41,317 bases of DNA from a virus. The notes beneath the pieces were generated by a model. That model saw only the letters and a program-made list of their open reading frames with translations. It did not search any database and was not told the DNA's origin. A program made the position numbers and the translations under genes. How positions within the stretch are numbered: position 1 is the first letter of the stretch; each line of letters starts with the position of its first letter. This document shows positions 1 through 41,317 of this stretch, in pieces. The DNA is taken from IMG/VR virus record IMGVR_UViG_3300033551_000012, positions 1-41,317 of that record. One strand, 5' to 3'.

Positions 1-64
1 GATGTACCGCAGTTCTTTATCTGGCGGTTGACCTGGTTGCCCGAGAAACAGAAATACGAAAAGA
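1..64. repeat. 64-bp perfect inverted repeat, arm 1 (left contig end)
   Basis: Bases 1-64 are the exact reverse complement of 3498-3561, and the match stops at base 65. The partner arm lies inside the 5' part of the primase-helicase gene, where it is plainly coding, so this copy is the secondary one. A perfect inverted match beginning at base 1 is typical of an assembly or amplification chimera. A real terminal inverted duplication is the less likely alternative. Confidence 0.9.
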
Positions 65-147
65 TTAAAAGATTCAGCCCCACCCCTCCCTATCTCTATC
101 TTTCGCATCTGAATCTCTATCTCCCTATCTCCAAATGCGAATCGAAC
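65..147. other. Left-end non-coding stretch rich in GATAGAG-like hexamers
   Basis: On the minus strand this stretch contains several imperfect copies of GATAGAG/GGAGATAG between the end of the small gene at 148-342 and the left-end inverted repeat. The same hexamer forms a long pure tandem array at the other end of the window. The two ends therefore probably belong to one region upstream of the small terminase gene, perhaps the packaging site. I see no convincing gene here. Confidence 0.5.
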
Positions 148-342
148 TCATCTAGTGCGAGGTGGATAGGCTATCCCGTCTCGCACAGGCGTTGGTACCA
201 TCGGGATCTCGATCTTCACCGATGGGACACGCCCACCATCTACGCTATTGCAAGCCTCAACAGCAATCACGCCTTCCAGCTTCTCGCCGTTGTCCAGATA
301 GACAACAGTCTCATCCCCGAATACCACCTTAGCGATACGCAT
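148..342 (-). CDS. Small conserved-looking phage protein, 64 aa, unknown function
   Basis: The product begins MRIAKVVFGDETVVYLDNGE and ends in a Pro/Arg-rich tail. It looks like a compact beta-rich domain, and I do not recognise the family. The start at 342 is chosen because GGAGGG lies 8 bases upstream; a longer frame would run out of frame through the HNH gene. It overlaps the 3' end of the HNH gene by 14 bases, so the two are probably translationally coupled. After circularisation it would sit between the HNH endonuclease and the small terminase gene, so a role near packaging is possible but not shown. Confidence 0.75.
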   Translation of the reverse strand: MRIAKVVFGDETVVYLDNGEKLEGVIAVEACNSVDGGRVPSVKIEIPMVPTPVRDGIAYPPRTR

Positions 343-631
343 TGCCAAACCCTCCATCCTCGGTTGCAGTCTTGGTGCTGTGGCAAGGCTTGCACAGGGC
401 CTGCCAGTTGTCCACGTTCCAGAACAGCGCATGATCGCCACGGTGCGGCTTGATGTGGTCCACTTCCTTTGCCGGTACCACACGCCCAGCACGCTCGCAG
501 TGCACGCACAGCGGATGCTCTCGCAGGTACGCCAGCGCAGCCTTGCGCCACTCCCCATCATAGCCCCGGGCCGTTGATGACTCGCGCTTGCTCGGCGGGA
601 TGATCTTCAGTGGTCGTCGCTTGGTAGGCAT
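329..631 (-). CDS. HNH homing-type endonuclease, packaging-associated
   Basis: This 100-residue protein has a complete HNH fold signature: CVHC at about residues 41-44, the catalytic DHI at about 58-60, an Asn near 75, and CKPCH at about 81-85. The two CxxC pairs should bind a structural zinc and the HNH residues a catalytic metal. HNH proteins encoded next to the terminase genes in HK97-like phages assist TerL in cutting DNA during cos packaging; that role is inferred from the family. In this linear view the gene is at the far left, but after circularisation it lies directly upstream of terS. The ATG at 631 has GGGAA upstream. Confidence 0.92.
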   Translation of the reverse strand: MPTKRRPLKIIPPSKRESSTARGYDGEWRKAALAYLREHPLCVHCERAGRVVPAKEVDHIKPHRGDHALFWNVDNWQALCKPCHSTKTATEDGGFGNAYR

Positions 632-765
632 AGGTTCCCATCCATATCGCGTTGGGGTTGCTCGGTACCATCATCTGCCAGGGCTTCTATCAGCATCGCT
701 AGCAGCTGGTTGGTTCTCTGCTGTTCCTGTATCAACCGCTCTATCTGTATCTCTATCTTTTCCAT
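607..765 (-). CDS. 52-aa coiled-coil-like small protein
   Basis: The ATG at 765 is preceded by GGAGAGGAA, a strong ribosome-binding site, and the frame runs 52 codons to a TGA at 607. The product starts MEKIEIQIERLIQEQQRTNQ and looks like one amphipathic helix, probably a coiled coil, with an acidic C-terminus. It overlaps the start of the HNH gene by 25 bases. The codons for IEIQIE are the same GATAGAG-type hexamers found at the window ends. The function is unknown. The good ribosome-binding site and tight overlap argue that it is real. Confidence 0.7.
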   Translation of the reverse strand: MEKIEIQIERLIQEQQRTNQLLAMLIEALADDGTEQPQRDMDGNLCLPSDDH

Positions 766-1038
766 TTCCTCTCCACCTATCTCGCATTGTACGCATGTGC
801 TTCATCAGCCACGCTCTACGCTTTTCACATCCTTCACACATTGGTCACGCTCCCACGCCGGCCCAAAAGGTAACGAAGTAACGGGTAACGAGTGGTTTTG
901 GGTCCGCTGGCGCCATACACGAGACATATGTCTCATACCATTATTTCTATTGCTGCTCGCATGCGGAACACAGTATTACTTGTTACCTTGTTACCTTTTT
1001 AATAAAAATATAATAAAAACAAGGGTTTGAGCGGGTAA
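766..1038. other. Non-coding interval with iterons, palindrome and AT-rich core
   Basis: No credible gene is present on either strand. The interval holds GGTAAC repeats in both orientations, the perfect palindrome GAGACATATGTCTC at 921-934 and an A/T tract at about 996-1022. These are annotated separately as a candidate replication origin. Confidence 0.7.
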
Positions 1039-1081
1039 CTAGCTGGGTAACGAGTGGGTAACAAGTTCGCCGCTCGTTACC
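869..1081. repeat. GGTAAC iteron cluster with AT-rich core: candidate replication origin
   Basis: The hexamer GGTAAC, in either orientation, occurs at 869-874, 884-889, 982-987, 990-995, 1034-1039, 1046-1051, 1057-1062 and 1076-1081, with a partial GTAAC at 878-882. Five plus-oriented copies and three minus-oriented ones flank an A/T-only run around 996-1020 that could serve as an unwinding element. A longer unit, GGGTAACGAGTGG, is present at 883 and 1045. The last repeats overlap the 3' end of the primase-helicase gene. Iterons plus an AT-rich tract beside a primase gene are typical of phage and plasmid origins, but origin function is inferred. Confidence 0.55.
921..934. promoter_or_regulatory. 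Perfect 14-bp palindrome in the iteron region
   Basis: GAGACATATGTCTC is self-complementary and lies between the two iteron groups. It could bind a dimeric protein involved in initiation or transcription control. No cognate protein can be assigned from sequence. Confidence 0.5.
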
Positions 1082-3594
1082 GTTGAATCCAGTTTTTCCC
1101 GGATAGAATCGTTGTCTATCTTCCCTATCACCCAAACCCGATGCGGAATCCCTCTCCATTTGATTTGCTGCTTGATAGCTCGGTACCCGAGGTCACCCAG
1201 CATTTTGGATAGAGCGCTGGTCTTTGGAATCTCTATCCCCTCTGCCATGCACACCATCTTCATCGCTTTAGTAAGGCAAGCGCTCGATAGAACCTGCGGA
1301 TGCACGCCGTACGCCCCCGTGGCTATCACTTGGCGAGCGATAGCGTGCGCCTCATCCTCGCCAGATACACGCATTTCGTGCTTTTCAGGTGTATCTGGTG
1401 CGTGCCCGTTAGGATCGAACCAGGCCGGTATCTGCATCTCAGTGAGCCATTTGCGCACCTGCCCAGGATGCTGCTGGCACAGGCTGAACACCTTGTCGAA
1501 CTTTTCCCCCAGTTCCTTCACGGTCAGGGCGTTGTTTGCCACGGCGCAGTCGAGGGCGCAGCTGTAGGGGCTGAACACCACGAACCAGCGCCGGTCGTTT
1601 TCCTCAAGGGGTACCGCATCGTTGAAATTGGTGAAGGCGATGAAATTGCTGATGTTGATGATCGGCAGTAGGCCCTTGCCCTTCCGGTTGATGGTGATAC
1701 GACTGTTGGTGACGTTATCCTTGAAGGCGTTGGCGATGACGTACCGCTGTTTCCCGTCCATCTTCAATTCTTCCATGCTGATGACGCAGGCACCGTGCGC
1801 CCAGTCCGTAAAGCCCCCGGTGTTCATCACCACCGCAGGGCCTACCGACGACACGTTGCGTTCGCCCATGGCAGCCCCGAGCACGCTGGTAATGATCGAC
1901 TTGCCGTCACCGGGGACACCCTTCAGAATCGGCGCCCAGCGCACTTTCACGCCGGGGTTCTGCACGTTGTAGGCCAGCCAGGCCAGCAGCTGACCATAGA
2001 CTTCCTGGCGGTGGTCGCAGAATGCTTGCAGCATGGTCGCGAAGGTCTTGATGCCCTCGATCCCCTCAGCCGTGTAATCCTCAAGCGCTGGAAGGCTCTC
2101 GGGGGTGTACAGGTTGGCGAACGTGCGGCCCTGGTAGGTGAACAGGGGATCGAATTTGGGGACGTACATCATGTCATGCACCGTCGGCATGCCCCAGCGC
2201 TCCAGCGACCACCTGGCCGCGTCTTCCTTGTCCCCGTTCTGCTTGGTGGGCATATAGCGGTTGAAATCGGCCTGGAAGCTGGTCCGGCTCAATTCCGTCG
2301 CACTGCGCACATGGAAAAAGGTATCGGACCGCCGCACATACACGTGCTCGCTCACGAACGGGAGCGCATCGGGGTTTACCGGCTCGCTGCTGGCAGGTTT
2401 GGCACACGCCACCATCAGGCGGGCAGCTGTGATGGTTACCGGTATCTGGAAATCCTTCAGACGGTCCTTCACCATTACGGCCAGGCGGTCGCGGTCGAGC
2501 ATGCCCACCGTGCCGTCAGCAGCGATCCCCGGAATAACCTCATTGCGCAGTTCGTCTTCCTCGGCCCGTGCAATGCGCTCGATCCAGTTCTGACTTGCGG
2601 CCTTGCCCGCTTCGTCCACGGTAGAGGTCAACGGGGGAGGGGGTTCCTTGTCCACCAGCACCCGCGACACGCCCGAGCAGGCCCGCGCAATGGTGAAGCC
2701 AAGGTATGTGGTATCGCGGCGCGGACTATCCCACTTGTCGCGCACCAGGGCACTCTGACGCATCAGGCGCTCAATGCGGGGAGCATCACAGCCCGTCCAG
2801 AACGCCAGCTGCATCGCAAGCGCGCCGTCAGCCTCGGATTCCCCATACGGTTCGCCCTGCGGGAATGCAATGCGCAGCTTGGCCACGTTCCCTTCCCAAA
2901 GGTCGCGGAATGTTGCCTTGTTGCCGAAAACCCCCTCTACGCTTTGACTTTGCAGTGCCCTGCGCAGCAGTTCGGCGTCATCGGTAGGCCCACGCCACTC
3001 GGGACGCGGCCCGCTACCCCGCTGCTCCAAGGGTATCCAGGGCAGGAAGTGAGGAACGATATAGGCCATCGCGTTCGAATGGTCCACATCCGCACAGCCT
3101 TCAGCCTGGTCGGTCAAGCCGAACGCAATGCCCCGGTCTTCCGTGTAGAGTTCCAAGCCTGGCCACTGCCCATTCTTGCAACCATGCTCCGGCACGTGAC
3201 CACTGCCAACAATGTGCAGGCCGCGACCGCTCGATGAGAACTCGGTGAATGCACCCGGCAGCGCTTGCAGGAACCAATTGGCCGTGTCGCTCAGCACTCC
3301 TTCAGCGTTCATCACTTCGTCGAGGTCGAGGAACCAGTAGCCGGCTTCCTCTGTCACCCACCAGCCCAGCGTGTATTGAAAGCCGTCGTTGCGGCTGCGC
3401 AGGTTGGCCAGCACGGCCACCGCAGTCTGGTAGGCCATCCAGTTCTTGGGGTTGGCCGCGTCCATGATGAGGTGCGAGCCGCTTGGATAGCACGGGGTCT
3501 TTTCGTATTTCTGTTTCTCGGGCAACCAGGTCAACCGCCAGATAAAGAACTGCGGTACATCGACCAGATCACCCAGCGCGTCAGCTAGGCGCAT
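1039..3594 (-). CDS. Primase-helicase (AEP-like primase plus DUF5906/SF3-like helicase)
   Basis: This 851-residue replication protein has two parts. The N-terminal third shows archaeo-eukaryotic primase (prim-pol) features: YWFLDLDE with the metal-binding Asp pair near residue 90, SSSGRGLHIVG near 120, and LELYTEDRGIAFG near 150. The C-terminal half carries a Walker A motif, GVPGDGKS, near residue 565, a Walker B-like VISMEELKM, and the distal IINISNFIAFTN and ENDRRWFVVF segments of phage/plasmid DUF5906-type helicases. It should unwind DNA and lay down primers for the family-B polymerase encoded at 16004. The start has GAGGG 7 bases upstream and overlaps nothing essential. The stop codon lies within the iteron cluster. 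Confidence 0.9.
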   Translation of the reverse strand: MRLADALGDLVDVPQFFIWRLTWLPEKQKYEKTPCYPSGSHLIMDAANPKNWMAYQTAVAVLANLRSRNDGFQYTLGWWVTEEAGYWFLDLDEVMNAEGVLSDTANWFLQALPGAFTEFSSSGRGLHIVGSGHVPEHGCKNGQWPGLELYTEDRGIAFGLTDQAEGCADVDHSNAMAYIVPHFLPWIPLEQRGSGPRPEWRGPTDDAELLRRALQSQSVEGVFGNKATFRDLWEGNVAKLRIAFPQGEPYGESEADGALAMQLAFWTGCDAPRIERLMRQSALVRDKWDSPRRDTTYLGFTIARACSGVSRVLVDKEPPPPLTSTVDEAGKAASQNWIERIARAEEDELRNEVIPGIAADGTVGMLDRDRLAVMVKDRLKDFQIPVTITAARLMVACAKPASSEPVNPDALPFVSEHVYVRRSDTFFHVRSATELSRTSFQADFNRYMPTKQNGDKEDAARWSLERWGMPTVHDMMYVPKFDPLFTYQGRTFANLYTPESLPALEDYTAEGIEGIKTFATMLQAFCDHRQEVYGQLLAWLAYNVQNPGVKVRWAPILKGVPGDGKSIITSVLGAAMGERNVSSVGPAVVMNTGGFTDWAHGACVISMEELKMDGKQRYVIANAFKDNVTNSRITINRKGKGLLPIINISNFIAFTNFNDAVPLEENDRRWFVVFSPYSCALDCAVANNALTVKELGEKFDKVFSLCQQHPGQVRKWLTEMQIPAWFDPNGHAPDTPEKHEMRVSGEDEAHAIARQVIATGAYGVHPQVLSSACLTKAMKMVCMAEGIEIPKTSALSKMLGDLGYRAIKQQIKWRGIPHRVWVIGKIDNDSIREKLDSTVTSGELVTHSLPS
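3498..3561. repeat. 64-bp perfect inverted repeat, arm 2 (inside primase-helicase gene)
   Basis: This segment is the exact reverse complement of bases 1-64. Here it encodes part of the N-terminus of the primase-helicase, so this arm is the authentic copy. Confidence 0.9.
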
Positions 3595-3597
3595 GGG

Positions 3598-3744
3598 TCA
3601 ACCCTCGGTTTTAGGCTTGGTCGATACCAGTTCTTTCAGCTTGACCTCAATGAAATTGGTCAGGTTGCGATTGTCCTTGGCCGCGAGCGCCTTCAGCTGT
3701 TCCTTAAGCTTGGCGTCGATGTTCATGTGCAATGTTGTTCGCAT
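3598..3744 (-). CDS. Ribbon-helix-helix (Arc/CopG-like) DNA-binding protein
   Basis: The 48-residue product has the ribbon-helix-helix layout: a short beta segment TTLHMNID, then helix KLKEQLKALAAKDNRN, then helix LTNFIEVKLKELV. Such proteins bind DNA as dimers through the paired beta strands and usually repress their own or nearby promoters. The ATG at 3744 gives a protein of normal family length. A longer upstream frame would read through the intrinsic terminator at 3784 and is rejected. It sits just upstream of the primase-helicase gene, so it may control replication functions; that is inferred. Confidence 0.8.
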   Translation of the reverse strand: MRTTLHMNIDAKLKEQLKALAAKDNRNLTNFIEVKLKELVSTKPKTEG

Positions 3745-3783
3745 GTTGTCACCATGTTGTTCGGCAGATGGCCAGCCTAACAA

Positions 3784-3809
3784 AAAGCCCCAGCATCGGC
3801 TAGGGCTTT
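3784..3809 (-). terminator. Intrinsic terminator or attenuator upstream of the RHH gene
   Basis: AAAGCCC and GGGCTTT pair, with an inner AGC/GCT helix and an ATCG loop. On the minus strand the hairpin is followed by TTTTTGTT. It ends transcription of the gene at 3830-4180, or could attenuate transcription starting at the motif at 3811-3826. Confidence 0.8.
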
Positions 3810-3810
3810 G

Positions 3811-3826
3811 AGTGTTACTGTATAAC
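3811..3826 (-). promoter_or_regulatory. Motif shared with the region upstream of terS
   Basis: The minus-strand sequence GTTATACAGTAACACT matches 14 of 16 bases of GTTATAATGTAACACT at 41282-41297, upstream of the small terminase gene. TATA-like cores suggest a promoter or an operator. Position 3811 is immediately before the terminator hairpin. Confidence 0.4.
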
Positions 3827-3829
3827 ATT

Positions 3830-4180
3830 TCAAAAACGGTCAACTGAAAAGGTTTGCCGCTGTTCTTCTTCAAGAACGCTTGGTGTGAGGTTTTCCAGGT
3901 TCAAAAGAACCGTTTTATTTTTCATTAGCCGATGCTTAATGTGCTTTTGCTCCCACTGTTTTCGAAGGCTGTAATAGAGAATGGCATCTTTCATTGTAGA
4001 ATGGCAGTATCTTGGACCAAGTTTAGGCGTCCAACGCTTGCGGCTTTCGTCACTACAAGCATATTCAGAAAGTACCCAATAACCTTCTTTTGTTTCTCTT
4101 AGCAGTTCGAAGCGCTCGACTATTACAGAAACGCTTCCATCCTCATTCCAGCAATCTGAAAGTCTGTAGTGATATTTCAA
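3830..4180 (-). CDS. Unknown AT-rich accessory gene, TTG start
   Basis: The 116-residue product (KYHYRLSDCWNEDGSVSVIV at its N-terminus) is not recognisable. Its sequence is clearly more A/T-rich than the surrounding genes, and it ends just before an intrinsic terminator, which suggests later acquisition as a moron. The TTG start at 4180 is supported by GGAGAG 9 bases upstream and by overlap with the TGA stop of the preceding HTH gene (TTGA), so translation is probably coupled. The C-terminal part is rich in charged residues with Lys/Gln/Glu runs. It may act in host takeover, but nothing in the sequence shows this. Confidence 0.7.
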   Translation of the reverse strand: MKYHYRLSDCWNEDGSVSVIVERFELLRETKEGYWVLSEYACSDESRKRWTPKLGPRYCHSTMKDAILYYSLRKQWEQKHIKHRLMKNKTVLLNLENLTPSVLEEEQRQTFSVDRF

Positions 4181-4638
4181 ATTACACTCTCCAGGGCGGC
4201 TACCCGCGCTTCCAGTTTCTTGATGGTTTCGAGTCTCGTTTCACGATCTTTTCGATGCTCGCCGTTATCGAGCGCTTGCATATGGCGTTTAAGCTGCTCT
4301 CGAAGGATATCCCGCATTTCCACCAGCACTGGGCGGTGCTCATTTCGGTGCGCTGCCAGGTGGACATAAACAGTGGATGATGCGCAGCCCAACTCCATGG
4401 CAATCGCTTCGTACTTGACGCCCTGCGCTCGCAGTTCCTTCATGCGCTCGATGATTTCGGGGCTGTATTTGAACGCCTTATGATTGCGACGGCTGCGGAT
4501 TTTAACGCCTGCCTCACGCAACCTGGTGCTTACCGTCTGGCGGTGACACCCATATGCAGTAGCCAGAGTTTCCAAGCTCTCACCAGCCTCATAGCGCTGC
4601 TTCAGGTCCACTATGGGTAGGTTCTTTCTCTCGAACAT
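4177..4638 (-). CDS. Double helix-turn-helix DNA-binding protein with C-terminal coiled coil
   Basis: This 153-residue protein has two homeodomain-like/resolvase-type HTH units. The first is around residues 19-42 (SLETLATAYGCHRQTVSTRL) and the second around 72-95 (VKYEAIAMELGCASSTVYVH). A basic linker, KIRSRRNHK, lies between them. The last 50 residues form a heptad-rich helix ending LEARVAALESVI, suited to dimerisation. It is probably a phage transcription regulator or DNA-bridging protein. The ATG at 4638 has GGGAG upstream and overlaps the previous gene by 50 bases. Confidence 0.8.
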   Translation of the reverse strand: MFERKNLPIVDLKQRYEAGESLETLATAYGCHRQTVSTRLREAGVKIRSRRNHKAFKYSPEIIERMKELRAQGVKYEAIAMELGCASSTVYVHLAAHRNEHRPVLVEMRDILREQLKRHMQALDNGEHRKDRETRLETIKKLEARVAALESVI

Positions 4639-4921
4639 TTATTTTCTCCCACGCGTATTTGAGTTTCTTGTAGGCCTTGCGGGTTTCAGCCTGTGAGATT
4701 CCCAGTTGCTTTTGCAGGCGTTTGATCTGCTTGCGCAACGCCTCGATTTCGGTTGTTTCACCAGTTGGTGGGGTTGGCACCACCTTGAGCATTGCCGCGT
4801 ATGCCTCAAGCTCTAGCGCCCGCCGGTCAGCAGGTAGCCACGCCGCCCACACGCCCGAGAACTCGGTAAGCATTCGCTCGGTCGGCTTGACCGGCACCAG
4901 CGCCCAACCCTTGGGGATCAC
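4589..4921 (-). CDS. Phage accessory protein with coiled-coil C-terminus, GTG start
   Basis: The 110-residue product begins IPKGWALVPVKPTERMLTEF and continues with an aromatic segment ending AYAAMLKVVP. This layout is common in phage and prophage accessory proteins of unknown role. The second half is a Lys/Glu/Gln-rich coiled coil. I chose the GTG at 4921 over the ATG at 4966 because it overlaps the stop of the upstream gene as GTGA, the coupling pattern used throughout this operon. The function is unknown. Confidence 0.7.
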   Translation of the reverse strand: MIPKGWALVPVKPTERMLTEFSGVWAAWLPADRRALELEAYAAMLKVVPTPPTGETTEIEALRKQIKRLQKQLGISQAETRKAYKKLKYAWEKINVREKEPTHSGPEAAL

Positions 4922-5733
4922 GGCTTGCGTTCCAGGGCGGCGCGGGCTTGCCAAGTGAGCCAGCATGGCTGGGCGTCATGCCAATCGTATTCACCTTCGT
5001 AAAAGCCAGGGGCGAACCCGTCATTCATGCTGGCGTAGTGTTTTTCAAACTCCGCCCGCTCATCGATCTCGACCGGCGCGCGCGCATCAGCAAGGGCCTT
5101 TGCGTAGCCACTTTCCTCGGCGCGACGCAGCTCAAGCTTGTGCTCGTTTGCTTGGCGATGCATCTGCCGGTGCAGCTCGGAATCCTCATTGGCGAACTCG
5201 CGCACTCGCGCTTCCATTGATCGGTACTCCTCGGCATCGATCAGGCATGCGGGCCGCTGAATTTCATGGGAGCCGAAATGAATCGAAGCCGATTCGGAAT
5301 CGGTGAAGTGCTCATTGCAGTGGAAGCAGGTCCAGCCTTTGCACTTCGGCGCGCTCGGCTCTGCGCTGGCGGATAGGGCGGCATCGATGGCCGCCATCAA
5401 CGGGCTATCAGGATAGATCGCGTCGGCCCCCTTGATTCGACGCAGCAGCGCATCCCGCTCGGCAATCTCGGCGCACGCCGCATCCATGGCCAGTTTGTGC
5501 TGTGCGGCTTGGGCATCCCGCTCGGCCAGCTGGGCGCGCAAACTCTCGGTTTCGTGCCAGTATTCGTTGTTCTTACGGCGCATGGATTCAATCTTTGAGT
5601 GCAGCCGCTCAACCTCGCCAGGATCGGCGTGGGTATAGAGCGGTTGGGCTTCTGAATGCGGCTTGGTAGAGTACGTGAGGCCCCCATACAGCCACGCCAC
5701 CGGCTCGCCCTGGTGCTTTTTGTTGTCGTTCAT
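4918..5733 (-). CDS. Ea22-like accessory protein with a C2H2 zinc finger
   Basis: This 271-residue protein is modular. The N-terminus (PVAWLYGG...QPLYTHADP) is the short opening module seen in many phage accessory proteins. Residues ~40-95 form a coiled coil. A classical zinc finger follows at about 134-154 (CFHCNEHFTDSESASIHFGS plus H), with spacing C-x2-C-x12-H-x3-H. Another coiled coil comes next, and then a C-terminal WLTWQARAALE motif. Mosaic proteins of this kind vary between phages and are not essential in lambda. Start and stop overlap both neighbours by 4 bases. Confidence 0.8.
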   Translation of the reverse strand: MNDNKKHQGEPVAWLYGGLTYSTKPHSEAQPLYTHADPGEVERLHSKIESMRRKNNEYWHETESLRAQLAERDAQAAQHKLAMDAACAEIAERDALLRRIKGADAIYPDSPLMAAIDAALSASAEPSAPKCKGWTCFHCNEHFTDSESASIHFGSHEIQRPACLIDAEEYRSMEARVREFANEDSELHRQMHRQANEHKLELRRAEESGYAKALADARAPVEIDERAEFEKHYASMNDGFAPGFYEGEYDWHDAQPCWLTWQARAALERKP

Positions 5734-6035
5734 TCGTCTTCATCCTCAGCTAATAGGGCTTCAATTTCGCCCTGCAATTGCATTAACCGCAGCGCTTTTG
5801 CGGTGGGAACAATATGGTGCCGTGGCAAACTGAAGAAGTCGTCCGGCAACCGGTGGGCGTGCTCCAGCAGTGCGGTTAACATTTCCCGCCAGTCGTCAAA
5901 GTCGTGCTGCTTACACAGCTTGTTGATGGCGTCGCGGGTGGCCTTGAGCGTCGGCAACGTGTAGTTCTTGACACCAAGCGCTTTGTCCTTGGCGTACTTT
6001 TCGGCCTTCTTTGTTTGGTTGGATTTAGCGGCCAT
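5730..6035 (-). CDS. Small unknown protein, 101 aa, possibly DNA-binding
   Basis: The N-terminus is strongly basic (MAAKSNQTKKAEKYAKDK) and is followed by helical segments (ATRDAINKLCKQHDFDDW). The C-terminus is acidic (ALLAEDEDE). This charge layout would suit a small nucleic-acid-binding or regulatory protein, but I recognise no family. The ATG at 6035 overlaps the stop of the membrane-protein gene upstream as TAATG, and its TGA overlaps the next start. Confidence 0.65.
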   Translation of the reverse strand: MAAKSNQTKKAEKYAKDKALGVKNYTLPTLKATRDAINKLCKQHDFDDWREMLTALLEHAHRLPDDFFSLPRHHIVPTAKALRLMQLQGEIEALLAEDEDE

Positions 6036-6181
6036 TACAGTTGCACCACAAACAGTAAAATGCTGATGATCACAGCAATGGAAATTGATAGCGGTTCTCT
6101 TATGATAAGTTCTGCAATAACCCTTACCAAGGCAACCAATCCAAAACCTAACAAAAGCGCTACAAGCAATTTAGTGGTCAT
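6035..6181 (-). CDS. 48-aa protein with two transmembrane helices
   Basis: This short frame starts MTTKLLVALLLGFGLVALVR, has a brief charged turn (AELIIREPL), and ends in a second hydrophobic helix SISIAVIISILLFVVQL. It is therefore an inner-membrane hairpin. AAAGGG lies upstream of the ATG at 6181 and the stop overlaps the next start (TAATG). It could be an early membrane-acting protein such as a superinfection or host-takeover factor; the role is unknown. Confidence 0.7.
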   Translation of the reverse strand: MTTKLLVALLLGFGLVALVRVIAELIIREPLSISIAVIISILLFVVQL

Positions 6182-6359
6182 TGTAAATAGCCCTTTCGAT
6201 GCGCTTAACCATTGACTTGATCAGGAATGTGGGCACCCGCATCCCTATGTACATGCGCGAGTTAAATGCAAGGCCATACTCCATACCAGTCCCAGCGTCT
6301 GCGATCAACCAGACTATTCCCGGTTTGTTGCCAGGCTCACACCACCATTCAATCTTCAA
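6171..6359 (-). CDS. Unknown 62-aa protein, TTG start
   Basis: The product begins LKIEWWCEPGNKPGIVWLIA (first residue read as Met) and looks like a small beta-rich domain ending in a basic helix (KSMVKRIERAIYNDH). The TTG at 6359 is preceded by AAGAAGG and overlaps the stop of the upstream 56-aa gene (TTGAAGATTGA). An earlier TTG at 6401 lies inside that gene and lacks a ribosome-binding site. I do not recognise the family. Confidence 0.6.
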   Translation of the reverse strand: MKIEWWCEPGNKPGIVWLIADAGTGMEYGLAFNSRMYIGMRVPTFLIKSMVKRIERAIYNDH

Positions 6360-6519
6360 GTTTATATACCTTCTTGAAAGTGAGAGTGGACCCGTCAGCA
6401 AAGTAGAAAATCACCTTGTCTTCACCGAACGGTGCGTCACGGTACTCCATCTTCGCAATGGCGCATGCATATGGGTCTGGCATGCTGCGCACTTTATCTG
6501 CGATAGTTGGGTTGTTCAT
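6349..6519 (-). CDS. Unknown 56-aa protein
   Basis: The ATG at 6519 overlaps the stop of the upstream gene (TGATG), and the frame runs 56 codons. The product has an N-terminal helix (NNPTIADKVRSMPDPYACAI) and then beta-like segments (KVIFYFADGSTLTFKKVYKL). It is compact, soluble and unrecognised. Tight overlaps on both sides support it. Confidence 0.65.
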   Translation of the reverse strand: MNNPTIADKVRSMPDPYACAIAKMEYRDAPFGEDKVIFYFADGSTLTFKKVYKLED

Positions 6520-6788
6520 CACTCATCCCTCCAATATGATTTGCCGTCGTCGCAGTCCCAGGCCACTTGCCCAGGTACCCAAGTCATGATCGGCACATTG
6601 TTTACGATGCTGGTGATGTAGTAGCCTGACTTTGTGCGTTCGGTACGCTCGCAAACGTGGCTCGCGGTGAACTCTGCCCAAGCCTTTGCATCTTCATTGG
6701 CCAGCCAGATCGCAAACCACAGCACGCCCACAACGGCAGCCGTGACGAACACGCCGAAACCGATTATGAATTTGTCGTCGCTGGTCAT
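6519..6788 (-). CDS. Membrane-anchored small protein, 89 aa
   Basis: The N-terminus is a single transmembrane helix (FIIGFGVFVTAAVVGVLWFA, residues ~7-30). A small domain of about 55 residues with two Cys follows and would lie on one side of the inner membrane. The ATG at 6788 has the strong site AGGAGG 9 bases upstream. It is the first gene after the 28-nt terminator module at 6811-6838 and starts a chain of four tiny overlapping genes. The function is unknown. Confidence 0.75.
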   Translation of the reverse strand: MTSDDKFIIGFGVFVTAAVVGVLWFAIWLANEDAKAWAEFTASHVCERTERTKSGYYITSIVNNVPIMTWVPGQVAWDCDDGKSYWRDE

Positions 6789-6810
6789 TTCGGTAAACCT
6801 CCTTGGTTGG

Positions 6811-6838
6811 TACTGCCAAAGCCCCAGTTAAGGGGCGT
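6811..6838 (-). terminator. Terminator-like 3' module, copy 1 of the duplicated cassette
   Basis: On the minus strand GCCCC-TTAACT-GGGGC forms a hairpin followed by TTTGGCAGTACC. The 28-nt block matches 18443-18470 on the plus strand at 27 of 28 positions. Each copy lies just downstream of a gene driven by the duplicated promoter/leader. The T-run is short, so termination may be partial. Confidence 0.7.
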
Positions 6839-6856
6839 GTGGGTGGCGGGGCTGGA

Positions 6857-7039
6857 TCAGGCCGCGTTGATAATCATGCGGTCGGTTCCGTCGGTGTTGA
6901 AGCCCTTCAGAATTTCGATAGTGAACAAGTCGGCGATGTCTTCGGGCAGTGCGCCGGTTTCGTAGGCTTCAGCAAGGAAAGGCTCGATCATGCGGATATC
7001 CGAACCGGTGTTGTTCACGTAGCGGACGTTCTGGATCAT
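6857..7039 (-). CDS. Unknown 60-aa protein expressed from the duplicated leader (copy 1)
   Basis: The product starts MIQNVRYVNNTGSDIRMIEP and continues with acidic helices (YETGALPEDIADLFTIEILK). I do not recognise it. The true start is taken as the ATG at 7039, because GGAGG lies 8 bases upstream and the earlier in-frame ATG at 7078 overlaps the -10 box of the promoter. It has its own promoter, its own conserved 5' leader shared with the gene at 18094, and the terminator-like module at 6811-6838. It is therefore a monocistronic cassette inside the early operon. Confidence 0.75.
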   Translation of the reverse strand: MIQNVRYVNNTGSDIRMIEPFLAEAYETGALPEDIADLFTIEILKGFNTDGTDRMIINAA

Positions 7040-7093
7040 CGTCTTGCCCTCCGGGGCGTTGTTTGTCTCTATGGGCAAATCATAATTTATGAT
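7036..7093 (-). repeat. Duplicated 58-nt promoter/leader module, copy 1
   Basis: This module matches 18040-18097 (plus strand) at 55 of 58 positions. It runs from the palindromic operator through the -10 box and untranslated leader to the start codon. The three differences leave the operator core, the hairpin stem, the Shine-Dalgarno sequence and the start codon unchanged. Confidence 0.9.
7046..7057 (-). promoter_or_regulatory. GGA-loop hairpin over the ribosome-binding site, copy 1
   Basis: In the transcript GCCC-CGGA-GGGC can fold with GGA in the loop and the GGAGG Shine-Dalgarno partly in the stem. This resembles the binding sites of CsrA/RsmA repressors. The loop differs from copy 2 only by C instead of T before GGA. 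Confidence 0.5.
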
Positions 7094-7107
7094 TTAGAAG
7101 TCGTCAA
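7077..7107 (-). promoter_or_regulatory. Sigma70-like promoter with overlapping palindromic operator
   Basis: On the minus strand TTGACG (7107-7102), a 17-base spacer and TATGAT (7084-7079) form a near-consensus promoter. The operator AAATCATAATTTATGATTT (7077-7095, a 9-1-9 perfect inverted repeat) covers the -10 box, so a bound protein should block RNA polymerase. Confidence 0.8.
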
Positions 7108-7111
7108 CAAG

Positions 7112-7132
7112 AAAAAGGGCGCCTAGGCGCCC
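7112..7132 (-). terminator. Intrinsic terminator after the TetR-like gene
   Basis: GGGCGCCTAGGCGCCC is a 16-base palindrome followed on the minus strand by TTTTTC. It contains the TAG stop of the TetR-like gene and lies directly upstream of the promoter at 7077-7107, so it insulates that cassette. Confidence 0.85.
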
Positions 7133-7449
7133 AAGAATTCCTTCCAGCTTTGAACTGTATCCGGCGGGATATCGCCCCGGTAGCGAGCCGCTGCCCGTAC
7201 TCCCAGCGCCAGCGCCTGCGCGATGATCGTCAGATTGCCACGGGCCATGCCTTCCTTCAGCACTGCTTCGCGCAGCTGGGCGCGCTGGCCGAAGTAGCGA
7301 CTGACCAGGCCGTCTGTCACCTCGCCTTTCAGTTCCTCGACCACCATCAAGCGGTTGATCTTCGAATAGCCTTTCACCTCGGCAACACGAATGGCCGCTT
7401 GCAGGATTTGTTCAGTTCGTTCGGCTGGCGCCATTCGCTTGGTTGCCAT
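7123..7449 (-). CDS. Short TetR-like transcription regulator (N-terminal HTH only)
   Basis: The 108-residue product fits the TetR N-terminal domain: RTEQILQAAIRVAEVKGYSK is helix 1, the HTH region follows (MVVEELKGEVTDGLVSRYF), and QRAQLREAVL ends it. The usual ligand-binding domain of about 120 residues is missing, so the protein is probably constitutive or responds to something other than a small molecule. The ATG at 7449 has GGGGA upstream; a start at 7488 would lack one. TetR proteins bind palindromes as dimers, so this is a candidate binder of the TCRTAAWTTATGA operators, one of which begins only 30 bases away. Confidence 0.75.
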   Translation of the reverse strand: MATKRMAPAERTEQILQAAIRVAEVKGYSKINRLMVVEELKGEVTDGLVSRYFGQRAQLREAVLKEGMARGNLTIIAQALALGVRAAARYRGDIPPDTVQSWKEFLGA

Positions 7450-7465
7450 GATCGGTCCCCATAAA

Positions 7466-7666
7466 TTATTGATTCGCGCCAGTATCACTTACAACTGCTC
7501 GCAGGGCAATAGCTGCCGACTTGTCGTCGTGCGTACTATGCGACCACTTGTTCTTTGTGGACCACCAAAACAGCCAGGTGTCTTTCGCTACCCTGCGATA
7601 CCAGATCGTGCCACCATTCAGCCCGTCCGCATAATGCGTGGCATCGGCTGGTTTGTAGGTCCTCAT
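7466..7666 (-). CDS. Small protein with ATHY / WLFW motifs (paralogue 1)
   Basis: The 66-residue product contains PADATHYADG near the N-terminus, WYRRV, and WLFWWSTKNKW in the middle. The same arrangement (ATHY, then Y and basic residues, then WLFW and a Ser/His segment) occurs in the gene at 8511-8690, so the two are paralogues flanking the ParB-like gene. Proteins of this small aromatic type are common in phage early regions, with no known function. The ATG at 7666 overlaps the ParB stop as ATGA. Confidence 0.7.
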   Translation of the reverse strand: MRTYKPADATHYADGLNGGTIWYRRVAKDTWLFWWSTKNKWSHSTHDDKSAAIALRAVVSDTGANQ

Positions 7667-8511
7667 TCCGCGCGCACCTTGCTGATAGCGTCCAGGGCGT
7701 TGCGCACAGCTTCGATAGCTTCGTGCTGTTCGACGTCTTTGTAGAGGTCCATCAGCTGCGCCGCCGCCATTTCCAGGCGCTCGAACAGCGCTACCGGGAT
7801 CGCCTTGGGCTTAGGTGCAACATGACGCGGGCGGACCTTGCCGCCGTTCTCGGCGGCAGCCTTAGCTAGTACCTGGCCAGCCTTTTCACCATGCTGGCGC
7901 ACAGTCTTCAGCGCGGTGGTAGGCTTCACGACGTTCTCTCGCACCAGCTGTTGAACGTCGGTGTTCGCACAGGCCAGTTCGATCATGTCCTTGACATGCG
8001 GAACGCCCTTGCCGACCCCAGTGGCGATCTGGTCCAGGGTCCAACCGAACTTCTTCAGCCGAAGGTAGCCACGCCCCAGTTCAATCGGGCGCAGTTCCCG
8101 GCGCTGGTTGCTGGTCATGATGCGTAGGGTACGGTCAGCGTCGTTACCTTCGAACTGCTTGACCTCAACCCAGAATTCCAGCTTGCCGGTTTTCTTGTCC
8201 AGCACGCGGGGCAGCTTGCCCTGTGCGTCCAGCAGCCGCCAGGCTCTGGTGCGGCGTTCACCTTCCACGATCCACACGCCACCTTCATCGCGTGGTCGCA
8301 CTTCCAAGGCTGGAACTGTCAGACCTTGCAGCATCAACCCCGCCAGATGCTTGATGGATTCTTCAAAGGTCATCCCGTTTTCGTCGAGTTCCAGCGGATC
8401 GCGCAGGTTAAAGCCCGGCTCGATATGCAGGTCTTCCAGTCGAATCTTGTTGGCATCAGCGCGACGGATAGTGCCGTCTTCACTCATTTGCCGAAAGCTT
8501 TTAGCTGCCAT
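7663..8511 (-). CDS. ParB/Spo0J-like nuclease-domain protein
   Basis: The 282-residue protein carries the ParB N-terminal signature VWIVEGERRTRAWRLL at about residues 77-92, with the GERR motif that in ParB-family proteins binds CTP or phosphate. An HTH-like region follows (LRLKKFGWTLDQIATGVGKG). The C-terminal half is helical with Lys/Pro linkers. No ParA gene is visible, so a partition role is not supported. Phage ParB-like proteins often act in transcription or DNA processing. The gene overlaps both paralogous ATHY/WLFW genes. Confidence 0.85.
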   Translation of the reverse strand: MAAKSFRQMSEDGTIRRADANKIRLEDLHIEPGFNLRDPLELDENGMTFEESIKHLAGLMLQGLTVPALEVRPRDEGGVWIVEGERRTRAWRLLDAQGKLPRVLDKKTGKLEFWVEVKQFEGNDADRTLRIMTSNQRRELRPIELGRGYLRLKKFGWTLDQIATGVGKGVPHVKDMIELACANTDVQQLVRENVVKPTTALKTVRQHGEKAGQVLAKAAAENGGKVRPRHVAPKPKAIPVALFERLEMAAAQLMDLYKDVEQHEAIEAVRNALDAISKVRAE

Positions 8512-8690
8512 TATTTATGCTCCAAAGGTTTCAAGTCTTTCATGTGCTCGGAAGTGTTGTGCGATGGTTCCCACGTGGTAAGGCACCAGAACAACCACTT
8601 GCCTGTCAGTTCGCAACGCTTGTAGTGCAGGCGTCCGAACTGGTCTTCCAAGTAGTGAGTGGCACTTTCAGGCCCGTTGTACTTTGCCAT
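8511..8690 (-). CDS. Small protein with ATHY / WLFW motifs (paralogue 2)
   Basis: The 59-residue product MAKYNGPESATHYLEDQFGR... shares GPESATHY and KWLFWCLTTW with the gene at 7466-7666, at the same spacing. I chose the ATG at 8690, with GAGG nine bases upstream; an ATG at 8705 is also possible. It overlaps the RMF-like gene by 23 bases. The function is unknown, but duplication on both sides of the ParB-like gene suggests a linked role. Confidence 0.7.
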   Translation of the reverse strand: MAKYNGPESATHYLEDQFGRLHYKRCELTGKWLFWCLTTWEPSHNTSEHMKDLKPLEHK

Positions 8691-8847
8691 GTTCAATATC
8701 CTCATCGTTCCACCCAGCAAGCCACCAGGCCCAAAGCTGGGTTGCCCATGCATGCGGGCAGTTGTTTTTGTGAATCCGGTTTTGATGCGCCATACGGCCC
8801 GCAAGATATGCCGCTTGGCAGTCTATTGCGCGGACCGCAGGCTTCAT
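8668..8847 (-). CDS. Ribosome-modulation-factor-like small protein
   Basis: The 59-residue product contains AYLAGRMAHQNRIHKNNCPH followed by LWAWWLAGWNDE. This matches the layout of ribosome modulation factor: G-x-x-A-G near the start, a central CP, and a W-x-x-GW-x-E ending. In bacteria RMF silences ribosomes as 100S dimers; phage relatives are short and their role is unproven. The ATG at 8847 overlaps the VRR-NUC stop as ATGA and GGAG lies upstream. No other frame in this stretch carries a gene. Confidence 0.7.
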   Translation of the reverse strand: MKPAVRAIDCQAAYLAGRMAHQNRIHKNNCPHAWATQLWAWWLAGWNDEDIEHGKVQRA

Positions 8848-9332
8848 GGGCGGAAGCTCCCCGGACCCGTGGCAAACCCCACATCGCAGCCAGCCGCCAG
8901 CGCCAGTTCGGTGCAGTGCAGCTGGGCAAGCTCATGCTCGGTACCGGTGAACACCCAGCCGGGTTTCTTGATTTCCCGTCCGACGAACTGCCCGATGAAG
9001 GTACCCACCATCTGCTGAGTGATGAGACGTTTTCGCCACCCAACCAAGTCCCACGACTTGGTGCGCTTGTTCTGCTTGGCCGACTCATTGAACAGGCCGT
9101 AGCGCACCCACTGCCCCGTCTGGTCTTGGTACGCGCCGACGTTGTTGCGGGTCAGCATGATGCCCAAGCGTGGCGCCTCCAGCCGTACTTGCGATTGGGC
9201 GTAGCTCTCACTTTTTCCCACGGCTTCATCGGTAACCACGCCGCTGCCGTGCAGGCCCATGCGTCGCTCAAGTTCAAGCAGAGCATGGAGCGGCACCCCG
9301 TATTCAAAGGCCCATTCGCGCAAGGTGCTCAT
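8844..9332 (-). CDS. VRR-NUC domain nuclease
   Basis: This 162-residue single-domain protein has the virus-type replication-repair nuclease pattern. RNNVGAYQD and WVRYGL come first, then WDLVGW, where the Asp should bind metal. The catalytic strand GQFVGREIKKPGW carries the E-x-K pair, followed by a distal Q and a Gly/Ala-rich end. VRR-NUC enzymes are PD-(D/E)xK nucleases that cut branched or 5'-flap DNA. It probably processes replication or recombination intermediates alongside the SF2 helicase and the DUF2800 nuclease. It overlaps both neighbours by 4 bases. Confidence 0.88.
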   Translation of the reverse strand: MSTLREWAFEYGVPLHALLELERRMGLHGSGVVTDEAVGKSESYAQSQVRLEAPRLGIMLTRNNVGAYQDQTGQWVRYGLFNESAKQNKRTKSWDLVGWRKRLITQQMVGTFIGQFVGREIKKPGWVFTGTEHELAQLHCTELALAAGCDVGFATGPGSFRP

Positions 9333-9520
9333 ACGCCACCCCGGTTTGGGAATAGCAGCAGGTCAAGCTGCGCAGCGATTGCGCGCACGTTTGCGAGGTG
9401 TTCGCCGGCCTGTTCATGCAGGTATTTCGGGGCGTTACCATGTCGCCCCGCGAGCGCAGCAATCTCCACCTTACACTGCGTGTAAAGCAGCATTTCTTCC
9501 ATCAGTTGGTCGATGCTCAT
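9329..9520 (-). CDS. Small helical protein of unknown function, 63 aa
   Basis: The product MSIDQLMEEMLLYTQCKVEI... reads as two or three amphipathic helices, with an internal GNAPKYLHEQAGEHLANVR segment. It is soluble and unrecognised. Its ATG and stop overlap neighbouring genes by 4 bases, which supports it as part of the early operon. Confidence 0.65.
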   Translation of the reverse strand: MSIDQLMEEMLLYTQCKVEIAALAGRHGNAPKYLHEQAGEHLANVRAIAAQLDLLLFPNRGGV

Positions 9521-9768
9521 TTGAACTCCAGGGCCTTGAGAGCGGCCAGCTCTGCGGAATACATCGCAACGTACCGGGCGCGCATTTCCTCGGCTTGCGC
9601 AATGGCTTCATCTTTCGTGTGCGTCCAGTCGCCGCCCCAAAGGCGTTCATGGGCGTACTGTGATTCGGGATCAACGCACGGGATGATAATGTTTGCGGCA
9701 ATCGCTTCGATTGTTTCGGCCTCGAACACGCCGAGCGTCTGCCAATACTTCGTCACCCAAATTTTCAT
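9517..9768 (-). CDS. Unknown early protein, 83 aa
   Basis: The product MKIWVTKYWQTLGVFEAETI opens with a beta-like segment and ends in a long Ala/Glu-rich helix (DEAIAQAEEMRARYVAMYSA). Proteins of this arrangement are frequent in phage early regions and have no assigned role. The start and stop overlap the neighbours. Confidence 0.7.
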   Translation of the reverse strand: MKIWVTKYWQTLGVFEAETIEAIAANIIIPCVDPESQYAHERLWGGDWTHTKDEAIAQAEEMRARYVAMYSAELAALKALEFK

Positions 9769-9983
9769 TTGAAACGTTCCTCAGCGTCGGAGTTCGCCCA
9801 TGCTTCATCAACACTGCGCCAGCTGCTGGTTTTGACGATCAACGCTTTGGCAGCTTCCAAAGGTACGCCCAGATTTTTGCAGCGCAAAGGGTCGATAGAA
9901 CCTGCGAATTTGAAGCCCTCATAGAAGGCGTCTTTCACCATCTGATCCACACCCAACTGGCGGCACAACCACGCCCGGATCAT
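9765..9983 (-). CDS. Unknown early protein, 72 aa
   Basis: The frame begins MIRAWLCRQLGVDQMVKDAF and contains FAGSIDPLRCKNLGVP and a C-terminal Trp/Glu-rich helix. I preferred the ATG at 9983 to the one at 10007, because it overlaps the upstream stop as ATGA and has GAGG upstream. I do not recognise the family. Confidence 0.65.
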   Translation of the reverse strand: MIRAWLCRQLGVDQMVKDAFYEGFKFAGSIDPLRCKNLGVPLEAAKALIVKTSSWRSVDEAWANSDAEERFK

Positions 9984-10414
9984 TTCCAGATACCTCGCTC
10001 GATGCACTCAGCAATGGCCTTGTCAACGCATTCGTCATACCGCTCTGCGTTGAAGTCATAGCGCTCGGCAAAACGGATAGCGCTCCACACTTCCCACAGC
10101 TGGTTGTCGAACAGACAATCGCGGGCGAACCGATAGCGGTCGGCGTTGTTAAACTGCGGGGTAGCATCTAGCCACGAAGTGAACACACTGCGCCACCATG
10201 GGGCTTTTCGCTCGATTACCTGCCCGAACAGATAACCTGTACCAATCCACATCGCTTGGCATTGCAGATCATCCGGCTTGGCTTGCCAGCAGCCAGAAGA
10301 CTTGCAGTAAATGGGTGCGTGGCTGTAGGCCCACGCCACGCCGTTTTTATTGACGACGGCCCATTTGAAGACGCCGGGCAGGTCTTTGAAATCACGTTGC
10401 GACAGGGTTTTCAT
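9980..10414 (-). CDS. Unknown early protein, 144 aa
   Basis: The soluble product is rich in Trp, Asp and Arg (for example AKPDDLQCQAMWIGTGYLFG and WSAIRFAERYDFNAERYDEC). The ATG at 10414 has GGAG 9 bases upstream and is preferred to the ATG at 10429. A promoter with a palindromic operator (10451-10478) lies just upstream, inside the end of the helicase gene, so this gene probably begins a sub-operon running through 9765 and beyond. The function is unknown. Confidence 0.7.
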   Translation of the reverse strand: MKTLSQRDFKDLPGVFKWAVVNKNGVAWAYSHAPIYCKSSGCWQAKPDDLQCQAMWIGTGYLFGQVIERKAPWWRSVFTSWLDATPQFNNADRYRFARDCLFDNQLWEVWSAIRFAERYDFNAERYDECVDKAIAECIERGIWK

Positions 10415-10434
10415 TCTGCGGTGCTCCATGTGTT

Positions 10435-12168
10435 TTAGTACTGAGGCAAGTCTATATCGTAATTTATGATTTCGGCAACCTTTTCTTTCACACGTTCCGC
10501 CAAGGTGTCTGCGTCGGCCTTCCTGAGCGCAAAAGCCGAAAGCATATCGATGTTGAAGGTGTGGTAGAAACGCCGTATCACCTTGTCGTCAGGTTCCCCG
10601 TGATGCGTCCCAGCCCACCAGGCCACGTAATGCCGCAAGCGCTTTTGAGCCGATTGAGCCTCCCGATGTATCTTGCGTTGGTTTGCCGCAGCGGTAGGGC
10701 CAGCACCTTGCGGGATGGCTACCCAGCTGCTATCGATCTTGGCCACCTCCCCGCGCATCTTCCTCAACACTTCTGGGTCCAGTTCGAAGATGTCACCGCC
10801 CACCAGGTTCGGCAGGCTTCGTGCGCTTTCGTCTGGTAACGGTTTCGGCGCGCCGCAGTGTGGGCAGCGGCTCTCGATGATTTCGTACGGGTTCTCGCAT
10901 TGGTCGCACTGAATCATTGGGATGGCATCTTTCAGGTTGCTACCGCGCTTAGGGCGACGGTCCAAGGTCCAGATACGTGGCTTGTCAGGAAGCCCGTGAC
11001 GAAGCACGTTGCCCACATGGTCAAAGATGAACGCGATAGGCTTGGGCGATTCGGCAATCATCTGCTTGCGCTGGAACGGTGGATAGGTGTCCCAGGCTGC
11101 CCGCAGTACGCGGGAAATCATCAGGCGCAGCGCTCGCCCGAACTGCTGCATGTACAGCGCCAAGGACGCAGTAGGGCGCGCCATGCTGACGCACTCGATA
11201 TCCGGCAGGTCGAACCCTTCGCCGAACAGATCGACGTTTACCAACTGCAACAGCTTGCGTTGGGCAAAGTCGGAAAGCAGTCGAATGCGTTCACCTTCAG
11301 GGGTCTTGGAACTGATGACCGCAGCGGGCACGCCAGCAGCATTGAAGCCAGCAGCGATCCTGGTAGCTTCACTGATATCCACTGCGAAGGTGACGCCAAG
11401 CTTGTCGGCTGCATGCTTTAGGTAGGTGCTCACAACATCGCCAACGATTGCCGTCGATTTGGCCATGGCCTTAGCAAGCTGCTGCTGGTTGTAGTCGCCA
11501 GTTGTGGCGCTGATAGACACGCCGCTCAGGTCCAGATCGGTAGGTGTCGGGCACCATACCTTGTAGTCCGTGAGATAGCCGTTGTCGATTAGCCAGCGCT
11601 GCTCAGGTCCTTCTATCAGAATGTCGGCAATGCCGTCAGCATGCGCGCCCAGACCCGCACCTTCTGCCCTGATCGGTGTTGCGGTCGGTAGGAACGTTCG
11701 AAGGTTGGGGTTCTGGAACATGTGCCATGCCTTACCCCACTTGTTCATCCTCAGGAAGTGGTGGGATTCGTCGCCTATAAACAGCGTGGTGTCCCGAAAG
11801 AACGTCTCGCGCGGGTCCATCAGCACCAGGGTATCAACGCTGGCCACCCTGAACTGCGCGTGTGGATCGATGAAGTTGCGCCCGAACTCGCGCACGTGGT
11901 TGTTCCGCGCCTGCCGCACGGTGGCGTCCTGGCCTATGATGGAATGACGGATACCTTCGCGGGCAAGCTGCTGGCTCAGCTGGGTAACCAGCACGGACCG
12001 GTGCGCCGTGACCAACCCATATCCGTCATGTTCCTCGCACATGCGCCCTACCACCACCGTCTTGCCACCACCGGTAGGGCACCGCCACATGACGACTTTC
12101 TTGCCGTCGTCCCACGCTGCGTAGGTATCGTTCAGGCCTTGTTGTTGAAAGCCTGCTAGTACCGTCAT
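10435..12168 (-). CDS. SF2 (DEAD/DEAH-type) DNA helicase with zinc finger
   Basis: This 577-residue ATPase has motif I CPTGGGKTVVVGR at about residues 30-42, a DEAH-like box in FIGDESHHF near 135, motif III TATPIRAEG near 165, and motif VI QQFGRALRLM near 345. A C-terminal zinc ribbon CDQC...CPHCGAPK lies near 425-450. It should translocate on double-stranded DNA or remodel replication and recombination structures. It is the second gene of the leftward early operon. The ATG at 12168 overlaps the upstream stop. Confidence 0.9.
   Translation of the reverse strand: MTVLAGFQQQGLNDTYAAWDDGKKVVMWRCPTGGGKTVVVGRMCEEHDGYGLVTAHRSVLVTQLSQQLAREGIRHSIIGQDATVRQARNNHVREFGRNFIDPHAQFRVASVDTLVLMDPRETFFRDTTLFIGDESHHFLRMNKWGKAWHMFQNPNLRTFLPTATPIRAEGAGLGAHADGIADILIEGPEQRWLIDNGYLTDYKVWCPTPTDLDLSGVSISATTGDYNQQQLAKAMAKSTAIVGDVVSTYLKHAADKLGVTFAVDISEATRIAAGFNAAGVPAAVISSKTPEGERIRLLSDFAQRKLLQLVNVDLFGEGFDLPDIECVSMARPTASLALYMQQFGRALRLMISRVLRAAWDTYPPFQRKQMIAESPKPIAFIFDHVGNVLRHGLPDKPRIWTLDRRPKRGSNLKDAIPMIQCDQCENPYEIIESRCPHCGAPKPLPDESARSLPNLVGGDIFELDPEVLRKMRGEVAKIDSSWVAIPQGAGPTAAANQRKIHREAQSAQKRLRHYVAWWAGTHHGEPDDKVIRRFYHTFNIDMLSAFALRKADADTLAERVKEKVAEIINYDIDLPQY
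10451..10478 (-). promoter_or_regulatory. Internal early promoter with operator
   Basis: On the minus strand TTGCCG (10478-10473), a 16-base spacer and TATAGA (10456-10451) form a promoter. The spacer holds the operator core TCATAAATTACGA (10469-10457). It lies in the last codons of the SF2 helicase gene and would drive the gene starting at 10414. Confidence 0.6.
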
Positions 12169-12539
12169 GCGCTAGCTTCCAGGGCGATTTGGGTGATTCG
12201 ATCCATGCCCTGCGCTGCGGATTGGAGACGATCCAAGGCTTGGCGCAGCAGATAGACCTTTGCTTGTTCATCGCGCAGCTGCTGTTGAAGCATGGCGACT
12301 GTGCTGGTAGCAGTGAGTTTTCCGCCAGTATCGATGCTGATGACTGGGTGTGGACCCATCACCCAAACTCGCACATACGCCCCTTTATTGATTGCGCTGC
12401 GTTCCTCGGGGGTCGGGTCCCACCGGGAAATCTGCCAACCGTCTTCCGTGCGAATGATTGGTAGGCCTACCACTTCAGCTTCCATCCCTTTCGGGGCACC
12501 CATCACAGCGTTTGCGCCTTCAATGCTTCCAGGGTTCAT
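12165..12539 (-). CDS. Unknown early protein, first gene of the leftward operon, 124 aa
   Basis: The product has a compact N-terminal half (GLPIIRTEDGWQISRWDPTP, then AYVRVWVMGPHPVISI) and a coiled-coil C-terminal half (LQQQLRDEQAKVYLLRQALD). GGAG lies upstream of the ATG at 12539. As the first gene behind the divergent promoter it is probably expressed very early. I do not recognise a family. Confidence 0.7.
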   Translation of the reverse strand: MNPGSIEGANAVMGAPKGMEAEVVGLPIIRTEDGWQISRWDPTPEERSAINKGAYVRVWVMGPHPVISIDTGGKLTATSTVAMLQQQLRDEQAKVYLLRQALDRLQSAAQGMDRITQIALEASA

Positions 12540-12568
12540 GAATTTCTATCTCCAAGGGGTTGCGTGTT

Positions 12569-12603
12569 TCGTAAATTATGATTTAGTCTTGCAACCGTTG
12601 CAA
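12569..12603. promoter_or_regulatory. Divergent promoter/operator between the two early operons
   Basis: For the leftward operon, TTGCAA (12603-12598), 17 bases and CATAAT (12580-12575) form a promoter. In the rightward direction the same palindrome offers TATGAT as a -10 box, with a poor -35. The operator core TCGTAAATTATGA lies at 12569-12581 and overlaps both -10 boxes. A single bound repressor could therefore switch both directions. Confidence 0.65.
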
Positions 12604-12629
12604 CCACAAACCGTCAAGGAACCTATCAC

Positions 12630-13409
12630 ATGCAAGTCATCATCGACCTTTCCCAAAGCCCCAAACAGCTGGAAGACGATCTGAACCGGGTCGTTCGTCT
12701 GGCCTTGGGGAACACCTATTTTATCGACAGCGACGATCCGCAAGTAATCGCGCAACAAGGGAATGGCCTGCCAGCCAACGTGGGCGCCGAGGTCCAGCCA
12801 AATTTCAGCCCAAACGAACTGGCGAACCCGTTGGTGAACCTCCCCGGCGGCGCCGCGCCCAATGCCCTGCCGGGTGCCAATGCTGGGTCTACACCGGCAG
12901 GTGCCGCGCTGGACAGCGCCGGTAATCCGTGGGATGCCCGTATTCACAGTGGCGGCAAGTCCACCTTGCAGGACGGTACTTGGAAGCTGAAAAAGGGCGT
13001 AGACAAAGCGTTGGTGGACCAGATCACCGCGCAGAACAAGGCCCTGATCGCCTCCCCGCTGCCGGGCAACCAGCCACCTGTTACTGCTGCGCAGCCGTTG
13101 AACAATCTTCCACCCCTGAATGCGACCGGCCTGCCAGACCTGCCGCCACTGAACCCAGAACCAGTTCAACAGCTGCCAGCGGCTGACGTTGAGGTGACCG
13201 ACTATCCATCGTTCGCCCAGTGGATCGCCCAACAGTCGGCCAAGCCTGGTCTGGCCGATGCGGTGAAAGCCAACCTGGACCACGGCCTGAAGCACTACGG
13301 CTTCGTCGATGCCCAAGGCAACCCGCATCTTCCAGCCGTAGCGCATCGCCCTGACGCCATCGACGGTTTCTACCGCTGGCTGAAATTCCAACTGCTCGGG
13401 CAGAACTGA
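12630..13409 (+). CDS. PWDARIH-motif phage protein, recombination-associated
   Basis: The 259-residue product contains the motif GNPWDARIHSGGKSTLQDGT followed by WKLKKGVD at about residues 100-125. This motif marks a family of phage proteins found near RecT/SSB and RecB-like genes. The rest is Pro/Asn/Ala-rich and probably disordered, with a helical C-terminal domain (AQWIAQQSAKPGLADAVKAN). AAGGA precedes the ATG. It opens the rightward operon and its stop overlaps the nuclease start (TGATG), so a role in DNA pairing or repair is likely but unproven. Confidence 0.75.
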   Translation: MQVIIDLSQSPKQLEDDLNRVVRLALGNTYFIDSDDPQVIAQQGNGLPANVGAEVQPNFSPNELANPLVNLPGGAAPNALPGANAGSTPAGAALDSAGNPWDARIHSGGKSTLQDGTWKLKKGVDKALVDQITAQNKALIASPLPGNQPPVTAAQPLNNLPPLNATGLPDLPPLNPEPVQQLPAADVEVTDYPSFAQWIAQQSAKPGLADAVKANLDHGLKHYGFVDAQGNPHLPAVAHRPDAIDGFYRWLKFQLLGQN

Positions 13410-14545
13410 TGAATTACGCCATCCGACCTAGCTCGGCCTGGATTTGGGGCGCTGACAGCGGATGCCGTGGTTATCCGTTGATGGTTCAGCAGCGCCCAGA
13501 GATTTCCGGGACGGTAGACGACACCATCCGCAAGGAAGGTACTGCTGCCCACTGGGTTAGTCACGCCATCGGGCAAGGATATTCGGTTCCTGAAGGTTAT
13601 ATGACCCCTGAAGGCGTCGAAGTCGATGAAGAAATGTTGGATGGCGTGGCGCTGTATCTTGGGGTTCTGCGGTCGTGGGGCGGTACGGTGTACCAGGAAA
13701 CCCCACTTCCTGCTGGCTGGATTCATTCGCTTTGTGGTGGCACCCCGGATGCGTGGGGGTGGTTTCCAGATCAGGGCTTAGTAAGGGTTACGGACTTCAA
13801 ATACGGCTATCGGTTCGTGGATGAGTTCGAGTGCTTGCAGGGCGCAATCTACATTTCTGCGGTCTGCGAATACCTGGCCTCCAAAGGCTTGATGCAGTTG
13901 GACGGGCACACCGAACAGTTTTTGCGGTTCGAATTCACCATCGTTCAGCCTCGGTGCTACGGGGTCAAACCTGTGCGCACATGGACCGGTACCCTTGCTA
14001 GTCTGCGCGGCATCTGGAACAAGCTCAGGGCTGCTGCGGATGAGGTCGCAAGCCCAAATCCACCGCTTCGCACCGGCCCTCACTGCTGGGAGTGTTCCGC
14101 GAGGCTGAGTTGTCCGGCATTCACCAAAGCCTCAATGGCCTCAATCGAGTTCTCGGCCCAAGCTGTACCGCATGACCTGACCATTGAACAGATGAGCAAC
14201 ATGCTAAGGATGCTGCGCAAGGCTAAGGGCGATATTGATTCGCTGTGCGATGGTGTCGAGGCGCAGTTGATGCACGCGATAGACACGGGGCGAACGGTGC
14301 CCCATTGGGAGTTGTCCAGCCCAGGTGGACGGCGGCATTACAAGGAAGGCGTTGAAGATCAGGTGATTGCGCTTGGCGATTTGTACGGGGTCAACCTGCG
14401 CAAGCCTCCGCGCGCTGTCAGCATCAGCCAAGCTGAGAGCCTGATTGACCCGCAAGTGTTGGAACGGTTCTATGAAAAGCGCGCTTATAAGCGCAAGCTT
14501 GTTCCCTTCGATTCGAAGAAACTTCGTAAATTAGGAATGGAGTAA
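13409..14545 (+). CDS. DUF2800-type RecB/Cas4-like nuclease
   Basis: The 378-residue protein has PD-(D/E)xK nuclease features: EGTAAHWVSHAI near residue 45, CGGTPDAWGW near 110 (catalytic Asp), VRVTDFKYGYRFVDE near 125-140 (D-x-K), and a following conserved Gln. A Cys cluster, CWECSARLSCP near 220-232, with the Cys near residue 20, could hold an iron-sulphur cluster as in Cas4/AddB relatives. DUF2800 proteins sit beside DUF2815 ssDNA-binding proteins in phages, as here, and probably resect DNA ends for annealing-type recombination. Confidence 0.85.
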   Translation: MNYAIRPSSAWIWGADSGCRGYPLMVQQRPEISGTVDDTIRKEGTAAHWVSHAIGQGYSVPEGYMTPEGVEVDEEMLDGVALYLGVLRSWGGTVYQETPLPAGWIHSLCGGTPDAWGWFPDQGLVRVTDFKYGYRFVDEFECLQGAIYISAVCEYLASKGLMQLDGHTEQFLRFEFTIVQPRCYGVKPVRTWTGTLASLRGIWNKLRAAADEVASPNPPLRTGPHCWECSARLSCPAFTKASMASIEFSAQAVPHDLTIEQMSNMLRMLRKAKGDIDSLCDGVEAQLMHAIDTGRTVPHWELSSPGGRRHYKEGVEDQVIALGDLYGVNLRKPPRAVSISQAESLIDPQVLERFYEKRAYKRKLVPFDSKKLRKLGME

Positions 14546-14550
14546 ACAGA

Positions 14551-15603
14551 ATGGCTAACTTTACCAGCCCTATCGGGCGTATCGTCCAGGGTAACCCGTT
14601 GACTGAAAACATTCAGTACGACGACAAAAACCAACCCAAGATCAACAAGCAAGGGCAGGTCGTAAAGTCCTGGTATCTCAACGTTGCGTTCGACAAGGCG
14701 AACCCTGAAACCATCGCCATGATCGAGGCGATTTACCGCCAGGCCGCGACCGACTACCCCAACCTGTTCCCCTATGGCTACCAGCCCCAGGCGAACCCAG
14801 GCAACCCGGCTGCTGGCCAACCGCCGATCCATGCAGGTGGCTGCATCCGTCAAGACTTCGCCTACAAGATCAAGGACGGCGACGGCTTCGACGCCAACGG
14901 CAAGCCGCACAGCGCCAAGGAAGGTTGGAAGGGTTGCTACATCTTGCAAGTCAGCACCTACGCTGGGCAAATCCGAGTGGTCAACGGCCTCAACGGCAAT
15001 AGCCCTATCACTGAAGTTGGTAGCGGTCCCAACCACATCAAGACCGGCGACTTCGTGCGAGTCGGCCTGGACGTCAAATCGAATGGCTGGCAGAACGACC
15101 CGCAGTCCAAGCCAGGTCTGTACGTAAACCCAACCGTTGTTCAGCTGGTTGGTTATGGTGACCTCATCCAAGGCGGCCCAGACCCTGATCAGGTGTTTGC
15201 CCAGCAGACTGCGTACATTCCTGCTGGAATGAGCACAACGCCCACCGCAGCCACAATGCCGACGCCGATGCAAGCACCTGGTCAGTTGGGCTCCCTGCCT
15301 CCACAGCCTCAGCCGTTGCCGCAAATGCAGACGCCTCAGCCTCCACCGCAAGCGTTGCCGCAAATGCAGACGCCTCAGCCTCAGCCTCAGCCTCAGCCGT
15401 TGCCGCAAATGCAGACGCCTCCACCCCAAGCGTTGCCGGTGCTACCGAACACCCAATTGGTGCAGAACGTCATCGCTCAACAGCCGCAGTATGTCGTCAC
15501 GCCGGCGGCTCAGGCTGGCGGCTACACCTTAGAATCGCTGCGCGCCATGGGGCATAGCGATGAGGTTCTGTTGCAGAACGGCTTCATTCAACTGGTGGGC
15601 TGA
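14551..15603 (+). CDS. DUF2815-type single-stranded DNA-binding protein
   Basis: The 350-residue product has an N-terminal OB-fold-like domain of the phage DUF2815/gp2.5 type, beginning MANFTSPIGRIVQGNPLTEN and including KEGWKGCYILQVS and TGDFVRVGLDV. A long Pro/Gln/Met-rich linker at about residues 225-300 is built of repeated LPQMQTP units. A short conserved tail (ESLRAMGHSDEVLLQNGF) follows and may contact replication partners. It should coat single-stranded DNA during replication and annealing. GGAG lies 8 bases before the ATG. Confidence 0.85.
   Translation: MANFTSPIGRIVQGNPLTENIQYDDKNQPKINKQGQVVKSWYLNVAFDKANPETIAMIEAIYRQAATDYPNLFPYGYQPQANPGNPAAGQPPIHAGGCIRQDFAYKIKDGDGFDANGKPHSAKEGWKGCYILQVSTYAGQIRVVNGLNGNSPITEVGSGPNHIKTGDFVRVGLDVKSNGWQNDPQSKPGLYVNPTVVQLVGYGDLIQGGPDPDQVFAQQTAYIPAGMSTTPTAATMPTPMQAPGQLGSLPPQPQPLPQMQTPQPPPQALPQMQTPQPQPQPQPLPQMQTPPPQALPVLPNTQLVQNVIAQQPQYVVTPAAQAGGYTLESLRAMGHSDEVLLQNGFIQLVG
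15315..15421 (+). repeat. Three direct repeats in the SSB linker
   Basis: A 23-nt unit beginning GTTGCCGCAAATGCAGACGC is repeated exactly at 15315-15337, 15354-15376 and 15399-15421, separated by CAGCCT- or CCACC-rich spacers. It encodes the LPQMQTP units of the flexible linker and is likely to change copy number by slippage or recombination. Confidence 0.9.
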
Positions 15604-15605
15604 TC

Positions 15606-15947
15606 ATGACCGTCAAATCTCTAGAACAGCGCATTATCGAGCGCGCACAAAACGAACTGCGCGAGCGCATCAGCTACATGGTGGCAGGTTTGCGGAATCA
15701 GCTTGAGGGAGACGAAGGGCGGATCGCCGTGAAACTCGAAGCATCTGACGGCCTATTTCCCATTGACGACCTGCTTGATGTGGTAGAGCGCGAATTGGTC
15801 CGTGCGACCCAGATACGCCACTGCGACAAGGCCTTGGACAGCGCCCTGGCATCGCTGGAGTCTGATCTGGCGTATCGTAACCAGTATGGGCAACCGCAGC
15901 AGCGCGGCGTACCCCAAGCCCCAGCAGCTGAACCGTGGAAGCAGTAA
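15606..15947 (+). CDS. Unknown protein of the replication operon, 113 aa
   Basis: The product is mostly helical (LEQRIIERAQNELRERISYM, then FPIDDLLDVVERELVRATQI) with a Gln/Pro-rich disordered end. It lies between the SSB gene and an intrinsic terminator, so it is probably co-transcribed with the recombination genes. I do not recognise it; a small accessory or SSB-interacting subunit is only a guess. Confidence 0.7.
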   Translation: MTVKSLEQRIIERAQNELRERISYMVAGLRNQLEGDEGRIAVKLEASDGLFPIDDLLDVVERELVRATQIRHCDKALDSALASLESDLAYRNQYGQPQQRGVPQAPAAEPWKQ

Positions 15948-15967
15948 ACGTTATGTTGTAACACTTT

Positions 15968-15994
15968 GGGCGTCTACGGGCGCCCTTTCTTTTG
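15968..15994 (+). terminator. Intrinsic terminator before the polymerase gene
   Basis: GGGCG and CGCCC form a short stem around TCTACGGG, followed by TTTCTTTT. It would end or attenuate the rightward transcript just upstream of the DNA polymerase gene. Confidence 0.7.
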
Positions 15995-16003
15995 AGGTGC
16001 CGC

Positions 16004-18046
16004 ATGGTCGATCTAGCGTTTGAAATGCACCGCTTGCAGCAGGTCATGCAGCAGCTGAATAGCACCCGCCCCGTGGCAAACACCCCGTTCGATATCTCGG
16101 GGTGGGCGGAATGTGACACGGAATGTTATCGGGACTACTGGTTGATTAAGTTCTACATGCCCGATGGCACGTACCGCGAGTGGGCTTCCTACCCTGGTAA
16201 GCCGCTCGATACGGAAGGCCTGCGGGCGTTCCTGAACTCTCTGCCGGGCATCATCACCTTCAATGGCATGGGCTATGACTGCCCCATGATCTGCGCCGCC
16301 CTGCGCGGCTATGACAACCAGACGCTAAAGAATTTCAATGATGCGATCATCCCAGGTAACGGCAAGCAGGGCGTCAAGTATTGGGACTTCTACCGCAATT
16401 ACGGGATTCCCGAACCCACCTGGAACCATATCGATATCATGGAAGTCGCTCCAGGCGTGAAGCTGAGCCTGAAGGCCTACGGCGGTCGAGCGCACGCACC
16501 GCAGCTGCAAGACCTCCCAATCGAGCCGCACATGAGCATCAGCCCGCTCGACCGGCTCAACCTCAGCAGCTACTGCGGGAACGACCTGCGCACCACCAGG
16601 CTGCTCAAAGAAAAGATCATGCCGCGCCTGAAGCTTCGCCACGACCTCGGGGAGAAATACGGCATCCAGGTAATGTCGAAGTCTGACGCGCAGATTGCCG
16701 AGGCGGTCTACAAGAAAAAACTCAGTCAGCCACCGCAGCGCATCCACATGCCGCACGGCCACCGTTTCCGGTACGTGGCTCCCGAGTGGATCACCTTCGT
16801 ATCACCAGAACTGAACGAAGTCTTGCGCATGGTGCAGTCGCTCGATTTCGTGGTGAATGACGCGAGTCAGTTACAGCTTGATGAAGACGAAAAGGCCTAT
16901 GACTCGGACGGTCGCGAAATCAAATCGGGCGTGCGGATGCCTGCCGAGATTCGGGGTAGAGATATCACCATCGGCAAGGGTGTTTACCGGCTCGGTATAG
17001 GCGGTCTGCACAGCAAGGAAAAATCGGTTAGCTATCGCGCTGTCAAAGGGCGATTCATGCTCAGCGATCACGACGTAAACAGCTATTACCCAACATTAAT
17101 GCTGTTGATGAACATGTACCCGCCAGGCACTGGTCCAGAGTTCATCGAGTTGCTACGCGGCCTGTACAACGAGCGCTTGCACGCCAAGCACATGGCCGAG
17201 GCATACGAAAAGGCTGGTGATGACGCCCAGGCTGCGCAATGGAAGACTGTAAGCGACGGGCTGAAGATCGTACTCAACGGCACCTACGGCAAGCTTGGTA
17301 GCCGATGGTCGTTCCTGTTTGCCCCTGAACTGATGATTCGCACCACCATGAGCGGCCAGCTTGCATTGCTCATGCTAATCGAAATGCTGGAACTCAGCGG
17401 CATTCGGGTTATCTCGGCAAACACAGACGGCATCGTGGTAATCACGCCGCACGCGATGGAGTGGGTACGTGACGCAGTTATCGACTGGTGGGAAAAGTCC
17501 ACCGGCCTTGAAACCGAATCGACTGAGTACACATCGATCCACAGCCGGGATGTGAACAATTACGTGGCGTTCAAGCCGGACGGAAAGCACAAGGCAAAGG
17601 GCGTGTTCGGGGAATCCGGTGTGTCACCAAAGGCCAGTCCGACCGGTAAGCACCCAGGCAAGGATATCTGCAACGAATCCGTTATCGCCTATCTGCGCGA
17701 CGGCACACCTATCGAAAAGACCATTCGCGAATGCCGCGATATCCGCAAGTTCCTGGTCATTCGGGCCGTGGCTGGTGGTGCCATCCAGCAGTGCGAGCGC
17801 TTCATGGAGCTAGCATCAGGTGCCAGCTTCTGCGAACCATGCGATAAATACCTCGGCAAGGTCGTTCGCTGGTACTACGGCGCTGGGGTTACCGATTGCC
17901 TGCGGTACAAGTCGAATGGGAACAAGGTTGGCTCCAGTGACGGTGCGGTGCCGCTCATGGAACTCGATGGATCGTTCCCGGAAAACGTAAATTATGAATT
18001 TTACATTTCCGAGGCGAAAAAGATGTTGCGCAACCTCGGATCATAA
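16004..18046 (+). CDS. Family-B DNA polymerase with 3'-5' exonuclease
   Basis: The 680-residue enzyme shows exonuclease motifs Exo I (ECDTECY, about residue 35), Exo II (FNGMGYDCPM, about 85) and Exo III (YCGNDLRTT, about 190). Polymerase motifs follow: A (SDHDVNSYYPTLM, about 355), B (KIVLNGTYGKLG, about 425) and C (SANTDGIVV, about 472). Motif C reads NTDG rather than the textbook DTDS, a variant seen in distant phage enzymes. It should be the replicative polymerase, working with the primase-helicase. I chose the ATG at 16004 (GAGG upstream) rather than the one at 15992. Two operator-like palindromes lie at its 3' end. Confidence 0.9.
   Translation: MVDLAFEMHRLQQVMQQLNSTRPVANTPFDISGWAECDTECYRDYWLIKFYMPDGTYREWASYPGKPLDTEGLRAFLNSLPGIITFNGMGYDCPMICAALRGYDNQTLKNFNDAIIPGNGKQGVKYWDFYRNYGIPEPTWNHIDIMEVAPGVKLSLKAYGGRAHAPQLQDLPIEPHMSISPLDRLNLSSYCGNDLRTTRLLKEKIMPRLKLRHDLGEKYGIQVMSKSDAQIAEAVYKKKLSQPPQRIHMPHGHRFRYVAPEWITFVSPELNEVLRMVQSLDFVVNDASQLQLDEDEKAYDSDGREIKSGVRMPAEIRGRDITIGKGVYRLGIGGLHSKEKSVSYRAVKGRFMLSDHDVNSYYPTLMLLMNMYPPGTGPEFIELLRGLYNERLHAKHMAEAYEKAGDDAQAAQWKTVSDGLKIVLNGTYGKLGSRWSFLFAPELMIRTTMSGQLALLMLIEMLELSGIRVISANTDGIVVITPHAMEWVRDAVIDWWEKSTGLETESTEYTSIHSRDVNNYVAFKPDGKHKAKGVFGESGVSPKASPTGKHPGKDICNESVIAYLRDGTPIEKTIRECRDIRKFLVIRAVAGGAIQQCERFMELASGASFCEPCDKYLGKVVRWYYGAGVTDCLRYKSNGNKVGSSDGAVPLMELDGSFPENVNYEFYISEAKKMLRNLGS
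17985..17997. promoter_or_regulatory. Operator-like palindrome inside the end of the polymerase gene
   Basis: ACGTAAATTATGA matches the operator core at all but its first base. It lies 56 bases upstream of the operator at 18040-18056. The pair could allow cooperative binding or DNA looping at the promoter of the csrA-containing operon. Confidence 0.5.
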
Positions 18047-18056
18047 ATTATGATTT
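18026..18056 (+). promoter_or_regulatory. Promoter/operator of the zinc-finger and csrA operon
   Basis: TTGCGC (18026-18031), a 17-base spacer and TATGAT (18049-18054) form a promoter whose -10 box lies within the palindrome ATCATAAATTATGAT. The architecture is identical to that at 7077-7107, with a weaker -35. Confidence 0.7.
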
Positions 18057-18097
18057 GCCCATACAGACGAACAACGCCCTGGAGGGCAAGACGATGA
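18040..18097 (+). repeat. Duplicated 58-nt promoter/leader module, copy 2
   Basis: This module matches 7036-7093 (minus strand) at 55 of 58 positions. It differs at positions 25, 30 and 41 of the module, the last being the first base of the hairpin loop. Confidence 0.9.
18076..18087 (+). promoter_or_regulatory. GGA-loop hairpin over the ribosome-binding site, copy 2
   Basis: GCCC-TGGA-GGGC can fold with GGA in the loop and with the Shine-Dalgarno sequence inside, 8 bases before the start codon at 18094. This is the expected layout of a CsrA/RsmA translational operator. The phage csrA homologue starts 460 bases downstream. Confidence 0.5.
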
Positions 18098-18435
18098 CCG
18101 ACAAACTCTACCCATGCAGCCGCTGCGCAGGGCAAGGCCGCATCAGCGCTTTCGGTCATGTACTGGCCGGCGTGTGCTTCCAGTGCAAAGGCAGCGGCAA
18201 GCAAAAGAGCAAGCCAGCACCCAAGGCAATCAAGTGGGCAGTGTTCGGGCACGACCGCAACACCGAAAAGCCTGGTCGCCTGTACAACGTAAAGGCGCCT
18301 ACCGAGGCAAAGGCAATCGCCAAGGCGCAAGATTTGTTCGGCAACGCCAGTACGGCGTTCAAGGACACTTGGACCATGAGCAAGGCATTCGCCCTGACCT
18401 GGGAAGAAATCGCAGCGGCAGAGCCAGCGGAATAA
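18094..18435 (+). CDS. DnaJ-type zinc-finger small protein
   Basis: The 113-residue product has two CxxCxGxG-type knuckles, CSRCAGQG at residues 8-15 and CFQCKGSG near 28-35, as in the zinc-binding region of DnaJ. A basic linker and a C-terminal domain follow (WAVFGHDRNTEKPGRLYNVK; ALTWEEIAAAEPAE). No J domain is present. The start is the ATG at 18094, 8 bases after GGAGG; the in-frame ATG at 18055 adjoins the -10 box and is rejected. It shares its promoter and leader with the gene at 6857-7039 and precedes csrA in the same operon. Confidence 0.75.
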   Translation: MTDKLYPCSRCAGQGRISAFGHVLAGVCFQCKGSGKQKSKPAPKAIKWAVFGHDRNTEKPGRLYNVKAPTEAKAIAKAQDLFGNASTAFKDTWTMSKAFALTWEEIAAAEPAE

Positions 18436-18440
18436 AAACC

Positions 18441-18470
18441 AAGCCCCTTAGCTGGGGCTTTGGCAGTACC
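18441..18470 (+). terminator. Terminator-like 3' module, copy 2 of the duplicated cassette
   Basis: AAGCCCC-TTAGCT-GGGGCTT forms a hairpin followed by TGGCAGTACC. It matches 6811-6838 (minus) at 27 of 28 positions. With a short T-run, read-through into csrA is likely. Confidence 0.7.
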
Positions 18471-18553
18471 GAAGCCAGCCACCCGGCATTTCCGGGCCAC
18501 CAACCGCGATAACCCTGAACTGCTTTTCGTATGTCAAAAGGAAGGTCTGGAAA

Positions 18554-18799
18554 ATGCTGATCCTAACCCGCAGGCGCAACGAATGTATTCTGCTCCAGTT
18601 TCCTACCGGTTCTGAAACCTTGGAGGTCATGAGCCGCAACAAGGTTCGTATCGGCAAGGATATCTTCCACATCGAACCGGGCAACCACATCGAGCGGGGC
18701 GGTCTGGATATCCTGTGCAAGTCCTGGCGCGGCGGTCAGATGAAGTTGGGCTTCACCGGGCCGGAAGAAATCAAGATCATTCGCACGGAGCTATTGTGA
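18554..18799 (+). CDS. csrA: CsrA/RsmA-like RNA-binding regulator
   Basis: The 81-residue product begins MLILTRRRNECILLQF, matching the conserved CsrA N-terminus including Leu4 and the Arg6-Arg7 pair. It ends with KLGFTGPEEIKIIRTEL, the counterpart of the CsrA segment ending in V-x-R-E-E-I, whose Arg contacts GGA. CsrA is normally about 61 residues; the extra 20 lie in the middle (HIEPGNHIERGGLDILCK). CsrA dimers block or stabilise mRNAs by binding GGA loops. The leader of this gene itself has AAGGAAGG and TGGAAAATG, fitting autoregulation. Likely targets include the two duplicated leaders and host Gac/Rsm outputs; targets are inferred. Confidence 0.82.
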   Translation: MLILTRRRNECILLQFPTGSETLEVMSRNKVRIGKDIFHIEPGNHIERGGLDILCKSWRGGQMKLGFTGPEEIKIIRTELL

Positions 18800-19104
18800 T
18801 GCAAAGAAATATCATGATGTGCAACCAGTGCAATGCCGACCTGAACAACACTGATATCGTCATCTTTAATGGTGCGACATGGTGCACCGACTGCGGCCCA
18901 AGTAGTATTGGATTAGTCGTGCCACCTGCCCGTGTGGACACAGTGAGGACTGGCCCGTACGCGCGACTGAATGTCCCACCACCTCCACCGACAATGCGAA
19001 ATCCATCAGTGACTACAGCTTCAGCTGTTGGCCCGCTCATTGCTTGGTCTTTCGTCATGCTTGTGGTGGGGTTCTGGATTGGCTTCGAAGTGTTCAGCGG
19101 TTGA
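18799..19104 (+). CDS. Zinc-ribbon protein with C-terminal membrane anchor
   Basis: The 101-residue product has an N-terminal CNQC...CTDC zinc ribbon (residues ~8-35), a Pro-rich disordered middle (VPPPPPTMRNP) and a single C-terminal transmembrane helix (IAWSFVMLVVGFWIGFEVF). It is therefore tail-anchored with the zinc ribbon in the cytoplasm. The ATG at 18799 overlaps the csrA stop (TGATG) and GGAG lies 9 bases upstream, so the two are translationally coupled. It converges with, and overlaps by 11 bases, the Rz gene of the late operon. The function is unknown. Confidence 0.75.
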   Translation: MQRNIMMCNQCNADLNNTDIVIFNGATWCTDCGPSSIGLVVPPARVDTVRTGPYARLNVPPPPPTMRNPSVTTASAVGPLIAWSFVMLVVGFWIGFEVFSG

Positions 19105-19588
19105 ACGTCTTCCGTAGCGAATCCCAGGCCTGTTCGCAGGTCAGCCCCCTGAGTCGCGCAGTCTCATAGGCTGCGCTGACCTCTCCCAATCGCTTCGAAT
19201 CGCGCTGGTACAAGTCGGATAGCACCATGCTGGCCTGTCGAGTTGCTTGGCAGCTTCCGGAAGTGGTGGTATCAGCGCGCTCTGCGTTGTCGCGCATGGT
19301 GGCAAGTCTTTCATGCAGCCGCCCAAGCTCAGCGTTAGCACCGTCAAGATCAGCCCGAGCCTGTGCAAGCTGTGCCGCGCTCTGTTCCTGAATCGCTTCG
19401 AATTGAGTGGATATCGCATGTTCCTTCGCTCGCTCAGTAGTCTGATGGTTGAAAGCCTCGGTGGCTCGCTGCGCCTCCCAGCGCTGATCGCTTGTTGCCT
19501 GCCCGTGACTATAGCCCCAGACCCATGCACCGATCAGCGAGAGCACCACGGCCAGCGCGCCCCATCCGTAGTTAAAGGGACTGTTCAT
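19094..19588 (-). CDS. Rz: Inner-membrane spanin, Rz-like
   Basis: The 164-residue product starts with a signal-anchor helix (WGALAVVLSLIGAWVWGYSH, residues ~8-28). A long helical periplasmic region follows, rich in Ala/Gln/Glu (QSAAQLAQARADLDGANAEL). This is the i-spanin layout. Rz spans the periplasm with Rz1 and fuses inner and outer membranes in the last step of lysis. The ATG at 19588 was chosen because the anchor follows directly; the gene overlaps the endolysin end by 17 bases. Rz1 is nested within it. Confidence 0.85.
   Translation of the reverse strand: MNSPFNYGWGALAVVLSLIGAWVWGYSHGQATSDQRWEAQRATEAFNHQTTERAKEHAISTQFEAIQEQSAAQLAQARADLDGANAELGRLHERLATMRDNAERADTTTSGSCQATRQASMVLSDLYQRDSKRLGEVSAAYETARLRGLTCEQAWDSLRKTFNR
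19141..19419 (-). CDS. Rz1: Outer-membrane lipoprotein spanin Rz1, nested in Rz
   Basis: In a different frame inside Rz, this 92-residue product has a basic start (MRYPLNSKRFRNRARHSLHR), a hydrophobic core (LGLILTVLTLSL) and the lipobox SLGGC. A Pro-containing mature part follows (CATTQSALIPPLPEAAKQL). Cleavage before the Cys and lipidation would anchor it in the outer membrane, where it pairs with Rz. Complete nesting in Rz is the lambda arrangement. AAGGA precedes the ATG at 19419 at a short distance, so an alternative start is possible. Confidence 0.8.
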   Translation of the reverse strand: MRYPLNSKRFRNRARHSLHRLGLILTVLTLSLGGCMKDLPPCATTQSALIPPLPEAAKQLDRPAWCYPTCTSAIRSDWERSAQPMRLRDSGG

Positions 19589-20060
19589 TGGCGAATGCCC
19601 ACGACTTCGGCCAGTCTTCAGGATGCGGCTTGCCAGGCCTCCAAGTACGCAGGTAGAAATCCCACGCATCGGCTTGTGTCACCGGTAGGCTGTGCGGATC
19701 GGTGTACATCAGCAGGCGTGCGAACGCTGCGGCCAGAACGTCGTCCTGACTGAGCGCCATCCACACATCGTCACGCTGCCATGGGACGCCGCGCACGTTG
19801 CATACCTGCATCGCCTTGGAAGTGACCAGACCACCGAAGTTCATCAGGCCTTTGACCGCCCCGCCCTTTTCAAACTGCCAATAGCCGCAGGCTGGACCAC
19901 GCTCTACCAGTCGCCCGTCCACCTCGATCACCTGGCGACGGTTTCGATATTTGGTTTCCTGGTAGCCTATGGCTGCATGCAGTACGCGTGCTGGTTGCGT
20001 GTCCCATTTGCTGGGGAGCAGCGCGAACGCTTCGTTGATCGCACCACGGGGGAAGGTCAT
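19572..20060 (-). CDS. Endolysin (lysozyme/transglycosylase-like)
   Basis: The 162-residue protein has AAIGYQETKYRNRRQ, where the Glu is a good catalytic candidate, followed by GPACGYWQFEKGGAVKGLM, the Gly-x-W-Q-F-E stretch typical of SLT/lysozyme-fold phage enzymes. The C-terminus is Trp-rich (DFYLRTWRPGKP). It has no signal peptide, so it should need a holin for release. It sits between the holin-like genes and Rz/Rz1. The ATG at 20060 has GGAG 9 bases upstream and overlaps the previous stop as ATGA, so it is preferred to the upstream GTG. Confidence 0.85.
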   Translation of the reverse strand: MTFPRGAINEAFALLPSKWDTQPARVLHAAIGYQETKYRNRRQVIEVDGRLVERGPACGYWQFEKGGAVKGLMNFGGLVTSKAMQVCNVRGVPWQRDDVWMALSQDDVLAAAFARLLMYTDPHSLPVTQADAWDFYLRTWRPGKPHPEDWPKSWAFANEQSL

Positions 20061-20374
20061 CGTTGGAGTCTCCACGGCAGCAGCTTGGCAACGTTCCCTT
20101 TACTGCGCAGCACCAAGCCGAACAGGATGATGAACAGTCCAAGCAAAAGGAATTCATGAATTCGTGCCCCTGGCACTGTACAGCGGCAGGATGGTAGCCA
20201 CAGGGCGTAGGCGGTCCAAACTGCAAGGCCTAAGGAAAACGCTGCGATGAGGGTGGCGACAATGGAAACAACGAACCGGTATCTCGCTGAAGGGTCGTAG
20301 TACCGGATGATGACTGCGAACGTCGCCAGATTGATAGCACCGCGCGTGGCGATCAGTACGGTTTCAAGGTCCAT
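20057..20374 (-). CDS. Holin-like membrane protein, 3 TM helices
   Basis: The 105-residue product has hydrophobic segments at about 8-24 (TRGAINLATFAVIIRY), 33-58 (FVVSIVATLIAAFSLGLAVW) and 72-90 (EFLLLGLFIILFGLVL), with a basic C-terminus (RSKGNVAKLLPWRLQR). Size, topology and position just before the endolysin fit a class I holin. The upstream gene encodes a second membrane protein; one may be the holin and the other an antiholin, which cannot be decided from sequence. Confidence 0.75.
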   Translation of the reverse strand: MDLETVLIATRGAINLATFAVIIRYYDPSARYRFVVSIVATLIAAFSLGLAVWTAYALWLPSCRCTVPGARIHEFLLLGLFIILFGLVLRSKGNVAKLLPWRLQR

Positions 20375-20748
20375 TATGCGCCGCCTCGACTTTTCAGCAT
20401 GGGTATGCGGTCCAAAATAGACTCAGCCCATGGTGGCAACGGGCCGCGTTCATGCACCACATAGACGAACGCGGTGATTATCAAGGCCCCCACGGCAGAA
20501 GTCAGGCCCGACACAAGCATAGCTTTTTCACTATAAGGCGGACCTCCACCGTAGGCGAACACGCCCGCCGCGTACCCCAACCCCCACGAAAACACGCCCA
20601 GCGCCCAGCGCTTCCAGCCGCGTGCGGCCATAGGGATCGTGGCAAAGAAAACGCACCCGAAGGAAGCCCCGACAGCCGCCCATGGGTGCGTGTGGATCAG
20701 GATGGTTGACAGCATCCCAAGCAAAAATGTTCCTGATCTTTCCATCAT
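20374..20748 (-). CDS. Second holin/antiholin-like membrane protein
   Basis: The 124-residue product has three or four hydrophobic segments (GTFLLGMLSTILIH, WAAVGASFGCVFFATIP, WALGVFSWGLGYAAGVF, AVGALIITAFVYVV) and a polar C-terminus. The ATG at 20748 follows GGGAGGTGAGG and gives a sensible N-terminus; the longer frame is rejected because it lacks a ribosome-binding site. Its stop overlaps the next membrane-protein start. Confidence 0.7.
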   Translation of the reverse strand: MMERSGTFLLGMLSTILIHTHPWAAVGASFGCVFFATIPMAARGWKRWALGVFSWGLGYAAGVFAYGGGPPYSEKAMLVSGLTSAVGALIITAFVYVVHERGPLPPWAESILDRIPMLKSRGGA

Positions 20749-20788
20749 GCGCCTCACCTCCCCAGGTTTGGCGCAGTTTAGCATAATG

Positions 20789-23035
20789 TTAAGCAGCAAT
20801 TGTCCCGTAGTTTTTCCAAACCGCTACGCCCGCCGGACCCGCTGTTGTGCAGATTTTCCCAGCAGCCGCGCCTGGTGCTGGGTTACGGAATCGAATACGG
20901 TCACCCTGCTTGTGAGTGCCCCCAGTTGGGTCGCCTGAAGCGGCGTTTACCATTGTTTCGCGCAGCCCGAAACCTGTCGGTTGCGACCAAACATTACCAG
21001 TAGGTGATGTGGTAAACGCGGTATCAGCGGTGTTTCCTATGTCCCACAGCTCCATCGACCATTCCCCGGCGGAAGCATCCCCGGCGTATGCGGAGGTCTG
21101 CGCCGAACTAAACGTGTGGTTTGCCAGAAGCTTTATGTCGTTGCATCCGGCGACCACGTAGACCGCATGCTGCTGCGTCTCCGCAATCCCCGGTTGCCCG
21201 AACCGACAGTCGTCTACAACACCGTGAATAGTGTTCGCAAAACGAATGCCGGAAAGCCCCGGAAGGGCGACGTTAGAAGTGTTGTTTCCATAAATCTGAC
21301 AACGGCGGAAAGTCAGACCCCTGTTTTTGTCTGCGTCACTATCGCTCAACACCCCAGTCCCCGAGGCCTGGGTGATCCGTACCGAGTCAAGTAAGCCTCC
21401 GGTGATATTTCTCTGGAAGAAGACGTTTGTGCTGAACTTCGTGATGCTGCCGCCAAACACCTTTACGCCCGAACAGTTGTCGACGAACAACCCGTAACGG
21501 GTGCCGGTTAGCTCGGTGGAAAGCTGAGGATTGTTGACGGTAACGTCCATGGCCAGGCGACTCACTGCCGGAACGCTATTCAGGAAACCCTGCCCGGAAA
21601 CCGACAAGGCTCCGGAGGTGCTAGTCAGTTTAAGACATGCCGGGTTGTTGATGACGATAGAGTTACCGATAAGCGGCTTTATTTCGGCTGGCGCGTAGTC
21701 GCTGCCGTAATCACCTGCCTGGACGGTGGTGATCTTCGCTATCTGGTCGGCGCCTACGTTGGACGCAGTGACGCTATACGCGCCCGACAGGTACAGCAAC
21801 GCAACAAGGTTACCCGAGCCGTTGAACGTATCGCCGCGCAGGTTGCTGATACGGATATTGCGCGGGTGGGTTGTTGGATTGGACACGCTGGCCAGGTACG
21901 TTATGTCTGATGCATAGTCCAATGCAGCTGAATCGGATGCTGTCGCCCAGTGGATAATTAAGCCCATGGCCCATGGCCCGGTGCCGAAGTGGATGTTAGC
22001 TACCTTGACGTTGTAAACATCGCCAATCAGGTTGAACGGCGCATGACCGAACGCACCACACTCGAACTTTAGGTTGGAATAAGAGCAGTCATGAACGTCC
22101 AGGGCGAAAATGATTCGCTGGCCTGCCAGCCCAAGGTCGCCCACAGCTGTGCCGGCCTGTACCAGAGTCCCGTTGTTCACCCCTGCCCGGCCTTTCATCT
22201 GCATCAAACATTTGTTTCCAATGTGCGCGCAGGTCAGCTTCGAGTTGTTCAGAAACAGCGACACATCGAAGAAGGAAACTGGACCGGTAATGCGAAGCAA
22301 TGACCCTTTATCCGCAACAAGTGTAGCCCCAGTACCCTGGTAAACAGAGGCGGCTGCCTGAATCAACGCGGTTTCGTCGCTATCGTCGCCACGCACGCCG
22401 AACCAGCTCAAGCGAGGTTCAGGCTTTTCTGGACGAATCCAACGACCAACAGGAACTCCGGTAACCGCAAACACGGTGCCGCCATTGTCGGCAGATGTTG
22501 ATGCTGCGTCCCAGTAGACTTTGCCGCCGCCAACACCCGGTGTATCGGAGTAATACCCGATTACCGTCGCGCAATCTCTATCGAAACGGCCCTCCATAGT
22601 TCGCAAAGCCGCTACAGTGTCTATACGTCTGACCCCCGCACCAAGCTCTTGCCGCAAAGACTGATCATTGCGGACCGTCAGCAGCGGTTCATCGGTAGCC
22701 CACGTGCCGCTCAAAGTAATGGGGAAAGTAGAAGGCAGCTTTACGCTGTACAACAGACCTGATCGCTCGATTAACTGCGTGGGGCGATCTACCTGAAGTG
22801 GCGTCCCGTCCACATAGACGAGAGCGGGTAATTCGAATGCGGTACCTTGCAGGAAGGAATCGAATGCGTTTTCCATACCCCGCCAGGTGCGACGCACTCG
22901 CCCAAATGGCGGCCTGTCCACCCAGGTTTCCGCGTCCGAGTTAGTTGCGTCATCGATATTCGACGCGTTGTTGTACAGAACCTTTGGATGGGTAGAGCCC
23001 AGCGGGTAGCCGCTTGTATCGTAAATATTCGTCAT
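20789..23035 (-). CDS. Tailspike with predicted beta-helix (possible depolymerase)
   Basis: The 748-residue protein starts with a particle-binding module ([20 protein letters not shown], then [15 protein letters not shown]) seen at the N-terminus of many tail fibres and tailspikes. From about residue 240 on it has the short repeated beta strands and Asn/Gly turns of a right-handed parallel beta-helix, for example [20 protein letters not shown] and [20 protein letters not shown]. Such proteins bind and often cleave surface polysaccharide. It is the last virion gene before lysis and should set host range. Active-site acids cannot be named from sequence alone. Confidence 0.85.
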
Positions 23036-23037
23036 CG

Positions 23038-25764
23038 TCAGGCCCCTACAGGCGGAAAATTGTCGTCGTCATCATACACTCGCGCGTCATAGTTTACTGC
23101 TTTTACGTTGCAGCTGCGCGTACCCTTGGGCGTTACATCCTCGATGATCGCTGGCAGGCACCAGCTTTCCGACAGCCCAAACTGTATTACCGGGTCCATC
23201 CATTCGCCACTGAAATCAGGTTCGAAGTCGAGCGGGGTGGGAATGGTCATGCTGTAATCGTCGATACGTGTGGCCGTGTGAGGACCTGATACCGAACCGT
23301 CCTTGCGGCGCACGGCGACCTTGTAGACGCCAGCGCGTGACCAGTCGAGGGGCACCGACACCTGAAGCATCGACGACGCCCCATAATTGAAATAGTTTTC
23401 CAGATATGCAGACTGGCCTTGTCCTGGCGTAGAGGTGCCCAAAGCAACATAGTCTTTCATTTCGCTGTTCAGCGCCGCCAATTCCGTCTGAAATTCATAG
23501 CTCTCGATCTGGTAGAACTGCGAACGCCTGCGCCGCATGCCGATTCGCCAGGCCCGCGTGCGGTCATTCACCCCTTCGAGCTTGATCTTTTCCGCACGTA
23601 GACCTTGTTCATACGAGCCGCCCGGTAGTTGCATTCTGCATTTCACTGTTTCATTTTGTCGAGTTTGCTGATCGTAATACTCAACGTCAACGCCATCGAA
23701 ATCATCCGGCTGGTCCGGCATCTTGATGTTGATAGAAAGTGGGTCAAGCATGACCTGCGGGTTATACATGGCTGAAAAGGTGCTGCCACGCACCCCTTCC
23801 CGCAAAGGTGTAATTTGGCCACGGGACACGGTCATTTCTGACATTCCGGCTTGCAGTATTTCTTTCAGGATACCTTTCACCGTGTCAGGTGCCGCGACGG
23901 TCTTGTCATAAGTCTCACCACGCGGCGTCCAATAAGTGGTTTCCAGGCGTTCCAGTTCACCAATATTCAGATCAACAGTGTCCGAATACCCAACACTTCG
24001 AACCACATGGCCGACTGCGGCGCTTATTTCTCGGGTAGGCTGCTCAGATAGCCACACGCCCCCTCTTAGAACTGGGAGGATGCGCATGCACGACAGGTTC
24101 ACCAAGGCCTCGGATTGCGACGAAATTTGATCGCCACCTTGCAGGTTGCACGACATTACAGTCATTCCCGCAAAGCTGGTCTTGGACGAACTCAGCAGGC
24201 GCCCACGCAGGCCGTACCACATTACATCATCATGCACTTCGTCTGGTCGTTCCTGAGTGGTGACGATCTTGCGAATGCGGCACTCTGGACGCATCTGGTA
24301 TGGTAGGTCGATACGGAAAGTAAACCCTACCTGATCCTGACTGTCACCGGAAACGCTCTGCACAATAGTTGTGAACGACCCTCCCAATTCGGCGTCACGC
24401 CATTCAAAAACGTGGCGCCCCGGCACAGAATAGAATTGCCCTTCGCGCCCAAGGCCGAAAAGGCCCTGTGCATAGAAAACGTCATACTCGATCGCGTCAA
24501 CCTTTTCGTTGGCAGGCGCAGCAGGGTATGGACCTCGATACCCTGCTTGTAAGTTGGAATTGTCCAAGCGCACTTGTGCCTGGTTGCTCGACAAAGTATC
24601 CCAACCTGGCCACGCGCCGTCTGCCGTACCGTCATTCAGGATGCGTTCAACTGTCATTGCTGATGGGCTTATAGTAACCACTCTGAAGCGCAACGCACTG
24701 TAGCCCATCGCCATTACTGCCGACCCTGTAGTCAAACCGTTCGCAGGCGCTCCACCAACGTAGTTCAACTGCATGGTTGTGGCTGTCACGCTGAACACCT
24801 CATAGGTGCCTGAGTTTTGCCCAGCGATAGTGATAGTGTCGCCAGGTGTGAAACCGTGCTGCGCGATAGGCCCATTGATTACGTCCCGACCACCTGTGCC
24901 GGTTCCGTTGTCCACCGTGTAAGAGTACGGGGCGACCACGTTCACCATCAGCCCAGCTTCCCAGTTAGTCGGGAAGCTTCCTGCACCTGATGGGATTGTG
25001 ATGCTATCGCTAGAAAACTCCATCACTGATGCAGTTGCGGATAGAGTCAAGTTTGTGGTTGCTGTCACTTCAAGACCGGCGGCGCCGGTAGAACTTGCGC
25101 CAACCTCGGGCGCGGTGTACCAGCAGAAATGCGCAGGGTCTGCGCTGAGGTCAGCCCCAGGCTCATATATCGTGAACGAAGCCCCATCGCCTAAATTTAG
25201 CAAAGGGGTCTCACCCACCTTCACCGAAGACGGTTGAATCTGGTAGCGGCCCATGCCTACGCCCAACAGCATTTCCACCCGCTGTTCTCGGGGGCCTGCG
25301 AAGTAACGGCGCGGGACGTTCAGGTAATCCAGATATCTTTGCGGGTTGAACCCGAAACACTCGGGGATCACATCATTCAGCTTGACCTTGTTGCCTTTGG
25401 CGGATGCATCCGCAAGCGACTTCCCGGTACCCTGCGAAGCACCTGGTAAGCTGGGAAGTTTAGGCATCAGCGCGGACAGTACAGCTTTAGCGCCGAAAAC
25501 CAAGGCGAAGGTAATCGAGAACGGATCGGTGCCCTTTGGCTCCCGGTAGATTTCGATGGAGTCGTTAGGATCGAAATAGGTGTTCCACCACAGCCCCGGC
25601 AGAACGTGTTCCCCGTTCATGTACAGGCTCATTGGCAGCGAGTCGAGCGGGGTAGCGTGACCAATGCCGTTATTGTGCAACCAGGTCAGCAGACTCTGCC
25701 TGGACTTTACCGCATAGGTTTCCTTATGCTTGTTGTTCAACCGGTTCGGATAAATCTCAATCAT
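23038..25764 (-). CDS. Tail tip / host-specificity protein (J-like)
   Basis: The 908-residue protein opens [20 protein letters not shown] and contains a hydrophobic/Pro-rich segment near residue 95 ([20 protein letters not shown]). It then has Ser/Thr/Gly-rich domains with fibronectin-like strands, in the position and size range of lambda gpJ-type central tip proteins. It follows the NlpC/P60 tail protein and DUF1833-type gene, the usual order at the tail tip. It probably forms the central fibre and carries the tailspike. Confidence 0.8.
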
Positions 25765-26161
25765 GGTCCCGGTTCCGATGGTAAGTAACGGTTACATGGT
25801 CACGCCGCCACATCCAAAGCGGCAGTACGCGGGGCGGGCGACCGTCGTTTATTTCCAAGATGCTCAATTCACCCGGCACCAGTTCCAGTACCAGCGCGAT
25901 GTGCATGCAGACCTTGCCGATTATGACGGCTGCGATTGCCCCATGCTCTGGTGCGCATTCCTCAAGCTTGTCGGCCTCGGTGCGATACGCCTTAGTGAAC
26001 GCCCGAGGGTTGGTATTACGCAGGTCGCCATACGATGGCAGTTCGCCCAACCCAAGCTCGACCGCGCGTACGTGTCGGGTAAGGCCCCAGCAATCGAACT
26101 CCACCGGGCCGCGTCCGCCATCCACATACTTGCATCCTAGGTACTCATTTACCCAGCTCAT
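25757..26161 (-). CDS. NlpC/P60-type tail peptidase
   Basis: The 134-residue protein has EFDCWGLTRHV with the nucleophilic Cys near residue 24, the His in VCMHIALVLE near 88, and a following polar residue in LEINDG. Together these make the Cys-His-polar triad of NlpC/P60 peptidases. In lambda the equivalent is the K-type protein at the tail tip, which cuts peptide cross-links of peptidoglycan during DNA entry. I chose the ATG at 26161 (MSWVNEYLGCKYVDGG), which overlaps the upstream stop. Confidence 0.85.
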   Translation of the reverse strand: MSWVNEYLGCKYVDGGRGPVEFDCWGLTRHVRAVELGLGELPSYGDLRNTNPRAFTKAYRTEADKLEECAPEHGAIAAVIIGKVCMHIALVLELVPGELSILEINDGRPPRVLPLWMWRRDHVTVTYHRNRDHD

Positions 26162-26649
26162 CAAATCCACCTCAGGCCTGGAGTTACCTCGGTCGTGTAC
26201 TGATTGCGAGGATACCGCACACCCAGCATGTTGAAAAAGGCGCATTGCAATTGGGCGACAATACCTTTCAGATCAACAGATTCCACGCTGAGGTACCAAG
26301 GCGCTTCTTGCGGAGCGTCCTTGTTCTGTTCAAGGAATGTCCTATACGTAGCATAAACTCGCATCCTGGCAGCAGCTGCACCCCTGGCACGGGTGGTAAC
26401 TTCACCGCTCCCATCTGCGATACCAAACGCCAAAGTCTGATTACCTTTACTGTTTTTAGCTGCAAGCGCAATATCGATATTCATTGCCGAGAACGTCAAA
26501 ACTCGCCCATTTTCATCAATTACGGTCTGATCGATATAACCATTGCAGATGTAAACCGGCGAATCCCATTGATCGCAAGTCAACTCAAGCGTGCGAATAA
26601 TCGGATTGTTACCGACGCTCGCATTAATCTCCCGTAATGTTTGGCTCAT
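26161..26649 (-). CDS. DUF1833-like tail protein
   Basis: The 162-residue product (MSQTLREINASVGNNPIIRT at the N-terminus, CDQWDSPVYICNGYID, and GVRYPRNQYTTEVTPGLRWI at the end) resembles phage DUF1833 proteins. These lie between the tape measure and NlpC/P60 genes and are thought to correspond to the lambda L-type tip. The start at 26649 overlaps the upstream stop as ATGA and is preferred to the ATG at 26661. Confidence 0.75.
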   Translation of the reverse strand: MSQTLREINASVGNNPIIRTLELTCDQWDSPVYICNGYIDQTVIDENGRVLTFSAMNIDIALAAKNSKGNQTLAFGIADGSGEVTTRARGAAAARMRVYATYRTFLEQNKDAPQEAPWYLSVESVDLKGIVAQLQCAFFNMLGVRYPRNQYTTEVTPGLRWI

Positions 26650-27101
26650 GCTAAAGGCCACTTATCATTCATTGCTCGATCTATGATATCTGCCTCAAGT
26701 ATCCAATCGGGCAGAATCTCTGCCCAACCGTCTTCCAGCATTGGGGTCTTTTTAACTTCAATCTCAGCGGAATAACGCCAAAGAAATCTACCTACCAGCA
26801 CCGGGCCCATCAACCGTTTCCGCAAGCGCACTTCCTCAATGTCGAAACCCATATCACTGAGGATCGGCATATTAAACCATTGGGCCTTTGCGATTTGATC
26901 GCACCACGCCCTGAGCAAACGCCCTTGAGGTTCAGTCAATAACCAGTTGACCTTGATGATACTGGAAGGTTTAAGGAACTCGACGCGTTGGATAGGGCGC
27001 CCAGCGTCAGTCGGCGTACTATTGATGTTTTCGGTGGCCTCAAACTCATACCCGTCGCGTTGTGGGTACGGCAGGCCACTGGGAAAATTCAAATCAGTCA
27101 T
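26646..27101 (-). CDS. Minor tail protein (distal tail / M-like position)
   Basis: The 151-residue product (FPSGLPYPQRDGYEFEATEN at the N-terminus; PILSDMGFDIEEVRLRKRLM in the middle) is beta-rich and has no recognised motif. It occupies the slot immediately after the tape measure, where the lambda M-type distal tail protein is encoded, so a tail-tip structural role is likely by position. Confidence 0.7.
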   Translation of the reverse strand: MTDLNFPSGLPYPQRDGYEFEATENINSTPTDAGRPIQRVEFLKPSSIIKVNWLLTEPQGRLLRAWCDQIAKAQWFNMPILSDMGFDIEEVRLRKRLMGPVLVGRFLWRYSAEIEVKKTPMLEDGWAEILPDWILEADIIDRAMNDKWPLA

Positions 27102-29557
27102 CGGCCCACCGCCTGTAATCCAAGCTTGCCGGTCACGGCGTCGAAGGTTTCACCTTCACCCAGGAAGTTCGCAATCCACATATCGAACGATCCATCTTCA
27201 TTACGTCGAGTTTGACCGGCTTTGCTCGCGTCTTCAATAACGTTGATGTTCGGGACGTTGCGTGCGTCCCGCTCGGCCTGACCTGCGCGGATATCGTTCA
27301 GGGTTCCATCCAGTTTGGCCGAGGTCTGCGCGGTAGTCACACGCTCCCCTTTCTGCAACAGCCAGGTGCCAGTCTGCGGAACACTGTCGATACCATCGTG
27401 TGCCATACCTGCGATTTGGGAGGACAAGCCTCCAGCGAAGGCCAAGGCGCTGGAGGCTGCCGCTGGGGCTGCAAGCGGCCCAATCAGAGGGATGGCTGCG
27501 GTAGATGTAAATGCGTTCAAGCCAGCTTGGATCGCCTGCATTGCCGCCCACTTGATCCCCATTTGAATAACTGTCGTTGCGAAGGTGAGGCCGACGTTTT
27601 TGATAGCATCGCCCCAAGACTGCGTTTTCATGATCGCACCTTGCAGGTTGGTGGCAAGGCTGTCTGTGGCACCCTCCAACAGCTGCGTGGTTGCCTGCGC
27701 AGCTTGTGCGTTGTAGTCGGTCGCCTGGTCCTTGTAGTTCTGCAAGGCATCGCTCACGCCGAGCAACCAGTTACCTTGGATTTCATCAAGCTGGTTGTAG
27801 TAGTCCTGCTGGTCGGTAAGGCGCTGCGCCAGCGCTTCCTGAAGCAGTTCGGTTTCGGCGTCGTAACGGTCCTGCGTGATGCTCTTATCGTTCAGCTGCT
27901 CCCACAGCGCATTTGACTTGTCGTTGAATTCTTCCTGAATCGCCAGGAACTGCTGCGCACGCTCGCGGGCCTTGTCACCTTCGCCGGCCCCCACCAGGTT
28001 TGCCCCGTTACTCTGCTTGGCGGTTTCGTTCTCGTTGCGCAGGTTGGTTGCGAATTCAGCCAGCGCCAGGCGGTCTTCCTCGGCCTTTTTCAGTTCCTTC
28101 AGGCGGTCGAGTTCCGCGGCCAGCCCTTCCAGCCGCTGCTGTTGCGTCTTGTTGATACCGACCAGCTTGCCCGACTCGATATCGAACTGAAGCTTTGCAA
28201 CCTCGGTGGCTTCCTTGCGCTTGTCGGTGGTGGTGTTGATGAGCGCGATTTGCCGCATCAACCCTTCCTCGGTCGATTCGAACGCCGAGTTTATTTTCTT
28301 GGCGGCAGCTTCAGCAGCCTTCGCGGCTTCCTGCTGCGCTTTGGTTGGCGCAATGAAGCCCCCGCCACCTTCTGGCGGTGCAGCAAGCTGAAGGTCTTTC
28401 GCGGCATCGCGGGCTTTCTTGACATAATCGCGAATGCTGTCGCCGGCCCATGGCTTGTTCCAAGCGTCGGCAATTTCGCTGAGAACGCTGTTTGATGTGC
28501 GCGAAAAATCGATTGCGTCAGCGCTCATCTTGTCGGAGTTCTGTTTGAAGTCCGCCGACATTTCTCCAAACGTGACTTTGCTAAGCACCAGGTTTGCCGT
28601 AGCGCCCAAGCTGGTGATGTAGGCCATCGCGGTTGTGAAACCTGACACCAGACCCGCAGCTATGATCTTGAAGGTACGACCGATAGCGTCACCTGTGCTC
28701 GCCACCATGGCGGTGACTTCGATCATATCGTCAGCCAGACCGCGAATCTGCTTTTGCAGGCCCCCGGCGTCCTTGGTGGTATCCACCAGGTCTTTACCCA
28801 GCTGCGCCAAGATCGGCATGAATTCAGCAGCAAGCGCAGTTTTGGCAGCGTTGGCGTATTGGCCGAGCACCGTCAGCTGGGTATTGAATTCTTTGGCTGA
28901 GGCTATGGTCTGATCGTCAAGGATCATTCCGGTGGCTTGGGCTTCGTCGCCCAGTTCCTTGAACTTTCTGCCACCGTCTGCCAGCAGCGGAACAAGTGCG
29001 GTCGCTTCATCCGCGATGGCTTCCATGTAGAAAGTCATCTGCGCTTGCGAGACGTTCGCCTTTTGCAAGCTGCTGACGTACAGTTGCAAGGCGTCGGCGC
29101 TGTTCAGCTTGCGGAACTGCTCAGCGGTGACCCCAACCTTAGGTGCGATCTGTTCGAAAAAGTTTTGAAGCTCACCGCCACCGGTCGCAAGGAAGTCGCC
29201 AACCTTATCGTTGGTGTCCTTGAAAATGTCGGATAGCTTATCTTGCTCGATACCTACCGTTGCGGCGGCTGCGGCATAGCGCTGGAACTCGGTGGTACTC
29301 AACCCGGTCAGGTTAGCAAGGTTCTGGATTTCCTTCGCCGCCATGGCCGTGTGTGTGACCAATGCCGCCGTGAGTGTCGGAATCCCAGCGATAGCCACGC
29401 CAATCGATGCGCCCACGCCCTTCGCCCAGTCGTCGAAGGCCTTGCGCATATCGGCGGTTTGTTTCTTCGTTGCCGTGGTCGCCTTTTCGAGCGGTCCAAC
29501 GAAGCCGCTGATCTTGGCGATGAGGTCGAGGGTAAGTGTACCGAGGTTTGCGCTCAT
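27098..29557 (-). CDS. Tail tape measure protein
   Basis: The 819-residue protein has an N-terminal phage-tail measure region (GTLTLDLIAKISGFVGPLEK), long helical and coiled-coil stretches (KKINSAFESTEEGLMRQIAL and neighbours), hydrophobic segments near residues 60-75 and 740-770 (GLNAFTSTAAIPLIGPLAAP), and a C-terminal acidic end. Tape measure proteins set tail length and are ejected into the envelope during infection. At about 0.15 nm per residue the tail would be near 120 nm, a family rule of thumb. The start overlaps the G-T stop as TAATG. Confidence 0.9.
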   Translation of the reverse strand: MSANLGTLTLDLIAKISGFVGPLEKATTATKKQTADMRKAFDDWAKGVGASIGVAIAGIPTLTAALVTHTAMAAKEIQNLANLTGLSTTEFQRYAAAAATVGIEQDKLSDIFKDTNDKVGDFLATGGGELQNFFEQIAPKVGVTAEQFRKLNSADALQLYVSSLQKANVSQAQMTFYMEAIADEATALVPLLADGGRKFKELGDEAQATGMILDDQTIASAKEFNTQLTVLGQYANAAKTALAAEFMPILAQLGKDLVDTTKDAGGLQKQIRGLADDMIEVTAMVASTGDAIGRTFKIIAAGLVSGFTTAMAYITSLGATANLVLSKVTFGEMSADFKQNSDKMSADAIDFSRTSNSVLSEIADAWNKPWAGDSIRDYVKKARDAAKDLQLAAPPEGGGGFIAPTKAQQEAAKAAEAAAKKINSAFESTEEGLMRQIALINTTTDKRKEATEVAKLQFDIESGKLVGINKTQQQRLEGLAAELDRLKELKKAEEDRLALAEFATNLRNENETAKQSNGANLVGAGEGDKARERAQQFLAIQEEFNDKSNALWEQLNDKSITQDRYDAETELLQEALAQRLTDQQDYYNQLDEIQGNWLLGVSDALQNYKDQATDYNAQAAQATTQLLEGATDSLATNLQGAIMKTQSWGDAIKNVGLTFATTVIQMGIKWAAMQAIQAGLNAFTSTAAIPLIGPLAAPAAASSALAFAGGLSSQIAGMAHDGIDSVPQTGTWLLQKGERVTTAQTSAKLDGTLNDIRAGQAERDARNVPNINVIEDASKAGQTRRNEDGSFDMWIANFLGEGETFDAVTGKLGLQAVGR

Positions 29558-29865
29558 TAGTCCCAGGTCCCCATGGCTTCCTCAAGGGTGATAATTCGCG
29601 GGTCCATGTGTGGCGCGAAGTCCTCAGCATGCAGCCGCTGTGCACCCTCTCGGGTTTTGCTGTTGGCGTAAAGGGCGGTAAACCGAGCTATCGATTCTTC
29701 CGTGCGCATGCCTAAATGCAGGCTGCCCCGTTTGCGCCGGAACTTGCACCAGACGATGAACTCAGGGTACGACATATTCGCCTGAGCCTCTGCTATGGTG
29801 CGACCGCCAATGCCATTCATGACAAGCTCGCACCATAGCTCATCTATTGCCGCTAGCTCTTGATC
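29557..29865 (-). CDS. Tail assembly chaperone T extension (made by -1 frameshift from G)
   Basis: This frame is joined to the G gene upstream by a -1 shift on GGGAAAG (29865-29871), giving a G-T fusion of 127 + 102 = 229 residues. The T part begins DQELAAIDELWCELVMNGIG and contains RTIAEAQANMSYPEFIVWC and KRGSLHLGMRTEE, the pattern of DUF4035/lambda T-type chaperones. An internal ATG at 29820 could in principle give an 87-residue stand-alone protein, but the frame stays open back through the slippery site, as in lambda. G and G-T chaperone the tape measure before the tail tube assembles. Confidence 0.85.
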   Translation of the reverse strand, partial: DQELAAIDELWCELVMNGIGGRTIAEAQANMSYPEFIVWCKFRRKRGSLHLGMRTEESIARFTALYANSKTREGAQRLHAEDFAPHMDPRIITLEEAMGTWD

Positions 29866-30245
29866 TTTCCCGCGTTTTGCACTTCATTGATGGCGATGAG
29901 CAGTTTCTTGACCAGTTCACCGTCCATTGGTCCAGCTTCCGGGTTTCCGGCAATAACCTCGGGCTTATCACCAGGCTTTTGCGGAGTGCTGTACACTACT
30001 TCCCCTGTAACATCCCATGGCGTCATAATTGCCTTACCGTCAGCATCGCACAGACTGCTTGCGATGCGACAGGCCAGGATATGCGCCCCACCTTCCGACG
30101 CCGAGGAAATATCGCCCATCGCGGTCTGGAACGAAATGGGACGCACGTAGGTATCGAACGTGTGCCCATTCCATTCGATGGTTTTGCGCACCGGCTTGGA
30201 ACTGAACGCCTTTGCCGACTTCAGGCTGTCAAGGGTCAGTTCCAT
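29853..30245 (-). CDS. Tail assembly chaperone G
   Basis: The 130-residue product (MELTLDSLKSAKAFSSKPVR; CRIASSLCDADGKAIMTP; an acidic C-terminal region) has the features of phage tail assembly chaperones and lies between the major tail protein and tape measure genes. Three codons before its stop is the slippery heptamer G-GGA-AAG in the correct register for a -1 shift into the T frame. Most ribosomes should end here and a minority produce G-T. Confidence 0.85.
   Translation of the reverse strand: MELTLDSLKSAKAFSSKPVRKTIEWNGHTFDTYVRPISFQTAMGDISSASEGGAHILACRIASSLCDADGKAIMTPWDVTGEVVYSTPQKPGDKPEVIAGNPEAGPMDGELVKKLLIAINEVQNAGKIKS
29865..29871 (-). promoter_or_regulatory. Programmed -1 frameshift site GGGAAAG (G/G-T)
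   Basis: On the minus strand codons GCG-GGA-AAG read G GGA AAG, the X-XXY-YYZ slippery pattern identical to that of lambda G/G-T. The zero frame ends 9 bases later, and the -1 frame is open through the T domain. Confidence 0.88.
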
Positions 30246-30733
30246 TAGGACGCACTCACTTTGCGAATCCAGGCACCGGGGCCGCTACGCTGGATGCTCA
30301 CAGCGCTGGTAACCAGGGTGTTGGTCTGGAAGTCGAACGGGAAGTCGGCCACGTAGCCACCGAACACGTACCAGGTGCGGGTGGTCGGCAGAACGAAATC
30401 GCCATCACTGTCAACGGTTGGCACGATGCCCTTCCCGTCCGACCAGCCGATGGCGAATTTGATATCTTCGATATCCTGGCTGTCGTCCAGCGACAGTTCG
30501 TAGAGGCGCCCGTGGCTGGCGTATTTCGGGTCAGCGTTTAGGCTGACAGCCGCCTGCCCAGGGGTGCGCAGGCCCCGCTTGTAGGTGCGCGTGGTAGAGT
30601 CCAGGCAGGTGTCTTCCACCGGATCGGCTGGCGCACCGCCTGGGTTAAAGCCGGTCGGGCAGTCCACTTTGACGACCGTGTTATCAGCGGGGTCGATGAA
30701 GTACAGTTCAGACCCCTGTGCGAAAATACTCAT
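30245..30733 (-). CDS. Major tail (tube) protein
   Basis: The 162-residue product begins MSIFAQGSELYFIDPADNTV, with CLDSTTRTYKRGLRTPGQAA in the middle and VADFPFDFQTNTLVTSAVSI near the end. The composition and fold pattern suit tube proteins of lambda V / SPP1 type. It lies directly before the G/G-T chaperones and after the tail terminator gene, the expected position. AAGGGG precedes the ATG at 30733, which is preferred to an upstream start at 30763. Confidence 0.85.
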   Translation of the reverse strand: MSIFAQGSELYFIDPADNTVVKVDCPTGFNPGGAPADPVEDTCLDSTTRTYKRGLRTPGQAAVSLNADPKYASHGRLYELSLDDSQDIEDIKFAIGWSDGKGIVPTVDSDGDFVLPTTRTWYVFGGYVADFPFDFQTNTLVTSAVSIQRSGPGAWIRKVSAS

Positions 30734-30744
30734 TGTGTGACCCC

Positions 30745-31122
30745 TTATCGATGAGTGAACCAATCAACGTCGAAATCATACCCGAATGCTTTAGTTTCTG
30801 CATCCTGTACTTGACTTCCCCAGCGCACTATGTGGCTATCGAGTTCGATAGCATCGCGAATGGCTTCAGAAACTGCGCGAACTTCCGCACTTGTTGCCGC
30901 CCAAACGTTCACTTGCAAACTGAACTGGTCGGCGTCAGGGCGCCCACTCACATTGTTCTGCGGGGTACCGCCGACGTTCTGATAGGTGGCGTATGGCAGC
31001 TGCGGCGGCGGATCGATTGGCGCTTGCCCGAATGGCCACAGGCGCAGATTACCTTCACCGTCGCCCAGCAGCACCTGGCAGGTCGTGTCGGCTGCGCAGG
31101 TTGGATAAATTGGCGCGTTCAT
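30745..31122 (-). CDS. Tail terminator / DUF3168-like protein
   Basis: The 125-residue product has LPYATYQNVGGTPQNN and FSLQVNVWAATSAEVRAVSE followed by an AIRDAIE helix, the order seen in tail terminator (lambda U/DUF3168) proteins, which cap the tube end and join it to the head. It lies between the HK97 gp10-like gene and the major tail protein. Its start overlaps the upstream stop. Confidence 0.8.
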   Translation of the reverse strand: MNAPIYPTCAADTTCQVLLGDGEGNLRLWPFGQAPIDPPPQLPYATYQNVGGTPQNNVSGRPDADQFSLQVNVWAATSAEVRAVSEAIRDAIELDSHIVRWGSQVQDAETKAFGYDFDVDWFTHR

Positions 31123-31601
31123 TTACCGGCCCTTTTGATAGCTGAATCGAGTCGCTTCCGATAGAAGTCAACGAATACGTTTGTGATTTCCTGCGTGTGG
31201 TTTGCCAGTGCAGGGCGCAGGAAGGGTCTTGCGGGCGACACCTTCGTGCCGAACTCCAGCAGGCGCCAGTGCGGGGTCTTTGCTCCGTGCGACTTATCGA
31301 CAGACTGCCCGCGCTGCGCCAGAACTGCCCCCTTCATCACCCCCACGCGAAACCCCAGGTCGCCGGTATTCTTCCACAGGCGACCATTCCAACGCAGGCC
31401 GATGTTATCCGCGATGCTACGACCGGTGTCGGGATCGTCTATCCCCTGTGCGTTCTGCTTGGCAATCTCGGCCAAACGTTGGGCAGCCTTGCGCAGAGCC
31501 GAACGACCAGTGCGGTACCGCATATCGGTCGTGACGTTTTTCAAATTCTCGATGAGGGGATCAACCCCGAGCATCGAGAATTTGACATCACCGGCCATCA
31601 T
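31119..31601 (-). CDS. HK97 gp10-like tail-completion protein
   Basis: The 160-residue product has an N-terminal helical region (RSALRKAAQRLAEIAKQNAQ), a central strand-rich part (LRWNGRLWKNTGDLGFRVGV) and LLEFGTKVSPARPFLRPAL, the EFGT-x-x-x-PARPFL signature of HK97 gp10/lambda Z-type proteins. These activate the tail for head joining. The ATG at 31601 is chosen because upstream residues of the longer frame overlap the previous gene without similarity. Confidence 0.85.
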   Translation of the reverse strand: MMAGDVKFSMLGVDPLIENLKNVTTDMRYRTGRSALRKAAQRLAEIAKQNAQGIDDPDTGRSIADNIGLRWNGRLWKNTGDLGFRVGVMKGAVLAQRGQSVDKSHGAKTPHWRLLEFGTKVSPARPFLRPALANHTQEITNVFVDFYRKRLDSAIKRAGK

Positions 31602-31941
31602 GCGCCGCCGTGCTGACCTGCACGCGCCATTCGCGACGGCCAGTGCTGTCAGTTTCAGGTGGTGCAGTGATGCCGTACACCTTCCCGTCCCAGGTAATGC
31701 GCATGCTGCTGAGCAGACCGGGGAACCAACGCATATTGATGCGCGCCACCTCGACGCCCTGCTGTGCATCAGCCGCCACGTTTTCCTTGCCGGGACCTGT
31801 CAGCACCTCGGCGGGAACGTTGGACCGAAACGGGAACCAGTTGATTATCACGCCGCCGTCCACCACATCCCGCGAGATTACGGCGCGCTCCACCAGTACG
31901 CGGTGGCGGTATTTGCCAGGGTTCGTGCTGTAGATGCTCAT
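31588..31941 (-). CDS. Head closure / head-tail joining protein
   Basis: The 117-residue product (KYRHRVLVERAVISRDVVDG; EVARINMRWFPGLLSSMRIT; GKVYGITAPPETDSTGRREW) matches the head-tail joining proteins of the SPP1 gp16/HK97 gp7 group: R/H-rich strand, then a central RWFPGL-type motif, then a Gly-Arg end. It closes the connector after DNA packaging. It overlaps both neighbours. Confidence 0.85.
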   Translation of the reverse strand: MSIYSTNPGKYRHRVLVERAVISRDVVDGGVIINWFPFRSNVPAEVLTGPGKENVAADAQQGVEVARINMRWFPGLLSSMRITWDGKVYGITAPPETDSTGRREWRVQVSTAAHDGR

Positions 31942-32279
31942 ACGCCCATACCCACCCGTTGCTGATCCAGCAGGTTTGTAGCGGTCGTGTTCCCCGAACT
32001 GGGGTCAGTGGTCCGCCGTTCGTAAAAGTCGGTCAACACCAGCAGCACAGCTTGTACCACGGACTTCGGTACGGTCTGCACCACTTCGGAGGACTCGACA
32101 GGATGCAGACCCCCGGCGACGTACCATGGGCATTCCTGCGCATCGGTAATCGCCGGCCTGTTCATGTACTGCGCACAGTAGGATTCAGCAGCGTCAATGA
32201 GCATCATGATGTGCTCATCGTCGGCATCATGAATCACCAGCAACTGGCGTTTCGCTTGTTCGAGGGTAACGTAGCTCAT
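31938..32279 (-). CDS. Head-tail connector (gp6-like)
   Basis: The 113-residue protein begins MSYVTLEQAKRQLLVIHDAD followed by MMLIDAAESYCAQYMNRP and a C-terminal AVLLVLTDFYERR. This is the helical pattern of HK97 gp6-type connector adaptors, which form a ring below the portal. Normally this gene directly follows the capsid gene; here about 3 kb of modification and accessory genes intervene. Confidence 0.88.
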   Translation of the reverse strand: MSYVTLEQAKRQLLVIHDADDEHIMMLIDAAESYCAQYMNRPAITDAQECPWYVAGGLHPVESSEVVQTVPKSVVQAVLLVLTDFYERRTTDPSSGNTTATNLLDQQRVGMGV

Positions 32280-32914
32280 CAGCCCACCCGCTTCAGCGCG
32301 AACGACATTATGCCCTCACGCCCAAGTTCGCTTTCAACCTTGTTCATTTCGTGGAGTTCAAAGCCTTGGTTCTCTGCCCATGCCACGAAGCCGTCCAACG
32401 TCCAGTAGTGTAGATGCTCGCCAGGCTTGTAATGCTTGCTGGTCAACACCCCGTGGAGTCCAGTGTAGATCGGCATGGATACGAAAAGCCAGTTCGGCAC
32501 CCGAGCCATGAAATCGTCCAGGTCGGGGATGTGTTCCAAGCTATCCCAGCAGGTGACGGCGGATGGTGGGTATTTTGCGCGCTGGTTGAAACCGTAGAGG
32601 TCATACCAGCGCCCGGTGTCCTTCAGCCAGCGCACCGCGTCAGGGCACACATCGAAGCCCATCGCGTTGCAGTCTTCCGCGAAACGGCCACCACCGATGC
32701 CCACATCAACCACCACGCCACCAGGCGACCACCGGTTCACCAGGTCAATGCGGGCCTGAGTCAGTGCCGCGCCCATAGGGGTCTGGTCGAGCGCCTGATA
32801 ATTGGCGAAATAGCCGCCGTCATAGCTGATGGGTGGGGCAGTGTGGAAACCCTGGCCGCGTTCCTCAGACCACAGCAAGGTGCCTTGCAGCCCATTGGGT
32901 AAACAGATTCGCAT
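32279..32914 (-). CDS. SAM-dependent methyltransferase in the head operon
   Basis: The 211-residue protein has motif I VVVDVGIGGGRFAEDC near residue 68, an acidic residue after the next strand (GFDVCPDAVRW), and a WDSLEHIPD loop typical of Methyltransf_11/23 enzymes. A C-terminal YWTLDGFVAWAENQGFEL follows. The N-terminal 55 residues (LWSEERGQGFHTAPPISYDG) are less typical. The target is unknown. Its position with two sugar-enzyme genes in the head operon suggests O-methylation of a virion-attached glycan, or of host surface sugar. It overlaps the GT9-like gene by 50 bases. Confidence 0.8.
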   Translation of the reverse strand: MRICLPNGLQGTLLWSEERGQGFHTAPPISYDGGYFANYQALDQTPMGAALTQARIDLVNRWSPGGVVVDVGIGGGRFAEDCNAMGFDVCPDAVRWLKDTGRWYDLYGFNQRAKYPPSAVTCWDSLEHIPDLDDFMARVPNWLFVSMPIYTGLHGVLTSKHYKPGEHLHYWTLDGFVAWAENQGFELHEMNKVESELGREGIMSFALKRVG

Positions 32915-33689
32915 GGTTGCTGATCCTTTTGTCGCAGTTGTGTTGTTTGAGTTTACATTTGCAAAAGTTGTCGGGTACCGCGAACGACAGTCGGGTACCT
33001 GGTGGGCATACGTTTTCCGGCGAATTGAAGCCGCCCTGACCGCCGCAGATTATCCATGCTGGAACGCCTGCCGCGAGCGCAGCGGGAACAATCCAACCGA
33101 TGCCCCCTATAACTGCTTGCGCTCCCTGTATCAGCGCAAGCAAATGCTCGACAGCCAGTTCACCAGCGTGGAAGCGATCATGCGCAGGGGGTAGGCCCAC
33201 AGCCCACTCAAGCCCATCAGCAAGGTCGGCCACCGAGACCACCCTGTATCCAAGGTCTGCCGCGTGCTGCGCAGCCTCTGCAACGTACTCGGGCAACGGG
33301 TTGCGGCTCTCGGCTATCCACTCGCTGCGGATGGTCACGGGGCGGACCACCACATACGGCTGCTGGAACGGCGCGGGGCCGAAGTCCGGCAAATCGAATT
33401 CACCTGGTCTAACCCTGAAGCAGCCCTGCATGCCGCGCAGAATGCCTTCCGATCCGTAGGCTATGCGCAGTTCCTGCGAGCCGTGGGGCGGCAGCGACCA
33501 GGCCGAGAACCTGCCGAGGTTCTTTCGCTGGGTGCGCAGGTTGGTGTTAGGTCTGATGAACTTCACGTGCCGCAGGTCCTGATACAGCTGCGGCCATGGG
33601 GTGTCCAGGTAAACCGGCCCAGCCATCTGCTTCACGAATGCCCGCTGATAGATGTTATCGCCCAAGCCCCGCATCCCACGCACTATCAT
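32865..33689 (-). CDS. GT9-like (heptosyltransferase-fold) glycosyltransferase
   Basis: The 274-residue protein begins MIVRGMRGLGDNIYQRAFVK, the usual first-strand/Gly loop of GT9 enzymes. It has DLRHVKFIRPN, the C-terminal donor-binding region YRVVSVADLADGLEWAVGLP, and LIQGAQAVIGGIGWIVPAAL, the counterpart of the conserved Gly-Gly motif binding nucleotide-sugar. The C-terminal Cys/Lys stretch (FCKCKLKQHNCDK) is unusual. It should transfer a sugar from an activated donor; the acceptor is unknown but may be a virion protein, because the gene sits in the head operon. Confidence 0.75.
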   Translation of the reverse strand: MIVRGMRGLGDNIYQRAFVKQMAGPVYLDTPWPQLYQDLRHVKFIRPNTNLRTQRKNLGRFSAWSLPPHGSQELRIAYGSEGILRGMQGCFRVRPGEFDLPDFGPAPFQQPYVVVRPVTIRSEWIAESRNPLPEYVAEAAQHAADLGYRVVSVADLADGLEWAVGLPPAHDRFHAGELAVEHLLALIQGAQAVIGGIGWIVPAALAAGVPAWIICGGQGGFNSPENVCPPGTRLSFAVPDNFCKCKLKQHNCDKRISNHANLFTQWAARHLAVV

Positions 33690-34336
33690 GGGCGTTCCTC
33701 GATAACGATGGTATAGACGCCCGTGCAGTCGCCCGACACGCCGGTCATTCGCTGTAATACCGCATAATATGTGCCAGGTGCGCGGCCCTTTTCGCCCACA
33801 GCTTCACCGCCGACGCTGGACGCCTGTGCAGTAGCGCCTGACGTTCTGACGCGAAGCGGGGTTATGGGCAGCTGCCCACCGTTGGGCGTGAACGTGCCAC
33901 CCGACACAATCGACGCTTGGAAAGCGTGGGGTGCGGCTTCACCCATGTCGTTCTCAGACGACAGGGCATGCGGCGTGCTGAACGATCCACCAGCGACACC
34001 TTGCGACGCGGCGTAGGTGCGCAGAGTCAGCCCGCCCTGATCCACGGTAAGGGCATGCGCATGGATGATGAAATTCACCGGTATCGTGAACCGGAAGACC
34101 AGGGGAGTAGCTGCGATTGGGTTGGCCGATGCGAACTCATAGTTCAGCGACCACATGCGCCTGGCAAAGAAACCGGTTTGACCAACGTCAACCCGTAAGC
34201 GCGCTGCCGGCCCATCACCATCAGTAAGCAGCTTGAGGGGCGGTTTCGCAAGTACCTGCTCGGCGTGGCTACCATCGCCCACATCGACGAACCGTTTCAG
34301 GAACCTTCCCGCGATTGTGAACAAGTGGTCAGCCAT
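33686..34336 (-). CDS. Probable virion accessory (head decoration) protein
   Basis: The 216-residue product starts MADHLFTIAGRFLKRFVDVG and is almost all beta-rich, with Gly/Ser/Thr/Ala-rich strands (FTIPVNFIIHAHALTVDQGG; GGTFTPNGGQLPITPLRVRT). It resembles no enzyme; a jelly-roll or Ig-like capsid decoration protein would fit. I chose the ATG at 34336 because GGGGAA lies just upstream and the longer frame would run through the terminator at 34351-34379. Ser/Thr richness makes it a conceivable glycosylation target, which is speculation. Confidence 0.6.
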   Translation of the reverse strand: MADHLFTIAGRFLKRFVDVGDGSHAEQVLAKPPLKLLTDGDGPAARLRVDVGQTGFFARRMWSLNYEFASANPIAATPLVFRFTIPVNFIIHAHALTVDQGGLTLRTYAASQGVAGGSFSTPHALSSENDMGEAAPHAFQASIVSGGTFTPNGGQLPITPLRVRTSGATAQASSVGGEAVGEKGRAPGTYYAVLQRMTGVSGDCTGVYTIVIEERP

Positions 34337-34556
34337 GATATTCCCCGGATAAAAAGAACCCGCATAGAGTATATGCGGGCAAAGGGAGCAACGCAGATGG
34401 AATTCAAACCCCGTTTGCGCCACTGGTGGGGCTTACCAGCATCTCAAGGCGACCACGAACCTCGGCTTGCCCATTCACTGTATCGCGCCCTGCCTTGGAG
34501 TAGTGAGGCTACCGCCAGGCAAACTTTACAGCGTTTCCGCATGGGCCATCACGGGT
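34337..34556. other. Interval between terminator and tRNA-like RNA with no firm gene
   Basis: No convincing CDS was found. A minus-strand frame broken by a TAG, ending LEMLVSPTSGANGV (34391-34556), and a 57-codon plus-strand frame (34397-34570) were considered. The stretch would be transcribed as the 3' part of the RNA that starts at the promoter 34652-34680 and ends at the hairpin 34351-34379. Confidence 0.5.
34351..34379 (-). terminator. Intrinsic terminator after the tRNA-like transcription unit
   Basis: CCCGCATA-TACTC-TATGCGGG is a perfect 8-bp stem with a 5-base loop. On the minus strand it is followed by TTCTTTTT. Confidence 0.9.
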
Positions 34557-34645
34557 TGCAAATTGGGTAGGAATTGAACCTACTACCTTCCCCGAGCACG
34601 CCATGGCTATAGGGGCTGCTCTCCCGATGAGCTACACAGTTTGCA
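34557..34645 (-). tRNA. tRNA-like gene, identity uncertain, possibly degenerate
   Basis: On the minus strand the 89-nt segment has a clear T-arm (GTAGG-TTCAATT-CCTAC), a clear D-arm (GCTC-ATCGGGA-GAGC) and complementary ends (TGCAAA with TTTGCA plus further pairs). The length suits a tRNA with a long variable arm. The anticodon arm is poor: around CCCCTATAGCC I cannot place a 5-bp stem with U33, so the amino acid is not assignable. No CCA is encoded. It may be a decayed tRNA or a tRNA-like structural RNA. Its 5' end falls about 7 bases after a -10 box. Confidence 0.6.
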
Positions 34646-34651
34646 GAACCA

Positions 34652-34680
34652 AAACTAATCATTATTTACGATTGTGTCAA
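34652..34680 (-). promoter_or_regulatory. Promoter for the tRNA-like RNA
   Basis: On the minus strand a perfect TTGACA (34680-34675), 17 bases and TAGTTT (34657-34652) lie in the last codons of the DUF115-like domain. The spacer holds TCGTAAATAATGA, one mismatch from the operator core. The predicted start coincides with the 5' end of the tRNA-like sequence. Confidence 0.6.
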
Positions 34681-35305
34681 GCGCGACGCGCGGAAACATA
34701 TCCAGGCTAGTCACGCGGCTCGCGTTCAGCACCTGCCGCCCCGGATAGCGCAGTTGGATTTCTGCCACCCTGAACTGACCAGGCCACTTCGCAATACTGC
34801 CCGCATTGCCCAAACCCTTCGGGTGGTCCCCATGCCAATGCTTTTCCCCGTTGGCACCGAACCCGCAGTCATAGCCCAGCATGTAGATTGCCATGGCACC
34901 ATAATGTGCGGCCATCAAAAGTGCCCCGGCACCAGAGTTAAGGCATCCGCTGCCGAAATTCGCACGCCTGGCAAGCTTGCTTTCAGCCGATCCACAGCCA
35001 CGCACACGCAGGCCCTTGAAGCCTGACCGTGTGACCTCCCCGTGGTACTGCTCCCACCACGGGGTGTCCATTGCGTACAGGGCGTCTGCCCAAGGTGCCA
35101 GCCTGAACGATGTGTTTACGACGACGACTTTGCGTCGGGCAGGGGCGGCGGCACGCCAGGCTGCAACGGCGGCAACGTCGGCGGGGTCGAGGCTTGGGCC
35201 GCTGGCGATGCAGAAGACTTCTTGCCACCCTTGGGCTGCTTGGCGGGCTTCGCCGGGGCCTGTGGGGGTGCCGGTGGCGTAGCCTTGACCGGTGCCGGCG
35301 GTTCG
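34655..35305 (-). CDS. DUF115-like sugar-enzyme domain, reached only by -1 frameshift
   Basis: The frame has no ATG, GTG or TTG before its conserved start. From the slippery site it reads RTAGTGQGYATGTPTGPGEA, then the family features EVFCIASGPSL, VVVVNTSFRLAPWADALYAM, DTPWWEQY and YMLGYDCGF followed by HWHGDHPKGLG. This pattern is shared by phage DUF115/MptE-like proteins that are often annotated as LPS-core or morphogenetic proteins. A -1 shift at 35305-35311 adds 216 residues to the first 50 of the upstream head-region gene, giving a 266-residue fusion. An ATG at 35071 would drop the nucleotide-binding half. A sequencing indel is the main alternative. Confidence 0.8.
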   Translation of the reverse strand, partial: RTAGTGQGYATGTPTGPGEARQAAQGWQEVFCIASGPSLDPADVAAVAAWRAAAPARRKVVVVNTSFRLAPWADALYAMDTPWWEQYHGEVTRSGFKGLRVRGCGSAESKLARRANFGSGCLNSGAGALLMAAHYGAMAIYMLGYDCGFGANGEKHWHGDHPKGLGNAGSIAKWPGQFRVAEIQLRYPGRQVLNASRVTSLDMFPRVALDTIVNND

Positions 35306-35454
35306 TTTCCCGCGCCACCGTCCACCTCGATCTTGCCGACCAGGCCGGTAGCGGCCATTTTCTCGATGGTCTGCGCGTCGGCGGTGACAGGATCATTGCG
35401 CTTGTAGCGGGTGCCGCCATGGATGAAACCACGGAGCGCTAAGCGAGTAGGCAT
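35116..35454 (-). CDS. Short head-region protein (DUF7210-like) with Pro/Ala/Lys tail
   Basis: The 112-residue zero-frame product has a compact domain MPTRLALRGFIHGGTRYKRN followed by DPVTADAQTIEKMAATGLVG, resembling small proteins found just after phage capsid genes. A low-complexity Pro/Ala/Lys tail follows (for example PPAPPQAPAKPAKQPKGGKK). Codons 48-50, GCG-GGA-AAC, contain the slippery G-GGA-AAC that would send some ribosomes into the DUF115-like frame. GGAG precedes the ATG. The family name is tentative; a head-completion or decoration role is inferred from position. Confidence 0.75.
   Translation of the reverse strand: MPTRLALRGFIHGGTRYKRNDPVTADAQTIEKMAATGLVGKIEVDGGAGNEPPAPVKATPPAPPQAPAKPAKQPKGGKKSSASPAAQASTPPTLPPLQPGVPPPLPDAKSSS
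35305..35311 (-). promoter_or_regulatory. Putative programmed -1 frameshift site GGGAAAC (head gene / DUF115 fusion)
   Basis: Zero-frame codons GCG-GGA-AAC read G-GGA-AAC, an exact X-XXY-YYZ heptamer. After a 5-base spacer comes a GC-rich stretch with GCCGG able to pair with CCGGC about 20 bases on. The -1 frame has a stop upstream (TGA, ~35390) and is open downstream for 216 codons. Confidence 0.7.
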
Positions 35455-35480
35455 AATTTATTCTCCAGATGCTGCACATT

Positions 35481-35509
35481 AAAAAGCCCCGCAAACCGCA
35501 CGGGGCTTT
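35481..35509 (-). terminator. Intrinsic terminator after the major capsid gene
   Basis: AAAGCCCCG and CGGGGCTTT form a 9-bp stem around a 9-base loop, with TTTTT following on the minus strand. It would limit transcription past the capsid gene so that capsid is made in excess. Confidence 0.9.
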
Positions 35510-35520
35510 CGCATTGCCGA

Positions 35521-36720
35521 TCAGCTGATGACCGGCAGTTCACCCTTCACGAACGCCTCGGGGCGGAAGACGGTCAGGCCGGTGCGTTCCTCGCACAGGA
35601 TGGTGACCATGTTTTTCACGAAATTATCGCGGTCTTCCGTCGAAACGGTGACGTTGATCTGTTCGCGGTCCCAAATCTGCGCGCCCTGCTGGAATGCACC
35701 CACCAGGAAATCGCCGGCATCCTGCGCTTGGGTCGGTACCACTGGCTTGCCCCACAGGGTGGGGGTGGCAACGCCTTGCGGCTGGGTGAACAGGTAACGC
35801 AGTTCGCCGTCCTTGAGCAATTCGATGCTGGTCCAGTCGATAGGCGACAGCACGATGCCATCGGGGTCCAGTTCGGCCAGGGTCACTTGCAGCATCGCAA
35901 TGCGCAGGCGATCCAGCGCGGTTTCACCCTGAACGCTTACGCCAGGGTTGGCATACACCACGGCCTGGTTCTCGATGCCGTTGATGTTCAGGCCGATGCC
36001 CGAACCCTTCAGGAACTGCAATTCTTCCTTGAGTTTCAGGCCGTAGCGCAGGCGACCGTCGATGTAGCTGCGCAGCATCGGAACGTCGGCCAGCACCTGG
36101 CGCGAAGCACGCACCCAGTGGGCGATGGTTGCCACGGGTACCGAGTCGAGTTCAAAGGTGATATCCGACTCAGGTTTCGGGTTCGCCGGGTTTTCCGAAA
36201 CCACGTTCGCGTTGTTGGTGAAACCGCTTTCGCGAACGAACTCGATAGCGTTCGAATCGGTGGTACCGGCTGCGATCAGGTCACGGATGAACAGACGTTG
36301 AGTCAGCGGCAGCACCATGCCGACGCGCTGTGGCTCGATGTTCACCCCGGCAGAACCTGGCAGGCTGGTGATGGCCGCTTTGATCGGCAGGGTGAACGAC
36401 ATTTTCGCACCACCCGATGCGCGGGCGCGGAAGTCGTCGAAGCCCTCGGCGGCAACGAACATTTCGCCCATACTGGCCGATTTCTTGGTCTTGGCGTCGC
36501 CGGCTTCCAGCTTGGCGATGATCTGCTCACACGACAACAGATCGGCCTTCAGCTTGCTCTGATCGCTGTACAGTTCATCGACCTTCGCCTTCGTCTCTTT
36601 CGACAGCTGAACGTGCTGTTCAACGGCGGCTTTGGTCTGATCGGCGTAAGCTTTCAGCTGATCGCCGGTTTCTTTCAGATCGGCCTTGATCTGTTCGTAC
36701 TCTTTATCAATTTGTGCCAT
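35521..36720 (-). CDS. Major capsid protein, HK97 family
   Basis: The 399-residue protein has an N-terminal coiled-coil scaffolding (delta) region of about 85-100 residues (ADQTKAAVEQHVQLSKETKA and neighbours). The HK97 capsid fold follows, including PLPGSAG-like LPGSAGVNIEP, LTQRLFIRDLI, NPKPESDITFELDSVPVATI and a C-terminal DRDNFVKNMVTILCEERTGL. The delta region is normally removed by the phage protease encoded just upstream. A strong terminator follows the gene. Confidence 0.93.
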   Translation of the reverse strand: MAQIDKEYEQIKADLKETGDQLKAYADQTKAAVEQHVQLSKETKAKVDELYSDQSKLKADLLSCEQIIAKLEAGDAKTKKSASMGEMFVAAEGFDDFRARASGGAKMSFTLPIKAAITSLPGSAGVNIEPQRVGMVLPLTQRLFIRDLIAAGTTDSNAIEFVRESGFTNNANVVSENPANPKPESDITFELDSVPVATIAHWVRASRQVLADVPMLRSYIDGRLRYGLKLKEELQFLKGSGIGLNINGIENQAVVYANPGVSVQGETALDRLRIAMLQVTLAELDPDGIVLSPIDWTSIELLKDGELRYLFTQPQGVATPTLWGKPVVPTQAQDAGDFLVGAFQQGAQIWDREQINVTVSTEDRDNFVKNMVTILCEERTGLTVFRPEAFVKGELPVIS

Positions 36721-37564
36721 GGCTGAAAATACCCTTTAGCTGAGCGGAAAGTTTAGTTGCTTCACCATCGACAGCGCGGGGCGTGTCTTCATCGTCGGCA
36801 GCGGTTTGCGTGCCGTCTTTGACCAGGCTTAGCAGTCGGCGGCGTTCGCTTCGCGGCATACCCGAGCGAGCCAATGCCCGATCAAGCTGCGCGGCGGCGC
36901 TGGCCGTCTCGCTGGTGTCGTGTCCAACCTCATCGCTGGACAACAGAGAATCTGCGAAACCTTGCTCAACCGACTCACTGCCGCCGATCCAGGTTTCACC
37001 GTCCATAAGAGCGGCCATTTCTTCAACAGTTCCGCCCGTGCGAGCAGAATAAATATCTGCCATCGCCTTGTCAAAGGGTTCCAAGTGATCGGCATATTCG
37101 CGCAGTTGATGACGATTGCCAGCAACAAGGAACCAGGCGTTGTGGATCATGAAAAACGCGGACCGGGCAATTTGAACTTTGTCGCCACCAACTGCCACTA
37201 CGGACGCCGCCGAAGCTGCAACACCGAGAACTTTAGTAGTTACATCACCCTTGTGCTCGCGCAACAAGTTGTAGATGGCCAACCCTTCGAACATATCGCC
37301 GCCTGGCGAGTTGATGTTTACGGTGACAGGTTGATCGGCACCGATATAACGCAGCAAGCCAGCAACACGTTGCGCGGTCCAACCTTCACCGGTCCAATAA
37401 TCTTCACCGATGATGCCAAAAATGTTGATGGTGTTTTCGGTGTCGTCAGTGGTTGCAGCTTTGATACCGGAATCCCACCGCTTCAGGGCCGACTCGGAAA
37501 TGTCAAATCGAACCTGCGCGGCAGGGCGATTACGCATCGCCAGCGGTAGACCTTTGCGTTTCAT
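36707..37564 (-). CDS. ClpP-type prohead protease (peptidase S14)
   Basis: The 285-residue protein has NINSPGGDMFEGLAIYN, the active-site Ser in GVAASAASVVAVGG and the His in FFMIHNAWFLVAGN, with an Asp further on. It therefore carries the Ser-His-Asp set of ClpP-fold phage proteases. It cuts the capsid delta domain and itself during maturation. The ATG at 37564 with GGGGAAA upstream is preferred to a TTG at 37588. The start overlaps the portal gene end by 35 bases. Confidence 0.9.
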   Translation of the reverse strand: MKRKGLPLAMRNRPAAQVRFDISESALKRWDSGIKAATTDDTENTINIFGIIGEDYWTGEGWTAQRVAGLLRYIGADQPVTVNINSPGGDMFEGLAIYNLLREHKGDVTTKVLGVAASAASVVAVGGDKVQIARSAFFMIHNAWFLVAGNRHQLREYADHLEPFDKAMADIYSARTGGTVEEMAALMDGETWIGGSESVEQGFADSLLSSDEVGHDTSETASAAAQLDRALARSGMPRSERRRLLSLVKDGTQTAADDEDTPRAVDGEATKLSAQLKGIFSHGTN

Positions 37565-38792
37565 TGGCGGTTTCCCCAAGTTTGTCAATTGGCATCATAG
37601 CACCTTGCACGGTAAGAACCGCAGCGTTACCGCCCATAGGCGGGAGGTTCTCTTTTTGCCGCACTTCGTCACGGGTCATCAGGCCGCGATCAACCATGGT
37701 TCCGTAATACTCTGCGCGGCTTTTACTATCGGCGCGCAACAGACCTTCCACGTTGAACTCGGCGTAGAATTTCAGCTGGTCCTGTGGGCTGAGCAAATAC
37801 TTGTTGATGTGTTGTTCGATGCGGTCTAGCCACGGGGCGATGACGAACGTAAGAAATCCGATCATCTGTTGCTCGATGCCGGTACCCCAGTTGCTGGTCC
37901 CGATGCTGTGCCCAACCATCCACGGCGGTACCCGGAACCATCGGCAGATTTCTTCCACGCTGAACTTGCGAGATTCCAACAGCTGGGCGTCTTTCGGGTT
38001 GATGCCCAGCTGTGCAGCGGTCATGCCGTTCTCAAGAATCACCGGCTCGCCAGCCTGCAATGCGCCGGTCTTGGTATGCACCATCTCGCGGAATTCATCG
38101 CGCTGGGCGGGGTTAACCTTGCCGGCTAGCGTGAACGCAATGGTTGGCGCAAGGCCCTTTTCGAACGTGCTGTTCGCAGCGTTCTGCGAAGCCAGGCCCG
38201 AAGCGATGACGTTCGCACCGTAGTAGATGGCCGACACGCCCCAGTCCCCGTCGAGCGTAAAACCAGGCACGCGGAAAAGCCGTGACTCGGGGATATCCCG
38301 CTGCGTACCGTCGCTTTTCGTGTAGGTGAAAATCCGATTTCCGTTGGTGTCCTTGTTGATCGCCAACCGATTAGGGACCAGGAATTTCAAGCCCACCAGC
38401 TTGTTGCCGACGTACTGCTTTTCCGCGATCCCGTTGCCCTGGAACAGCATCGATACCAGCATCGCTTCCCAAAACACGGCAGCCGTGCTGTCAGCGTTGG
38501 GGGATGTGTGAACGATGTTGTAAAGGGGATGGCCTACGGCGATACGACGCCCGTCAGGCATGCGCTCATAGATTTGCAGGGGGAGGGTTGAAATCGTCTC
38601 AGCGATCAGCCTGACGCACGACCAGACGGCGGAAAGGCGCAGGGCGGTGTCGCTGTTCACGTTCTGACCCGCGACCTTGGTGCCACCCACCTCTGACCAG
38701 AACGCGGTGTTGAAAAGGTCGATGGGGACGCCCAACCAGCCCAGCAACGCTGCCCGCAGCTTCCCAGGCTTTTTGTCAGTAATCTTTTTCAT
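37530..38792 (-). CDS. Portal protein, HK97 family
   Basis: The 420-residue protein (start MKKITDKKPGKL) has the HK97-type portal features: LSAVWSCVRLIAETISTLPL near residue 55, HPLYNIVHTSPNADST near 85, KFSVEEICRWFRVPPWMVGH near 300 and an IEQHINKYLLSP region. It forms the dodecameric DNA gate. I chose the ATG at 38792, which overlaps the TerL stop as ATGA and has GGGG upstream. Confidence 0.92.
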   Translation of the reverse strand: MKKITDKKPGKLRAALLGWLGVPIDLFNTAFWSEVGGTKVAGQNVNSDTALRLSAVWSCVRLIAETISTLPLQIYERMPDGRRIAVGHPLYNIVHTSPNADSTAAVFWEAMLVSMLFQGNGIAEKQYVGNKLVGLKFLVPNRLAINKDTNGNRIFTYTKSDGTQRDIPESRLFRVPGFTLDGDWGVSAIYYGANVIASGLASQNAANSTFEKGLAPTIAFTLAGKVNPAQRDEFREMVHTKTGALQAGEPVILENGMTAAQLGINPKDAQLLESRKFSVEEICRWFRVPPWMVGHSIGTSNWGTGIEQQMIGFLTFVIAPWLDRIEQHINKYLLSPQDQLKFYAEFNVEGLLRADSKSRAEYYGTMVDRGLMTRDEVRQKENLPPMGGNAAVLTVQGAMMPIDKLGETANETQRSTAGDA

Positions 38793-40513
38793 AAGTCCCC
38801 GAACGTCAAGTAAGTTTCTTCCGCCAGCAGGGCGCCGATACTCATGAGCAATGCGCACATATCGTCGATCTTGTCGGCAGCCTTTTTCCGATCAGGCGCC
38901 ATATTCAAGTTATCGTCATAACGGCAAATAAAATTCGATGCGCACCAGTTTAACACGGGGTCACCGTGATGCGCCAACCGGCCCGACAGATACGCCATCT
39001 CAAGCGCTTTCATGGCTGGGTGATAGCTTTTCGTGCCCTGGATGAATTCAACCATCTCGATCCCGTATTCTTCCAGGTTGTTCACCATGCTGGTCGCGTT
39101 CCAGCGGTCATAGCCGATCTTGACGATATCGAACCGGTCAAACAGGAATTTGATATCGGCTTCGATAATCTTGTAATCCGCCACGTTGCCAGGCGTGACC
39201 TTGATCCACCCAGCCTGCACCCATCCCGCATAGTTCACCGTGCCGCGCTCGCTGCGGCTCTTTACGGCTTCCTCGGGCACCCAGCGCCAGCCGTAGGTGT
39301 ACAACACCCCGTCGATCAACCAGGTAAGCCTGAAGGCGGTAAAGTCCGAGGTACTGGCAAGGTCAAGCCCGCCGTAGCATGGGAACTGCGCCAGCCATTG
39401 GAAGTCGATCACCCCGCCGCATTTCTGGAAGGCGTTCAGGTCTACCCAGCCGGAAGCCGTGGACGCCGAGCGGTTGCACCGCTTGATGAGGAATTCGGCC
39501 ATCTTGCTCGGGATGTGCTTCGCCTCGACCGCCTCCTTGTAGATCGCCTCAGCAAGGTGCGGGTTCACATCCATCAGCGGGTTCGCCTTGATCCATACGG
39601 CGGGATCAAGCGGGTTGTCTTCCTTGATCTTGGCGGTCTTGTCCTCATCGTCGATCTTGTAGAACACGGCCAGGAAGTGGTCTGCGTCGTGGCCAAACAC
39701 CCCTTTCAGCATGCGCAGCACGAAACCGCGAATCTCTGCCCATGGGCCGGCGTTGGTGTAGCCCTCGGTCGTCGTGAACAGCCATAGCGGGTTGCCACGG
39801 GCGCCCCCTGCCGATTGCAGCACGTTCAACAGGTCGGGGTCCTTGTGGGCGTGGATTTCATCGAGCGCCACATGCGACGGGTTCAGGCCATCCTGAGTCG
39901 ATGCCTTCGCGTGGATAGGCTTGTACGCCGAGCCGCTTTCGAAAATGACAATCGATTTGGCGAAGGTCTTGAAATTGAACTGCTCGCGCAGGTCCGGGGT
40001 CATCTCGACCATCCGCTTCGAAACCTTCCAGATGATCGACGCCTGGTCGAAGGTGGTCGCGGCGCTGTACAGCTGCTTGCCTGGTTCAGGCTCGCACGAC
40101 TGGCAGTACAGCATGATCGCGCTGGCCAACGTCGACTTGGCATTTTTTCGCGCAACTGCAAATAGTGCCGAGGTATACCGACGCGGGTAGAACACCCCGA
40201 CACCGTTGATGTGGATCGACTTCCGCTTGCGGAACCCGAACAGTTGCACCACGAAAAACACATGCGATGGGTGCATCTCGATATCGGGGCTTTCCCAGGT
40301 GCCTTCCACGTGCGGTAGGCACTCGATGAAGGCACACGGATCGTTGGCGTGCCACTCATCGAAAAAGAACGCGCAGTCGTCACGCTTGGCGCGTTCCAGG
40401 TCATCGAGAAAACGTTGGGCAGCCTGGCGAATCGGAACGCAGAATTTCTTCCGGTGCCGATCCGCTATCGCTTCCTCTGCGTAGGCCTTCGCAATGGCGA
40501 CGTAATCTTTCAC
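38789..40513 (-). CDS. terL: Terminase large subunit (ATPase/nuclease)
   Basis: The 574-residue protein has the ATPase Walker A-like VARKNAKSTLAS near residue 120, Walker B in PSHVALDEIHAHKDP near 215, the C-motif WLFTTTEGY near 240, and nuclease-domain acids in GGLDLASTSDFTAF near 378 and in VKIGYDRWNA near 465. It pumps DNA into the prohead and cuts it. The start is a GTG at 40513 that overlaps the Lar-like stop (GTGA). Confidence 0.93.
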   Translation of the reverse strand: MKDYVAIAKAYAEEAIADRHRKKFCVPIRQAAQRFLDDLERAKRDDCAFFFDEWHANDPCAFIECLPHVEGTWESPDIEMHPSHVFFVVQLFGFRKRKSIHINGVGVFYPRRYTSALFAVARKNAKSTLASAIMLYCQSCEPEPGKQLYSAATTFDQASIIWKVSKRMVEMTPDLREQFNFKTFAKSIVIFESGSAYKPIHAKASTQDGLNPSHVALDEIHAHKDPDLLNVLQSAGGARGNPLWLFTTTEGYTNAGPWAEIRGFVLRMLKGVFGHDADHFLAVFYKIDDEDKTAKIKEDNPLDPAVWIKANPLMDVNPHLAEAIYKEAVEAKHIPSKMAEFLIKRCNRSASTASGWVDLNAFQKCGGVIDFQWLAQFPCYGGLDLASTSDFTAFRLTWLIDGVLYTYGWRWVPEEAVKSRSERGTVNYAGWVQAGWIKVTPGNVADYKIIEADIKFLFDRFDIVKIGYDRWNATSMVNNLEEYGIEMVEFIQGTKSYHPAMKALEMAYLSGRLAHHGDPVLNWCASNFICRYDDNLNMAPDRKKAADKIDDMCALLMSIGALLAEETYLTFGDL

Positions 40514-40758
40514 TCAGCAGCCCTTACCCACTCTGCGCAACCATCCCGAACCCGTTCAGTATCACCGCCGCAGTTGCACAGGTCACCCAGTTTGCAATGC
40601 GCAACGGTAGCGCGCTTGTTCCAAACTTCTGCGGGTACCCAAGCGTTGCATCCGGTGCACTCGACAACAGGCCACGGGGACAAGTCATCGCGCACATAGT
40701 CGTCGGGGTAAAGCTTCCCAGGCTTACCACAAAATGGGCATGGTTTGAGTTCCATCAT
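40510..40758 (-). CDS. Lar-like zinc-ribbon protein (restriction alleviation family)
   Basis: The 82-residue product begins MMELKPCPFCGKPGKLYPDD, continues with VVECTGCNAW and A-x-x-x-WNKRA, and ends in a CKLGDLCNCGG segment. This matches the Lar/restriction-alleviation zinc-ribbon family: L-K-P-C-P-F-C-G, a second C-x-x-C and the W-N-x-R ending. The Rac prophage Lar lowers EcoKI restriction. Here the gene lies between terS and terL, an unusual location. Function as an anti-restriction factor is inferred from family only. Confidence 0.8.
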   Translation of the reverse strand: MMELKPCPFCGKPGKLYPDDYVRDDLSPWPVVECTGCNAWVPAEVWNKRATVAHCKLGDLCNCGGDTERVRDGCAEWVRAAE

Positions 40759-41174
40759 TCCCGCGTTCCTCGGTCAGCGAATTTGTTTTTCGGTTTGTCC
40801 TTCGGTGCATCCTGCTCGCGCTTGATCTTGCCGGCTGCGTGAGGCGTCAGACCGAAATCGTTTTGCAGGTTGCGGAAGTTTGCGATCCAAGACATGGGCG
40901 GCACCAGGTCGGCCATGTACTGCTTCACGATTTTCGCATGCAGCATGCACATATGGCAGAACGTCGCCATAGTGCCTTCGTTCAGTAATTTACCCTTAAT
41001 CAGGATCGGCGCCAAGCGCATGTATTCCTGAACGGCCAGGGCGTCTAGCCACAGGGGCGGTGGGGGAACTTCGTCGTAACCTTGGACCTCGGGTACGGTC
41101 AGGTCGTATTCGGGGCGCCCCGGTTTGTCGGTCCCCGCCAGCAGCTTCAGGTTATGGGGAGTCTTGGCAACCAT
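40755..41174 (-). CDS. terS: Terminase small subunit (P27 family)
   Basis: The 139-residue product contains KPGRPEYDLTVPEVQGYDEV near the start, PPPPLWLDALAVQEYMRLAP, a central helix-rich block (MCMLHAKIVKQYMADLV) and FGLTPHAAGKIKREQDAPKD. This is the order of P27-type small terminase proteins. It recognises the packaging site and recruits TerL. The ATG at 41174 has GGAG 8 bases upstream, and a hexanucleotide tandem array lies directly upstream of that. Confidence 0.9.
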   Translation of the reverse strand: MVAKTPHNLKLLAGTDKPGRPEYDLTVPEVQGYDEVPPPPLWLDALAVQEYMRLAPILIKGKLLNEGTMATFCHMCMLHAKIVKQYMADLVPPMSWIANFRNLQNDFGLTPHAAGKIKREQDAPKDKPKNKFADRGTRE

Positions 41175-41202
41175 TTCTCTATCTCCACGAAAGTTAGCGA
41201 AT

Positions 41203-41268
41203 CTCTATCTCTATCTCTATCTCTATCTCTATCTCTATCTCTATCTCTATCTCTATCTCTATCTCTAT
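41203..41268 (-). repeat. (ATAGAG)11 hexanucleotide tandem repeat upstream of terS
   Basis: Eleven exact copies of ATAGAG (CTCTAT on the plus strand) run between a TATAAT-containing motif and the terS ribosome-binding site. The array is prone to slippage and to assembly breaks. Similar but imperfect hexamers occur at 88-135 and 738-760. On the minus strand one frame reads (Ile-Glu)11, open to the window edge. Confidence 0.95.
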
Positions 41269-41281
41269 CTGGTCGATTCCC

Positions 41282-41317
41282 AGTGTTACATTATAACCAG
41301 ACTTCGAATTTATTGCC
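41282..41317 (-). promoter_or_regulatory. Candidate late promoter upstream of terS
   Basis: The minus strand carries a perfect TATAAT (41296-41291) within GTTATAATGTAACACT, which is shared 14/16 with 3811-3826. The matching -35 would lie at or just beyond the window edge (GGCAAT is the last sequence seen), so the promoter cannot be completed. Confidence 0.45.

Follow-up and report, generated by a model that had tools for sequence, protein, structure and literature searches.

In T4-type phages, Arbiol et al. reportedly described in 2010 a class of mobile regulatory cassettes, the PeSLs, in which a stem-loop regulatory sequence is repeated between exchangeable modules and is proposed to mediate their shuffling. 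PeSLs are also said to carry an early promoter. T4 mobile regulatory cassettes are cited in PMC4177764. The mosaic structure of phage genomes is generally attributed to illegitimate recombination, given how rarely shared boundary sequences are encountered (PMC3029335). Lambdoid phages possess boundary sequences, i.e. short stretches, conserved where modules meet, on which homologous recombination could act, and morons are single ORFs with a promoter and a terminator (PMC3029335). Nearest to the locus described here are the SAS/ESAS elements of cluster K mycobacteriophages (PMC3203893; PMC12699233), the function of which is also unproved: a short conserved sequence lies at the start codons of non-homologous, mostly non-structural phage genes (PMC3203893).

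The stretch of DNA analyzed in the present study (the window; 41,317 nt, an IMG/VR virus record) derives from a tailed phage whose genome is colinear with that of Pseudomonas phage Psp6 (about 70–80% nucleotide identity). Window positions 1–64 are a perfect 64-nt inverted copy of the internal positions 3498–3561, and an ATCTCT hexanucleotide run occupies 41189–41270; both are probably contig-end artefacts. A sequence-only reading had called attention to two cassettes with matching ends around different genes (Table 1), and had proposed either coordinated control of two functions or a swappable cassette whose ends serve as recombination homology. Direct reading and an independent repeat search of the window reproduced the 58-nt front ends (7036–7093, minus strand, vs. 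18040–18097, plus strand; 3 of 58 positions differ), the search yielding 91% identity over 65 nt (7029–7093 and 18040–18104). The 28-nt back ends indeed differ at one position, the first copy being located at 6809–6836 (minus strand) rather than at 6811–6838, a shift of 2 nt, and the second at 18443–18470 (plus strand; 94% over 31 nt for 6809–6839 and 18440–18470 in the repeat search). Allowing up to three mismatches, the back-end pattern was found twice in the window (0.00 expected from shuffled sequence) and the promoter palindrome ATCATAAATTATGAT gave 11 strand matches at six window sites (0.25 expected), counts so far above the shuffled expectation that chance is excluded. As had been claimed, the 60- and 113-codon genes between the ends are unrelated and belong to separate blastp families.

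Sequence comparison indicates that the 58-nt block is a composite, in which a lineage-specific promoter/operator is joined, at the predicted transcription start, to a leader common to many Pseudomonas phages. By the same comparison, the exchangeable unit is the 33-nt 5′ UTR together with the ORF and a 3′ module, not the 58-nt block, and the promoter/operator is resident. The reading we favor, and regard as fairly probable, is that of an exchangeable expression chassis under a resident, phage-regulated promoter.

Table 1. Cassette features, palindrome sites and neighboring genes in the window
Feature	Position	Strand	Remarks
Cassette 1 promoter, σ70-like	7079..7107	-	TTGACG (7107-7102), 17 nt, TATGAT (7084-7079); 10/12 in consensus scan
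Cassette 2 promoter	18026..18054	+	TTGCGC (18026-18031), 17 nt, TATGAT (18049-18054); read from sequence
Palindromic operator-like site, cassette 1	7079..7093	-	ATCATAAATTATGAT; overlaps −10 hexamer; syntenic copy in Psp6
Palindromic operator-like site, cassette 2	18040..18054	+	Exact; syntenic in Psp6
Second palindrome copy, 56 bp upstream of operator 2	17984..17998	+	3 mismatches; syntenic in Psp6
Palindrome in divergent intergenic region	12568..12582	.	Between helicase and polA transcription units; syntenic in Psp6
Palindrome at helicase gene 3′ end	10456..10470	-	Upstream of ORF 9980-10429; syntenic in Psp6
Palindrome directly after TTGACA hexamer	34658..34672	-	Psp6 counterpart at 11995 of its reverse complement
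TetR_N-like protein, candidate regulator of palindrome	7123..7449	-	Pfam TetR_N E 0.0022, below curated cut-off; PHROG 8723; 83% identical in Psp6
Cassette 1 5′ leader, 33 nt	7040..7072	-	Predicted +1 at 7072; GGAGG Shine-Dalgarno in GCCC-CGGA-GGGC hairpin
Cassette 1 60-aa ORF	6857..7039	-	60 codons; homologues in L013, LPPA33 (L101), PS-1
Cassette 1 3′ module, from stop codon	6809..6859	-	TGA-TCCAGCCCCGCCACCCACAC-GCCCCTTAACTGGGGCTTTGGCAGTACC; 96% over 52 nt to Psp6 locus-2 module
Cassette 2 5′ leader, 33 nt	18061..18093	+	Covariance model match
Cassette 2 113-aa ORF	18094..18435	+	CxxC...CxxC zinc-finger-like N-terminus; weak DnaJ_CXXCXGXG / anti-TRAP similarity; absent from Psp6
Cassette 2 3′ module	18433..18470	+	TAA-AAACCAA-GCCCCTTAGCTGGGGCTTTGGCAGTACC
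CsrA homologue directly downstream of cassette 2	18554..18799	+	Pfam CsrA E 1.3e-8, above cut-off

A resident promoter joined to a widespread leader

All six palindrome sites of the window have a syntenic counterpart in Psp6, where the cassette 1 promoter is likewise conserved at the syntenic place. The site at 34658–34672 lies far from the early region, and its Psp6 counterpart is a 3-mismatch copy. A scan of other viral contigs for the operator core yielded only the near-identical L077 and an AT-rich chance match (L127). Together, the syntenic sites and the near-empty scan mark the promoter half as a feature of the window/Psp6 phage lineage. Operator 1 is adjoined by the TetR_N-like gene, and a search confirmed no relatives of its product in viral contigs. 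With the palindrome placed at both cassettes and at least four other sites, one phage regulator probably controls all of them. Promoters differ from phage to phage; upstream of −37, only the −35 and −10 columns were conserved in an alignment of 25 families.

The recurrence of the palindrome, at both cassettes and four further sites syntenic with Psp6, might be taken to mean simple coordinated control, i.e. that the ends were duplicated inside this phage for one regulator, with no wider cassette system behind them. As a complete account, this is contradicted, and rendered very improbable, by the presence of leader and 3′ module, usually as a single copy per genome, in unrelated phages whose promoters are different. 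The coordination foreseen by the sequence-only reading stands for the promoter/operator half, whereas leader and 3′ module reach beyond it.

The leader reads ACGCCCNGGAGGGCAAGACG-ATG. In a conservation profile of 25 copies, one from each of 25 different families, mean information amounted to 0.20 bits per site at −90 to −60, 0.18 at −59 to −37, and 1.48 at −36 to −1, the last figure being inflated over −20 to +2 because these positions served as the search key (−36 to −21 and the 3′ module lay outside it). Over +3 to +44 the mean was 0.095 bits, so homology ends at the start codon. In 18 of the 25 families, 39 nt separate the end of the −10 hexamer from the ATG. At this spacing, transcription is predicted to start at the border of the conserved block, 33 nt upstream of the ATG; the leader is predicted to be a complete 5′ UTR, from transcription start to ATG.

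The core of the leader, ACGCCCNGGAGGGCAAGACGATG, had exact matches in at least 75 viral contig stretches, and a BLAST search with a 37-nt leader query returned 127 phage records, 122 of them of Pseudomonas phages. Leader-bearing phages include Pbunavirus DL68, Nankokuvirus PAK_P5, Hollowayvirus PA8, and Detrevirus phi1, and the temperate P. aeruginosa phages among them include PA8, phi1, LESphi3, and LPPA33; the leader thus spans unrelated lytic and temperate phages. Covariance model R1 found one to three copies per record, mostly one. As most phages carry a single cassette, the two copies in the window are uncommon. In the genome collection, the exact core was found on only two contigs, from unrelated bacteria and neither from Pseudomonas, and a search of plasmids returned only one weak partial match, for which reason a bacterial chromosomal element was rejected.

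Both window leaders matched model R1 (7037–7072, E 9.9e-10; 18061–18096, E 9.1e-10), each being among the model's own sequences. The predicted fold leaves the A/C-rich 5′ end unpaired and forms a small hairpin downstream of it, which carries the Shine-Dalgarno sequence (−6.9 kcal/mol for the cassette 1 leader). A fixed-register count revealed no two-sided compensatory changes in the GCCC/GGGC hairpin; divergent copies refold in shifted registers (single sequences only), which suggests that the hairpin is kept. Against Rfam, the leader had no match at gathering scores in eight sources, and the L100 leader region none up to E 1. In both copies of the window, the frame of the ATG is free of stops throughout the 33 nt, in a TTG-started reading. 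A translated leader was rejected, as most other copies have no start codon there and those of L003, L034, and L097 differ in length.

In the predicted fold of nearly all leader copies, a 4-bp hairpin spans the Shine-Dalgarno sequence and has a GGA in its loop, as in leaders targeted by RsmA/CsrA. The leader might therefore be the binding site of an RNA-binding regulator (host RsmA or a phage CsrA acting on the loop GGA), with selection keeping the copies identical and exchange being a by-product. The location of csrA genes fits this view, since one lies directly downstream of cassette 2 and others shortly downstream of cassettes in Psp6, PA8, and the L021/L038/L040/L070 group. The usual Rsm/CsrA consensus is ANGGAN. 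The GGA context found here, CCYGGAGG, departs from it, and the GGA is also plain Shine-Dalgarno sequence. As only 15 of 45 leader-bearing records contained a CsrA match, phage CsrA was rejected as a general cassette partner, and we consider this explanation of the leader unlikely, although the host protein RsmA may act on it.

In temperate P. aeruginosa phages, a larger stem-loop is located directly upstream of the leader (L100, 2997–3050; type-A loci such as L008–L082). Together with the leader it folds at −34 to −42 kcal/mol, and it exists in several alleles, with compensatory changes in four pairs; these alleles occur with different genes. The stem-loop may be a processive antitermination or mRNA-stabilizing element of the early transcript.

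The 3′ module and the genes between the ends

The 3′ module consists of a C-rich stretch and a GC hairpin, and begins at the stop codon. Across the 25 families, information was 0.07 bits before the stop and 0.47 over the 45 positions from the stop codon on. In the converse search, by the 3′ hairpin alone, 16 contigs were retrieved; 11 of these had a leader upstream with exactly one ORF in between, and two more a degenerate leader. The hairpins of the window possess only a weak T-run, and their role as terminators is putative; the 3′ hairpin probably ends or protects the mRNA.

Blastp clustering (E 1e-3, single linkage) grouped the proteins behind 94 leader copies into 41 families, two of which are fragments, making about 40 a fair figure. 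The search for the end blocks around non-homologous genes in other phages, which the sequence-only reading had put forward as a check, thus returned about 40 unrelated families behind the leader. Their members are small and mostly uncharacterized. Almost no anti-CRISPR or other named function was found among the cassette families scanned, the exceptions being a ribosome modulation factor (RMF)/CrpP-like protein (L019), Dam (L091), a DNA polymerase III beta-like protein (L053), and an HNH protein (PPpW-3). The leader could serve as a search hook that marks these small-gene families, and hence a place to look for host-takeover and counter-defense functions.

For the 60-aa ORF of cassette 1, no family was found in Pfam, PHROGs, or NCBIfam. 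Its homologues in L013 and LPPA33 (L101) are preceded by the leader, while that in PS-1 is not. Relatives having the same gene without the conserved ends had been named in advance as speaking against the cassette idea, and PS-1 is such a case. It shows that the ends are not tied to the gene, and is no argument against exchange.

Different genes between near-identical flanks

Four contigs (L021, L038, L040, and L070) have flanks 92–95.5% identical to each other and different genes or gene orders in between. The gene in L021 encodes 48 aa; those in L038 (120 aa) and L040 (71 aa) are each accompanied by a 3′ module. In L070, another gene is followed by a 3′ module fused directly to a second leader, behind which lies the 48-aa gene of L021. 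More generally, a comparison of 79 loci, requiring at least 200 nt of upstream homology at ≥85% and no homology in the gene, identified 65 locus pairs in which upstream homology ends at +2 to +17 of the ATG and the genes are unrelated; these pairs stem from a restricted set of lineages and do not represent independent events. Homology was regained downstream in 12 of the 65. In the best pair, L042 and LESphi3 (L095), identity reached 99.75% over 806 nt up to the ATG. Conversely, nine gene families were found behind two or more different upstream regions.

The comparison with Psp6 gave a similar picture. At locus 1, homology, which covers the TetR-like gene and the operator, stops right after the operator, and where the window has the 60-aa cassette, other genes and a degenerate leader are found in Psp6. 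Locus 2 of Psp6 contains a 57-aa gene with 3′ module, followed by a 117-aa gene in place of the 113-aa gene of the window. Relative to Psp6, the ORF was replaced rather than inserted at both loci, and the promoter was resident. The swappable cassette of the sequence-only reading is borne out by the different single ORFs between leader and 3′ module and by near-identical phages that differ in the gene, with the amendment that the unit excludes the promoter and operator.

Whole cassettes might also have been inserted with their ends as morons, by illegitimate recombination, the common ends then reflecting only common descent and playing no part in exchange. An ORF standing alone with a promoter and a hairpin of its own agrees with how morons are described (PMC3029335), most phages carry one copy, and the first 3′ module of the window is 96% identical over 52 nt to a different Psp6 locus (Table 1). 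We nevertheless deem this distinctly unlikely, as promoters are not common to the cassettes and stay with the resident genome, and gene families follow different upstream alleles, the junction lying at the leader. Moreover, the fusion of 3′ module and leader in L070, together with the presence of the same gene behind the first leader in L021, is what recombination between leaders predicts. As for integron-like site-specific cassettes, no attC-like site was recognized by eye, and this option was set aside.

Returning to the exchangeable chassis, its resident part would be a σ70-like promoter with a −10 region overlapped by the lineage-specific palindrome, and its exchangeable part the 33-nt 5′ UTR, one short ORF, and the 3′ module from the stop codon. 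Host RNA polymerase would start at the leader, and the phage regulator would act on the palindrome to set the timing. Any ORF inserted behind the leader probably receives a standard early translation, independently of its own sequence; the A/C-rich start and Shine-Dalgarno hairpin of the leader are compatible with an accessible ribosome site. At the other end, the 3′ hairpin would end or stabilize the mRNA. The near-identity of leaders among Pseudomonas phages makes homologous recombination between them possible, and the second crossover could fall between 3′ modules or in common downstream DNA. Recombination at the ends would replace, add, or delete an ORF and leave expression intact. From the junctions and the short homology at the ends, we infer that the ends act as recombination homology, and the shared ends probably constitute a socket for gene exchange among phages.

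A broader version of this proposal, which we put forward tentatively and hold possible rather than probable, is that of one RNA-level socket across unrelated Pseudomonas phage genera, made up of a fixed 5′ UTR and a stop-anchored 3′ module. It would give access to a common pool of small, host-directed early genes, and early translation would be under the control of a factor, from host or phage, that recognizes the leader itself.

Comparison with described phage elements

The leader core sequence occurred in none of the papers searched, nor did these (with subscription journals mostly outside the search) contain a description of such an element for Pseudomonas phages. Of the described systems, PeSLs resemble the present cassettes in that a stem-loop element flanks different genes at the same place in related genomes. 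The reported early promoter, located within the repeated element of PeSLs, has no shared equivalent here, where the promoter is not common and the 5′ and 3′ UTRs around one ORF are.

Similarities to SAS go further. Like SAS, the leader is a conserved sequence at the start codons of different gene families, with inverted repeats upstream that are group-specific, as is the operator here (PMC3203893). In both, a Shine-Dalgarno core lies between complementary ends (GGG-ATAGGAG-CCC in SAS; GCCC-YGGA-GGGC in the leader; PMC3203893). SAS is 13 nt in length and present in 11–19 copies within one phage cluster, whereas the leader is a full 5′ UTR of 33 nt that usually occurs once per genome, one to three copies per record standing against the many of SAS. 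The leader is also different from, and longer than, the 13-bp SAS sequence GGGATAGGAGCCC, which lies only a few nt from start codons. Unlike SAS, the leader occurs across unrelated phages, and a 3′ module at the stop codon accompanies it.

With lambdoid boundary sequences the cassettes share short conserved junctions that could support homologous recombination, homology changing at the leader in the 65 pairs above, and with morons the single ORF with promoter and (here putative) terminator (PMC3029335). Unlike either, the ends described here remain conserved between unrelated phages and around unrelated genes, and they are bounded by the start codon, the stop codon, and the predicted start of transcription. 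As far as we can judge, none of these systems matches the sequence or the set of features, namely a leader forming the whole 5′ UTR, a 3′ module anchored at the stop codon, generally a single slot in each phage, and occurrence in many unrelated genera. In these phages a boundary sequence is visible, recurs in unrelated genomes, and coincides with transcript and codon boundaries, which makes the role of short regulatory homology in gene exchange directly testable.

Follow-up and report, generated by a model that had tools for sequence, protein, structure and literature searches.

The window analysed here is a 41,317-nucleotide stretch of viral DNA (IMG/VR record IMGVR_UViG_3300033551_000012), and all features described below lie on its minus strand. 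Directly 3' of the gene for the major capsid protein (PF05065, 35521..36720) is a gene encoding a 112-residue protein (35116..35454), which starts with ATG at 35454 and has its stop codon at 35118-35116. This 0-frame gene is overlapped in the -1 frame by a stop-to-stop open stretch of 245 codons (34655..35392), which begins after a TGA and encodes an MptE-like (DUF115) domain without a start codon of its own. The overlap includes the codons for CIASGPSL (35189..35212), a motif that forms the conserved strand and loop at the N-terminus of this enzyme-like domain. In the -1 frame the motif is preceded by no ATG, GTG or TTG, and an ATC within it is the one codon that resembles a start; nor does ATG, GTG or TTG occur near the 0-frame stop.

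A sequence-only reading of this DNA had proposed that the two frames are joined by a programmed -1 ribosomal frameshift on a G_GGA_AAC heptamer, and everything it said about the overlap, the frame coordinates and the missing start codons holds when the window is re-read. The heptamer is in exact -1 register (GCG GGA AAC, 35305..35311, codons 49-50 of the 0-frame gene), and a shift there would give, with no intervening stop, a fusion of 266 residues (34658..35454), 50 from the 0 frame (35454-35305) and 216 from the -1 frame (35305-34658). The label 'head-region' for the 0-frame gene derives solely from its position; in nearly all relatives of the frameshift class, the gene immediately upstream is likewise that of the major capsid protein. 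Associated genes encode a phrog_6804 protein (32865-33689) and a methyltransferase (32279-32914).

Just past the fusion stop codon lies a tRNA-like sequence (34559-34641), which scores 27.9 bits against the Rfam tRNA model (gathering threshold 29) and has about 17 bases at a place in the anticodon arm that takes 6 in the model. ARAGORN found no tRNA in it; the sequence is perhaps a tRNA that has degenerated or is of an unusual kind. Elsewhere in the window, the tail assembly chaperone gene (phrog_1749, 29853-30245) carries G_GGA_AAG in register near its end (29871-29865) and the following ORF (29557-29820) sits in the -1 frame, an ordinary frameshift of the lambda G/GT type and probably the one that the sequence-only reading counted as its first.

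Predicted nature of the two domains

The small protein is predicted to consist of a folded DUF7210-like N-domain (residues 1-40; pLDDT 91-94 in an AF2 model) and a disordered tail rich in Pro, Ala and Lys (pLDDT about 60), so the shift falls just past the folded part. Its relatives match DUF7210 or DUF7302; PF23843 (DUF7210) was matched by 18 of 46 aligned relatives (best 1.7e-7), while the window's member had no Pfam match. A PDB fold search with the small protein gave no significant match.

The -1 frame domain of the window belongs to phrog_4603, annotated as 'alpha-2,3-sialyltransferase'. No sialyltransferase was found among its sequence matches or its top 50 PDB fold matches. PF01973 (MptE-like, DUF115) is matched weakly by 33 of 71 relatives (best E 8.9e-7, with bits, where shown, < 34.6), and the window's own domain has no Pfam match above threshold. 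The AF2 model of the domain has a pLDDT of 93, and its best PDB match is 8sd5, the MptE/HPPK pyrophosphokinase of M. jannaschii, with probability 1.00 and a TM score of only 0.43; several of its matches in a viral structure library are named MptE-like. By its model, the domain has the MptE fold. Several relatives apparently have the phrog_6804 protein joined in frame to the enzyme-like domain, and from this protein and the methyltransferase as neighbours one might guess at a role in modifying glycans or nucleotide-sugars.

Two arrangements among relatives

In the window a perfect heptamer is not beyond chance, so the case for frameshifting rests on relatives. About 260 loci were fetched. In 205 of them (94 after removal of loci ≥ 90% identical) the enzyme-like domain lies in the -1 frame of an upstream gene that it overlaps; these loci come from diverse, mostly proteobacterial phages and prophages and include the isolates Psp6, D3 and phi1. 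In another 37 (33 after dereplication) the domain stands without the overlap. Where location was tested, the overlap class lies directly 3' of the capsid gene and the small gene, and several standalone copies lie 3' of a head-tail connector gene. An HMM of the DUF7210-like domain matches 199 overlap loci and none of the standalone loci. Among close relatives there were no plasmid matches, a sample of 400 genomes from the genus of the starting genome returned that genome as the sole match, and a search by exact DNA pattern returned nothing.

Only 4 of 94 overlap loci have a start codon of any kind in the 75 nt that precede the motif, versus 29 of 33 standalone loci. The sequence-only reading had named relatives with a start codon and no slip site as grounds for rejecting its proposal, and this check came out in its favour: relatives with the overlap lack a start and keep a slip motif, and those that carry an ATG either have no overlap or are fused in frame.

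The in-frame case is a single metagenomic contig (L056, 2333-3073), in which one ATG gene with a good Shine-Dalgarno sequence follows the capsid gene. Its 247-residue product joins a DUF7210-like domain (E 3.4e-7 with the small-domain HMM) in frame to the MptE-like domain. There is no slip site (...CGA CCG AGG...) and both stems described below are weak (11 and 8). This contig suggests that the two-domain protein itself is under selection.

In ten loci (L032, L038, L041, L054, L062, L085, L095, L173, L177 and L184) the enzyme-like domain continues in frame for approximately 475-635 residues, most of them with a phrog_6804-like region about 540 nt downstream. With this region included, the frameshift would give a three-domain protein.

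Slip motifs and putative stimulators in the family

Slip motifs were counted as X_XXY_YYZ heptamers or C_CCY, in register and no more than 75 nt before the motif. Such a site is present in 89 of 94 overlap loci, compared with 37 ± 4.5 (maximum 49) in codon shuffles and with 15 and 24 in the other two registers. Heptamers of the form X_XXA_AAN or X_XXU_UUN number 32 in register, whereas the two other registers have 1 and 2 and shuffles yield 3.7 ± 1.9. These counts pool the first loci with a set (L203-L268) fetched after the slip rule had been formed, in which most frameshift-class members have CCCUUUA/C/G/U, CCCAAAG, GGGAAAG or C_CCY. CCCUUUN heptamers are used repeatedly by more distant relatives (L237, L244, L251, L257, L258), and the frameshift family is likely to exceed the set analysed.

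The heptamer of the window is not itself kept; relatives have C_CCY, C_CCA_AAG, C_CCU_UUN, G_GGA_AAR or U_UUU_UUG in its place. In the core of the family, C_CCN occurs in the 0 frame of 64 of 66 loci (about 9% expected), in most cases 30 nt upstream of the motif; L091 and L191, the only two that lack it, both have G_GGA_AAA. The third base is U in 36 loci and C in 19; CCA always forms part of CCCAAAG (6/6), and each of the three loci with CCG has another good motif. This usage obeys the rules established in Escherichia coli by Sharma et al. (PMC4066793), where C_CCY tetramers with a pseudoknot are proven shift motifs, CCCAAAG is proven and the best heptamer (54%), and C_CCA and C_CCG are weak tetramers. 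At several core loci a -1-frame stop lies immediately 5' of CCC, so that the shift cannot be earlier.

About 5 nt 3' of the core slip site begins a stem, GGCCGCTGGC...GCCAGCGGCC, whose loop GTCGTCTGC is able to pair with downstream GCAGACGAC in the geometry of an H-type pseudoknot. As the 3' arms of the stems also encode conserved residues, coding might mimic pairing. Three results argue against this. In standalone members these residues are encoded but the stems are lacking (medians 14.2 and 11.5 versus 22 and 19 in overlap loci), and the difference between overlap and standalone loci coding the same motif has p = 1e-7 for the hairpin and 7e-6 for the pseudoknot stem. The both-sided changes and covariation score were reached by 0 of 500 shuffles, and three sample loci gave fold z-scores of -2.4 to -3.6. 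Since the shuffle control leaves relatedness in, the pseudoknot is well supported, short of proof.

The probable slip site in the window

The window belongs to a side branch with Psp6 and four other loci (L019, L020, L021 and L203), whose members have weak stems or none. The core-family pseudoknot is absent from the window. The GC-rich pairing that the sequence-only reading saw downstream of the heptamer does not rise above chance, the fold scoring z -0.1 and +0.4 against dinucleotide shuffles. Five of the six side-branch loci have a heptamer, GGGAAAC in the window, UUUUUUG in one locus and CCCAAAG in three, and no perfect heptamer is present in L021, a close relative. By itself G_GGA_AAC in the window is weak evidence, not significant alone: in its Pro/Ala/Gly-rich stretch, some heptamer arises in 60% of codon shuffles and one of the type X_XXA_AAN or X_XXT_TTN in 17%. 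This heptamer is also rated low-efficiency in E. coli (PMC4066793).

The one candidate stimulator that stands out in the window is an upstream Shine-Dalgarno-like element, GAGGTGG (35322..35328), 10 nt 5' of the heptamer. At -7.4 kcal/mol it is the strongest anti-Shine-Dalgarno match in the gene, the best of 285 overlapping 9-mers. In L019 and L020, too, the strongest such match lies 11 nt upstream of the slip site, which makes a dnaX-like upstream stimulator plausible in the window; in Psp6 the gene has a stronger match than the element of this kind that precedes the heptamer. The distance from start to slip site is 47 codons in the window and has a family median of 48. Because its codon position fits the family and the strongest Shine-Dalgarno-like match lies just upstream, GGGAAAC is probably the shift site of the window.

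The shift might be real and yet occur in the window at the tetramers C_CCA (35266) or C_CCG (35257), which lie nearer the enzyme-like domain. The likely shift site of core relatives, C_CCN, lies roughly 30 nt upstream of the motif and the window has C_CCN at -54 and -45, but these are the two weak tetramers in E. coli (PMC4066793), on which core relatives do not rely alone. Furthermore, both the start-to-slip distance and the Shine-Dalgarno-like element fit GGGAAAC, and the sister loci L019, L020 and L203 have CCCAAAG at an equivalent distance from the start (44-45 codons). A site at either tetramer is possible but unlikely.

Alternative explanations for the overlap

That a sequencing error or an indel split one gene into a decayed overlap could be argued from the single in-frame version, L056. 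Against it stand the 94 distinct loci, among them the isolates Psp6, D3 and phi1, that show this -1 relation together with slip sites, and the covariation of the RNA stems; for the family as a whole this explanation is refuted. It is very improbable, if not quite to that degree, that the enzyme-like frame starts independently, whether from a rare AUC or AUU within the motif or through coupling to the stop of the 0 frame. The window and Psp6 do have ATC or ATT at the motif with a Shine-Dalgarno-like AAGGGTGG about 14 nt upstream, and the GenBank annotations of the Psp6 and D3 genes begin inside the domain. This codon, however, is CTC or CTT in several relatives, a start inside the motif would delete the first strand of the fold, and the usual start codons are missing near the 0-frame stop of the window.

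The preferred explanation, a programmed -1 ribosomal frameshift that fuses the small protein to the MptE/DUF115-like domain, is very likely given the absent starts, the slip motifs, the hairpin and the in-frame form of L056, together with own-ATG relatives that lack these signals. The core of the original proposal is supported by the absent starts and in-register motifs of relatives; its particular heptamer is not conserved in them, and its GC-rich pairing is not above chance in the window.

GenBank starts D3 orf7 (L008, 1849-2567) and the corresponding Psp6 gene (L001, 6050-6906) at points internal to the conserved domain. In each case the pattern resembles that of a frameshift product, with CCCAAAG and UUUUUUG respectively as slip motif.

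Proposed mechanism and role of the fusion

Ribosomes would initiate at 35454 and produce the folded DUF7210-like domain, after which a presumed minority would slip back one base on G_GGA_AAC at codons 49-50, probably aided by GAGGTGG as in dnaX or IS911. Unshifted ribosomes would run on to 35116 and give the 112-residue protein with its disordered tail, whereas shifted ribosomes would give the 266-residue fusion of N-domain, linker and MptE/DUF115-like domain. The equivalent shift in most relatives would take place on C_CCY or C_CCA_AAG, with the hairpin and possible H-type pseudoknot some 5 nt further on. It is tentatively proposed that the N-domain then tethers enzyme copies in limited number to the head or to an intermediate of its assembly, where they may modify glycans or nucleotide-sugars together with the products of neighbouring genes, if the predicted enzymatic activity is real.

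Frameshifting may instead merely limit the amount of enzyme, with the N-domain as a leader and the product outside the head. Forms with their own ATG (P1 pmgO, PAJU2 and L197) indicate that the domain can work without the N-domain. On the other hand, the upstream frame carries the DUF7210-like domain throughout the overlap class, with no standalone locus matching its HMM, and L056 retains the fusion where no shift is needed, so the N-domain itself seems to be selected. A simple dosage role is possible, though somewhat less likely than not. Tethering to the head leads to a broader and equally tentative picture, in which many proteobacterial phages would use a -1 shift, mostly on C_CCY with a pseudoknot, so that a DUF7210-like anchor would fix a small number of MptE/DUF115-like enzyme molecules on or in the head.

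Comparison with known systems

Extension of phage capsid proteins by frameshifting is known from T7/T3 gp10B, Lactobacillus phage A2 and Listeria phages A118, A500 and PSA, as described in the review by Atkins et al. (PMC5009743). There, as is proposed here, some of the ribosomes change frame towards the end of a head gene, which gives the product an added C-terminal domain, and in PSA a pseudoknot acts at a proline codon, although that shift is +1 (PMC5009743). In contrast, the base protein in those systems is the major capsid protein, whereas here it is a small DUF7210-like protein with the capsid gene only as upstream neighbour. The extension there is Ig-like or of unassigned role and here an enzyme-like MptE/DUF115 domain; in the passages of that review consulted, no enzyme domain was found among frameshift-extended phage head proteins (PMC5009743). 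The tail assembly chaperones of the lambda G/GT type also use a -1 shift on X_XXY_YYZ between two overlapping structural-region genes, and a shift of this type is present in the window as well, but the genes and their position differ and what is made is a chaperone instead of a fusion with an enzyme. The IS3-family orfA/orfB genes and dnaX share the motif hierarchy (C_CCY, CCCAAAG, GGGAAAC) and the stimulators, either a downstream structure or an upstream Shine-Dalgarno sequence (PMC4066793), but are transposon or cellular genes with other products.

P1 PmgO, P7 HdmB, PAJU2 ORF010 and D3 orf7 (phrog_4603/PF01973) contain this same domain, with motifs of the CIASGPSL type and HWHGxH. The P1 and PAJU2 members differ in having their own ATG, and D3 orf7, annotated with an internal start, is apparently a frameshift fusion as well (CCCAAAG). 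In the open-access literature no earlier description of a DUF115 frameshift fusion was found, nor any usable virion evidence around PAJU2 and D3-like phages, and the family is unmentioned in the GeneTack and PRFect main texts. Set against that literature, the -1 shift appears to have familiar mechanics but an unfamiliar product and a wide spread.

Conclusions

The frameshift family described here is patterned as clearly as that of the tail chaperones and is present in well-studied phages (D3 and its relatives), where the internal start annotated for genes of the D3 type is apparently false. With its varied slip motifs, pseudoknot versus Shine-Dalgarno stimulators, and in-frame and standalone versions of one protein, it offers a natural test set for motif rules. 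If the enzyme is placed in the head, the phage would carry, or assemble with, an activity that modifies glycans or nucleotide-sugars, and it would set the stoichiometry of a capsid enzyme through recoding.
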